Assembly: GCA_017469275.1 (NCBI GenBank)
Contig: JAFUGT010000052.1
Coordinates: 1 to 40,581, forward strand
Length of the DNA stretch: 40,581 nt
Direction: 5' to 3'
DNA from: Lachnospiraceae bacterium
Lineage (GTDB): Bacteria; Bacillota; Clostridia; Lachnospirales; Lachnospiraceae
Under the pieces are notes generated by a model that was not told where the DNA came from, did no database searches, and saw only the letters and a list, made by a program, of their open reading frames with translations. The position numbers were made by a program, and so were the translations under genes. Each line of letters opens with the position of its first letter. Within the stretch, counting starts at the first letter, position 1. Below, piece by piece: positions 1 to 40,581 of this stretch.

Positions 1-213
1 CATCAGCTATATGAAAACACTCTGAAAGCTGTTGAGGGTATGGGCATTGAGGTCGAGTACATCACCGATCTGCAAAAGATCATGGAGTACGGTGCAATGT
101 CAATGCCTGCGCTTGTGATCAATGAGAAGGTCGTGTCGGCGGGCAGAGTTTTGAAGTCTGCGGAGATCTCAGCTATGATAAACGATATGACAGATAAGTC
201 GGGGTGCAAATGA
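1..213 (+). CDS. Thioredoxin-like redox-active disulfide protein, 3' end only
   Basis: The frame is open from base 1 to the TGA at 211-213, so only the C-terminal 70 residues are present. It begins HQLYENTLKAV and contains the cis-proline region MSMPALVINEKVVSAGRV. That pattern is typical of the small glutaredoxin-like 'redox-active disulfide protein 2' family (TM0996/MTH895 type), whose CxxC lies just upstream and would fall outside the window. These proteins are cytoplasmic thiol-disulfide proteins, often next to permeases or arsenic-resistance genes; the partner cannot be seen here. The last residues (TDKSGCK) include a cysteine not usual for the fold. It faces the hydrolase gene at 235-1377 with only 21 bases between the stops. 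The family assignment rests on my recognition of the motif, not on a search. Confidence 0.82.
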   Translation, partial: HQLYENTLKAVEGMGIEVEYITDLQKIMEYGAMSMPALVINEKVVSAGRVLKSAEISAMINDMTDKSGCK

Positions 214-234
214 TGCGGGGCTTGTTTTTCATAT

Positions 235-1377
235 TCAAATCGCTTCTTCTTTCGTCCTGTTCATGTCAAGCAGTTCAAGCCCGTAGGTCTTTACATCACC
301 GTTCACTGCATCATATATCCACTCACCGATGCTTCTATCATTTCCGAGCTTGTCAAATACATTCGCAGATATGATTGTATGCTGGGTATTATGGGTTTCT
401 GCATCTTCTCCGCAGCACCAGATATAAATGCCTACATCGGGGATATTTGTCTGCAAGCCGTTTACCATTTCCTTCAGATCACGCTGGAAATTATCGCCAA
501 GCTCTTTGGTCTTATCCATTTTTCCGCTGTCGATATAGGACTGATACTGCATCAGGGTATCATCACGATAGGAGCAGTCAAAGAGTATTTTCACGCTGTC
601 ACCACGCTTTTCGTGGAGTGCGGTCAGACTGTCAAGGACAAGGTTGTTTGTGGTCAGTCTGTCTGATATTTCAGCCGGAGCTTGCCACAAATCCACAGCC
701 GTTTCGTGCCAGCCGTCATAAAGCAGGAGCGAGCTGTCAACACAGACAGTTACATTTTCAGCGCTGGGAAAACGGTCGATCACATCATCAGCCAGCAAGG
801 ATGTCGCAAATCCGCCTGCTGAAAAGCCTGTTACAAGCAGCGTATCAGGCTCTCCGATATACTGCTTGACCTGTTCCACATAAGCGGAGTAATTGCTGTA
901 TCCTGTGTGATACACAGTCTTTTTGCCCTCATAAGTTCCCGTGCCTGCGTGAAAATCGCCAGTCGCATAGGGAATCACGATAAAGCTCCAGTCTTTGAAC
1001 GGATTATCCTCCGCTGTGCTGCCGATACCTCCCTGTGCAACAAAATCCTGAGCTGTCATATTTGTCGCATAGAACTTATTACCGCCCTCAGAAGTCTCAG
1101 GGGTGATGCTCACACCGCCGCCAAAGAAATATACAACGACTTTGTTTTCCGTACCCTTGCGGAAGATACCGTGCCATTCACTGCCGTCCGAGGACTTTGC
1201 ATCATCGACTACGACATCATACCACTTGCCAATCTCAGGTTCACCTTTGAGCTTCGGGAATGTTTTGAGAAATGTCAGCTTGAGAAGAATAAAAATGCCT
1301 GCGGCGATCACTAAAAAGATAATGCCGATGATGATAAGCACCTTTTCCAGTCTGCTTTTCGGTTTTGTGTTTCCCAT
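235..1377 (-). CDS. Membrane-anchored pectinacetylesterase-like alpha/beta hydrolase
   Basis: The protein has 380 residues. An N-terminal hydrophobic helix (about residues 12-33, after Lys/Arg) serves as a signal anchor and puts the enzyme outside the membrane. The order of motifs fits the pectinacetylesterase/Notum family (PF03283): an oxyanion-type VVYFFGGGVSI strand near residue 75, then the nucleophile elbow GFSAGGFATSL near 183, with Ser as nucleophile. The C-terminal NTQHTI near 330 offers the catalytic His, and the Asp is probably in the CCGEDAETH stretch. Such enzymes remove acetyl groups from pectin or other esters, which suits a plant-polymer degrader, but the substrate is not shown. 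The start is set by AGGAGG seven bases ahead of ATG. The stop TAG of the upstream small gene is inside that ribosome site, so the two are translationally coupled. Confidence 0.8.
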   Translation of the reverse strand: MGNTKPKSRLEKVLIIIGIIFLVIAAGIFILLKLTFLKTFPKLKGEPEIGKWYDVVVDDAKSSDGSEWHGIFRKGTENKVVVYFFGGGVSITPETSEGGNKFYATNMTAQDFVAQGGIGSTAEDNPFKDWSFIVIPYATGDFHAGTGTYEGKKTVYHTGYSNYSAYVEQVKQYIGEPDTLLVTGFSAGGFATSLLADDVIDRFPSAENVTVCVDSSLLLYDGWHETAVDLWQAPAEISDRLTTNNLVLDSLTALHEKRGDSVKILFDCSYRDDTLMQYQSYIDSGKMDKTKELGDNFQRDLKEMVNGLQTNIPDVGIYIWCCGEDAETHNTQHTIISANVFDKLGNDRSIGEWIYDAVNGDVKTYGLELLDMNRTKEEAI

Positions 1378-1388
1378 AACATAACCTC

Positions 1389-1649
1389 CTACTTCGGGTA
1401 GTCCTTTGCGTATTCAATCTCGCTGATGAGATACTGCCCGTTTTCTTTCAAGCCGTTCTGCGGTTCGTTCAAAGGTTCATAGGAGTTCAGCGGTTTGCCG
1501 TTGTCAGCCATTTTCTGAATGAAGCCCACAACAATCTGTGTGTGCGTAGCTGCGATAAAGAATCCGCCGATGCACAGTATCACCATAAAAGACAGAACGA
1601 TCAATATGACTTTGAGTGCTTTATGCTTCTTTACTATACCTTTTCCCAT
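1389..1649 (-). CDS. Small single-pass membrane protein
   Basis: This 86-residue protein starts MGKGIVKKHKALK. A long hydrophobic helix follows at about residues 15-37 (VILIVLSFMVILCIGGFFIA), and the remaining 50 residues are probably outside the cell. I do not recognise the family. I chose the ATG at 1647-1649 rather than the one three codons earlier, because AAGAAAGGA lies eight bases before it and would touch the earlier ATG. It is the first gene of a two-gene operon; its TAG stop overlaps the AGGAGG of the pectinacetylesterase-like gene 11 bases downstream, so a role as partner or chaperone of that enzyme is possible but unproven. Confidence 0.7.
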   Translation of the reverse strand: MGKGIVKKHKALKVILIVLSFMVILCIGGFFIAATHTQIVVGFIQKMADNGKPLNSYEPLNEPQNGLKENGQYLISEIEYAKDYPK

Positions 1650-1971
1650 AACGACCATCCTTTCTTAACAAGTGCTTGATGCGTGAAGCCTATATTGTTG
1701 TATCTTGAAGTGTCATAAAAAGTTGACCGAATGTTGACCAAAGTGATATGCCCATCGCTGAAATCACCTGAAAACATCGTATTTTCGGCATGAGGGTTGA
1801 AATTTCACGGTTAATATGGTATTTTCAGCTAAAAGATAAATCACCACTTCTACCACAATTATTTCATCTATATAAATCGAACTTTTATATGTATCATTTT
1901 ATAAAATGATGAGTATCATAAAACTGGCAGCACTTTCCTATTGCATCAAAAAACGAGAACTGCTAATATAC
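1650..1971. other. AT-rich intergenic stretch with a palindrome
   Basis: No convincing gene is visible here. It contains a direct repeat GTTGACC at 1722-1728 and 1733-1739. A perfect 18-base palindrome, ATCATTTTATAAAATGAT, lies at 1893-1910. The promoter of the small membrane-protein operon should lie in the first 100 bases, but I could not settle on a convincing -35/-10 pair. Confidence 0.5.
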
Positions 1972-2125
1972 TTATACGCAAAAATATAACTCAGGCTCTT
2001 TTCCCTGCGTAAAGTTAGGAGCCTCAAGATAGCTGTCACGCATCTTCTTAATACCAGAAAACAAGCTTACGCCCTTCTCCATTTAACAGATTGTTTATCT
2101 TATTTTATATCTCCTGTAAATCCAT
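1972..2125 (-). pseudogene. Decayed N-terminal fragment of a PglZ-like gene
   Basis: Read on the minus strand from ATG at 2125, the frame gives MDLQEI, a stop, then NKINNLLNGEGRKLVFWY, a stop at 2048-2050, then EDA and further stops. Ignoring the stops, this matches the N-terminal pattern I associate with PglZ-type BREX phosphatases (an 'LQEIQNKLN...RKxVFWYDxD' pattern). A second frame holds a 36-codon open stretch (1972-2082) without a recognised product. Only about 50 codons survive and the stops are multiple, so it cannot be functional. It begins four bases after the stop of the small gene at 2130-2360. This may mark where a defence island was trimmed. The family call is from memory and is tentative. 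Confidence 0.45.
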
Positions 2126-2129
2126 GTAT

Positions 2130-2360
2130 TCACACCTCTGCTTGAACTATATGTCCAAAATTAAGCTCATCTTGAAGCAAGCCATACACATATGATGGAC
2201 TCTCTCTGTACAAACCTGTTTCAGTATCTATGAGCTTTTCATATACTTGTGAGTCATATATAGTACGCATAGCAACATCATATTCTATACTCCGGGTCTC
2301 TGTTAGCATTTCAACAAGGTCCTGCACCATATATTCAATCATTTGCTGCTCTTTACCCAT
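2130..2360 (-). CDS. Small acidic hypothetical protein, third gene of DUF3990 locus
   Basis: The protein has 76 residues, is acidic and likely helical, with no membrane segment or signal peptide. It contains IYDSQVYEKLIDTETGLYRESPSYVYGLL, a pattern I have seen in small proteins encoded beside DUF3990 genes; no function is known to me. Its ATG lies three bases after the TGA of the DUF3990 gene, so it is co-translated. By position it could be the antidote, or a second regulatory partner, of the ADP-ribosyltransferase-like protein. Calling it an antitoxin would be inference only. Confidence 0.75.
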   Translation of the reverse strand: MGKEQQMIEYMVQDLVEMLTETRSIEYDVAMRTIYDSQVYEKLIDTETGLYRESPSYVYGLLQDELNFGHIVQAEV

Positions 2361-2363
2361 AAA

Positions 2364-2867
2364 TCAATCACTCACCTTTCTAAGCAAACTAATAGCCTTC
2401 TGTGTATGAAAGGAATACTGATTGGTAGTTTTCTTATAAATCATGCCATTGAGCATATTTTCAAATGTGATTACTCCATTCTCGTATTGCCTAAACAAAA
2501 GTGCCATATCATCATCCGCAATCGGACCAATTACTATGTCATATTTATTGTCAAAGTTACATTCAGGATTCGAAAAATCAGTGAACTTCTTACTTCTATT
2601 GTTTCTGACAAATCTTGCCCATTCTTCTGATGTTTCCGTACCAAAATCCTTAATGTTCAAACCTTCCATCTGAATAAAAATGTCATCAATCTCATATATA
2701 TTTAAAACCGGTGAGCCACCATAAATACGTGCAACACGATTAGCCATTTTCTCAGCTTGTTCTTTCATAACCGTAAGATAAAATCCCTGTCCAAAATCTT
2801 TGTAAGGTCTACACATAGCAAGGTTTATCTCTTTTATATCTGTATTACTTCCATGATATAATAACAT
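2364..2867 (-). CDS. DUF3990 family protein, candidate ADP-ribosyltransferase-like toxin
   Basis: The 167-residue protein opens MLLYHGSNTDIKEI and then has CRPYKDFGQGFYLT at residues 19-32. These are the two hallmark blocks of the DUF3990 family. The YHGS and GxGFYLT pattern resembles the NAD-binding H and Y motifs of PARP/ART-fold ADP-ribosyltransferases, so a transferase activity on protein or nucleic acid is a reasonable inference, though not demonstrated from sequence. There is no signal peptide, so it is cytoplasmic. Its ATG overlaps the stop of the upstream DUF3791 gene (TGATG), which gives tight coupling and is typical of toxin-antitoxin pairs. The downstream 76-residue gene starts three bases after its stop. 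Length is normal for the family and no damage is visible. Confidence 0.85.
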   Translation of the reverse strand: MLLYHGSNTDIKEINLAMCRPYKDFGQGFYLTVMKEQAEKMANRVARIYGGSPVLNIYEIDDIFIQMEGLNIKDFGTETSEEWARFVRNNRSKKFTDFSNPECNFDNKYDIVIGPIADDDMALLFRQYENGVITFENMLNGMIYKKTTNQYSFHTQKAISLLRKVSD

Positions 2868-3085
2868 CAGTAACCACCCCCATTATTTCTGCAAATAATA
2901 GTCAAATCTTCAACAGCATCATCTATACTAAGAGTATGTTCAATATCATAATGTTCCTTAATGAACTCTATTCCTTTATGCTCATACAGATAGTTAAATG
3001 CTTCTTTAGATGCAATATTAAATTTGTTAGCGAACTCATTTACACATACCACTGTATAGTTGATTTTTTTCTTTAATTCACTCAT
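2867..3085 (-). CDS. DUF3791 family protein, likely partner of DUF3990
   Basis: The 72-residue protein (MSELKKKINYTVVCVNEFANKF...) matches the DUF3791 pattern: a helical N-terminus, a central AFNYLYEHKGIEFI and IEHTLSIDDAVEDL, then a short tail. DUF3791 genes commonly lie directly before DUF3990 genes. The start ATG is preceded by AAGGAG at eight bases. It is the first gene of a three-gene operon driven by the promoter at 3198-3226. A small first gene overlapping a catalytic-looking second gene is the usual antitoxin-first order, but which component is protective is not known. Confidence 0.8.
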   Translation of the reverse strand: MSELKKKINYTVVCVNEFANKFNIASKEAFNYLYEHKGIEFIKEHYDIEHTLSIDDAVEDLTIICRNNGGGY

Positions 3086-3197
3086 TCGTTCATCTCCTTA
3101 TCTGCTCTGAATTGGATTAGAACCTGTTCAGCCATAAAAATCATCTACTTTATAATCTCATGCAGAATGTATGCATTTGTTAGTTGTTTGTAATAAT

Positions 3198-3226
3198 ACT
3201 ATAACCATATTCCCGGAATTTATCAA
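3198..3226 (-). promoter_or_regulatory. SigA-type promoter of the DUF3791-DUF3990 operon with internal palindrome
   Basis: On the minus strand TTGATA (3221-3226) and TATAGT (3198-3203) are separated by exactly 17 bases. The spacer contains the 11-base inverted repeat ATTCCGGGAAT (3209-3219), well placed for a repressor operator. The leader to the DUF3791 start is about 100 bases. Confidence 0.65.
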
Positions 3227-3235
3227 CAGAAATAT

Positions 3236-3270
3236 AAAAACCCCTACCAGGTATTTCTATCTCATAGGGG
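3236..3270 (-). terminator. Probable intrinsic terminator, minus strand
   Basis: Reading leftward, CCCCTA (3270-3265), an 18-base loop and TAGGGG (3246-3241) are followed by TTTTT. It lies between the DUF2383-type gene and the DUF3791 promoter, so it would insulate the toxin-antitoxin-like operon from upstream transcription. The stem is only six pairs. Confidence 0.5.
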
Positions 3271-3468
3271 CTCTTAAAAATCATATTGTCACTTCTGTAA
3301 GTCTTAAAGTGTACTATTTCGTTCCAGTTTTCTTGCTTCGTTTGGCGTTAGATTTGCGTATTTGATAACTCTATCCGATGTAATTTGTAACTTATACATC
3401 CCGGATTATTTATAAATCTTGACCACTCTCGTCTTGATGATTGCACGTTAAGAAACAGGCGCTATTTC
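3271..3468. other. Intergenic stretch, no supported gene
   Basis: A 31-codon open frame on the minus strand (3304-3399, MYKLQITSDRVIKYANL...) has no ribosome site and no recognised relatives. It could be a remnant, but I do not call it a gene. A short AAGAAA/TTTCTT inverted repeat follows the DUF2383-type stop without a T-run. Confidence 0.4.
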
Positions 3469-3900
3469 TTACATAAACTGTTTCATCTCACTCATAAGAT
3501 CCTCTTCTGTCTTGATAAGCCTCTTGGCTAAATGAACACTTTCCGGAGAAGCATTCTCATTCTTGTTGAGATATTCAGCAACCGACTGAATACCCATATT
3601 GCAGCCATCCATAATAATCTTGGCGATCTGCCTTGCGTCATCCTTTATAAGAAGTTTTGCTTCTGTGCTTATCCACGACATTGCAGATGCCATAAGTCCC
3701 GGTTTCTCTTCGACTTTACCATATCTGGCAAGCTGATCTCCCGTCTCCTTCTCAAGTCTCTCATGCTCATCCGTATAACTGTTGATCAGATTCTTAAGCT
3801 TGTCATCAACTATATATTCCTTAACCTGCTTCATGCTGTTAATAGCCATCTTACAGCCAGTGTTGACCTGATCTAACAGATCCAAAGTTTGTTCTGTCAT
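3469..3900 (-). CDS. Ferritin-like DUF2383-type protein
   Basis: The 143-residue, all-helical protein starts MTEQTLDLLDQVNTG. It has long amphipathic helices, including YIVDDKLKNLINSYTDEHERLEKE and a DDARQIAKIIMDGCNMGIQSV segment, consistent with a four-helix ferritin-like bundle of the DUF2383 type. No signal peptide or membrane helix is present. Possible metal ligands are the DEHERLE motif (about residue 43) and Asp/Glu residues of the later helices, but a di-iron site cannot be confirmed. A longer frame begins at a TTG at 3978; I prefer the ATG at 3900, which has AGAAGG about ten bases upstream and removes an unrelated-looking 26-residue extension. It is a single gene, divergent from 4126. 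The role is unknown; relatives occur in many Clostridia. Confidence 0.7.
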   Translation of the reverse strand: MTEQTLDLLDQVNTGCKMAINSMKQVKEYIVDDKLKNLINSYTDEHERLEKETGDQLARYGKVEEKPGLMASAMSWISTEAKLLIKDDARQIAKIIMDGCNMGIQSVAEYLNKNENASPESVHLAKRLIKTEEDLMSEMKQFM

Positions 3901-4030
3901 TGTAATAATACCTTCTTTCTTGTTTCCTATTCCTATTATTGCCTGTTTTTCAAAGTTTATACATAATATTTTTACCAAAAATTGTTACGATTTCCTGTCA
4001 AACACTCGCATTTAAAATGCAATCATTTTC

Positions 4031-4059
4031 TTTACTAAACCTACTTTTTCGTGTATAAT
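4031..4059 (+). promoter_or_regulatory. SigA-type promoter for the 4126-6384 locus
   Basis: TTTACT (4031-4036), a 17-base spacer and a consensus TATAAT (4054-4059) lie about 60 bases before the first start codon. AAGGGGG precedes the ATG at 4126 and serves as ribosome site. Confidence 0.7.
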
Positions 4060-4125
4060 AAGGATTATCTGTCGACATGATAAATTAACGAATAATAACG
4101 TATATATACAAAGGGGGCCTTTGAC

Positions 4126-4842
4126 ATGATCAAACAAAATGACAACAAACTTGCCATATCGGTTGTTGCCACGCTCACTGCGGGAATTGCTTTAATCTAC
4201 ATACTCGTTGCTTATCCGCAGTTAATATTTGCAGTAGCGGGGGTAAGCGCAATATTCTTAATCTGTGCCTACATTTTAACCCAGAACATTATTGGCTTTA
4301 TTAATATGAAGAATAAGTCGTTAAATGTTCAGATCAAGAATGGTATGGATGACTTATCAAGCCAGATAGAGGGGATGAGCAGTGCTCAGGCGCAGCTTGG
4401 TAAAGCAACTTACCTCTACACAAGACAAACAGCTGAAAATGTTGCAACCCTTCGAGGCAACTATACCGACAGTCAGGCGGCTCTTCATAAGAATCTTTCG
4501 GTTCTGGCCAATGCACAGAGCAAATCCACCAAACTTCTTATAAAGTATGATCAAAGTAATACAACAAAACTTATCTCAACACTTAAAGACATCAAGAATC
4601 ATTTAAGTGACACATTCTCCCAAGGATTTGAGCAGATACCTCAGGCTGACAATGCTGATGTAGTCAATATGCTTGAATCAATCGTGGAATATCTGAAAAC
4701 ACAGCCTGAGAACATGGACCAGGCTTTAAGCATGCAGATTAATAATGTAGCTCACGAGTTACAGAATATTTCCATTAATATCAGCAAAATGCAGTCAGTG
4801 CCTATGCAGCCTTATATGCCTGTACAACAGATGACAATGTAG
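4126..4842 (+). CDS. Membrane-anchored coiled-coil protein, 5' part of a frame interrupted by TAG
   Basis: The 238-residue product has two adjacent hydrophobic helices (about residues 9-27 and 31-54) that anchor the N-terminus. A long heptad-rich cytoplasmic region follows (residues 60-225: MDDLSSQIEGMSSAQAQLGK, then LHKNLSVLANAQSKSTKLL, then ISINISKMQ), like the body of a chemoreceptor or scaffolding protein but with no recognised methylation or HAMP motif. It ends MQPYMPVQQMTM at TAG 4840-4842. The same reading frame then continues PVYQEMPQMQPVQP without any shift for another 381 codons, so this is best read as the front half of one roughly 620-residue protein. The stop differs by one base from CAG (Gln), which suits the Gln/Met-rich context. 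Other genes here end normally at TAG, so recoding is unlikely. The domain family is not recognised. Confidence 0.75.
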   Translation: MIKQNDNKLAISVVATLTAGIALIYILVAYPQLIFAVAGVSAIFLICAYILTQNIIGFINMKNKSLNVQIKNGMDDLSSQIEGMSSAQAQLGKATYLYTRQTAENVATLRGNYTDSQAALHKNLSVLANAQSKSTKLLIKYDQSNTTKLISTLKDIKNHLSDTFSQGFEQIPQADNADVVNMLESIVEYLKTQPENMDQALSMQINNVAHELQNISINISKMQSVPMQPYMPVQQMTM

Positions 4843-4857
4843 CCTGTTTATCAGGAG

Positions 4858-5985
4858 ATGCCACAAATGCAACCGGTACAGCCTGTACCTGCAGCTCCGG
4901 CAGTTGAACAACCTGTTGTTGAGACTTCGACAACACCAACGGTTGAAGCTGCTACTCCGGTAGCTGAGACTTCGACAACACCGGCGGTCGAGACTGCTGC
5001 TCCGGTGGCTGAGGCTCCGACAACACCAACAATTGAAGCTGCTGCTCCGATAGCTGAGACTCCGACAACACCAACGATTGAAGCTGCTGCTCCGGTGGCT
5101 GAGACTCCGACAACACCGGCAGTTGAGACTGCTGCACCTGCTCCCGAAGATAGTCTTCCGGGATTGACCACAGCAGATCTTGATGCTCTATATGCTGAAG
5201 CAGAACAGAACTTGGCAAGTGAAACTGCTCAGACACAGCCTACTGTAACAGAGACAAAAGCAGAACAACCCAAAACTGCTGAACCTATAGCAGAAACTGC
5301 AACCGAGCAGCCTAAAGCCGCTGAACCGGCTCCTGCTCCTGAACCTGTGCAAGTTGCTCCGGTTTCTGACGATCCTAACAAACAGTTATCTGCAGATGAG
5401 ATTGCTGCATTGTTCGCAGCCGCCGAGCCTGCCCCTAAGAAGGAAGAACCCGCTCCTGCTCCCGAACCTGTGCAAGTTGCTCCGGTCTCTGATGACCCTA
5501 ACAAACAATTGTCTCCCGATGAGATTGCTGCACTGTTTGCAGCCGCTGAGCCTGCTCCTAAGAAGGAAGAGACGGCACCTGATAATAATGCCGAAGAGGA
5601 AGCATTTACTCCTACCTTCACAGTAGTAGGTAAATCAGAACCTGAAGAAGTCAAAGAAGAACCGGTTACTCCTACCGTTGGTGATATGAGCGATCCTAAT
5701 AAACAATTATCTCCGGATGAAATTGCTGCCTTGTTCGCAGCCGCCGAGCCTGCTCCTAAGAAGGAGGAACCGGCTCCCGAACCTGTGCAAGTTGCTCCGG
5801 TTTCTGATGATCCTAACAAACAGTTATCTGCAGATGAGATTGCTGCACTGTTCGCAGCCGCTGAGCCTGCTCCTAAGAAAGAAGAACCCGCTCCCGAACC
5901 TGTACAAGTCACTCCGGTTTCTGACGATCCTAACAAGCAGTTATCTCCGGATGAGATTGCAGCTTTATTCGCATCAATCGGATAG
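4858..5985 (+). CDS. Pro/Ala/Glu-rich tail with five LS[AP]DEIAALFA motifs, 3' part of the interrupted frame
   Basis: This 375-codon stretch is in frame with the gene ending at 4842. It is of low complexity: five 15-residue Pro/Thr-rich units, a degenerate motif LTTADLDALYAEAE, then five copies of DPNKQLS[AP]DEIAALFA separated by acidic/proline linkers (PAPKKEEPAPEPVQVAPVS). The last copy ends the protein (ALFASIG). The motif resembles the N-terminal LSQxEIDALL segment of FliM and FliY, which in flagellar motors docks CheY-P; a tandem array of docking peptides is therefore my working idea. If the TAG at 4840 is real, this part could still be made by reinitiation: AGGAG lies nine bases before the ATG at 4867. 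The product would then be soluble, without its anchor. The stop TAG overlaps the ribosome site of the next gene. Confidence 0.7.
   Translation: MPQMQPVQPVPAAPAVEQPVVETSTTPTVEAATPVAETSTTPAVETAAPVAEAPTTPTIEAAAPIAETPTTPTIEAAAPVAETPTTPAVETAAPAPEDSLPGLTTADLDALYAEAEQNLASETAQTQPTVTETKAEQPKTAEPIAETATEQPKAAEPAPAPEPVQVAPVSDDPNKQLSADEIAALFAAAEPAPKKEEPAPAPEPVQVAPVSDDPNKQLSPDEIAALFAAAEPAPKKEETAPDNNAEEEAFTPTFTVVGKSEPEEVKEEPVTPTVGDMSDPNKQLSPDEIAALFAAAEPAPKKEEPAPEPVQVAPVSDDPNKQLSADEIAALFAAAEPAPKKEEPAPEPVQVTPVSDDPNKQLSPDEIAALFASIG
4912..5136 (+). repeat. Five 45-bp tandem units in the Pro/Thr-rich linker
   Basis: Units begin at 4912, 4957, 5002, 5047 and 5092 with an exact 45-base period. They encode variants of P[VI][AV]E[TA][SP]TTP[TA][VI]E[AT]A[AT]. 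They probably act as an extended spacer. Confidence 0.85.
5371..5985 (+). repeat. Five imperfect repeats encoding DPNKQLS[AP]DEIAALFA
   Basis: Copies start at 5371, 5494, 5692, 5809 and 5926. Spacing is 123, 198, 117 and 117 bases, always in frame. The motif is almost invariant, while third-base changes between copies show it is kept at protein level. A more distant sixth copy (LTTADLDALYAEAE) lies at about 5163-5204. Confidence 0.85.
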
Positions 5986-5994
5986 GAGGACCAC

Positions 5995-6384
5995 ATGGCA
6001 AATCAGGCACGAATCTTGCTGTTTAATATGAATAATGACCGGCAGCGCTCAATCGAGCGGCTATGCCGGTCTCTTTCTATTAAAACATCTTATATCAGAT
6101 CGACCTCATATCATGACACTCTTGGGTATCTGACAGGAATACAGGGATTTCCGAAAAAACCTGTAAGCCCCTCGGCATCCCCTGCCACATCAGAATTAGA
6201 ATCCGAAATGCTGGTATTTTCCGGCATGGACTCCGATGCCACAGACGCATTCTTAGCTGCTTTCAAAAATGCAGGACTTCCACCTATTGCTCTTAAAGCA
6301 ATACTTACTCCCACCAATGTATTCTGGACACCGATAAAACTATATGAGGAGCTTTGCAAGGAACATAAACTTTTACATCCGTAA
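5995..6384 (+). CDS. DUF3783 domain protein
   Basis: The protein has 129 residues. The C-terminal half (residues 72-129: MLVFSGMDSDATDAFLAAFK, then PIALKAILTPTNVFWTPIKL and YEELCKEH) carries the DUF3783 signature, in particular LKAILTPTN followed by W and a LYEEL helix. The N-terminal 70 residues (MANQARILLFNMNNDRQRSI...) resemble the start of a response-regulator-like alpha/beta fold but have no phospho-acceptor pocket that I can identify. No signal peptide is present. The start ATG has AGGAGG nine bases upstream, and this site overlaps the stop of the motif-array gene, so the two are coupled. The function of DUF3783 is unknown. Linkage suggests it works with the membrane-anchored motif-array protein. 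Confidence 0.8.
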   Translation: MANQARILLFNMNNDRQRSIERLCRSLSIKTSYIRSTSYHDTLGYLTGIQGFPKKPVSPSASPATSELESEMLVFSGMDSDATDAFLAAFKNAGLPPIALKAILTPTNVFWTPIKLYEELCKEHKLLHP

Positions 6385-6506
6385 AACGCCTTTTCTGCGA
6401 TAGCGGTCACATTATATGTGACATTGTCTATAATAACGGTTTTGGGAACAGTTACTTTTTTGGCTTTCTTCACTTCTTTACCCGGGGTATTCCTTCTGCT
6501 TTCATA
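6357..6506 (-). pseudogene. Relic of a BspA-type leucine-rich-repeat gene
   Basis: On the minus strand the open frame from 6506 reads YESRRNTPGKEVKKAKKVTV, then PKTVIIDNVTYNVTAIAE, then KAFYGCKSL. This is a clear BspA-type LRR_5 repeat (VTxIxxxAFxGCxxL). There is a stop at 6507-6509 on its upstream side. Its downstream end runs into the antisense of the DUF3783 gene, where the LRR pattern ends. About 50 codons remain, without start or partner repeats, so this is a fragment left by rearrangement. The DUF3783 C-terminus (about the last nine codons) may have been formed from this LRR DNA. Confidence 0.6.
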
Positions 6507-6574
6507 CTAGAGAAAAGATAAAAATACTACAACTGTAACCATGAATTATTTAATCATTTATATACTCATGAAAA

Positions 6575-6603
6575 TTGACTTTTTAATTATTGTATATTAA
6601 TAT
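6575..6603 (+). promoter_or_regulatory. SigA-type promoter for the PPC/Big_2 protein gene
   Basis: TTGACT (6575-6580), a 17-base spacer and TAATAT (6598-6603) lie about 90 bases before the ATG at 6693. AGGAGA sits at the expected distance from that ATG. Confidence 0.65.
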
Positions 6604-6692
6604 GTTTACAACAAGAGCAAAAGCACTACATTTTTGTCATAACTATATACGGGCTCTTATTTCAAAAAATATACGGATAGGAGAATAATGCA

Positions 6693-7997
6693 ATGAAAGT
6701 ATCACAACTAAACATTCTAATTAAGTCGTTTCTGCTAATCTTTTTTCTGTCATCTGCTTTTTCGTGTAAAATTGACACATGTGCAGCCGATTACATCTTG
6801 AACCTCAACAACACTAATTTTACCAATGGCGAAATTAGAAATCCGGAAGATTATGACCGCTACACCTTTTCTGTTCCATCGGCCGGCTGGGTAACAATCG
6901 AATATCAGGGACGAAGTATCGGCTACAGTTCATTTACAATTACGAACAGTGATCAATCAAAGACCTTCTCCAACGAAAGTCTTTATTCATCAGAAGCATC
7001 ACCGGAAACCGAAGATGTCACACTCGCACTTGAGGCAGGCAGCTATGTTGTCAAAGTTCAGCCCGGGTATAACAGTGACGGTGGAACATATGCAATTCGC
7101 GGTTCATTTGAAGCGGCCGGAAACAGTGAGCGTGAACCCAACAACAAATTTGAAACCGCTGTCCCGATTGCTATCAATACTACGGTGAAGGGCTTTTTTT
7201 CAGAAACGGATGATTATGATTTCTATTCTTTCACTTTAAATGCAGAAACCAATATTGATGTTAATGTTGTTTCCGGTACGAGTGTAAGTTTCTACGTGTA
7301 TGACAAAGATTTTAAACCTATCAAAAACTCAACGGCTTATGGTTCTAAGGAAAGTCCAAAATCTTCAACAATAAGTGATATTAATCTTAGCGCCGGAACA
7401 TACTATATTAAATGTCAAAGCTATTCAACAGGAACATATCAGATAAAATGGACATTAGCTCCCGTTCCTATTACTGATATTGTTATAACAGGGAACCAGA
7501 AAGTAATTGCAGGCAAAACCATCCAATTATCTGCAATGGCTGTTCCCGCAAATGCTACAAACAAAAAGATAGTATGGGAATCAAGCAATACTGAGGTAGC
7601 AACTGTAGATTTTTATACAGGACTCGTTACTACTCTTACATCAGGAAGTGCTACTATAACAGCAAAGGCAACTGATGGTAGTAATATCAAGAAAAATGAG
7701 ACAATAATAGTTACTCCAAAACAAATGTCCAAGCCAAAGGTTAAGGCAGGAAAGAAAAAGAAAATAACAATAAGCTGGAAAACTGTTCCCGGCGTAAACC
7801 AATATGATATACAATATGCTGCCAATTCAAAATTTAAGAAAGCAAAAACTCGCACTTATTCGATATACTATAACAAAATCACTCTGAAAATGAAGAAAAA
7901 GGGTACCTATTATGTAAGAATGCGCTCCACCAACAATCTATTTGGCAAGAAAGTCTATGGTGCATGGAGCAAATCAGTGAAAGTTAAAGCTAAGTGA
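6693..7997 (+). CDS. Secreted protein with two PPC-like domains, Big_2 and Fn3-like C-terminus
   Basis: This 434-residue protein has a signal peptide (hydrophobic residues 9-26, probable cleavage after TCAA near 33). Two beta-sandwich domains of the bacterial pre-peptidase C-terminal (PPC) type follow, at about 35-145 and 150-255. Each has the typical D-x-D-x-Y/F-x-F block (DYDRYTFSV; DDYDFYSFTL), and the linker EREPNNKFETAVPI is characteristic. A Big_2 Ig-like domain covers about 260-345 (ITDIVITGNQKVIAGKTIQL, then VWESSNTEVATVD). A C-terminal Fn3-like domain (ISWKTVPGVNQYDIQYA) ends in a lysine-rich tail, SVKVKAK. No catalytic domain or LPxTG is present, so it looks like a binding or adhesive surface protein. 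It has its own promoter and a strong terminator. Confidence 0.8.
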   Translation: MKVSQLNILIKSFLLIFFLSSAFSCKIDTCAADYILNLNNTNFTNGEIRNPEDYDRYTFSVPSAGWVTIEYQGRSIGYSSFTITNSDQSKTFSNESLYSSEASPETEDVTLALEAGSYVVKVQPGYNSDGGTYAIRGSFEAAGNSEREPNNKFETAVPIAINTTVKGFFSETDDYDFYSFTLNAETNIDVNVVSGTSVSFYVYDKDFKPIKNSTAYGSKESPKSSTISDINLSAGTYYIKCQSYSTGTYQIKWTLAPVPITDIVITGNQKVIAGKTIQLSAMAVPANATNKKIVWESSNTEVATVDFYTGLVTTLTSGSATITAKATDGSNIKKNETIIVTPKQMSKPKVKAGKKKKITISWKTVPGVNQYDIQYAANSKFKKAKTRTYSIYYNKITLKMKKKGTYYVRMRSTNNLFGKKVYGAWSKSVKVKAK

Positions 7998-8080
7998 TAT
8001 TATTTAAGTTGTACCATATTATTACTGATAATGATTTGTATAATATCAATTATTAAATGCATGCATTGATGCAAACTATC

Positions 8081-8129
8081 AAAAAGACTTCGGTCTGTAG
8101 GTTTATTCATACAGATCGAAGTCTTTTTT
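8081..8129. terminator. Bidirectional intrinsic terminator between convergent genes
   Basis: A 19-base arm (8081-8099) pairs with 8110-8128 with one mismatch around a 10-base loop. It has A-runs on the left and T-runs on the right. It serves both the PPC/Big_2 gene (plus) and the Fn3-repeat gene (minus). Confidence 0.9.
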
Positions 8130-8166
8130 GTTATTATCACCTTATTGAATTACTTTGGTATATATC

Positions 8167-11100
8167 TTATTTTGCTTTAACTTTCTTTACTGCCGAAGCC
8201 TTAGACTCAATTTCTCCGTCAGCCTCATTCTTAACAACAGATACGACTTTATAGAAATATGTCTTACCCTTTGTTACACCTGAGTCAACAAGCTTCAATG
8301 TCTTAGCATTCTTAGTAATACCAACAGATGTGTACTTACCTTTCTTCTTGGTTGAACGATATACCTTGTAATAATCTGCTCCTGCCACTTTCTTCTTAAT
8401 TGTAATGGTAACTTTACCTTTAGCTGCTTTGGCACTCTTCAAAGCAGGTTTACCTGCTGCCTTCTTAGTTGTGAAGCAAGCTGTACCAACAGTCTTAACA
8501 GCCTTAGTAGAACTCATTACATCCTTGAAATCACCTTCGTCTAATGAAACTGCAGCCATACCATATGCCTTGTTAGTTGTCTGCGGTCCTACAACAGACA
8601 TATTGTAAGCGGATACATTCTGATTATCTATTATATAATAATCATCTGTATGCTTAGATGACGCTGTTTTTCCATAATCTGCTGCTGTTTTAGGAGTAGC
8701 CATTACCGCTTTTACATAATAAGTATAACTTACACCTGCTTTAGCAGCACTCTTTCTTACATTATCAGCTTCTACTACAGGATAACTATAATACTCCCAC
8801 TCTGCCTTGGTCACAGCTCCCTTATCATCTGTTTCTTCTTTATAATTCTTGTACAAGTCATAACCTTCATATATATCTCCACAGTAATCTATAATACCTG
8901 CAGCAGCATCTGCATTAGTGAAAATACTTCTTGTATATGAATAGTTCTGATAGAAATATTGTTTATTATCTTTTAATTTATCACTTTTATGAAGATAATC
9001 ATCATATTCAGGATATTTAACATTACCTGTAGTATCTTTATTAGCCGCTTCTACCGCTGCCTTATACTGAGCCTCACTGGCATCAACAGCACTATTCCAT
9101 GCCGCAACATCAACAGCAACAGGAGTTTTTGCTCCAACATACTCTACTATTTGATTATCTTCGTTAATATATCCGCCAATATCATTGTTCTTAACAAGTG
9201 CTGCTGTAGGCACACGGTAAACAATATAATATGCCGCTCCGGCAACAGGTGTCCATGTAACCTTGATTCCATTAGCCGCTGTAACTGCAGTAACCTTATT
9301 AAGTACACCTGCAGAGTATTCTGTGTCAATCTCAACCGAACTACTAAAAGCTGTTCCCTTATAGGCCTTGATTCTATATTGAACAGTATTGATTATAGTT
9401 TTTGTAGGTGCCTTATAGCTTTCAGCCGGTAATTTGATAGATGTAGTGTTCTTCCCGATATTCTTATATGTCTGCCAATCTGATTTATCATAATCCTCAA
9501 CATATCTAATCTCTGCGGTCACACTATCAACATAATATACGTTACCTGAATCATCTAACTTCCAACGATATGATTTGACACCATCATATTCGCTATATGC
9601 ATTATTAGACGCATCTAATTTATATGTTGCATATGGATTAACACTTTCTGTACCATCATAACTTTTGCTCACATAATATAATCCCTTATTACCCTGAGCA
9701 TCCGCCTGAATCTTATATCTATTGTTGGCTGATCCGTCAACATTCTTTGTGTATACATATCCTGTTGCAGCATTATAGAAATAATCATCACCATCATCTG
9801 TTACAACAGATGGCTTATAAACCGTCACATATTTCTCGACTATATAACCATCTGCGCCATACACTTTCTCCCACTCCACAGTTTTATTACCATTAGCATC
9901 TGTATACCTGTTAATGATTGATGGTGTTCCAAATGCTATGCTAACACCTGCACTCTGTTCTACGCTTTTCTGTTTATCTTTCTTATTTGCTTTAGACAGA
10001 ATTGCTTTGACATAATATGAATATTCTCTGTTAGTCAACACTGTTTTATCTGTATATTTCTTCTTGCTTTTTTTAACAGTAGCTATCAACTTATATGAAT
10101 CAAAAGCATTGCTATCTCCCTTAGATATAGATGATGTATTAGATGTTGTATCCAAGCGATATATCTGATACTTTGTTGCTCCTGTTACTTTCTTCCATGT
10201 AAGATCCACCTTATTCTTACTATTCACCTTAGCCTTAAGATTAAGTGCACTACCTGTAGTAGTTGCCTCAATAGACGTATAACTACCATAAAATGTTGTA
10301 TTATTAACATCATTAATATAATATGGACGAACCTTGTAAGAATATGTTGTCTTTGATAAAAGACCCTTGTCCTCATATACTCTGGAAGCTACAGAAGCTA
10401 CCTTAACATATTTCTTACCTTCTTTACGATATATTTCATATCCCGTTGCGCTGGAATATCCCATACTCAGTTTTACGGAAGTCGATGTAACCGTCGTAGA
10501 TACATCAGCCTCTATCCCAACATCAATCGTGACAGGCGCAGATGGAACAAAATAATCCGCTCTTGAAACATAATCTTTTGACCAGGTTCCTTCAGGACTC
10601 TCAGGTGCTTCCCCAACATAACCACCGGCCGCATATGCTTCATAAGCTTTATCGTAAGCGGCTTTAGCAGCATCATAAGCAGCCTTATTATCTTTCGAGA
10701 ATGAATATTTGTCCCAGATATATGCTACAACATCCTTCTTACCCGGTGTCAAACTTCCACTGGAAATTGTAAATTCAAATTCATCTTTATCCGCCTTAGC
10801 GGGATCAACGTAATAAAAAGTGCGTCCCCCACTTATAACTTTCTTGCCGAAGTCATCTGTATACATGCTACCGTATACCGGTTTAGTACGATCCCCCTGA
10901 TTGAACACAAGAACATACATTGTATAATCATACGTATTTGTATAAGTTGATGTACCTTCTTTAACTTCTTCTTTCTTTGGCTCGGGAACATTACTACGCG
11001 TAAATTTCCAACTTGTCGTAACCTGTCCACTCATAGTTGATTCTTTGAGACTCAACGTAGGAGCTGCAACAGTAGCGGCGCCAAGCTGCTCAACATCAGC

Positions 11101-11208
11101 TACTTTAACCGTCTCAGCACTTGCAGGGACAGCAGGTACAACACTTGCCGCCATTACTGCCGCCAATGCAAAAGCAGTAAAGCTTCTCTTAAGATTCATT
11201 CTTCTCAT
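8167..11208 (-). CDS. Large secreted protein with fibronectin type III-like repeats
   Basis: The 1013-residue protein has a clear signal peptide (MRRMNLKRSFTAFALAAVMA, ending PASA near residue 31). The mature part is a string of beta-sandwich domains with Fn3-type W-x-x-V-x-G-A-x-x-Y-x-I-Y-R cores: SVKLSMGYSSATGYEIYRK, KVDLTWKKVTGATKYQIYRL, KTVEWEKVYGADGYIVEKYV, GIKVTWTPVAGAAYYIVYRV and KVTITIKKKVAGADYYKVYR. Long Tyr/Asp/Asn-rich insertions lie between them (for example residues 480-600 and 700-840). I see no catalytic motif. There is no LPxTG, SLH or other anchor; the C-terminus is lysine-rich (SAVKKVKAK). AGAAGGAGG seven bases before the ATG fixes the start. It has its own promoter and terminator and is probably a monocistronic surface or matrix protein. 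Confidence 0.8.
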   Translation of the reverse strand: MRRMNLKRSFTAFALAAVMAASVVPAVPASAETVKVADVEQLGAATVAAPTLSLKESTMSGQVTTSWKFTRSNVPEPKKEEVKEGTSTYTNTYDYTMYVLVFNQGDRTKPVYGSMYTDDFGKKVISGGRTFYYVDPAKADKDEFEFTISSGSLTPGKKDVVAYIWDKYSFSKDNKAAYDAAKAAYDKAYEAYAAGGYVGEAPESPEGTWSKDYVSRADYFVPSAPVTIDVGIEADVSTTVTSTSVKLSMGYSSATGYEIYRKEGKKYVKVASVASRVYEDKGLLSKTTYSYKVRPYYINDVNNTTFYGSYTSIEATTTGSALNLKAKVNSKNKVDLTWKKVTGATKYQIYRLDTTSNTSSISKGDSNAFDSYKLIATVKKSKKKYTDKTVLTNREYSYYVKAILSKANKKDKQKSVEQSAGVSIAFGTPSIINRYTDANGNKTVEWEKVYGADGYIVEKYVTVYKPSVVTDDGDDYFYNAATGYVYTKNVDGSANNRYKIQADAQGNKGLYYVSKSYDGTESVNPYATYKLDASNNAYSEYDGVKSYRWKLDDSGNVYYVDSVTAEIRYVEDYDKSDWQTYKNIGKNTTSIKLPAESYKAPTKTIINTVQYRIKAYKGTAFSSSVEIDTEYSAGVLNKVTAVTAANGIKVTWTPVAGAAYYIVYRVPTAALVKNNDIGGYINEDNQIVEYVGAKTPVAVDVAAWNSAVDASEAQYKAAVEAANKDTTGNVKYPEYDDYLHKSDKLKDNKQYFYQNYSYTRSIFTNADAAAGIIDYCGDIYEGYDLYKNYKEETDDKGAVTKAEWEYYSYPVVEADNVRKSAAKAGVSYTYYVKAVMATPKTAADYGKTASSKHTDDYYIIDNQNVSAYNMSVVGPQTTNKAYGMAAVSLDEGDFKDVMSSTKAVKTVGTACFTTKKAAGKPALKSAKAAKGKVTITIKKKVAGADYYKVYRSTKKKGKYTSVGITKNAKTLKLVDSGVTKGKTYFYKVVSVVKNEADGEIESKASAVKKVKAK

Positions 11209-11268
11209 ATCTTATCCTCCTTCTAAATAATAGTTGAAAAGTAATTCAACCTTTCCTTACAAGTTAAT

Positions 11269-11297
11269 ACTATAGCACAACACACCACGAAATGCAA
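11269..11297 (-). promoter_or_regulatory. SigA-type promoter for the Fn3-repeat gene
   Basis: On the minus strand TTGCAT (11292-11297) is followed after 17 bases by TATAGT (11269-11274). The leader to the ATG at 11208 is about 55 bases. Confidence 0.65.
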
Positions 11298-11347
11298 CTT
11301 TATCACCATGACATTTTTGGCAATTATATACAAAACCGAATACGAAA

Positions 11348-11389
11348 ACAGACCATATCACACAACAAATCAAGTGCAATATGGTCTGT
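11348..11389 (-). terminator. Intrinsic terminator of the GH9 gene
   Basis: On the minus strand ACAGACCATAT and ATATGGTCTGT form a perfect 11-bp stem with a 20-base loop, followed by TTTCGT. It lies about 28 bases after the cellulase stop. The T-run is short. Confidence 0.7.
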
Positions 11390-11417
11390 CTATACCCTGT
11401 TATAATTAATATATCTC

Positions 11418-14400
11418 TTACTTCACCGTAATCTTAACAGTAGCTTTCTTCCCGCTGCCGTCAAGGGCAATCGCCGTTATCTTGACTTTACCCTTCTTAA
11501 TTCCTTTGACAATGCCTTTCTGTGTTACCGTTGCCACATTCTCGTTAGCCGATTTCCAATATAACTTGCTGCCTGCCTTCTTAGCTGGAGTTGTGACAGC
11601 CTTGAGTTTCAGTGTTTTTCCGACTTTGACTGTTTTCTTAGAAGACTTGAACTTAACTTTGCTTACTGCCTTCTTCATCACCTTTACTTTGAAGTTCTTA
11701 ACAATTCCATTATCGGATGTGACGGTTATTGTAGCAGTTCCGGCCTTCTTACCGGTAAGTTTATTTCCGTTAACCGCAACTATCTTAGCATTAGAAGATG
11801 TAACCGCTATATTCTCACCAACCGCACCTTCCGGACTAAATGCTGCCGATAAGGTCATGGCTTTTCCCCTAGCTAACTGATATGTTCCGGCTGCATTTAC
11901 ACCCTTAACACCTTTGACATCTGCCATAATTGTCATATCTGTGGCATTAATGACCTGTGGACTTTGAGCACCGCCATCCGTAGTTATATCTGTGCCTCCC
12001 GTCTGTTGCGGGTTATTGGCATTTGAATTTCCGTTACCCAGATTATTTCCGCTTTCGCCTGTATCAGAAGATTTATTATCTGTATATTTGCTAACATCGA
12101 TAACTTCACCCTTCTCATTCTTAGGCGCAATGGAAAACAGATTACTATCAACATTGTTACCTGCTGTTATTGCCGCACCGTCTTCTACTGTTATGGCAGA
12201 GCCTGTTATTGCATTTGACTGACCATTTTCTGCCTTCTTAGCTACATTAACGGAAAGTGTGGCTTTTGACTGAATGGTTATTTCTCCACCTGCATTAATA
12301 CCATCTTCAACAGTAACCTTTCCGTCGGTTATTGTAACTTTGTCATCTGCATTTACACTTCCACCGATATTAACAATACCGGCTGTTATTGTAATATTTG
12401 AAGCTTCTACATTGCCTTTTACCGTAGTATTACCGGTCAATGTAACAGGTACATCCGCATCTACCGCCTTGACAGTTACGCCGTCTAATACAATATTCTC
12501 GTTACTGACTCTTCCTGCCACTTCTTCTGCTTTTCTGAAGGTTATTGTAAGCATCTCATTTGTACCCACCAACTTGTAGTCTGTATTAAGAAGAAGAGTT
12601 AATCTGCCTTCCTCGTAAAGGGCTGTCGGCTTGTCAACACCATCCGTATATGTAATGTAACAGCTATCCGGAATAGAATCACCCTTATATTCAGCTCCAC
12701 CCGGCAGTTCACTTATATTGATAACATTGGGCTTATCTATCACCACATCCGGACCTGTGGTTTTTCCGCTCGGGTCTGTGTTTTCTCCGCTCGGGTCTGT
12801 ATTCTCACCATTCGGGTCTGTGTTCTCACCGCTTGGGTCTGTTGCTTTTTTAGATACGGTAACCTGAAGAACTGCCGTCTTAGTATTTAATATATTATCA
12901 ACATCTTTGCCAACCTTTAATGTTAATTTGGCGGTACCTTCCTTCAATGCAGTTACAACTCCTGTTTCAGTATCAAAGGAAATTATATCTGTCCCTTCTG
13001 ATACAGACCATTCCATAACATCTGCACCTGTTGCATCCTTTGGAGTGACACTTCCCTTGACTTTCATAGTGTCTCCTTCCTGCATTTGCAAAGTTTCAAG
13101 TACATCACCTTTATTATCTGTTATTGCAGCACTTTCTATAGGTTTAACTACCTTAACTATACATGTATCCTTCTTAGAACCAATCTGTGCTGTTATTTCC
13201 GCTTCACCGGAACCGAGTGCCGTAACAAGACCATCCTGACTGACTGTTGCAACTTTTGAATTTGAAGAAGTCCATGCAACCCCTTCTGCATCCGCAGGTA
13301 TTGTAGAAGCTATCAACTGCTTTGTATTCTCGCCTATAGTAGTGGTCATAAGAACATTTTCTTTATCAATCGTTATACTTTCTATCTCCTGAGTTACTGT
13401 AATAACACAGTCTTTTTTTATCTCTGTTGCTGCCACAGTTGTTCCGGTCATATCTGCTATGAAAGCAGTAATTGTGACCGTACCCTTTGAGAGGGCAGTT
13501 ATAGATAATTTTGAAGAGTTTTCTTTATCTTCCTTACCTTCTTTATCCTCTTCTGTCGCTATTATATTATTCTCAGGTATTTCCCAACGTATCACGGCAT
13601 TATCCGCATCCTCCGGAATTACTTTGGCAATTAACGTTTCAGTATCCTCACCCTCTGTAAGTGTAAGAGAAACCGCTTCCTTCATGTCGATACCCTGAGG
13701 AGTTACCTTAACATCTACTGTCAACTCCTTACTTTTATCACCCGAACTTACTGTAATAACAGCTCTTCCTTTGCCAACTGCAGTTATATTGCCATCTTCA
13801 TCTACAGCAGCAACTTTGGTATCAGAAGAAGAAAATCCCAATTCACCGAGAGAAGCCCCCTCCGGTTCGGCAGTGATTACAACATCTGAATTTTCTACAG
13901 AGACAGTAGCATCTTCTCCTTTTTCTAACGAAATCAAGTCTTTGCTTAGTTTAATTCCTGTAAGAGGAATCTTCTTCTCAGTTACTGTCTGAGAAATATT
14001 CTTCGTTTTCTTAATTGTACCGCTTGAAACCACAACGGAATCTGTGTAGTTTCCGGCACTCTTGCCACTCTTCAACGATATATCAACTGAAGTGCTCTCA
14101 CCGGCCGCTAACGTCCCCCCGGTAAGTTCTTTAACTATCTCGAAATCTGTATTTTCTTTTTTGTCAAATGAAACAGACAAACCTTCCAAGTCGGTATCTC
14201 CGGTATTAGTTATAGTAACCGTTATCTTACCTGCTGATCTGTAACCTTCCTCCACCTCGGCTATCACACCGTTTTCAGGGTCTGTTGAAAGGGTGAAAGA
14301 AATGGTAGAGGTATTCGTTCCAACTTCTGAATCGTAGAATGTTTTAACCAAAGACTTCATAGTTTCATCAGCATTATCAGATGAAACTATTTCCTGATTA

Positions 14401-16202
14401 CCATCATCCTTATTTTTTAAATATAACGCAGCTACAGCTCCTGTAAATGCAGCATTATAATCAAGTGTCACCTCATTACAATAATAATCATCCGAATCAT
14501 CATGGTATGTTCCATCAGAACTTTCAATACCACCTACAAGTGCACCTAAAAGTGTATATTTCTGTGTAGTTGTATTATATCCCTGATTAGGAAAATCCGG
14601 ATAACCTGATGAAGCCCTGTGATGAGGATATTTGCTTGAATTTTCATTATAACCTACAACATAACACTGATGCTTTGTGTTATTACCCAAAATAAATTTC
14701 ATCTGTCCTTCAGCCCATGAAGTATAATAATCTCTATCCATATATTTATCATATATGAGACCTTCTAACTGCATATTGGCATTATATCGATTAGAAGCCC
14801 ACATTGCCAACCAGGCAAAGCCATTATCAACATTTGTACATCCATTCTTTGTTGCATTTACATTGCTTCCAAGTGCTGACCAATTGTCCTCACCATAGGC
14901 CAATGCATATGGACCCACATCATCCCATGACGGCCATGAACCAGTCTTAACCTGACCTTTATACTTATTGAACTCCGTCATATAATCACTGTCATCAGTT
15001 GCCTTATACAACCACGCCGCCGCAAGACAATAGTCATCTGCCCAACCTGATGAATTGTAAAAATTACCATTTTGCGCATTTTGTGACGCTTTGCTATTCT
15101 TCTTTGCCATCTCAAACAGTTTTTTCGCACAATCAAGGTATTCTTCATTTCCAAAATTCAGATAATGTATGGTAAGTGCAGCAACCGCTTCTGACACCTG
15201 ATCCGTAGCAGGTGTTGTGGCATCGGCAAAATATCCTGGGCGGGTAATTGTCTCACTTTCCGGTGATTGCCAATAATTATGGCTGTCACCATTTCCCACC
15301 TGATAGCAAAATGCTATGGCATTCTCTCCCGCTTCATCAAGTACTGTACATCTCATAAAATAGTCGCAGAAATGATCCAAAATTTTCTTAAAATGTCCAG
15401 TCTGCCCCGTCTGCTCATAGGCATCTTTGTATTCATAAAAACCTATACCAAGCATTGTAGCGGAATAACCTTCCGGTAATCCAAATTTATCGTGATCACC
15501 TGCGTCATGAAATCCTCCGGATACATCAATTGTTTGATTGTTATAAGAAATCGCAGTTTGATCGTATGTATGGCAATTCTTTCTCCATGACAAAGAGCAG
15601 TTATCCTCAACATCCGGACCACACATATTAGCGTCATAAAAATACAATGAATACTGTAATAATTTTGCGTAATTATAATCTATATCCAAATTCAAATCAG
15701 TTGTAGAATCAGTTTCCTGATCAGCTGTCCCTCCTTGTGTTGATGTACCTTCATTATCGATCACAGGCGTTCCTGAAACGGAACCACCATCATAAGTCAA
15801 TGTAAACATCGAAGTATCTATATCAGGTGAATAAATCTGAAATCCCGCTCCGGTTTCCTTTGTCTCGCCATTAGAAACAGTAGAATTATCCCAACCTTCC
15901 TTATGAGTTTCAACAATTATCTTTTTCCCACTATAAGATGCACCATTCCATACAGAATTAATCTGAACATTTTCATTAAATGCTAATTCTATATTCCAGT
16001 TACTAATATCATTTCCTGATTTGTTAACGATCATAACAGCATATTGCTTATAACCATTTTCCTCCTTCTCCTTGCTGAGCATAACATACAGGTTATCGCT
16101 TGTTGCCGCCTTGACCTTGTCCGCCGGAACCATGATAACACTTGCCACCATCACAAATGCCAGCACCCATGCAAGCACTCTTCCCTTAATATCCCTGTTC
16201 AT
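11418..16202 (-). CDS. Secreted multidomain GH9 cellulase with CBM2-like and Big_2 domains
   Basis: The 1594-residue enzyme starts at MNRDIKGR, with AGGAGG seven bases upstream; a 13-codon longer frame lacks a ribosome site. A signal peptide (about 1-33) is followed by a CBM2-like cellulose-binding domain (about 35-145, NWNIELAFNENVQINSVWNG) and the GH9 catalytic domain (about 165-600). Catalytic features are all present: GGFHDAGDHDKF with the nucleophilic/base Asp pair, PHHRASSG (family His signature) and NEVTLDYNAAFTGAVAAL (acid Glu). GH9 enzymes hydrolyse beta-1,4-glucan, usually as endoglucanases. The remaining 1000 residues hold a beta-sandwich, several Big_2 Ig-like domains, a DPSGENT linker, a Thr/Val-rich stretch that looks like a right-handed beta-helix (about 1240-1350), and two final Big_2 domains. 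No dockerin or LPxTG is visible; the end is lysine-rich (ATVKITVK). Confidence 0.92.
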   Translation of the reverse strand: MNRDIKGRVLAWVLAFVMVASVIMVPADKVKAATSDNLYVMLSKEKEENGYKQYAVMIVNKSGNDISNWNIELAFNENVQINSVWNGASYSGKKIIVETHKEGWDNSTVSNGETKETGAGFQIYSPDIDTSMFTLTYDGGSVSGTPVIDNEGTSTQGGTADQETDSTTDLNLDIDYNYAKLLQYSLYFYDANMCGPDVEDNCSLSWRKNCHTYDQTAISYNNQTIDVSGGFHDAGDHDKFGLPEGYSATMLGIGFYEYKDAYEQTGQTGHFKKILDHFCDYFMRCTVLDEAGENAIAFCYQVGNGDSHNYWQSPESETITRPGYFADATTPATDQVSEAVAALTIHYLNFGNEEYLDCAKKLFEMAKKNSKASQNAQNGNFYNSSGWADDYCLAAAWLYKATDDSDYMTEFNKYKGQVKTGSWPSWDDVGPYALAYGEDNWSALGSNVNATKNGCTNVDNGFAWLAMWASNRYNANMQLEGLIYDKYMDRDYYTSWAEGQMKFILGNNTKHQCYVVGYNENSSKYPHHRASSGYPDFPNQGYNTTTQKYTLLGALVGGIESSDGTYHDDSDDYYCNEVTLDYNAAFTGAVAALYLKNKDDGNQEIVSSDNADETMKSLVKTFYDSEVGTNTSTISFTLSTDPENGVIAEVEEGYRSAGKITVTITNTGDTDLEGLSVSFDKKENTDFEIVKELTGGTLAAGESTSVDISLKSGKSAGNYTDSVVVSSGTIKKTKNISQTVTEKKIPLTGIKLSKDLISLEKGEDATVSVENSDVVITAEPEGASLGELGFSSSDTKVAAVDEDGNITAVGKGRAVITVSSGDKSKELTVDVKVTPQGIDMKEAVSLTLTEGEDTETLIAKVIPEDADNAVIRWEIPENNIIATEEDKEGKEDKENSSKLSITALSKGTVTITAFIADMTGTTVAATEIKKDCVITVTQEIESITIDKENVLMTTTIGENTKQLIASTIPADAEGVAWTSSNSKVATVSQDGLVTALGSGEAEITAQIGSKKDTCIVKVVKPIESAAITDNKGDVLETLQMQEGDTMKVKGSVTPKDATGADVMEWSVSEGTDIISFDTETGVVTALKEGTAKLTLKVGKDVDNILNTKTAVLQVTVSKKATDPSGENTDPNGENTDPSGENTDPSGKTTGPDVVIDKPNVINISELPGGAEYKGDSIPDSCYITYTDGVDKPTALYEEGRLTLLLNTDYKLVGTNEMLTITFRKAEEVAGRVSNENIVLDGVTVKAVDADVPVTLTGNTTVKGNVEASNITITAGIVNIGGSVNADDKVTITDGKVTVEDGINAGGEITIQSKATLSVNVAKKAENGQSNAITGSAITVEDGAAITAGNNVDSNLFSIAPKNEKGEVIDVSKYTDNKSSDTGESGNNLGNGNSNANNPQQTGGTDITTDGGAQSPQVINATDMTIMADVKGVKGVNAAGTYQLARGKAMTLSAAFSPEGAVGENIAVTSSNAKIVAVNGNKLTGKKAGTATITVTSDNGIVKNFKVKVMKKAVSKVKFKSSKKTVKVGKTLKLKAVTTPAKKAGSKLYWKSANENVATVTQKGIVKGIKKGKVKITAIALDGSGKKATVKITVK
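12751..12841 (-). repeat. 21-bp tandem repeats encoding a DP[SN]GENT linker
   Basis: The gggtctgt core recurs at 12772, 12793, 12814 and 12835 with an exact 21-base period. It gives four seven-residue units in the cellulase, between a Big_2 domain and the beta-helix-like region. This is a flexible linker and a likely site of length variation. Confidence 0.85.
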
Positions 16203-16322
16203 ACCATAACCTCCTACTGTCTTTTCGTGTTTGCAAACCATATATGAAAATCAGAACTTATTGTGTGTCTTATATAGATTCAAGACCAACACATACATAG
16301 CCTCTGATAATGGTTTGTTGTT

Positions 16323-17318
16323 TTACTTCGTCTTCTTACTAACCGTTTTCCACTTACTATACTTTGTACTTACCTCTGTTGCGCCCGGAGCATCGCTCGC
16401 CCCACTTGCAGTTGCTATAGTGGTACCATCTGCGCTACTGTCCGAACCGGAAGAGTTATTAGTTTCTATATATGCCCTTATCCGAACATAATATTTCTTT
16501 TTTGATTTCAGAGATTTATTATTGCACTTCTTTATGACCAGCTTCTTTTTACTGCTTGCCAATGTATATGTCTTTGCGCCGCTAAATGATTTCTTATTGG
16601 ATATCTGCACCTGATAACCGGATATCCCCGACTTTTTCGCCCACTTAAGGGTAAGTTTTTTCTTACCCGCTGTCAGCTTAACATTTGCCACCTTACTTGC
16701 CAACGGGTCGGAAGTAATCTCTACTCCTGAAAGACTCTTTGTCACCGCCGACTTAGACAGGGCTATCTGATATGTGGTCTTGCCTGTTGCGGGTTCTCCT
16801 ACAGCACTCGCCTTTGCATATCCGAAAAGCTGCACCCAGTATAGCGTATTCTTATACTCAAAACATCCCACACCTATTGACTTATAATCCTTATTAAGAA
16901 GGTTGGTTCTGTGACCGGATGAAGCCAGCCAGTCTGCAACCACCTCTTTCGGAGTCTCCTGCCCCGCTGCAAGATTCTCCGCATATATCTTATCATCCAT
17001 GGCAAAGCAATTCTGTCCATTCGGTCTTATATGGTCAAAATTAATTGCACATTCAGCCGCCCTGCACATGGCATCCTCTAAGAGTTCCTTATCCATGGTA
17101 AGCTCATTTTTCCCTTGCTTTACTCTTGCGGCATTGGACTTCTCAAGTACCTGAAAGGCATAATCATATCGGCTTACTCCCGTAATCTCCTTCGTAGTTG
17201 CCGCATAAGCTCTTGTTCCCGCAATACCCATAAGTATGTTAAGTACCAAAAAACCTAAGATAAAATGAGCCCATAAAATGTTTTTTCTTGTGTAATACCC
17301 CGTTACATGTTCTGCCAA
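16323..17318 (-). CDS. Secreted CAP (SCP/PR1-like) domain protein with Fn3-like tail
   Basis: The 331-residue protein has an N-terminal hydrophobic segment (about 14-40, ending GTRAYAA) that works as signal peptide or anchor. The CAP domain (about 50-175) shows the family's cavity residues: FDHIRPNG (His), YAENLAAG (Glu), SSGHRTNLLN (His), and KSIGVGCFEYKNTLYWVQLF at its end. A Fn3-like domain (LKWAKKSGISGYQVQISNKK) and a Ser/Thr-rich spacer follow, ending in WKTVSKKTK. Bacterial CAP proteins are secreted and often bind lipids or act at the envelope; enzyme activity is not certain. The start is TTG, not ATG: GGAGGG lies seven bases upstream and no in-frame ATG is near. It lies 120 bases upstream of the cellulase start on the same strand. 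Confidence 0.85.
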   Translation of the reverse strand: MAEHVTGYYTRKNILWAHFILGFLVLNILMGIAGTRAYAATTKEITGVSRYDYAFQVLEKSNAARVKQGKNELTMDKELLEDAMCRAAECAINFDHIRPNGQNCFAMDDKIYAENLAAGQETPKEVVADWLASSGHRTNLLNKDYKSIGVGCFEYKNTLYWVQLFGYAKASAVGEPATGKTTYQIALSKSAVTKSLSGVEITSDPLASKVANVKLTAGKKKLTLKWAKKSGISGYQVQISNKKSFSGAKTYTLASSKKKLVIKKCNNKSLKSKKKYYVRIRAYIETNNSSGSDSSADGTTIATASGASDAPGATEVSTKYSKWKTVSKKTK

Positions 17319-17395
17319 AATAATCCCTCCATCCTAAGTAACAACACGCTGTGATAAATCAAGAAAACCTGAATAATGTAAGAGATAATATGGAT

Positions 17396-17992
17396 TTAAT
17401 TAGATTCTATTATCCTTATAAGTTTCTGTATCTTTACATCAAAATCTCTTTCGCAGCCAATCCGGACATAATTGGCGTGCTGCTTCCATATGTTCCCTAT
17501 CTTATCATCAATTTCTTTCGCCTCAGGAACAGCCTCTAGTCTAAATTCGCTGTTTTCATAAAGCTCCGGCATCTCGGATGCCACAGACAACATATGTATG
17601 ATCAGATCATAATTGCCATATAACTGCTGTCTGTCAAGTCCCATTTCCTCTTCAATTAACTTCTGTTCTTCGGAATTCAGATAAATAAAATGGTCAAGAA
17701 TCCCTCTGTCATATATGATGAGAACCTCCTGCCCGTCATCTACAGAGCATGCCGCATCCATTATGACCTGCTCCTTTTTGCGCTGCAGATCTATGATTGC
17801 TCTCTGAAATGGGAGCTTGCCATACTTTGCCAAAGTTATACCCATCCTCATTATTTCAGTGGGTACTTCACCGGCAAATATAACCCGACCTTTCTTTTGT
17901 TCAAAATATGTTCTTATACTTTCTATTGCAGTTGTCTTTCCTGCACAGGGACCACCGGTTATGACAACTCTTTTAACATTTGGGGAAACCAT
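17396..17992 (-). CDS. P-loop ATP-binding protein, AAA_28-type
   Basis: The 198-residue soluble protein opens with a strand and Walker A, VVITGGPCAGKTTAIESI (residues 9-26), and has a Walker B-like LIIYDRGILDHF near 92. A further Asp/Arg-containing helix follows. This arrangement fits the AAA_28 group (PF13521), which is related to nucleoside/nicotinamide-riboside kinases and thymidylate-kinase-like proteins. The CxGKT form of the loop is common in that group. The substrate is not known. The downstream CAP gene starts 77 bases after its stop; the U32-like gene ends 63 bases upstream. Confidence 0.75.
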   Translation of the reverse strand: MVSPNVKRVVITGGPCAGKTTAIESIRTYFEQKKGRVIFAGEVPTEIMRMGITLAKYGKLPFQRAIIDLQRKKEQVIMDAACSVDDGQEVLIIYDRGILDHFIYLNSEEQKLIEEEMGLDRQQLYGNYDLIIHMLSVASEMPELYENSEFRLEAVPEAKEIDDKIGNIWKQHANYVRIGCERDFDVKIQKLIRIIESN

Positions 17993-18055
17993 ATATCACC
18001 CTCCGCAACCTTACATATCATGTCGACTATCGTCTCCGTGTTAACATCTTCCTTC

Positions 18056-19108
18056 CTATTTCATATTTAACTTTTTCCAGTATCCTTCGCAAAAGCCGCA
18101 ATCCTCACATCGGTAATCGCACTGCTTATTGTTAAGCAGATTATCAAAAAATCCCATTTCTTCAAGTTCTTCTGTATAAATGAGCACATCATTGTTAGAT
18201 ATATTCTGCGGCAGCATAAACAGTTCCGGAATGCTTCCGGTATATTCCATATCCATATACGCTTTCAAAGTTCTTAACAGATACTCATGAGTGTTTGTAC
18301 GACCTGTAATCTTGAAATTATGTATTCCCGTATGTTCTTTATAATACTTAAGATATTGCGGAAGAATATAAGGTATCTTCAGCCAGCAGATAGGATACTC
18401 CTGTCTGGCTCTCTGACATCTCTCAAAGGGCCAGTTATTGAATAATTTATCCTTATTACCACCCATAGATGAATGTGTGTAACATGAAGATCTCAAGATA
18501 CTGCTGCAGGGCGCATCACCATACAGACATATCTCATTGGCAAGAAGCTCTATCTCAATATTGTATTTATTTGCCTCCTCCTGCATCGCCTTAAGAAGTG
18601 GAATATTCCTGTTTGCGTAAATGTCAGCACATATCTTATTCACATGTCCGTTTGCATAATGCTTTATAGCACTTGGCTTGTTAATTCCCTGTATTGTTGA
18701 TATTTTAATCTTTAAGTCTGTACATTCCGAAATCATCTCAACAAGTAAGGGATTGGCAACGATGACACTGTTAACACCGACACTTTCAAGGTACTTGAAC
18801 ACATCAGTAATCTCATCTTTCCTGCCCGCATACTCATCTATAGAACGGTTAAATGATGCATTGGCTGTATAATTAATGCCTATGCCATTATTATCTGCAA
18901 TCTTAATATACTCTTCAAAATTTGCCCTATCTGAATTTGACAACCTGAAATCCGGTCTTGCCGAAGGCATATCAATATACTCAGTGCGAAGACTTCCGTA
19001 AACCTCCGTCACCTTTATTTCTTCCGACCTTTCATTCATCTCAATAATAGAATGTAGCACAGAGATATCAAAGTCTGTCCCAACATTTAATTCAATAATC
19101 GAATCCAT
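18056..19108 (-). CDS. U32 peptidase-like protein with C-terminal cysteine cluster
   Basis: The 350-residue protein has no signal peptide. Its central part (ADIYANRNIPLLKAM, then IELLANEICLYGDAPCSSIL) matches the U32 pattern in which a strand ending in Asn-Glu-x-Cys is followed by further cysteines, and FKITGRT recalls the family's KIEGR block. Additional cysteines occur at FERCQRARQEYPICW and in the tail CDYRCEDCGFC. U32-like proteins such as UbiU/V and TrhP carry Fe-S clusters and act in hydroxylation or RNA modification rather than simple proteolysis, so a metal-cluster enzyme is plausible here. The ATG at 19108 is preferred over the one two codons earlier, because AGGAG lies seven bases before it. 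It follows an HPr-kinase-like gene after 180 bases. Confidence 0.7.
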   Translation of the reverse strand: MDSIIELNVGTDFDISVLHSIIEMNERSEEIKVTEVYGSLRTEYIDMPSARPDFRLSNSDRANFEEYIKIADNNGIGINYTANASFNRSIDEYAGRKDEITDVFKYLESVGVNSVIVANPLLVEMISECTDLKIKISTIQGINKPSAIKHYANGHVNKICADIYANRNIPLLKAMQEEANKYNIEIELLANEICLYGDAPCSSILRSSCYTHSSMGGNKDKLFNNWPFERCQRARQEYPICWLKIPYILPQYLKYYKEHTGIHNFKITGRTNTHEYLLRTLKAYMDMEYTGSIPELFMLPQNISNNDVLIYTEELEEMGFFDNLLNNKQCDYRCEDCGFCEGYWKKLNMK

Positions 19109-19219
19109 TCCCATACTCCTATTCTGTTATTTATGTCTGGAAAATCCTGCCACAAAATGGAATATCACATACATTTCATACGTGCAAATCCGTATCATTC
19201 TCCACCATATATGTAATTA

Positions 19220-19243
19220 TGGGACAAAAGATATTTTGCCCCA
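19220..19243 (-). terminator. Hairpin between the HPrK-like and U32-like genes
   Basis: TGGGGCAAAA and TTTTGTCCCA (minus strand) pair over ten bases with one G-U around a TATC loop, 45 bases after the HPrK-like stop. No long T-run follows, so it may be an attenuating or stabilising hairpin rather than a full terminator. Confidence 0.4.
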
Positions 19244-19287
19244 AACTAACGCCTGCGCAAAGTACGTTTTACTTTATGACCTTGCCA

Positions 19288-20391
19288 TTATAGTAATAAA
19301 TCATATATGATTTTTTCAAAATTATCCCTATAATTGAAATCCGTGTGCAATCTGACATATCTTACACCATCAATGCTACAATTATTCCTGCACTCTTTTC
19401 TGTCTGCATCGCATGACAAAAGAGGCAATAACCAGTCTGTATTATAATCTCGGTTGCTTATGGTGTTGATACTTTTAATCTCGTCATTATCTAAATCTAC
19501 AATCTCATACCCTTTGTAGTCTCCATCAATCTCAGGAACTATAACACAGTCTATCGGCTCAAGTTTGTTCCCGGATTCACTGTGAAGCCTTAGTGTATCA
19601 AGGCTGACCCTGACACTCTCATCTTCTCCTGCCAGATATAGCTCCTTTGGAGATGGATTCTCCTCAGTGCAAAACTCACTAAAGTATTCTCTGAAAGCAT
19701 AGAGGGTACCTTTTCTTATTGTTATATAATTTTTTGAGCCTGTATTGATGATTCTCGATGTCTCTATTATATATGATATATCTTCAGAAATCAACGCACC
19801 GCCATTCAGCCCAAACAGCAGTCCAAATGTGGTCTTTCCGTGTCCACTCTCAGCGGCAATTATAATATTCTTACCTTTATAATTGACAGATGTACCATGC
19901 ATAAGGTGTATATCCCCTGATAATACAAACGGTGTAGTTCCCAAATGCTTTATAAGTCCATGCAGTTCGCCACTCATGGCATCTGCTGACACAATCAGTT
20001 TATTAGAACCTATATTGGTAATCATAAGCGCCTTTTTCCGCCAATCAATAAGCGCATACTCTCCATCCACCTCATAGACATCAATCCCCGGACATGGCAT
20101 TCTCCGATTAAACACCTCTTTTTCCGACTTTGTCAGATTTTCAACCATATACTTACGAAGCTCACCGCTTAACTTTTCATCAATATCAACTATAATCTCG
20201 AATTTGTCCTTACAGTCTTCGTAAGTTTCCTTACCGAATACATCAGAAAGCACAAGGAGTTCATCCACTATAGATTCCGCCTCTTTAGACAAAGTCTTTA
20301 CCTTAACCCCTGTGTGTCCGGTTGATATGCACACCCGCTCGTTAACATTTTCATATTTTTCTGCCAGTTTATTATATAACTTATTTATCAT
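19288..20391 (-). CDS. HPr kinase-like (HprK-fold) protein
   Basis: The 367-residue soluble protein has a central HprK-type P-loop, KNIIIAAESGHGKTTFGLLF (about residues 174-193), preceded by LMHGTSVNYKG and followed by GGALISEDISYI. In HPr kinases the corresponding region carries His and a Ser-Asp-Asp-type metal site; here it is SED. The first 140 residues have no clear family. It is not the canonical HprK/P, because the N-terminal DRTGG-like domain and the capsule K-loop signature are not seen. HprK-fold kinases of this type occur beside peptide-modification genes, including lasso peptide kinases, but no precursor peptide is visible. It overlaps the upstream acidic-protein gene by 11 bases. 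Cysteines cluster at DADRKECRNNCSIDG near the C-terminus. Confidence 0.7.
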   Translation of the reverse strand: MINKLYNKLAEKYENVNERVCISTGHTGVKVKTLSKEAESIVDELLVLSDVFGKETYEDCKDKFEIIVDIDEKLSGELRKYMVENLTKSEKEVFNRRMPCPGIDVYEVDGEYALIDWRKKALMITNIGSNKLIVSADAMSGELHGLIKHLGTTPFVLSGDIHLMHGTSVNYKGKNIIIAAESGHGKTTFGLLFGLNGGALISEDISYIIETSRIINTGSKNYITIRKGTLYAFREYFSEFCTEENPSPKELYLAGEDESVRVSLDTLRLHSESGNKLEPIDCVIVPEIDGDYKGYEIVDLDNDEIKSINTISNRDYNTDWLLPLLSCDADRKECRNNCSIDGVRYVRLHTDFNYRDNFEKIIYDLLL

Positions 20392-21061
20392 TCTCTACCC
20401 CATTTTCCCCCTGCATCTGTAATTGTTCCTGTTCTTCTTCCTGCAAACCTTCCGATTCTAACTTTCTGCTTTCCACATTTACCTCTACGGTAATTTCCTT
20501 GCCGCAATTGTCACACACATAAGTATATATTATCTTTCCGTTGTTTTCTTCGCTTGTATTACTCAGTCTGAAACTATGAACGGTTTCTTCTGCATTTTCA
20601 CCTTCTGCTCCGGACTCAGAATTATTGTCACCGTCAGTATAATCGTCATCCGAAGATTCCATACTCTCATTACTGCCTCGCATATTAGCGGCTTCACCAT
20701 TCCTTATCGCCAGTGATTTCTGATAAGAACCTGTGATAATAGCTGCCCCCGTGGCAAGCATCACAAAAGACCTTACTATAGCAGACACTGCATTAGCAGC
20801 CGCAGATGCGGCACCGGATACACCTGATGCACCTGAAGATGAGGAATCACTATTTTTGCGATCATCGCCCTCTTCTTCATCTGTCAATGAGGATTCCGTC
20901 CCGTTAATATCGGGATAATCCAGGGAATGCTCGTATTCACCGTTATAATCGTCTGCCGCATCTAATAAGTCCAATGCGGTATATAAAGAAGTATTATAAT
21001 CATCACAGTCTATATCTATATAATCCCATTCCGGATGATCTTCGTAATCCCGCGGCATCAT
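20381..21061 (-). CDS. Acidic protein with Ala/Gly/Ser-rich hydrophobic core
   Basis: The 226-residue protein is not recognised. It starts with an Asp/Glu/Tyr-rich region (MMPRDYEDHPEWDYIDID). A Ser/Ala/Gly stretch leads into a hydrophobic helix (about residues 78-115: GVSGAASAAANAVSAIVRS, then FVMLATGAAIITGSY). A second acidic, Ser/Asn-rich stretch follows, then a short beta element YTYVCDNCGKEITVEVNV containing one CxxC. A single CxxC is not enough for a zinc ribbon unless the protein dimerises. No signal peptide is present; it may be a single-pass membrane protein. GGAGG precedes the ATG by eight bases. Its end overlaps the HPrK-like gene, and its start is 26 bases after the MscS stop, so all three are in one operon. 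Confidence 0.65.
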   Translation of the reverse strand: MMPRDYEDHPEWDYIDIDCDDYNTSLYTALDLLDAADDYNGEYEHSLDYPDINGTESSLTDEEEGDDRKNSDSSSSGASGVSGAASAAANAVSAIVRSFVMLATGAAIITGSYQKSLAIRNGEAANMRGSNESMESSDDDYTDGDNNSESGAEGENAEETVHSFRLSNTSEENNGKIIYTYVCDNCGKEITVEVNVESRKLESEGLQEEEQEQLQMQGENGVENDK

Positions 21062-21087
21062 AGAGCTTCCCTCCCTTCATTTTATAT

Positions 21088-22203
21088 CTAATCTGTATGC
21101 TTGATATAATTATTCCATCCAAAACTGATGTTATATTCATCAAAGAGCAGCTTTAACTCTCTAAATAATTTTCTCTTAACTCTCGGTCTTGCCGCCTCAT
21201 TACATCCGGCAATTATTCTTATGGTAAGTCCATTACCGTCTATATTAGTTACTCCAAGATATGTAGGTCCATCTATTATATCCGGAATCTTCTCTTTCAT
21301 GGCGGGAAGCGCATCCTTGATGATCTTCTCTGCACGTATCAGGTCAACATCATAATCAAGTACAAGATGCAGGGCAAGCATGGTCTTCTTCTCTGTCATG
21401 TTGATAAGGGTTCCGATTGATGAGTTACGTATGATCTTAATATTCTGACTCTTATCCTCAATTTTGGTAGATCTGATTCCGATGGCGATAACCTTTCCGT
21501 AGAAATTATCAACGGTTATGATATCTCCCACATCATACAGATGTTCAATAAGGATAAAGAATCCTGCCACAATATCCGCAACAATACTCTCTGCACCGAG
21601 ACCCACTATCATAGTAAGTATTCCAACACCGGCAAGAAGCTCTGTGGTATTCATTCCCAGTGTACGTAATATCATGAAAAACAGTACAAGGACAGCAGTA
21701 TATCTCACCGCACTCTGGAAAAGACCTATTATCGCAGTTCCCGTCTTCTTCGTAAGCTCCGGAGTTGCTATTATCTTGTCAAATATCCATGTAAGCACTT
21801 CTCGTACAGTAAGAACCATTATCACAAGACTAAGTATCCTGTAGAAACGAATCGGTTCAAAGTCTCCATCTTTAGAGAACAGATAAAGACTTCTGAAAAA
21901 CTCATTGTCTGCCCCAAGCAGCTTCTTACCAAAGATAAGCAACACATAATAAACTATAACCACCAAAACTACAGCAATCTTAATTGCCATCAGCATAGGA
22001 TCGCTTATTCCTTTATTTTCCTTGTCATCATTTTTCTTATCCGATTTCTTGTTCTTCGAACCCTTGTCATCCGGTTTCCTGTTGTCAGGTTTCTTACCCT
22101 CCGGTTTTTTACCGTCTTCAGGCTTCTTATCGTCCTCATCTCCCGCATCATCAAGAGAGTGAAACAATTCACCGTCGACATCATATAATTCGTAATCGTC
22201 CAT
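21088..22203 (-). CDS. MscS-family mechanosensitive channel with charged N-terminal extension
   Basis: The protein has 371 residues. The first 68 are a hydrophilic Lys/Asp/Pro-rich extension with repeats of KKPEGKKPDNRKPDDK type. Three to four membrane helices follow (about 70-95, 120-140 and 160-205). The pore helix and exit (ELLAGVGILTMIVGLGAESI) are typical of MscS TM3, and the beta domain (VGDIITVDNFYGKVIAIGIR, then IRNSSIGTLINMT) and C-terminal alpha/beta domain complete the family. The product releases solutes from the cytoplasm under osmotic downshock. The charged N-terminus is not part of the canonical channel and may interact with the acidic protein encoded next. It lies 52 bases after the dCMP deaminase gene. 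Confidence 0.9.
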   Translation of the reverse strand: MDDYELYDVDGELFHSLDDAGDEDDKKPEDGKKPEGKKPDNRKPDDKGSKNKKSDKKNDDKENKGISDPMLMAIKIAVVLVVIVYYVLLIFGKKLLGADNEFFRSLYLFSKDGDFEPIRFYRILSLVIMVLTVREVLTWIFDKIIATPELTKKTGTAIIGLFQSAVRYTAVLVLFFMILRTLGMNTTELLAGVGILTMIVGLGAESIVADIVAGFFILIEHLYDVGDIITVDNFYGKVIAIGIRSTKIEDKSQNIKIIRNSSIGTLINMTEKKTMLALHLVLDYDVDLIRAEKIIKDALPAMKEKIPDIIDGPTYLGVTNIDGNGLTIRIIAGCNEAARPRVKRKLFRELKLLFDEYNISFGWNNYIKHTD

Positions 22204-22255
22204 ATTCGTCTCCTTTTGTTATTGTTCTTTATTAGGTGGTTGCTATAAGCAATCC

Positions 22256-22738
22256 CTATATCTTCATGATAAGCTCCTTATCTCCCTCCTCATATTTTCG
22301 ATATATTACACCGGCAGAATCAAGCATTCTCATGGAAGCAATAACAAATCCTTCCTTAGCATACTTGTTCTCCAGATAAATAACCTCAGAAATCCCTACC
22401 TGAATAATCGCTTTGGCACATTCATTGCAGGGAAAAAGCGTCGTATAAAGCCTTGCATTTTTCATATCTCTTCCGGTACCGTTAAGAATAGCATTTAATT
22501 CCGCATGAACACAGTACATATACTTTGTGCCAAGCTCAGACTCTGCCTCTCTGTCCCATGGATATTCATCATCGGAACACCCTCTCGGGAAACCGTTATA
22601 TCCTGTTGAAATGATCCTGTTATCCACTCCTACAAGGCAAGCCCCCACGCAGGTATTCGGATCTTTACTCCTCTCAGCAGAGATACGCGCAACGCTCATA
22701 AAATACTGATCCCAATTAAGATAATCCTCTCTTTTCAT
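22256..22738 (-). CDS. comEB: dCMP deaminase (ComE operon protein 2 type)
   Basis: The 160-residue cytoplasmic zinc enzyme has the deoxycytidylate deaminase motifs: CVHAELNAIL (His zinc ligand, catalytic Glu) near residue 77 and FPCNECAKAII (two Cys zinc ligands) near 105. GYNGFPRGCSDDEYPWDREA is the nucleotide-binding region typical of this family. It converts dCMP to dUMP for thymidylate synthesis. Length and motif order are normal. GGAAGGGAG precedes the ATG. It is the first gene in a minus-strand series with MscS, the acidic protein and the HPrK-like gene, whose products have no obvious metabolic link to it. Confidence 0.92.
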   Translation of the reverse strand: MKREDYLNWDQYFMSVARISAERSKDPNTCVGACLVGVDNRIISTGYNGFPRGCSDDEYPWDREAESELGTKYMYCVHAELNAILNGTGRDMKNARLYTTLFPCNECAKAIIQVGISEVIYLENKYAKEGFVIASMRMLDSAGVIYRKYEEGDKELIMKI

Positions 22739-22795
22739 ACGACTCCCTTCCTAACAACCGACCTATATATTACTCTGCTCAATCAAACAGAACAA

Positions 22796-25700
22796 TCACT
22801 CTACGACCTGTTTGCTGACATCCCCTATAGGTATCTCCAATGTGAAACTGTCTTTGCCGGCATCCATAGTTATTCTTAAACTATAATTTCCTTCTTTAAG
22901 CTCCTCAAACTGATATGTTCCAACACCGCCTGTAAATGGTGCTATACCTCTCTTACATTCCTCACCGTTCCTGTAAAGTATCAGATTCGCCATACCATCT
23001 ATGTCCTCATAACGGATATTGCCTGAAATATCATATACGGTATCGCCCTCTTCATTGACAGAGCTCTTAACAGTATATCCTATAGCATAAATCGAGAATT
23101 GATTCGTATAAATGTATACTTTCTTAGTAATCTTATCAACACGATATGTACCATCCTGTCTCGAATCACTCTCTGTAAGTCTTGTGGCAGATGAGCCGTG
23201 GTAACGATATGCGGCCAAACCTTCCTCGGATATATGATAGTAAGGTATACATATCTCAAGAATGTTAGTAGTTGTGTCCATAACCGTCTTGACAGAGTCC
23301 ACATCCTTTATCACCTTGATATCGAAGAAAGTGAGCATCCTACCTTCAGCTATATTCCTGATTGCCGTAATGCCATCTCCGCCTTCACTTCCCTCAGCCA
23401 CCTGTTCTACCGACATTGTGACATTAACGTCAGCAGACTCGCCTTCCTGTAAAGCTTTGGCTTCTTCATCCAATCCGTTAACACTTACTGACGGGGTTCC
23501 TTCCTTCACCTCCACCGATGAACTTGAAGTACCTTCCTTCTTCTCCTTGACAGTTACTTTGGCAGAACCGGTATAGGTGATATAATTGTCTGCCTCAACC
23601 TTAAAGTACACTGTAAGAGAACCTTCCTTAGTTATGGTAGGCGACTTCCTGCTGTCGTACTCACCTTTTTCCTTGCCGTATGTAATGGTGTAATCACTCT
23701 TAGGGTCAGTGACCTTGACTTCTATTCCATGCTCCTTCTCGTCATATTCAACACTCACATCTTTAGCCGTAACACTCATCTTCTTTTTGGCAATCTCCCA
23801 CTCACAAGAAGCGGTAGACTCGTCATCAGATAATTTGTAGTTGGCTGCTTTCTGACCTTCCACACCTGTAATCTTTGCAGTATATTTTCCGGCATTTTTC
23901 TTCTCATTATCCGAATATGTAAGTGTAAGAACATCATCATTTATCGTCTTTGCCTTAGCCGTAACGCTCTGCTTCTTTCCGTTGTAAGTCTTATCTGCAT
24001 CATCCCATGTAAATGTGAGCTTTTTGGGATTAACTTTCAACTTGCCGGAAACAAAAGTTATATCATAATTCTTAGCTGTTACGCCTTTAGGCGTAATTGA
24101 ATACGAGCTTCCCACATCTCCATATTGCTCATAATCGATATTATAAGAAAGCGTACCCTTCAGAACTTTCTTGGTCTCATCATTAACAAATCCCGAATAC
24201 TCAACTCCGTCATTATCAGGTTTATCGCCGTAGGTAATCGTAGCATCCTTGGCTGTCACTTTAAGGGGCACTTTGGTAATCTCTACCGTCTTGCTTCCCG
24301 ATATCGGGTCTATGGTATAACCCTTACATTGGACATAATAATATACCGTATATTTGCCTGCATCGGTAAATGTGAGCAGTTCTTTACTTCCGTCATCCTT
24401 GTAATTATCCTTACCAAGCTCTTTGGTACTATAATATACTGTCGCCTCCGGTGAATCACCATCGAATATTCCGATAAGCTCCCCTGATTCGCCTTCAAGC
24501 TCTTTAACTGTAATACCATGTGCCTTGCCGTCATATTTTCCCGAATAACCTGATACGGTTATTGACACTCCGCCCTTGGTGATGGTGTACTGTCCATCCT
24601 CTAAAGTGGCATCATAGTTAGGGTTCTCTTTCCAGCTTACCGTAATAGGGTAATCACCCGGCTCAGATTCTTTGGTTGCCGTTGTAGACAATGTAATTCC
24701 AAGATCATCATCTTCTACATAGCCGCCACCGATAGTATATGTTAATTCAGCTAACTCCTCATTATAAATGGTCGACTTATCATCTGCCATAATCGTAATG
24801 GCTGCAGGTTCAATAACAAAACTATTTTTTGCTTCACCTGCCGAATAATCGTCCGTTGCTGCAATGTTCGCCTTCACATACCAGGTTCCGGCATCCGTCG
24901 GAACAGTGTCAGAGTACTCTCCATTCTCTGAAGATGAATATGTATATGTGGCTGTGTCCGCTCCAAAATCGGCTGTCACCTTAGGCGCTTTTGCCTCTTC
25001 TCCGTATGTCCATCCATCAATATTAACCGTTACAATATTGGCATCCTCAGGAACAATCTTGAAGGTCAGCGTCTTTGCCGCATCCTCACTATCCGTCCAT
25101 TTATAATTAACCGCATCTTTAAGTGTAAGTACAACATCATAGCTTCCCACATCTGTTCCGCCATTATTAGTCGTAACGGTATATAAATCGCTCGCTTCCA
25201 CATCCGCTGTCTGAGCTTTACCTGTATAGTGTTTCTCGGTGATGGCAGGAGTCGTCACTTCCGCTTTGGAAATAACAAATGATGTCTTAACCTCACCTGC
25301 CGGATAGTTATCTGTTGCAGGAATGCTTGCCTTCACATACCAGGTTCCGGCATCTGCCGGAGCATCGGCTGAATACTCTCCATTCTCTGATGATGAATAT
25401 GTATATGTGGCAGTATCTGCGCCGAAATCGGCTGTTGCTGTCGGTGTCTTTGCTGCTTCTCCGTATGTCCAGCCTTCAATATCAACTGTTACGTTATTCG
25501 CTGTCGCAGTTACAATCTTAAATGTCAGTGTCTTTGCTGCTTCCTCGCTATCCGTCCATTTATAATTAACTGCATCTTTAAGTGTAAGTACAACATCATA
25601 GCTTCCCACATCTGTTCCGCCATTATTGGTCGTAACGGTATATAAGTCACTCGTCTCTACATCCGCTGTCTGTTTATCTCCTGTATAATTCTTATTCGCA

Positions 25701-28700
25701 ATGGTGGGAGACGTTACTTTCGCTTTTGCAATAACAAATGATGTAATATCCTCACCTGCCGGATAGTCCTCTGTCTCCGCAACACTTGCCTTCACATACC
25801 AGGTTCCGGCATCTGTCGGAACAGCGTCAGAATACTCTCCATTCTCTGATGATGAATATGTATATGTAGCGGTATCTGCACCGAAATCGGCTGTTGATGT
25901 CGGTGTCTTTGCTGCTTCTCCAAATGTCCAGCCTTCAATACTTACTGTTACGATATTGGCATCCTTAGGAACAATCTTAAATGTCAGCGTCTTTGCCGCA
26001 GCTTCGCTATCCGTCCATTTATAATTTGTCGTATCTTTAAGAGTCAGCACAACGTCATAACTGCCTACCTTCGTTCCACCGTTATTAGTCGTAACAGTAT
26101 ATAAATCACTTGCCTCTACATCCGCCGTCTGAGCTTCGCCTGTATAATGCTTATCCGTGATAGTTGGTGCGGTCACTTCCGCTTTGGTGATTGTAAATGA
26201 GGTCTTAGCCTCACCAGCCGGATAGTTTTCCGTTTCAGGAATACTTGCCTTCACATACCAGGTTCCGGCATCCGTCGGAGCATCGGCTGAATATTCTCCA
26301 TTCTCTGATGATGAATATGTATATGTGGCTGTATCTGCGCCGAAATCGGCTGTTGATGTCGGTGTCTTTGCATCTTTGCCATATGTCCAGCCTGCGATAC
26401 TTACTGTTACGTTATTCGCAGTCGCAGCAATTATATTGAATTTCAGCGTCTTTGCCGCATCCTCGCTATCCGTCCATTTATAATTTACTGCATCCTTAAG
26501 TGTAAGTACAACATCATAATCTCCGACATCTGTTCCGCCGGCATTAGTTGTAACGGTATACAAATTGCTCGTCTCAACATCCGCTGTCTGAGCTTCGCCT
26601 GTATAATGCTTATCCGTGATAGTTGGTGCGGTCACTTCCGCTTTGGTGATTGTAAAGTCAGCCGTTGCTTCACCACCAAGATAGTTATCCGTCTCAGCAA
26701 CCACAGCTTTAACAGTATATTCACCTGCATTCGAAGGAACCGTTCCAGTAAAATCTGTTGTATCTTTCTTTGCATATGTGTATGCCACTTCGCCATTACC
26801 GGTGTTACCGTTTACACTCGGTATACTTGCAGTTTCCCCATATGTCCAGTCTGAAATACTGACAGTTGGCGTAATTGAGGTCTTCTGAGCGTAGGTATAT
26901 GTGTAGGTGGTATCCTCCCAAATCGTTGTACTTGAGTCCGGCACTATGTCCCAGCTACCTTCTATGAAGTCTGCATCGGGCTTATCTCCTACGGGTGGAA
27001 TATCGCTGCTTGAAAGAGCTGAAGTACCGACTTCCAGATTGACAGTTTTTGGAGCTTTTGTGCCATCTCCCCAAGAACCATTTTCTACTTTAAATGTTAT
27101 TGTCCTTTCCTTATTAGGTTCAGTTATAAATTTCCCTTTTTCTAAAGTAATATTGTAGTTATCTCTGTTAATGTAATTGTTTTCACCAGCTTTGATTACC
27201 GCAGTATCCGCACCGAGCCACACCTCTTTAGTCATTGAATCATAATAACGTGTTACCGACTCGAGCGTGTGCCCCTCACACAGACCTGTCACGGTCACAG
27301 ACTCCATCCCAACTTGCTCACTGCTCGGCGGTATATAGTTAACATCTTCCGCCTTGATGGTGAGATCTTTTTTTGCTATGGTGACAGGCACATTTTTTTT
27401 ATCGATTTCCGAATCATCATCACCCACAACCTTATACCATACATAATAGGTGCCGGAGTCAATTCCGGTAGGGATGGATGAGTCATAAGCCTGAGGTTCG
27501 ACATTTTCGTTTCCAAGTGCGTACTGTATGGAACCACTCTCGACTTCACCTGCGCTCACAAGCTGCTGTGCAGCCCCGGTGTAGATCAGATTATTTATAG
27601 CCGCAGGAATTGTCTTTATAATTGACGCTCTATTTATAGTGATCTCCTGTAAATCGGATGCAAGTACTGTACCGTCCGGTTTCGTGCGGAAATAGTAAGT
27701 CCCCGCATCAAGCTCTATATCTCCCGAACCGACATCCGTCCATGTGGAATTATCACTGCTTTGCTGATATCCGTCAGATGGAATTGTGACCTTACCCTTT
27801 CCGCCGACAGAGGTAGGATCTACTGACGTAAGCGTCGGTGTAGTACCTTTTGTGACACTTATGCCCTGAGTCTGGTTTCCCTCTATGTCATCAGAGGGAT
27901 TAGTTATTGTGCTGCTCGGTTTAAATACTTTTATACCATTTTCAGAGGATATGCCTGTATCAATATCGACACTGTTTTTACCATCCTCAATTGTAACCCA
28001 GCTACTACCTTTATCCAGACTGTATTGCATTCCACCTTCCACATTTGAAAGTATACCACTGTCTGAACCGGTAGCTGTGAAGGATGCATCGGGCTTTGTT
28101 GAATCTGAATCATTAGCATTAACAGTAACATTAAAACAGTCCCCTGAATAATTATAAATCGCCTGACCACTTCCCGTCTTAGTGCCAAATATATATATAT
28201 ATCGTGTATTTGTGGGTGTATTTATTTCGTTACTTTTCGCCCTGTCACTGTACATACTAAAACAACTATCAGTAGTAGGGTATGGAAGCCAACTTGGATA
28301 ATTTTCATTTTCAGCATCCACTTCCACAGTCTCGCCGACTTTTAATGTCAGACCACCGGTTTTTATGTCAGACAGTTTAACTTCTGTAACATCGTCTTTC
28401 GGTGTGATTATCCCTTCATTTTTATCAAACGAGATTTTATCCAAGTTTAGCTTGACTATCGGGTTTACCGTATATTCCAAACCTATCATTTCACTACTAG
28501 ATTTCTCTACTACTTCACCCTCACTAATAAAAACACACGTATCTTCTTCCGGTTTTAGCCAAAATTTTACATTAGTCTTATTCCATACTTCTTTCACCGA
28601 AGCATCGACATTTTCTGCTTCGGATTTACTCATCAGGCATACGCCATCAGTAATTCCACCAGCCACAACATCATCAATAGTATCTATTCCAGCATAATTA

Positions 28701-30136
28701 CACTTCTCTTCAAAATCACTTTTAAAATTTGCAACTACATCACCAATTTCTTCATTAAAATCATCACCATGGTAGCTTGCAAAATAATCCTCTGTCCCAT
28801 AATACCATAGAGTTGCAGTAGTATCATCACAAGATATCAGATACCAATCTCTCCCCCCCGCAAACGTGACCATTTTCGAGAAATCGCCAATCCAATTATT
28901 ATAATCATCCGTCACCACAATCTCATATACCACTCCATCAATAGTGACCTTCATCCACTCTGTTGTGGAAAAAGCCTTGTTGGCGGTTACCATCCATTCC
29001 CCATCTTTCTTCTTTGCAGAGAAGAGACTTTCATCACTTACTTCTACTTCTGAAACCTCTCCTGTAAGTCCGACTTTCTCCAATATATCCGAAAGTGCCA
29101 CAGTAGTGTCACCCTTCATCACATACTGCTTCTCATCATAGGTGAATTCCACAGTATACAAAGAGAATCCGCCTGTAGAAGCTGTTACTTTATCATCATG
29201 TTCCGCAGAGTCTAACATTTCAGCAGAAAGTTTCTTCCCCTTGCCTGTAATATGGTATATGTCGGCAGCAAGATTGTCATTGCCTACTTCTTCTGTTTCA
29301 AAACTCACCTTTACCTTCTTATCATCAGCAGGCTGTATCTCGTTACCGTCTTTATCAACTATCTTGATATCAAATGTATAAGCTGCTGCAACATTTACTC
29401 CATCCTCACGAATCTTATCTATCGCCTTATCCACATTCTTACCGTCAGCCTTCGATACCTTACGAATGCTTAACGTCACTCCTTTGGGGAATACGTCCTT
29501 ATCAGCAGAAACCGTAATCTTTACACCATCAACCGACTTTGTCTCTGAAAATGCAGGCATCTTCTCATCTTTGTCTTCATCATCTTTCTTATCAGACTTC
29601 TCATCCTTAGTCTCGGCCTTATCGTCATCCTTTTCAGATTGAGCCTTACCTTCATCATTGGTAACGGCAGTCTCCGTTGTTGAAGCCTCACTATCATTTA
29701 TCACTTCTGTAGACGAAGCTTCAGTGTTATCCGTAACAGCCTCGGTTGAAGCCTCCTTATTATCTGCTGCCTTCTCTGTAGCTGTAGTCTCCTCTGTTTT
29801 TTCAGAAGCAGATGTGTCAGCCTGTATCTGCGTCGAATCGGAAGCGTCTTCCTCTTTATCAATCTTTGTCTTAGTTTCTGTTGTAGCTTTATTCTCACTC
29901 TTTGCCTGTGCGTCTGATGCAGCTTTATTCTCATTCTTTGCCTGTGCATCAGTAGCTCCCTGATTAGTGGCAGACTTATCCCCTTTATCATCATTAGATG
30001 GCTGTATATTAGCATTCCCAAGGCTTGCGGGCATATTATTCCTTCTGACATCAGCAGTGACAGAAAGCGGACATAAGTTGAACAACATAGCCACTACAAC
30101 AAATAACGCCATAACCTTTCTCATTCTCTTCATCAT
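22796..30136 (-). CDS. Giant secreted repeat protein with MBG/Ig-like domains
   Basis: The 2446-residue protein starts at the ATG at 30134-30136, seven bases after AGGAGG; frames from earlier ATGs begin inside or before that site. A signal peptide (MMKRMRKVMALFVVVAMLFN, then LCPLSVTA) is followed by an Asp/Glu/Lys/Ala/Thr-rich low-complexity region (about 30-185). A beta domain (about 190-420) of a type common in Lachnospiraceae surface proteins comes next, then further sandwich domains. Five MBG-like repeats of 153 residues (about 1085-1775) are followed by further MBG-type domains with KDATITYGDKP and KTYNGKKQSV signatures (about 1775-2200) and a C-terminal beta domain with an Ig-like end (LRITMDAGKDSFTLEIPIGD). 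No enzyme motif, LPxTG or SLH is seen. It probably forms a surface stalk or adhesin. Confidence 0.85.
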   Translation of the reverse strand: MMKRMRKVMALFVVVAMLFNLCPLSVTADVRRNNMPASLGNANIQPSNDDKGDKSATNQGATDAQAKNENKAASDAQAKSENKATTETKTKIDKEEDASDSTQIQADTSASEKTEETTATEKAADNKEASTEAVTDNTEASSTEVINDSEASTTETAVTNDEGKAQSEKDDDKAETKDEKSDKKDDEDKDEKMPAFSETKSVDGVKITVSADKDVFPKGVTLSIRKVSKADGKNVDKAIDKIREDGVNVAAAYTFDIKIVDKDGNEIQPADDKKVKVSFETEEVGNDNLAADIYHITGKGKKLSAEMLDSAEHDDKVTASTGGFSLYTVEFTYDEKQYVMKGDTTVALSDILEKVGLTGEVSEVEVSDESLFSAKKKDGEWMVTANKAFSTTEWMKVTIDGVVYEIVVTDDYNNWIGDFSKMVTFAGGRDWYLISCDDTTATLWYYGTEDYFASYHGDDFNEEIGDVVANFKSDFEEKCNYAGIDTIDDVVAGGITDGVCLMSKSEAENVDASVKEVWNKTNVKFWLKPEEDTCVFISEGEVVEKSSSEMIGLEYTVNPIVKLNLDKISFDKNEGIITPKDDVTEVKLSDIKTGGLTLKVGETVEVDAENENYPSWLPYPTTDSCFSMYSDRAKSNEINTPTNTRYIYIFGTKTGSGQAIYNYSGDCFNVTVNANDSDSTKPDASFTATGSDSGILSNVEGGMQYSLDKGSSWVTIEDGKNSVDIDTGISSENGIKVFKPSSTITNPSDDIEGNQTQGISVTKGTTPTLTSVDPTSVGGKGKVTIPSDGYQQSSDNSTWTDVGSGDIELDAGTYYFRTKPDGTVLASDLQEITINRASIIKTIPAAINNLIYTGAAQQLVSAGEVESGSIQYALGNENVEPQAYDSSIPTGIDSGTYYVWYKVVGDDDSEIDKKNVPVTIAKKDLTIKAEDVNYIPPSSEQVGMESVTVTGLCEGHTLESVTRYYDSMTKEVWLGADTAVIKAGENNYINRDNYNITLEKGKFITEPNKERTITFKVENGSWGDGTKAPKTVNLEVGTSALSSSDIPPVGDKPDADFIEGSWDIVPDSSTTIWEDTTYTYTYAQKTSITPTVSISDWTYGETASIPSVNGNTGNGEVAYTYAKKDTTDFTGTVPSNAGEYTVKAVVAETDNYLGGEATADFTITKAEVTAPTITDKHYTGEAQTADVETSNLYTVTTNAGGTDVGDYDVVLTLKDAVNYKWTDSEDAAKTLKFNIIAATANNVTVSIAGWTYGKDAKTPTSTADFGADTATYTYSSSENGEYSADAPTDAGTWYVKASIPETENYPAGEAKTSFTITKAEVTAPTITDKHYTGEAQTADVEASDLYTVTTNNGGTKVGSYDVVLTLKDTTNYKWTDSEAAAKTLTFKIVPKDANIVTVSIEGWTFGEAAKTPTSTADFGADTATYTYSSSENGEYSDAVPTDAGTWYVKASVAETEDYPAGEDITSFVIAKAKVTSPTIANKNYTGDKQTADVETSDLYTVTTNNGGTDVGSYDVVLTLKDAVNYKWTDSEEAAKTLTFKIVTATANNVTVDIEGWTYGEAAKTPTATADFGADTATYTYSSSENGEYSADAPADAGTWYVKASIPATDNYPAGEVKTSFVISKAEVTTPAITEKHYTGKAQTADVEASDLYTVTTNNGGTDVGSYDVVLTLKDAVNYKWTDSEDAAKTLTFKIVPEDANIVTVNIDGWTYGEEAKAPKVTADFGADTATYTYSSSENGEYSDTVPTDAGTWYVKANIAATDDYSAGEAKNSFVIEPAAITIMADDKSTIYNEELAELTYTIGGGYVEDDDLGITLSTTATKESEPGDYPITVSWKENPNYDATLEDGQYTITKGGVSITVSGYSGKYDGKAHGITVKELEGESGELIGIFDGDSPEATVYYSTKELGKDNYKDDGSKELLTFTDAGKYTVYYYVQCKGYTIDPISGSKTVEITKVPLKVTAKDATITYGDKPDNDGVEYSGFVNDETKKVLKGTLSYNIDYEQYGDVGSSYSITPKGVTAKNYDITFVSGKLKVNPKKLTFTWDDADKTYNGKKQSVTAKAKTINDDVLTLTYSDNEKKNAGKYTAKITGVEGQKAANYKLSDDESTASCEWEIAKKKMSVTAKDVSVEYDEKEHGIEVKVTDPKSDYTITYGKEKGEYDSRKSPTITKEGSLTVYFKVEADNYITYTGSAKVTVKEKKEGTSSSSVEVKEGTPSVSVNGLDEEAKALQEGESADVNVTMSVEQVAEGSEGGDGITAIRNIAEGRMLTFFDIKVIKDVDSVKTVMDTTTNILEICIPYYHISEEGLAAYRYHGSSATRLTESDSRQDGTYRVDKITKKVYIYTNQFSIYAIGYTVKSSVNEEGDTVYDISGNIRYEDIDGMANLILYRNGEECKRGIAPFTGGVGTYQFEELKEGNYSLRITMDAGKDSFTLEIPIGDVSKQVVE
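24812..26877 (-). repeat. 459-bp tandem repeat array (4 close units plus 1 diverged)
   Basis: The string ccattctctg recurs at 24921, 25380, 25839 and 26298, exactly 459 bases apart. Each unit encodes 153 residues: WTYG..AKTPTSTADFGADTA, YTYSSSENGEYS, DAGTWYVKA, then HYTG.AQTADVE, YTVTTN.GGT.VG.YDVVLT and NYKWTDSE. Neighbouring units are near identical. The first unit in protein order (front half about 26640-26877) is clearly diverged. Confidence 0.9.
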
Positions 30137-30302
30137 AGCCATTCCTCCTAAAATACTCATATACAACCCACTGTAAAATCTACAAAGCGGTATAAGACCA
30201 TCTACTCTAAAAATATATCGACAAAATTATTTGAAATGATAATATTTTACAGCCTGTTACAAATAATTAACATCTGTAATCACGTATTTATATAGGTATT
30301 TA

Positions 30303-30332
30303 ATTATATCACGAATTTTAACGTTAACACAA
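30303..30332 (-). promoter_or_regulatory. Probable promoter of the giant repeat-protein gene
   Basis: On the minus strand TTGTGT (30327-30332), an 18-base spacer and consensus TATAAT (30303-30308). The leader to the start codon is about 160 bases. A ten-base palindrome TTAACGTTAA (30318-30327) lies in the spacer. Besides this and the opposite promoter at 30413, I see nothing coding in the 30137-30495 gap. Confidence 0.5.
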
Positions 30333-30412
30333 GTATTTTTGACAAAATAAGCGCTAAAGAATAACCATTATTCATGGTAAAGGTACGGGTTAATTACTGT
30401 GATCAAAAAAAC

Positions 30413-30441
30413 TTGTAAACCTTCCGCAGTTTATATATAAT
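30413..30441 (+). promoter_or_regulatory. SigA-type promoter for the beta-lactamase-like gene
   Basis: TTGTAA (30413-30418), a 17-base spacer and consensus TATAAT (30436-30441) lie 55 bases before the GTG start at 30496. Confidence 0.7.
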
Positions 30442-30495
30442 AGCAATAGTTTCCGTAATCAACTATCACTCGCTATATACTTGGAGGACAATATA

Positions 30496-31644
30496 GTGAA
30501 GAACGACAGTACCAATGATGTCAAAGAACAAATCGAAAATACTGCTTATCCTAATCTGAGTAAAGCTAACAACACTAAGATAATTGTAATCGGTTCTCTC
30601 GCCGCAATTATTCTTATTTTCATACTTTCGATTCTTTTTCCCTCTAACAATGATAATGAAGCAACGGACGAATCATCTGCTAAAGAAGTGACAACGGAAA
30701 ACACAACAGAAAAGCAGGTAGATACGGGCTGGCATACCATAGACGGTGAATTACGATATGTAAGAAATGATGGAAAAATAGCGAAAAGTCAATGGGTAGA
30801 CGGGCACTTCGTTGGCGCATCAGGTGCAATGTACACCTCGACAGTCACGCCTGATGGCAAATATGTCGATTACAACGGTGTCATCGATGAATCAATGGGT
30901 ATAACCGGAAGTAAACAGGGAATGTGGGAGCTTCAACGGCAGCTTAAGGAAATGCTTAACGGATATTCGGGAACCTGGTCCTTATATATCAAGGATCTTT
31001 CCCACAATGAATACATCTCCATCAACAATGTTCAACATTTTTCCGCAAGTATGATAAAGCTTTTTTGTGCAGCGGCAGCATATGATTTGATAGACAAAGG
31101 AACTCTTGAAGAAACACCTCAGATTGACAGTCTTATGCAGCAAATGATATCTGTAAGCGACAATGATGCATTTAACCTTATGGTCATGAATTGCGGTGAG
31201 ACTTACAGTCATGTTGCCGGGCGTGAAGTCATTCAGAAGTATATTGATAAGGAAGGTTATAAGGATACCACCATTGCCACAATACTTGTTCCCACAAAAT
31301 ATAAGGCGCCCTCATCTCCCGGAAGAAATTATACTACGGTGGAAGACTGTGGGCTCATGATGGAAAAGATATACAAAGGCAAATGCGTTAACGAAAAATA
31401 CTCGAAGGCATTTCTTAATCTCCTGCTTAATCAGGAGCATGTGAACAAAATTCCAGCCGGACTTCCGGAAGGAACAAAATGTGCCAATAAAACAGGCGAC
31501 ACCGATGAAATTCAACACGATGCCGCCATTGTGTACTCTCCGGGTGGAGATTATATTATCGCTGTTATGAGCAGCAATTGCGGTGCCGCCATAACCAATA
31601 TTCAAGCTATCTCAAAACTTGTATACGAATACTTCAATCCATAA
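30496..31644 (+). CDS. Membrane-anchored class A beta-lactamase-like serine hydrolase
   Basis: The 382-residue protein starts with GTG at 30496, eight bases after GGAGG; a TTG further upstream lies in that site. A cytoplasmic N-terminus (1-27) is followed by one membrane helix (about 29-48, IIVIGSLAAIILIFILSILF). A Thr/Glu linker and a segment resembling cell-wall-binding repeats (GWHTIDGELRYVRNDGKIAK) come next. The catalytic domain (about 140-382) has SxxK (SASMIKLF), SDN (SVSDNDAF) and KTG (NKTGDTDE), which are the three motifs of class A beta-lactamases and of related wall peptidases (Beta-lactamase2 group). True drug resistance cannot be inferred; such anchored enzymes more often act on peptidoglycan peptides. 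It has its own promoter, divergent from the giant surface gene. Confidence 0.85.
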   Translation: MKNDSTNDVKEQIENTAYPNLSKANNTKIIVIGSLAAIILIFILSILFPSNNDNEATDESSAKEVTTENTTEKQVDTGWHTIDGELRYVRNDGKIAKSQWVDGHFVGASGAMYTSTVTPDGKYVDYNGVIDESMGITGSKQGMWELQRQLKEMLNGYSGTWSLYIKDLSHNEYISINNVQHFSASMIKLFCAAAAYDLIDKGTLEETPQIDSLMQQMISVSDNDAFNLMVMNCGETYSHVAGREVIQKYIDKEGYKDTTIATILVPTKYKAPSSPGRNYTTVEDCGLMMEKIYKGKCVNEKYSKAFLNLLLNQEHVNKIPAGLPEGTKCANKTGDTDEIQHDAAIVYSPGGDYIIAVMSSNCGAAITNIQAISKLVYEYFNP

Positions 31645-31726
31645 TCAATTGCCTTGTGCTGTGTGCCTGCAACGGAACTGTATAATATGCGCAAGACAAA
31701 ACAAAGAAAAGAAGTTCCGTAATAGT

Positions 31727-32983
31727 CTATTTTAATGTAAGTTTTGTCTTCTTAACCGCCTTCTTAGCTCTTGATTTGGTAATCAGCTTCCGTATCTTTG
31801 CTTTATACTTCTTATTACCGGAAAGCTTAACCGTAAGCTTCTTGGAATTAGAATCAAATGCATTCTTACCTATAGTCTTTAACTTCTTGGACTTTATTGT
31901 TATTGTCTTAAGCTTGGTGGAGTTATAGAATGCCTTCTTATCAATCTTAGTAATATCCGCATTGATAACTACAGTCTGGAGCTTCTTCTTATTCGCAAGA
32001 GCGCTTGCTCCGATTTCCTGAACAGGATAACTCTTTCCCAGTATCTTAACAGATTTCTTAATTGTTACCTTCTTGGTATTCTTAACACTTGTAACAACAA
32101 GATATGCTTTCTTTCCTTTGTAGACAACCTTATATCCGACAAGCTCTTTTGAAGATACCGGAGTCACAAATCCGTCTTCAAGTATAGCCTTATCAATTGC
32201 CTCCTTGGGGATTTCAAGAACCATCGAGGCATCATTAGCGTCCGGATATGTTATATCCGCATCAACAATAAGTCCTTCTCTGGTCTCCGCATGAACCCAT
32301 CTGCCCGTAGCCTTTTCAATGTAATAATATACATTTATAAGCTCCGGTTCTTCCGGCTCAGCATCCTCATCATCCTCATCATCTTCATCCTCGGCATCAT
32401 CCTCGTCTTCTTCCCCATCTTCATATTCATTGTCATCAACTATTATAACCGGAACAACTGCAAGATACCGATAACACTCAACATCCTTAATCTCACCTGT
32501 ATGCGCATTGGAAACCGGAATCGTCTCTTCACCTTCGTAAGTATAAGTTGCTCCTGTAACTATATCCGTCTCTACACCATTCTCCGACAACGTTTTTCCA
32601 AGTCCCTGAAGCTCTTCTGCTTCTGTAGGATACTTATACCACTGCTTATCCTCGTCCTGATAATAGGTAACTAATTCCTTTAAATCTGTGTATGACGGAT
32701 TCCATTCCCCTGTTTCCGAATCCTGATACAATATATTCTTCACACTGTGAGCTCTGTCAAGCTCCACTTTCTCGCTTAATAACAACTCTCCTTCACCGGT
32801 TACAGAGTACTCTACAAACACCAGACCACAGGCATTGAAACTGTCAAATGCATTCTTAAGTGTTGCTACTGCATCTGTCTGGTCTGCATAGACCTTGCCA
32901 CCCGGAATACAAAAAGCCACGAGCATAGCCAATGTCATTAATATCGCACCCGCTTTAAATGATAATCTGCTAATCTTCTTCAT
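31727..32983 (-). CDS. Secreted protein with N-terminal sensor-like domain, acidic linker and LRR_5 tail
   Basis: The 418-residue protein starts at MKKISRLSF, with AGGAGGAGG upstream; a 20-codon longer frame has no ribosome site. The signal peptide ends near VYA (about residue 33). Residues 35-215 (TLKNAFDSFNACGLVFVEYS, then DEDKQWYKYPTEAEEL) look like a LolA/LppX-like beta fold, but the similarity is weak. A run of Asp/Glu (about 185-220, with EDDAEDEDDEDDEDAE) is followed by a further beta region (to about 290). The C-terminus (about 310-400) has BspA-type leucine-rich repeats (VVINADITKIDKKAFYNSTK, then LKTITIKSKKLKTIGKNAFD). It ends in a basic tail (KKAVKKTKLTLK). No enzyme motif is seen. 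It is a surface-binding protein of unknown partner and appears monocistronic. Confidence 0.7.
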   Translation of the reverse strand: MKKISRLSFKAGAILMTLAMLVAFCIPGGKVYADQTDAVATLKNAFDSFNACGLVFVEYSVTGEGELLLSEKVELDRAHSVKNILYQDSETGEWNPSYTDLKELVTYYQDEDKQWYKYPTEAEELQGLGKTLSENGVETDIVTGATYTYEGEETIPVSNAHTGEIKDVECYRYLAVVPVIIVDDNEYEDGEEDEDDAEDEDDEDDEDAEPEEPELINVYYYIEKATGRWVHAETREGLIVDADITYPDANDASMVLEIPKEAIDKAILEDGFVTPVSSKELVGYKVVYKGKKAYLVVTSVKNTKKVTIKKSVKILGKSYPVQEIGASALANKKKLQTVVINADITKIDKKAFYNSTKLKTITIKSKKLKTIGKNAFDSNSKKLTVKLSGNKKYKAKIRKLITKSRAKKAVKKTKLTLK

Positions 32984-33116
32984 AATACCCCTCCTCCTAT
33001 GGATAATTATAATAATCAATTGCCCTGGTATTAAGCAATACAATTGAGTATTGATGCTATTATTGTACCATAGTTATATCTCTGACACAATCTAATAAAA
33101 CGTCAAACACATGACA

Positions 33117-33959
33117 TTATTTATTGACACCGATACACGCACCTATTATGAGACAAACTAGGAAAGCCACCCCATCTATTGCCACTATGGTTGAACCCAC
33201 CGGGGTTCCTGCCAGAATTGATATCAGTATTCCTAAAAATGTACAAAGCACTGACAACACAGCAGAGAAAACCGTGACCGACTTGAAGCTCTGAAAGAGT
33301 CTCATTGCCGATAAGGCGGGGAAGATAATAAGTGCGGATATAAGAAGTGAACCCACCAGATTCATAGCCAGAACTATAATAACCGCTATTGTCACTGCAA
33401 TAAGAAGATTATAGCCGTTAACATTAGTTCCCACAGCTTTCGCAAAACTCTCATCAAATGTAACCGCAAAAATCTTATTATAGAAAATAATAAATACCGC
33501 TACAATGATTATAGAAAATATTACACACATCCACACTTCGCCTATCGTCAGTGTAAGTATTGATGTAGAACCGAACAGGGTAGTACACACATCTCCTGAA
33601 AGATTACTTGAGGTTGAAAACAGATTCATAATAAGGTATCCCATTGCCAATGCCGTAACCGACAACATAGCAATGGCTGCATCACCCTTAACTCTCGCAT
33701 TTTGCCCGGTTCTTAGTAGCAAAATAGCACTTACTATGGTAATAGGCATTACCACAATCATACTGTTAGACACATTAAGCACAGAAGCAATAGCCAATGC
33801 TCCGAACGCTACATGTGATAATCCGTCTCCAATAAATGAAAATCGTTTCAGCACCAGTGTAACTCCAAGAAGCGAGGAGCATAGCGCAATCAAAACCCCC
33901 ACTATCAATGCATATCTTACAAATGGATATTGAAGATAAAACTGTATTTTTTCTATCAT
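33117..33959 (-). CDS. znuB: Zinc/manganese ABC transporter permease (ZnuB family)
   Basis: The 280-residue protein has eight to nine hydrophobic helices. It carries the ABC-3 family signature: FSFIGDGLSHVAFGALAI (about residues 40-57), then a central AVGTNVNGYNLL and NLVGSLLISALIIFPALSAM, where metal-permease ligands and the coupling loop occur. It forms the membrane channel for Zn(II) or Mn(II) import with the ATPase encoded just upstream. Its ATG directly follows the TAA of that gene (TAAATG), so they are coupled. The cognate binding protein is not in the window. The metal cannot be told from sequence alone; symbol by homology. Confidence 0.9.
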   Translation of the reverse strand: MIEKIQFYLQYPFVRYALIVGVLIALCSSLLGVTLVLKRFSFIGDGLSHVAFGALAIASVLNVSNSMIVVMPITIVSAILLLRTGQNARVKGDAAIAMLSVTALAMGYLIMNLFSTSSNLSGDVCTTLFGSTSILTLTIGEVWMCVIFSIIIVAVFIIFYNKIFAVTFDESFAKAVGTNVNGYNLLIAVTIAVIIVLAMNLVGSLLISALIIFPALSAMRLFQSFKSVTVFSAVLSVLCTFLGILISILAGTPVGSTIVAIDGVAFLVCLIIGACIGVNK

Positions 33960-34667
33960 TTATCTTTCACCACTACTTTCCAAATCAAATCGGCTTCCCG
34001 ATTCACTTTTAACATATTCATCCGCTGTACCAAAGAATATCTGATCTCCCACATGAAGAACATGTTTTGCATACTTAAATGCAACATGAATATCATGGGA
34101 AATCATAATGATTGCAACGCCTTCTTCATTAAGTCCCTTGATAAGCTCATATAGTTCCATCATTGCTCCGGGGTCTAATCCCGCCACAGGCTCATCCAAC
34201 AACAGCAACTTCTTCGTTGCACACAAGGCTCTTGCAAGCAAAACTCTCTGCTGCTGTCCTCCCGACAAATTACGATAGGATTTGTCAATATATTCTTCCA
34301 TTCCCATCCTTGCAATGTTTTCAAGCGCTAATTTCTTCTCCTCTGCCGTAAAAAAAGGACGCCGCCCGGCAAGGCCCTGACATCCCGACATAACCACCTC
34401 TCTGACAGATGCGGGAAAATCTCTCTGTACAACCGTCTGCTGGGGCAGATAACCTATCTCCTTTGCCGAAAAACCGTCACCGTATGTAATCTGTCCCGAT
34501 AATGCGGGTATTAGATGAAGCATAGTCTTCATCAAAGTAGACTTTCCGGCTCCATTTTCTCCGACAATTATGAGATAATCTCCTTCTTCAACAGAAAAAT
34601 TCAACGCCTGATTCAAAATAGGTGTGTTATAACCTATCATCAGTTCAGCGCAATTAATTAAAGACAT
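33960..34667 (-). CDS. znuC: Zinc/manganese ABC transporter ATP-binding protein (ZnuC family)
   Basis: The 235-residue ATPase has all ABC motifs: Walker A GENGAGKST (near residue 37), Q-loop LPQQTVVQRDFPASVREVVM (typical of the metal-importer subgroup), signature LSGGQQQR, Walker B LLLDEPVAGLD and the switch His in MISHDIHVAFKYAKHV. It energises the ZnuB-type permease next to it. AGGAGG precedes the ATG. Only 46 bases separate it from the EAL-protein gene upstream, so co-transcription is possible. I saw no clear Zur or MntR box in that gap. Confidence 0.92.
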   Translation of the reverse strand: MSLINCAELMIGYNTPILNQALNFSVEEGDYLIIVGENGAGKSTLMKTMLHLIPALSGQITYGDGFSAKEIGYLPQQTVVQRDFPASVREVVMSGCQGLAGRRPFFTAEEKKLALENIARMGMEEYIDKSYRNLSGGQQQRVLLARALCATKKLLLLDEPVAGLDPGAMMELYELIKGLNEEGVAIIMISHDIHVAFKYAKHVLHVGDQIFFGTADEYVKSESGSRFDLESSGER

Positions 34668-34713
34668 CTCTAACCTCCTGATATCTATGTTTATTCATTG
34701 TTAAGACATACAC

Positions 34714-36639
34714 TCAGCCTGCTTTTTCCTGAATAAAATCGATGAACTCCTCCTTCGGGATAGGTTTGGAGAAATAATAGCCCTGCAGATAATCAACACT
34801 TAATTCTTTTAAGAGTTCAACCTGCTCTTTTGTCTCCACACCCTCCACGAGAATCTGACGATTCATCTGGTCTATCATTCTGACCGAATTACCAAGTATG
34901 ATCTTTCCAAGCTCCGTCTCTTCGGCACCCCACAATATACTCTTGTCAATCTTGACCACATCAAAATCTAAAGAGAATATGGATTGCATATTAGAGTATC
35001 CGGTGCCGTAATCGTCCATGGCAAATCTAAAACCATGGCTCTTAAGATCACTGACTACACCGCTTAATATCTCGTAGTCGCTGGCTGCTATTGATTCCGT
35101 TATCTCGAAATTGATCCAGGATTTCTCAACATCAAAGCCATCAACTATCTTACATATATGCTTTACAAAACCGGGCTGAAGGCACTGCATTACAGACAGA
35201 TTCACATTAATGCAATCTATACCGTATTGCCCCGGTATTCCGCTTTCTAAGAAATCGCATACCTGTTTCAGAACAAAATCATCAATAGCATCTATCATCC
35301 CCACCTGCTCGGCAACGGGAATGAACTCATCCGGGAAAAGCCTTCCCATAATACTGTCATTTAACCTTACCAATGCCTCGGCACCATGAAGCCTGAGACC
35401 ATCCATATAATATGTGGGCTGATAGAACACTTCAAATCTATCTTCATCCAGTCCTCTGGCAATGGCATTTTCAATCTCCCCACGCCTTAATATATAGTCG
35501 AGATCTTTGCCGGACATTACTTTCTTCACTGTTCTTTGAGGTATCATACTGTCGACCATGTAGAAAAGATCCATGGTATTGGTCAGTTCCGTCGGCACCT
35601 TGACAACCATAACAACTGCATTCAACAATATACTGGTCATACCGCAATCCCACGGTCTGTCGAACCTGTCACTTATTCTGTCTGCAATCGCTACCCCGTC
35701 CTCTAACTTTCTATCCATAAGTGTCAGTACAAATGTCTCAGGGTTAGTCTGATATATATGATATCTCGGAACGATGGTCTTAAGATAATCCGAGAGAACA
35801 TCTGCTAATATATCAGCATTTGCCGAGCCCGTAACCTTCTGAATGACATCTGCATTAGTCACTTTGATACAGATTATCTCAAACTTATTCTTATTAACTA
35901 TGTAGCTGTTAACATCCATCCTCAAGGCTTTACGGTTATAAAATCCCGTATCTACATCCATAAGGTCATCCTCGGATTCCACCGCTAACATTACTCCCAT
36001 AAGAGCAAGAGCCTCCGCAAACAATTCACCCTTTATATTAATATCCACAAATTGAATCACCACGCCGGATACAACAATAACAACAAAATACATAAGTGCA
36101 AACCGTCGTTTTGTATTGACCGCTTTCCATGAAAAGAGAAGTCTTATAAGCGCCAACAGGAAGTAAATGACCGCAGCAACATATATAAGAGACTCACCCC
36201 AGCCCCTTGTAAATCTGTTATCGGAATCATAATAATAAATCCAGTGGAAAAACGGATTGAGAATAACCATTATCTCGGTTATGTAGAAAAATATGCCATA
36301 GAAAATACGCTGTGTCCAATTATGTTTGGAAATCGCTCCCGCCACACAGGAAACATACAGATAGAATGCCGGACACAAGGCAGTATGAAACAGGAAGTAT
36401 GTATAATCACCTATATCGCATACTATTCTTGCCGTCTGTGACCTTGCTGTTAACGGAGTGGCAATAACACTAATTGTACCGGATATAGCATTAAAGGTAA
36501 CAATAATAAGCATCAGAATATACATCTTATTCTGAAGCTTATCTGTTCTTTTTTGAAGAAATGTATAAATCAGACATGTAAAACTGATCAAAAAAGCAGC
36601 GAAATAGCATGCTATATGAAAATCATTTCCCGGTAACAT
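34714..36639 (-). CDS. Membrane EAL-domain c-di-GMP phosphodiesterase with degenerate GGDEF
   Basis: The 641-residue protein has seven or so membrane helices (about 1-215), a degenerate GGDEF domain (about 228-385) and an EAL domain (about 395-640). The GGDEF site is lost: the expected motif position reads TNPETF, so it should not make c-di-GMP, though it may bind GTP. The EAL domain keeps the catalytic set: GAEALVRL (Glu), NFEITES (Glu), MDDYGTGYS (Asp pair), VVKIDKSI (Lys) and VEGVET (Glu). It should hydrolyse c-di-GMP to pGpG. The membrane part is an unassigned sensor module. GGAGG precedes the ATG closely. Confidence 0.9.
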   Translation of the reverse strand: MLPGNDFHIACYFAAFLISFTCLIYTFLQKRTDKLQNKMYILMLIIVTFNAISGTISVIATPLTARSQTARIVCDIGDYTYFLFHTALCPAFYLYVSCVAGAISKHNWTQRIFYGIFFYITEIMVILNPFFHWIYYYDSDNRFTRGWGESLIYVAAVIYFLLALIRLLFSWKAVNTKRRFALMYFVVIVVSGVVIQFVDINIKGELFAEALALMGVMLAVESEDDLMDVDTGFYNRKALRMDVNSYIVNKNKFEIICIKVTNADVIQKVTGSANADILADVLSDYLKTIVPRYHIYQTNPETFVLTLMDRKLEDGVAIADRISDRFDRPWDCGMTSILLNAVVMVVKVPTELTNTMDLFYMVDSMIPQRTVKKVMSGKDLDYILRRGEIENAIARGLDEDRFEVFYQPTYYMDGLRLHGAEALVRLNDSIMGRLFPDEFIPVAEQVGMIDAIDDFVLKQVCDFLESGIPGQYGIDCINVNLSVMQCLQPGFVKHICKIVDGFDVEKSWINFEITESIAASDYEILSGVVSDLKSHGFRFAMDDYGTGYSNMQSIFSLDFDVVKIDKSILWGAEETELGKIILGNSVRMIDQMNRQILVEGVETKEQVELLKELSVDYLQGYYFSKPIPKEEFIDFIQEKAG

Positions 36640-36827
36640 TTAGTCCTCCACGTATTGCACATCCTTTTAATATCAACAAATGCGCACTTTATCTCATCAT
36701 AAAAAGAATTGTAACATAGCTTTACATAAAATGCTACCGGTTTTTCAATTATTTATTGTTGTTATTTTCGCTAAAGTTCTACGGTCAGCATACCATAAAC
36801 CCACCGATTTTCAAAGAAAATGACTTC

Positions 36828-39281
36828 TTATGAGGGTTTATTCGACAAATCTGCGGAATCATAGTGAAGTTCGACCTCTCTCTTATCATATGTGCGATAG
36901 AATTCGGTCATTATTCTTGTGGCAACCCCCTCAGTTTCCTTACTGTTGTTATCCATAAGAAGAACTGCGAACTGGGTGCTGCTATACCTTGTAGATACAT
37001 CTACATTTCTTATGGAATTAATTATGGCATTTTGGAGAAGATTCATTATACGGTCTCGCTCTTCAATTGTCACCTTAATTCCGTTGACTGACTTAAGGGT
37101 AAATAATATTATCTGTAGCTGTTGTTCATTTCTCTCTGCAATGTTACTTATATATTCATACATTCTTGAAAATTCAGGATAACCTGCTAACATACATCCC
37201 TTGTAGCGCTCTCTGTCCTGAATAAATTCTATCAGTTGTTTGAGATCGACGGCTTCCATATAGTTCATGGAATCTATGTCTTCAGCAAGTTTGTGGCAGT
37301 AGAAGGCATTACCTTTTTGCTGCTTTGCAACATATATCGCCTTATCTGCATGTTCATACAGAACCATGACCTGATCCTTCTCGGTCATAATCTCCGTTGC
37401 TCCCACCGATACAGTCATGTTTCTTATGCGCTCATCTACAGAAATCCTGTCTTCTAACAAAGTAAAGAATTGTCTGGCAAATGCTTCCGCCGCCTGCTCA
37501 GTATCCGCATTACGATTATACACTACAAATTCGTCCGCGCCAAAACGTGCTATCACAAGATTGTCTGCACAGGCTCTTATAAGTTCAACCATTACTTTAA
37601 GATAATGATCTCCCACAACAAAACCTTCCGTTTCATTAATCCTATGAAAATGGTCAATATCAAATATGAACAGCGAACCATGTCCGCATTCACCAATCGC
37701 ATTCTGAATCTCCGCTCTTCCGCGCTCTCTTCCGAAGGTAGCGGTAAGATCATCCAGATCTCCCGTAAGCTCTCCTCCCTTATCCTCCGCATAATCAATT
37801 ACACGGGATAGGATAGTCGTAGCCTGTTTTACCATCTGCCCATCATCTTGAGTATTAACCTTTGGAAGACGTTTTTCTTCAATCAGCTTTATCATGGCTT
37901 TTGCACACTCTGCATCCCATTGTGTTCCTACGCCTTTTCTCAATTCAGAAAGTACCTTATCCTCGTCCAAATGTCTTCTATAGACACGGTTCGAAGACAT
38001 TGCATCATAGGCATCTGCGACAGCGATTATCCTTGCTATCATCGGAATCTGCTCACCTCGAAGTCCCTCCGGATAACCTTTTCCGTCAGCTCTCTCGTGG
38101 TGATACTTTGCGCCTATATCCAATCCTTTAATCATGTCAATATCTTTAAGTATCTCTGCGCCAACGGTCGTATGACTTTTCATTACCTGATATTCCTCGT
38201 TGGTCAATCTTCCCGGTTTGTTAAGCACCGCATCAGGAATACCAATTTTGCCTATATCATGTAAAAGACCGATAAATCGGACATCCGCAATCTCACTGTC
38301 CTTATATCCTATCTCCTTTGCTATTGCTGCAGAGTACTCGGCAACGCGACGGGAATGACCTCTGGTATACTCATCTTTTGCATCTATGGTATTGGCAATG
38401 GTCGTGATCGTCTGTAAGGTCATCTGCTCCATATCTTCATTTCGCTGAATGATCTCCTCGTTCATTGCCCTGATTTCTTCATTTTGTGCAGTCAGCTCTT
38501 CGTTGATATCCGCTATCTCCTCATTTTGTGCAGTTATCTTCTCGTTTTGAGCGATTATTTCGTCGTTCTTACGCTCCAATTCTTCACTGGCAAGACGTAT
38601 CTCCTCGTTCTGCGCCGTTATCTCGTTATTCTTTCTTTCTAACTCTTCGCTGGCAAGGCGTATCTCCTCGTTCTGCGCCGTTATCTCGTTATTCTTTCTT
38701 TCTATCTCTTCATTCTGCTGACGTATCTCTTCATTCTGTGCAGTCAACTCCTCGGTGAACTCCATATTCTTTGTATGTATCTCATCGTACAGTTTTGTGG
38801 CAAGATAAGCTCCCATAAAACATAGAAAGAGCAGCGCAATCTGAATCTCAACATCTTTACTGTTATGTGTATTAAGTTCTCCTCGGGTATATCTCATATA
38901 TATAGAAATAATGTTGACTATAAATGAACCCGCTCCCGACAACAATATGAGTTTGGGCTGATGAAACAAGACCAACAGGGATAACATTGGAAGAATATAG
39001 GAGAAGACCATTGTGGTACTCCCGGTTATCATGACAAAACAATACATGACAAAATATCCCATGACTATCTCATATCGAAGACTGAAACGATCCGGTTTTC
39101 TCAAATATCTCACTAACACAAAAGATGCAGGTGCAACGGTAAATATCATGAATATAACAAGGTAACTTATACTCCTTTCCCCTTTGACAACCTCCATAAT
39201 ATAAGCGACTGCAAGAATCAATACAATAAGCACCCACCCTGTGACCAGACTTCGGTTAATTTTTTTAACATGATCATCCAT
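36828..39281 (-). CDS. Membrane HD-GYP phosphodiesterase with two GGDEF-type domains
   Basis: The protein has 817 residues. Six or so N-terminal membrane helices (about 10-165) lead to a long coiled coil built of 21-residue repeats (about 173-290, ELERKNNEITAQNEEIRLAS). A canonical HD-GYP domain (about 290-480) follows, with GHSRRVAEYS, LLHDIGKIGIPD and HHERADGKGYPEGL, so c-di-GMP hydrolysis is expected. Next is a GGDEF domain (about 510-690) whose motif reads FGADEF instead of GGDEF and keeps FIFDIDHFHRINE. A final domain (about 695-817) has the GGDEF-like fold pattern (VDVSTRYSSTQFAVLLMD) with no catalytic site. The order HD-GYP before GGDEF is less common than the reverse. Whether the GADEF site cyclises GTP is uncertain; one Gly is lost. 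Confidence 0.88.
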   Translation of the reverse strand: MDDHVKKINRSLVTGWVLIVLILAVAYIMEVVKGERSISYLVIFMIFTVAPASFVLVRYLRKPDRFSLRYEIVMGYFVMYCFVMITGSTTMVFSYILPMLSLLVLFHQPKLILLSGAGSFIVNIISIYMRYTRGELNTHNSKDVEIQIALLFLCFMGAYLATKLYDEIHTKNMEFTEELTAQNEEIRQQNEEIERKNNEITAQNEEIRLASEELERKNNEITAQNEEIRLASEELERKNDEIIAQNEKITAQNEEIADINEELTAQNEEIRAMNEEIIQRNEDMEQMTLQTITTIANTIDAKDEYTRGHSRRVAEYSAAIAKEIGYKDSEIADVRFIGLLHDIGKIGIPDAVLNKPGRLTNEEYQVMKSHTTVGAEILKDIDMIKGLDIGAKYHHERADGKGYPEGLRGEQIPMIARIIAVADAYDAMSSNRVYRRHLDEDKVLSELRKGVGTQWDAECAKAMIKLIEEKRLPKVNTQDDGQMVKQATTILSRVIDYAEDKGGELTGDLDDLTATFGRERGRAEIQNAIGECGHGSLFIFDIDHFHRINETEGFVVGDHYLKVMVELIRACADNLVIARFGADEFVVYNRNADTEQAAEAFARQFFTLLEDRISVDERIRNMTVSVGATEIMTEKDQVMVLYEHADKAIYVAKQQKGNAFYCHKLAEDIDSMNYMEAVDLKQLIEFIQDRERYKGCMLAGYPEFSRMYEYISNIAERNEQQLQIILFTLKSVNGIKVTIEERDRIMNLLQNAIINSIRNVDVSTRYSSTQFAVLLMDNNSKETEGVATRIMTEFYRTYDKREVELHYDSADLSNKPS
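38579..38704 (-). repeat. 63-bp tandem repeats in the coiled coil of the HD-GYP protein
   Basis: The string ctcctcgttctgcgccgtta recurs at 38601 and 38664, 63 bases apart, with near-identical flanks. Each unit encodes 21 residues (three heptads). Additional diverged units extend on both sides. Confidence 0.8.
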
Positions 39282-39374
39282 ACTGTTATCCCCCTGTATT
39301 CTTTAATTCTATGACACATCTGCGGGTTGCATATTATACATCCTAATCAAAAATACTTCACACTACTTTACTTA

Positions 39375-40388
39375 TCAATATCCAAAATACTTTTCGACTC
39401 CTGCCACCATGCCTTTGACCATCTTCTTTTGCATATCCGGATCATTTAATAACCTGTCTTCTGTGGGATTACTGAAAAAACCACACTCTATCAAGACAGT
39501 CGGTATAGTACTCCAGTTAGTTCCCGAAAGATCATTGCGTACAACAATTCCTCTGCTGGAAATATCAGTTGCTCTGCAATACTCTTTCAAAAGAATCTTA
39601 GCAAGTTTCTTACTCTTTTTTGCCTGTTTTCTGATGGGATAAGGATTGGAGGTGGACGGATAAAGGACGGAAACTCCTCTCACCGATGAAGAATCGCAAC
39701 TGTCCGAATGAATCCTTATGCATATGTCTGCTCCACTCTTATTCCCCTTTTTGGCACGCTCCACATTACTGATATTAACATCATTCTTAGTTCTGCTCAT
39801 AACCACTTCATAGCCCTTTGCCACAAGTGCCTTCTTAAGTTTCTTTCCCATGGTCAGCGTGAACTTGTATTCCGGTATTTTGGTCGCAACACCTGTACAT
39901 CCTCCGGTCACTTTCATCTTGGTCGCGCTGCTTCCCGGTCCAACAGGCTCCTGTCCGCCATTGGCGCTGCTTTGGTGACCCGGATCAATATATATCTTCT
40001 TCTTTCCTTTTACCTTAATTGTACACGCAGCCTCTTTCGTCGTATCTACACCGTCAACCTTTGCAGTAAATGTAGCCGTAACCGTAACCTTTCCTACTTT
40101 CTTACCCTTAAATACACCCTTCTCATTAACCGTTGCATACTTCTCATTAGATACACTGTAAGAAACCTTTACACCATCCAAAGCATTTGTTTTCAAAGTT
40201 ATCTTCTTGACCGCTTTGACGCTTTTCGGTGGATTATCAAATTCAGGCGTAAATGCTTCCCAGGCCGCTTTAGTAACTGTAGCATTGCTATCCACCTGCT
40301 CTGCTGCATTCACATATATTCTGCACATCGATAATGCCAGCACAAACATGGCACTCAATAATAGTTGGTATCTTCCCGTCTTCTTCAT
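39375..40388 (-). CDS. Secreted N-acetylmuramoyl-L-alanine amidase (Amidase_3) with Big_2 domain
   Basis: The 337-residue protein has a signal peptide (MKKTGRYQLLLSAMFVLALS, cleavage near NAA, residue 29). A Big_2-like Ig domain spans about 50-128 (VSYSVSNEKYATVNEKGVFK). The Amidase_3 domain (about 130-337) has zinc ligands in YIDPGHQ (His), KIPEYKFTL (Glu) and CIRIHSDS (His), with the catalytic Glu in VLIECGFFSN. It cleaves the bond between muramic acid and L-Ala in peptidoglycan and acts outside the cell. AGAGGAG lies upstream of the ATG. The Big_2 domain probably gives envelope attachment. It is next to the IS605 remnant and otherwise appears as a single gene. Confidence 0.92.
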   Translation of the reverse strand: MKKTGRYQLLLSAMFVLALSMCRIYVNAAEQVDSNATVTKAAWEAFTPEFDNPPKSVKAVKKITLKTNALDGVKVSYSVSNEKYATVNEKGVFKGKKVGKVTVTATFTAKVDGVDTTKEAACTIKVKGKKKIYIDPGHQSSANGGQEPVGPGSSATKMKVTGGCTGVATKIPEYKFTLTMGKKLKKALVAKGYEVVMSRTKNDVNISNVERAKKGNKSGADICIRIHSDSCDSSSVRGVSVLYPSTSNPYPIRKQAKKSKKLAKILLKEYCRATDISSRGIVVRNDLSGTNWSTIPTVLIECGFFSNPTEDRLLNDPDMQKKMVKGMVAGVEKYFGY

Positions 40389-40431
40389 AAAATATTTGCT
40401 CCTCTCTGCTGTGAATAATAAGTTATAGCCA

Positions 40432-40581
40432 ATATTCTAAGTGAACTACTCCGACTTATAGAAGTCGGAGCTTCCTGCTTCAACCACTACCGCGTTGGCT
40501 ACGATGATACGTAACTCAATGTCTTACACAATGTCCACAGGCGTTTGAGTTTGGGCTATTCCATCCCTACTGTAATATTTA
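40432..40581 (-). mobile_element. tnpB: 3' end of an IS200/IS605-family tnpB element, decayed
   Basis: From the right edge the minus strand reads KYYSRDGIAQTQTPVDIV, then TAA (40524-40526), then in the same frame DIELRIIVANAVVVEAGSSD and FYKSE before TAG (40446-40448). The VEAGSS segment is typical of TnpB C-termini. A perfect 9-bp hairpin CTCCGACTT-CTAT-AAGTCGGAG (40449-40470), followed by TAGTTCAC, matches the right-end/omega-RNA 3' structure of such elements. The in-frame TAA suggests the gene is broken. The rest lies outside the window. Confidence 0.65.

Follow-up and report, generated by a model that had tools for sequence, protein, structure and literature searches.

What is a row of near-identical acidic peptides doing behind a membrane anchor? 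The question is raised by a locus in a 40,581-nucleotide stretch of Lachnospiraceae bacterium DNA (the window), where an open reading frame on the forward strand encodes five copies of a peptide resembling the CheY-docking N-terminus of the flagellar switch proteins FliM and FliY. The original prediction was that the array gathers a response-regulator-like partner on a non-flagellar scaffold. Here we describe the locus, its relatives in the genus and family, and the partners that the array could have.

The array and its anchor

The array ORF (4858-5985, plus strand, 375 aa) consists of a Pro/Glu/Ala-rich linker and the motif array. Five copies of DPNKQLS[AP]DEIAALFA span positions 5371-5973 on the plus strand, as had been proposed. 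Copies 1 (5371-5418) and 4 (5809-5856) read DPNKQLSADEIAALFA, and copies 2 (5494-5541), 3 (5692-5739) and 5 (5926-5973) read DPNKQLSPDEIAALFA. The fifth copy is followed by SIG, the final three residues of the protein. The protein motif is near-invariant, with a residue change at one position (A/P), and silent variation between the five copies was observed at 10 of the 16 codons. Across the 10 copy pairs, codon differences were synonymous in 51 cases and non-synonymous in 6, which bears out the silent divergence described earlier. A degenerate sixth motif had also been announced, within 5371-5985. It exists (LPGLTTADLDALYAEAEQN, FliM-like with an LDAL core), but it lies outside that interval, at 5155-5211 on the plus strand; comparable sequences are LTEADMDALLNAA in locus L012 and MTIDDIDALLNE in L025. 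A second conserved peptide, EAFTPTFTVVGKS (5599-5637, plus strand; genus consensus FTPTFTVVGKS), is positioned between copies 2 and 3. Tandem Repeats Finder detected a 45-bp tandem repeat with 4.8 copies within the linker (4920-5135, plus strand). The Pro/Glu/Ala-rich composition agrees with the predicted disorder of the linker, and it is on this composition that the word "disordered" is based. In this genome, the array peptide was found in this protein alone; the assembly comprises 182 contigs and is incomplete (82.6% complete). Elsewhere in the window, a large unit of 459 bp is repeated in tandem about four times at positions 24834-26867.

The anchor ORF (4126-4842, plus strand, 238 aa) lies upstream in the same frame. 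It encodes an N-terminal hairpin of two transmembrane (TM) segments and a long helical, coiled-coil-like region, and it ends at an in-frame TAG (4840-4842, plus strand) which separates the anchor from the array. AlphaFold2 modelled helices at residues 2-29 and 34-140 of the anchor region with a mean pLDDT of 59, and values of about 80 were limited to residues 11-60, the TM hairpin. The array had been assigned to a membrane-anchored protein. Anchor and array are indeed in frame, but the TAG splits them into two ORFs here. The frames of relatives are unbroken. The anchor domain is present in 24 of 26 genomes of the genus, and since the other 23 carry open frames of 397-588 residues with no inner stop, the TAG is a feature of this genome or assembly alone. 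The 19 relatives that could be read whole have anchor and array in a single frame. L025 is cut at the 5' end and L005, L023 and L024 at the 3' end, and each retains anchor sequence and at least one motif. Genus relatives carry two to five motif copies by regex, and the contig-end-cut L005, L023 and L024 show one. Within 4840-4872 of the window the TAG is followed by AGGAG and ATG codons, which could restart a soluble array protein.

The two window ORFs showed no match to the FliM middle domain (PF02154) at E<=1, no match to CheZ in Pfam or NCBIfam at E<=1, and neither the CheW nor the receiver domain of CheV in Pfam. When the 22-residue C-terminal peptide was compared with solved structures by phmmer, the six matches (HeliScrew4, DnaK entries and PP507) included no FliM or CheZ chain. 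A phage origin was rejected, with no PHROGs match at E<=0.01 for the array ORF, its relative L003 or the class B protein of this genome (L134; see below); the anchor ORF matched phrog_8145 only (0.0017). A defence origin was rejected as well, with no PADLOC match at E<=0.01 for the three proteins scanned. The DUF3783 gene downstream of the array (5995-6384, plus strand; PF12646, 2.4e-21) had been put forward as a partner, an idea that we abandoned. Its homologues occur in 73 of 150 family genomes, yet a regex scan, in which several loci were short, found it next to the array at 3 of the 24 loci in the genus, so this neighbour is not conserved.

Two classes of motif carriers

The idea would have been refuted by a motif confined to this one protein. 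However, we found motif matches at E<=0.05 in 62 of 299 Lachnospiraceae genomes, a set holding one genome per genus with one exception. Some of the weak matches (E 0.027-0.033, in 624-638-residue frames of G039, G066:C40, G133, G207, G294 and G298) may be due to chance. Among 291 genomes of the class, whose family share is not shown, three had the motif at E<=0.005 and all three were Lachnospiraceae. The relatives, gathered from 78 loci, come mostly from Lachnospiraceae, Clostridium or clostridial MAG records, with a few others. L169 (Bacteroidales bacterium) and L207 (Bacteroides sp.) carry Lachnospiraceae-type genes and are probably mislabelled MAGs.

The loci yielded 103 distinct motif ORFs when those with identical last 60 residues were counted once. 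The carriers are mainly of two kinds. Class A, the kind of the protein described here, accounts for most of them and has a TM hairpin, a helical region, a Pro/Glu linker and motifs reaching as far as the C-terminus. Class A counts refer to the 71 of the 103 ORFs with an N-terminal TM segment by hydropathy and an uncut 3' end. Two TM segments were seen by hydropathy in 69 of the 71; in 67 the last strict motif lies no more than 7 residues from the C-terminus, and the other four end in a motif variant. An alignment of 29 class A cores puts those of different genera at 13-23% identity to L003, with a single Lys invariant and two further positions almost so. Between genera the motif persists while the linkers diverge: information content is 0.9-2.1 bits in the linker columns ahead of the last motif and 3.4-4.3 bits across the motif from D to A, apart from Q (2.3), a conservation that is partly selection because the ORFs were picked by the motif regex.

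Not every class A protein carries the strict motif. G009, G131 and G205 each have a form of 188-199 residues without the motif and a motif-bearing copy elsewhere, and in G152, G191, G289 and G296 the sole class A match is a motif-free short form of shorter or similar length. The anchor thus does not need the array. A single C-terminal motif ends a 191-residue form in G278 and a 270-residue form in G242, and the terminal motifs have diverged in G147, G168 and G266. Altogether, 10 of 45 class A genomes lack a motif match: the C-terminal motif has diverged in five, the protein is cut in one, and four are motif-free. Two motif proteins of about 970 residues (L184 and L206) begin with an N-terminal CxxC zinc-ribbon-like segment and have a class B-like end.

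Class A genes sit near parAB-like genes in many genera, outside flagellar operons. Of 20 regions surrounding class A domains, 13 had a parA- or parB-like gene in view, and a DUF3881 gene and an exonuclease-like gene are often there too. DUF3881 was confirmed by Pfam on L096; the names of parA/parB-, exonuclease- and HisH/HisF-like genes were assigned by eye. In G178 a CheC gene (PF04509, 1.4e-29, with CheX also above the cut-off) directly precedes the class A gene, which is cut by the contig end ahead of any array. A regex scan of the loci holding a motif ORF found no CheC gene. MCP genes were found by regex near motif carriers in three loci (L018, L085 and L173), which is too few to use.

Class B proteins have a FliM-like N-terminal peptide, a linker, one TM segment and a conserved C-terminal domain. 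We saw no anchor domain common to both classes. Class B genes usually lie near cheV. In 16 of 20 cheV regions, that of this genome (L134) included, class B adjoins cheV or is within two genes of it, often without the strict array motif. As for the other four regions, L135, L136 and L152 stop at a contig edge, and L151 has no class B gene there and the domain elsewhere in its genome. Starting from motif matches instead, the motif protein was zero to two genes from cheV in nine of 20 regions, and in a tenth (L081) the contig ends before the cheV-neighbour position. The CheW and receiver domains of the cheV product near class B were confirmed in L083 and L134. HisH- and HisF-like genes come after the cheV and class B genes. 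A further gene often lies between cheV and class B (L083 8516-9382 and its equivalents); it has VLVGLGEEW near its start and gave no Pfam match at 0.1 and no PADLOC match. The conserved C-terminal domain of class B looks like TPR and has no Pfam name, and an acidic LPEEEE-like tail follows it in L139, L140, L145, L146, L149, L085 and others.

Flagellated genomes and FliM-like peptides

The motif is found alongside the flagellar switch. FliM is present in 42 of 42 genomes with the motif at E<=0.005, compared with 109 of 257 others (p 2e-14), and in 54 of the 62 motif genomes at E<=0.05; the best E values of the eight FliM-less genomes run from 0.0069 to 0.042 and these matches may be chance. 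Class A genomes, with the domain below 1e-9, have FliM in 45 of 45 cases against 106 of 254 others; at E<=0.001, the tool's own threshold, the count is 50 of 53. Class B is present in 117 of the 126 genomes whose FliM is of the main type and in 4 of the 173 others, and 117 of 121 class B genomes have FliM. The main type was defined by separating 25 weaker-scoring genomes by hand, and the genome lists for these tests were also transcribed by hand. The E<=0.005 and 1e-9 cuts, the split of FliM types and the FliM-like patterns used below were chosen post hoc, and the Fisher p-values are overstated because genomes share ancestry. In the genus, FliM was found in 24 of 26 genomes and in 23 of the 24 with class A; G012 has class A without detected FliM and G007 has FliM without class A. 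This assembly (G000) has three FliM matches (contigs C65, C86 and C97), compared with one apiece in the 23 other genomes of the genus that have FliM, so it holds either several flagellar clusters or mixed strains.

Class A went undetected in 81 of the 126 main-FliM-type genomes, by a profile which was built from motif carriers and may miss divergent members. It is therefore dispensable for flagella. The description of the array as a non-flagellar scaffold holds in that the protein is not a motor part, but it hardly occurs outside flagellated genomes.

LSQxEIDxLL has been published as the consensus for CheY binding (PMC5677366). The array sequence LS[AP]DEIAALF has its L, S, E, I and L, which upholds the proposed FliM/FliY resemblance; the strict consensus is not reached, with five of eight fixed residues matching. 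In this genome FliM begins with MADVLSQSEIDTLL and FliY with MDGLSQEEIDALL / MDGMLSQEEINALL, and 58 FliM/FliY N-termini from 30 other FliM loci look alike. The array motif scores 11.9 on a PSSM of these 58 N-termini, and 15 of 243,240 10-mers from genes untagged as carriers score as much or more. That background came from motif-chosen loci and some of its genes do carry the motif: the best eleven untagged rows include eight from class B (one protein twice), two of which, L203 and L222, carry an array-like motif.

FliM-like motifs elsewhere in both classes come closer to LSQxEIDxLL than the array does. Most of the 24 class B starts listed resemble FliM (xEEYLDSLL and variants). The pattern [DEQ][ILMV][DN]x[LM][LMF] gave 16 motifs in 13 of 23 class B linkers, against a mean of 1.0 and a maximum of 5 in shuffled linkers, and the reversed pattern matched once; this count omits L082 (dominating repeats; 24 with it) and L081 and L089 (cut or masked). 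The class B protein of this genome has no FliM-like motif beyond its N-terminus. Class A linkers gave 7 matches to the pattern, spread over 6 of the 71 proteins (shuffled mean 0.39, maximum 3), for example ISDDEINALL in L216 and FNQDDIDSLL in L183, the latter comparable to ILNQDEIDSLLG of Caulobacter FliM in the available part of PMC5677366. The class B protein of G260 combines many LPQEEMDALL repeats (one of them LSQEEMDALL) with repeats of DPNHVMTPEEIAAM. The class B protein at L082 6240-11216 has 1659 residues and holds two separate repeat families, the FliM-like LPQEEMDALL and DPNHVMTPEEIAAM. The most motif matches in one frame, 13, belong to the class B protein of G125.

The array and the FliM peptide are both short, acidic, at a flexible end and found in the same genomes, this one included. 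They differ in that the array is tandem, is on a membrane-anchored protein without a FliM domain and has an extra conserved DPNK leader; it also replaces Asp by Ala, the last Leu by Phe and Gln by Ala/Pro. With the Bacillus-type FliY peptide LSQDEINALL, the array has LS.DEI.AL in common. CheC/FliM-like and FliN-like domains are fused in FliY; the array protein has neither, though in a single genome (G178) the adjacent gene encodes CheC. CheZ is laid out similarly to class A, with a helical body, a linker and a peptide at the very C-terminus. Unlike CheZ, the array protein is membrane-anchored, has many peptide copies and gives no CheZ domain match.

Candidate partners of the array

Published work indicates which partner such a peptide could have. 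CheZ and FliM bind a common face of CheY (PMC3774744). The N-terminal helix and loop of FliM are contacted by alpha4-beta5-alpha5 of CheY (PMC11528121), and an N-terminal CheY-binding motif is present in B. subtilis FliY (PMC8809382). The Cle proteins of Caulobacter show that CheY-like receivers beyond classic CheY can read LSQxEIDxLL (PMC5677366). The Cle system varies the receiver; here the peptide carrier varies.

We consider it somewhat better than an even bet that the array is linked to chemotaxis and offers a CheY-type receiver a multivalent set of docking sites anchored at the membrane. The two-helix hairpin would anchor the protein at the membrane and the helical stem would probably oligomerise it, so that a long flexible linker could display several peptides of the FliM/FliY/CheZ kind. 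For the CheY and CheV receivers of this organism, the candidate docking peptide is VSDDPNKQLSPDEIAALFASIG. By analogy, each copy would fold as a short helix on alpha4-beta5-alpha5 of a phosphorylated CheY-type receiver, be it CheY itself or the receiver part of CheV. A chain with several copies would compete with FliM/FliY for the receiver and raise its concentration at the membrane, and it is proposed that the signal is thereby buffered, scaffolded or terminated. Such docking probably serves one of these three ends for CheY~P or CheV~P. We infer receiver binding, the choice of receiver, its dependence on phosphorylation and an effect on swimming. We rejected the idea that the array is specific for CheV, since within FliM-positive genomes the motif and CheV are not associated (37/42 versus 96/109, p=1); CheY is thus no less likely than CheV to be the partner. 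No CheY gene was found by regex scan across the 30 FliM loci, and this genome contains 51 receiver-domain matches. Among these, matches of about 121-125 residues on contigs C97 and C86, where FliM is found too, are its CheY candidates. The CheC neighbour in G178 fits signal termination, as a single case.

The partner could also be something else. In Caulobacter FliM, a double change of Ile-Asp to Trp-Ala abolishes binding (PMC5677366, available text), so the Ala that the array has in place of Asp/Asn may change or weaken receiver binding, and another partner is possible. The array could then be a flagellar or chemotaxis docking peptide for a C-ring or pole protein, or for a dedicated adaptor that reads DPNKxLSxDEIAALFA. 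This is a serious possibility, if on balance unlikely. It would account for a peptide which is longer than the FliM motif and partly different (the DPNK leader, Ala for Asp/Asn and Phe for Leu), and for the G260 class B protein, where LPQEEMDALL and DPNHVMTPEEIAAM repeats stand side by side as if they had separate jobs. The occurrence of FliM-like and array forms together in the same proteins speaks against this reading. We think it improbable that class A is a membrane scaffold belonging to the parAB neighbourhood and linked to polarity or the chromosome, its overlap with flagella being shared ancestry only. The parA- or parB-like genes, named by eye in 13 of 20 regions, and the motif-free short forms in such neighbourhoods would fit, but FliM was present in every class A genome below 1e-9, and class B carries the same motif with no shared anchor domain seen.

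Two further readings concern the repeats themselves. Copies that arose by repeat expansion, have no binding role and are kept alike by gene conversion would be in keeping with the tandem repeat in another part of the linker. This we regard as very unlikely, since 10 of 16 codons show silent differences among the copies and the motif is retained across genera whose linkers diverge. It is scarcely credible that the repeats are prokaryotic ubiquitin-like modules, despite a Prok_Ub score (PF14454) of 38.6 bits against a cut-off of 25 for the array ORF and scores above the cut-off for L003, L012, L093 and L095. The match covers 18-23 of the 64 profile positions (15-37 only in the array ORF), 0 or 1 stretch passes alone, and the score is a sum over repeats of one short peptide; this coverage led us to reject the identity. 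As the cut-off is passed, 4858-5985 and its relatives may be annotated as ubiquitin-like.

Returning to receiver docking, class A would modulate motility rather than build it, given the 81 of 126 main-FliM-type genomes without a detectable copy. Class A and class B together may bind phosphorylated receivers with avidity and so buffer or redirect the signal. As a wider and more tentative proposal, which we hold at somewhat less than an even chance, flagellated Lachnospiraceae would possess an extra layer of chemotaxis in which class A and class B scaffolds hold CheY~P or CheV~P off the motor, as a tunable sink, an adaptation hub or a second output. No open-access paper was found that prints the motif strings or describes such arrays, in agreement with the original prediction, which knew of none; subscription papers fall mostly outside that search. 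If the proposal is true, the meeting of CheY~P with the motor would not be the sole output of chemotaxis, and a membrane array would compete for the messenger in a major family of gut bacteria. Two membrane protein families without a Pfam name would gain a concrete role, and the conserved cheV neighbour would be explained. The arrays would then be a natural example of multivalent control over a diffusible signal.
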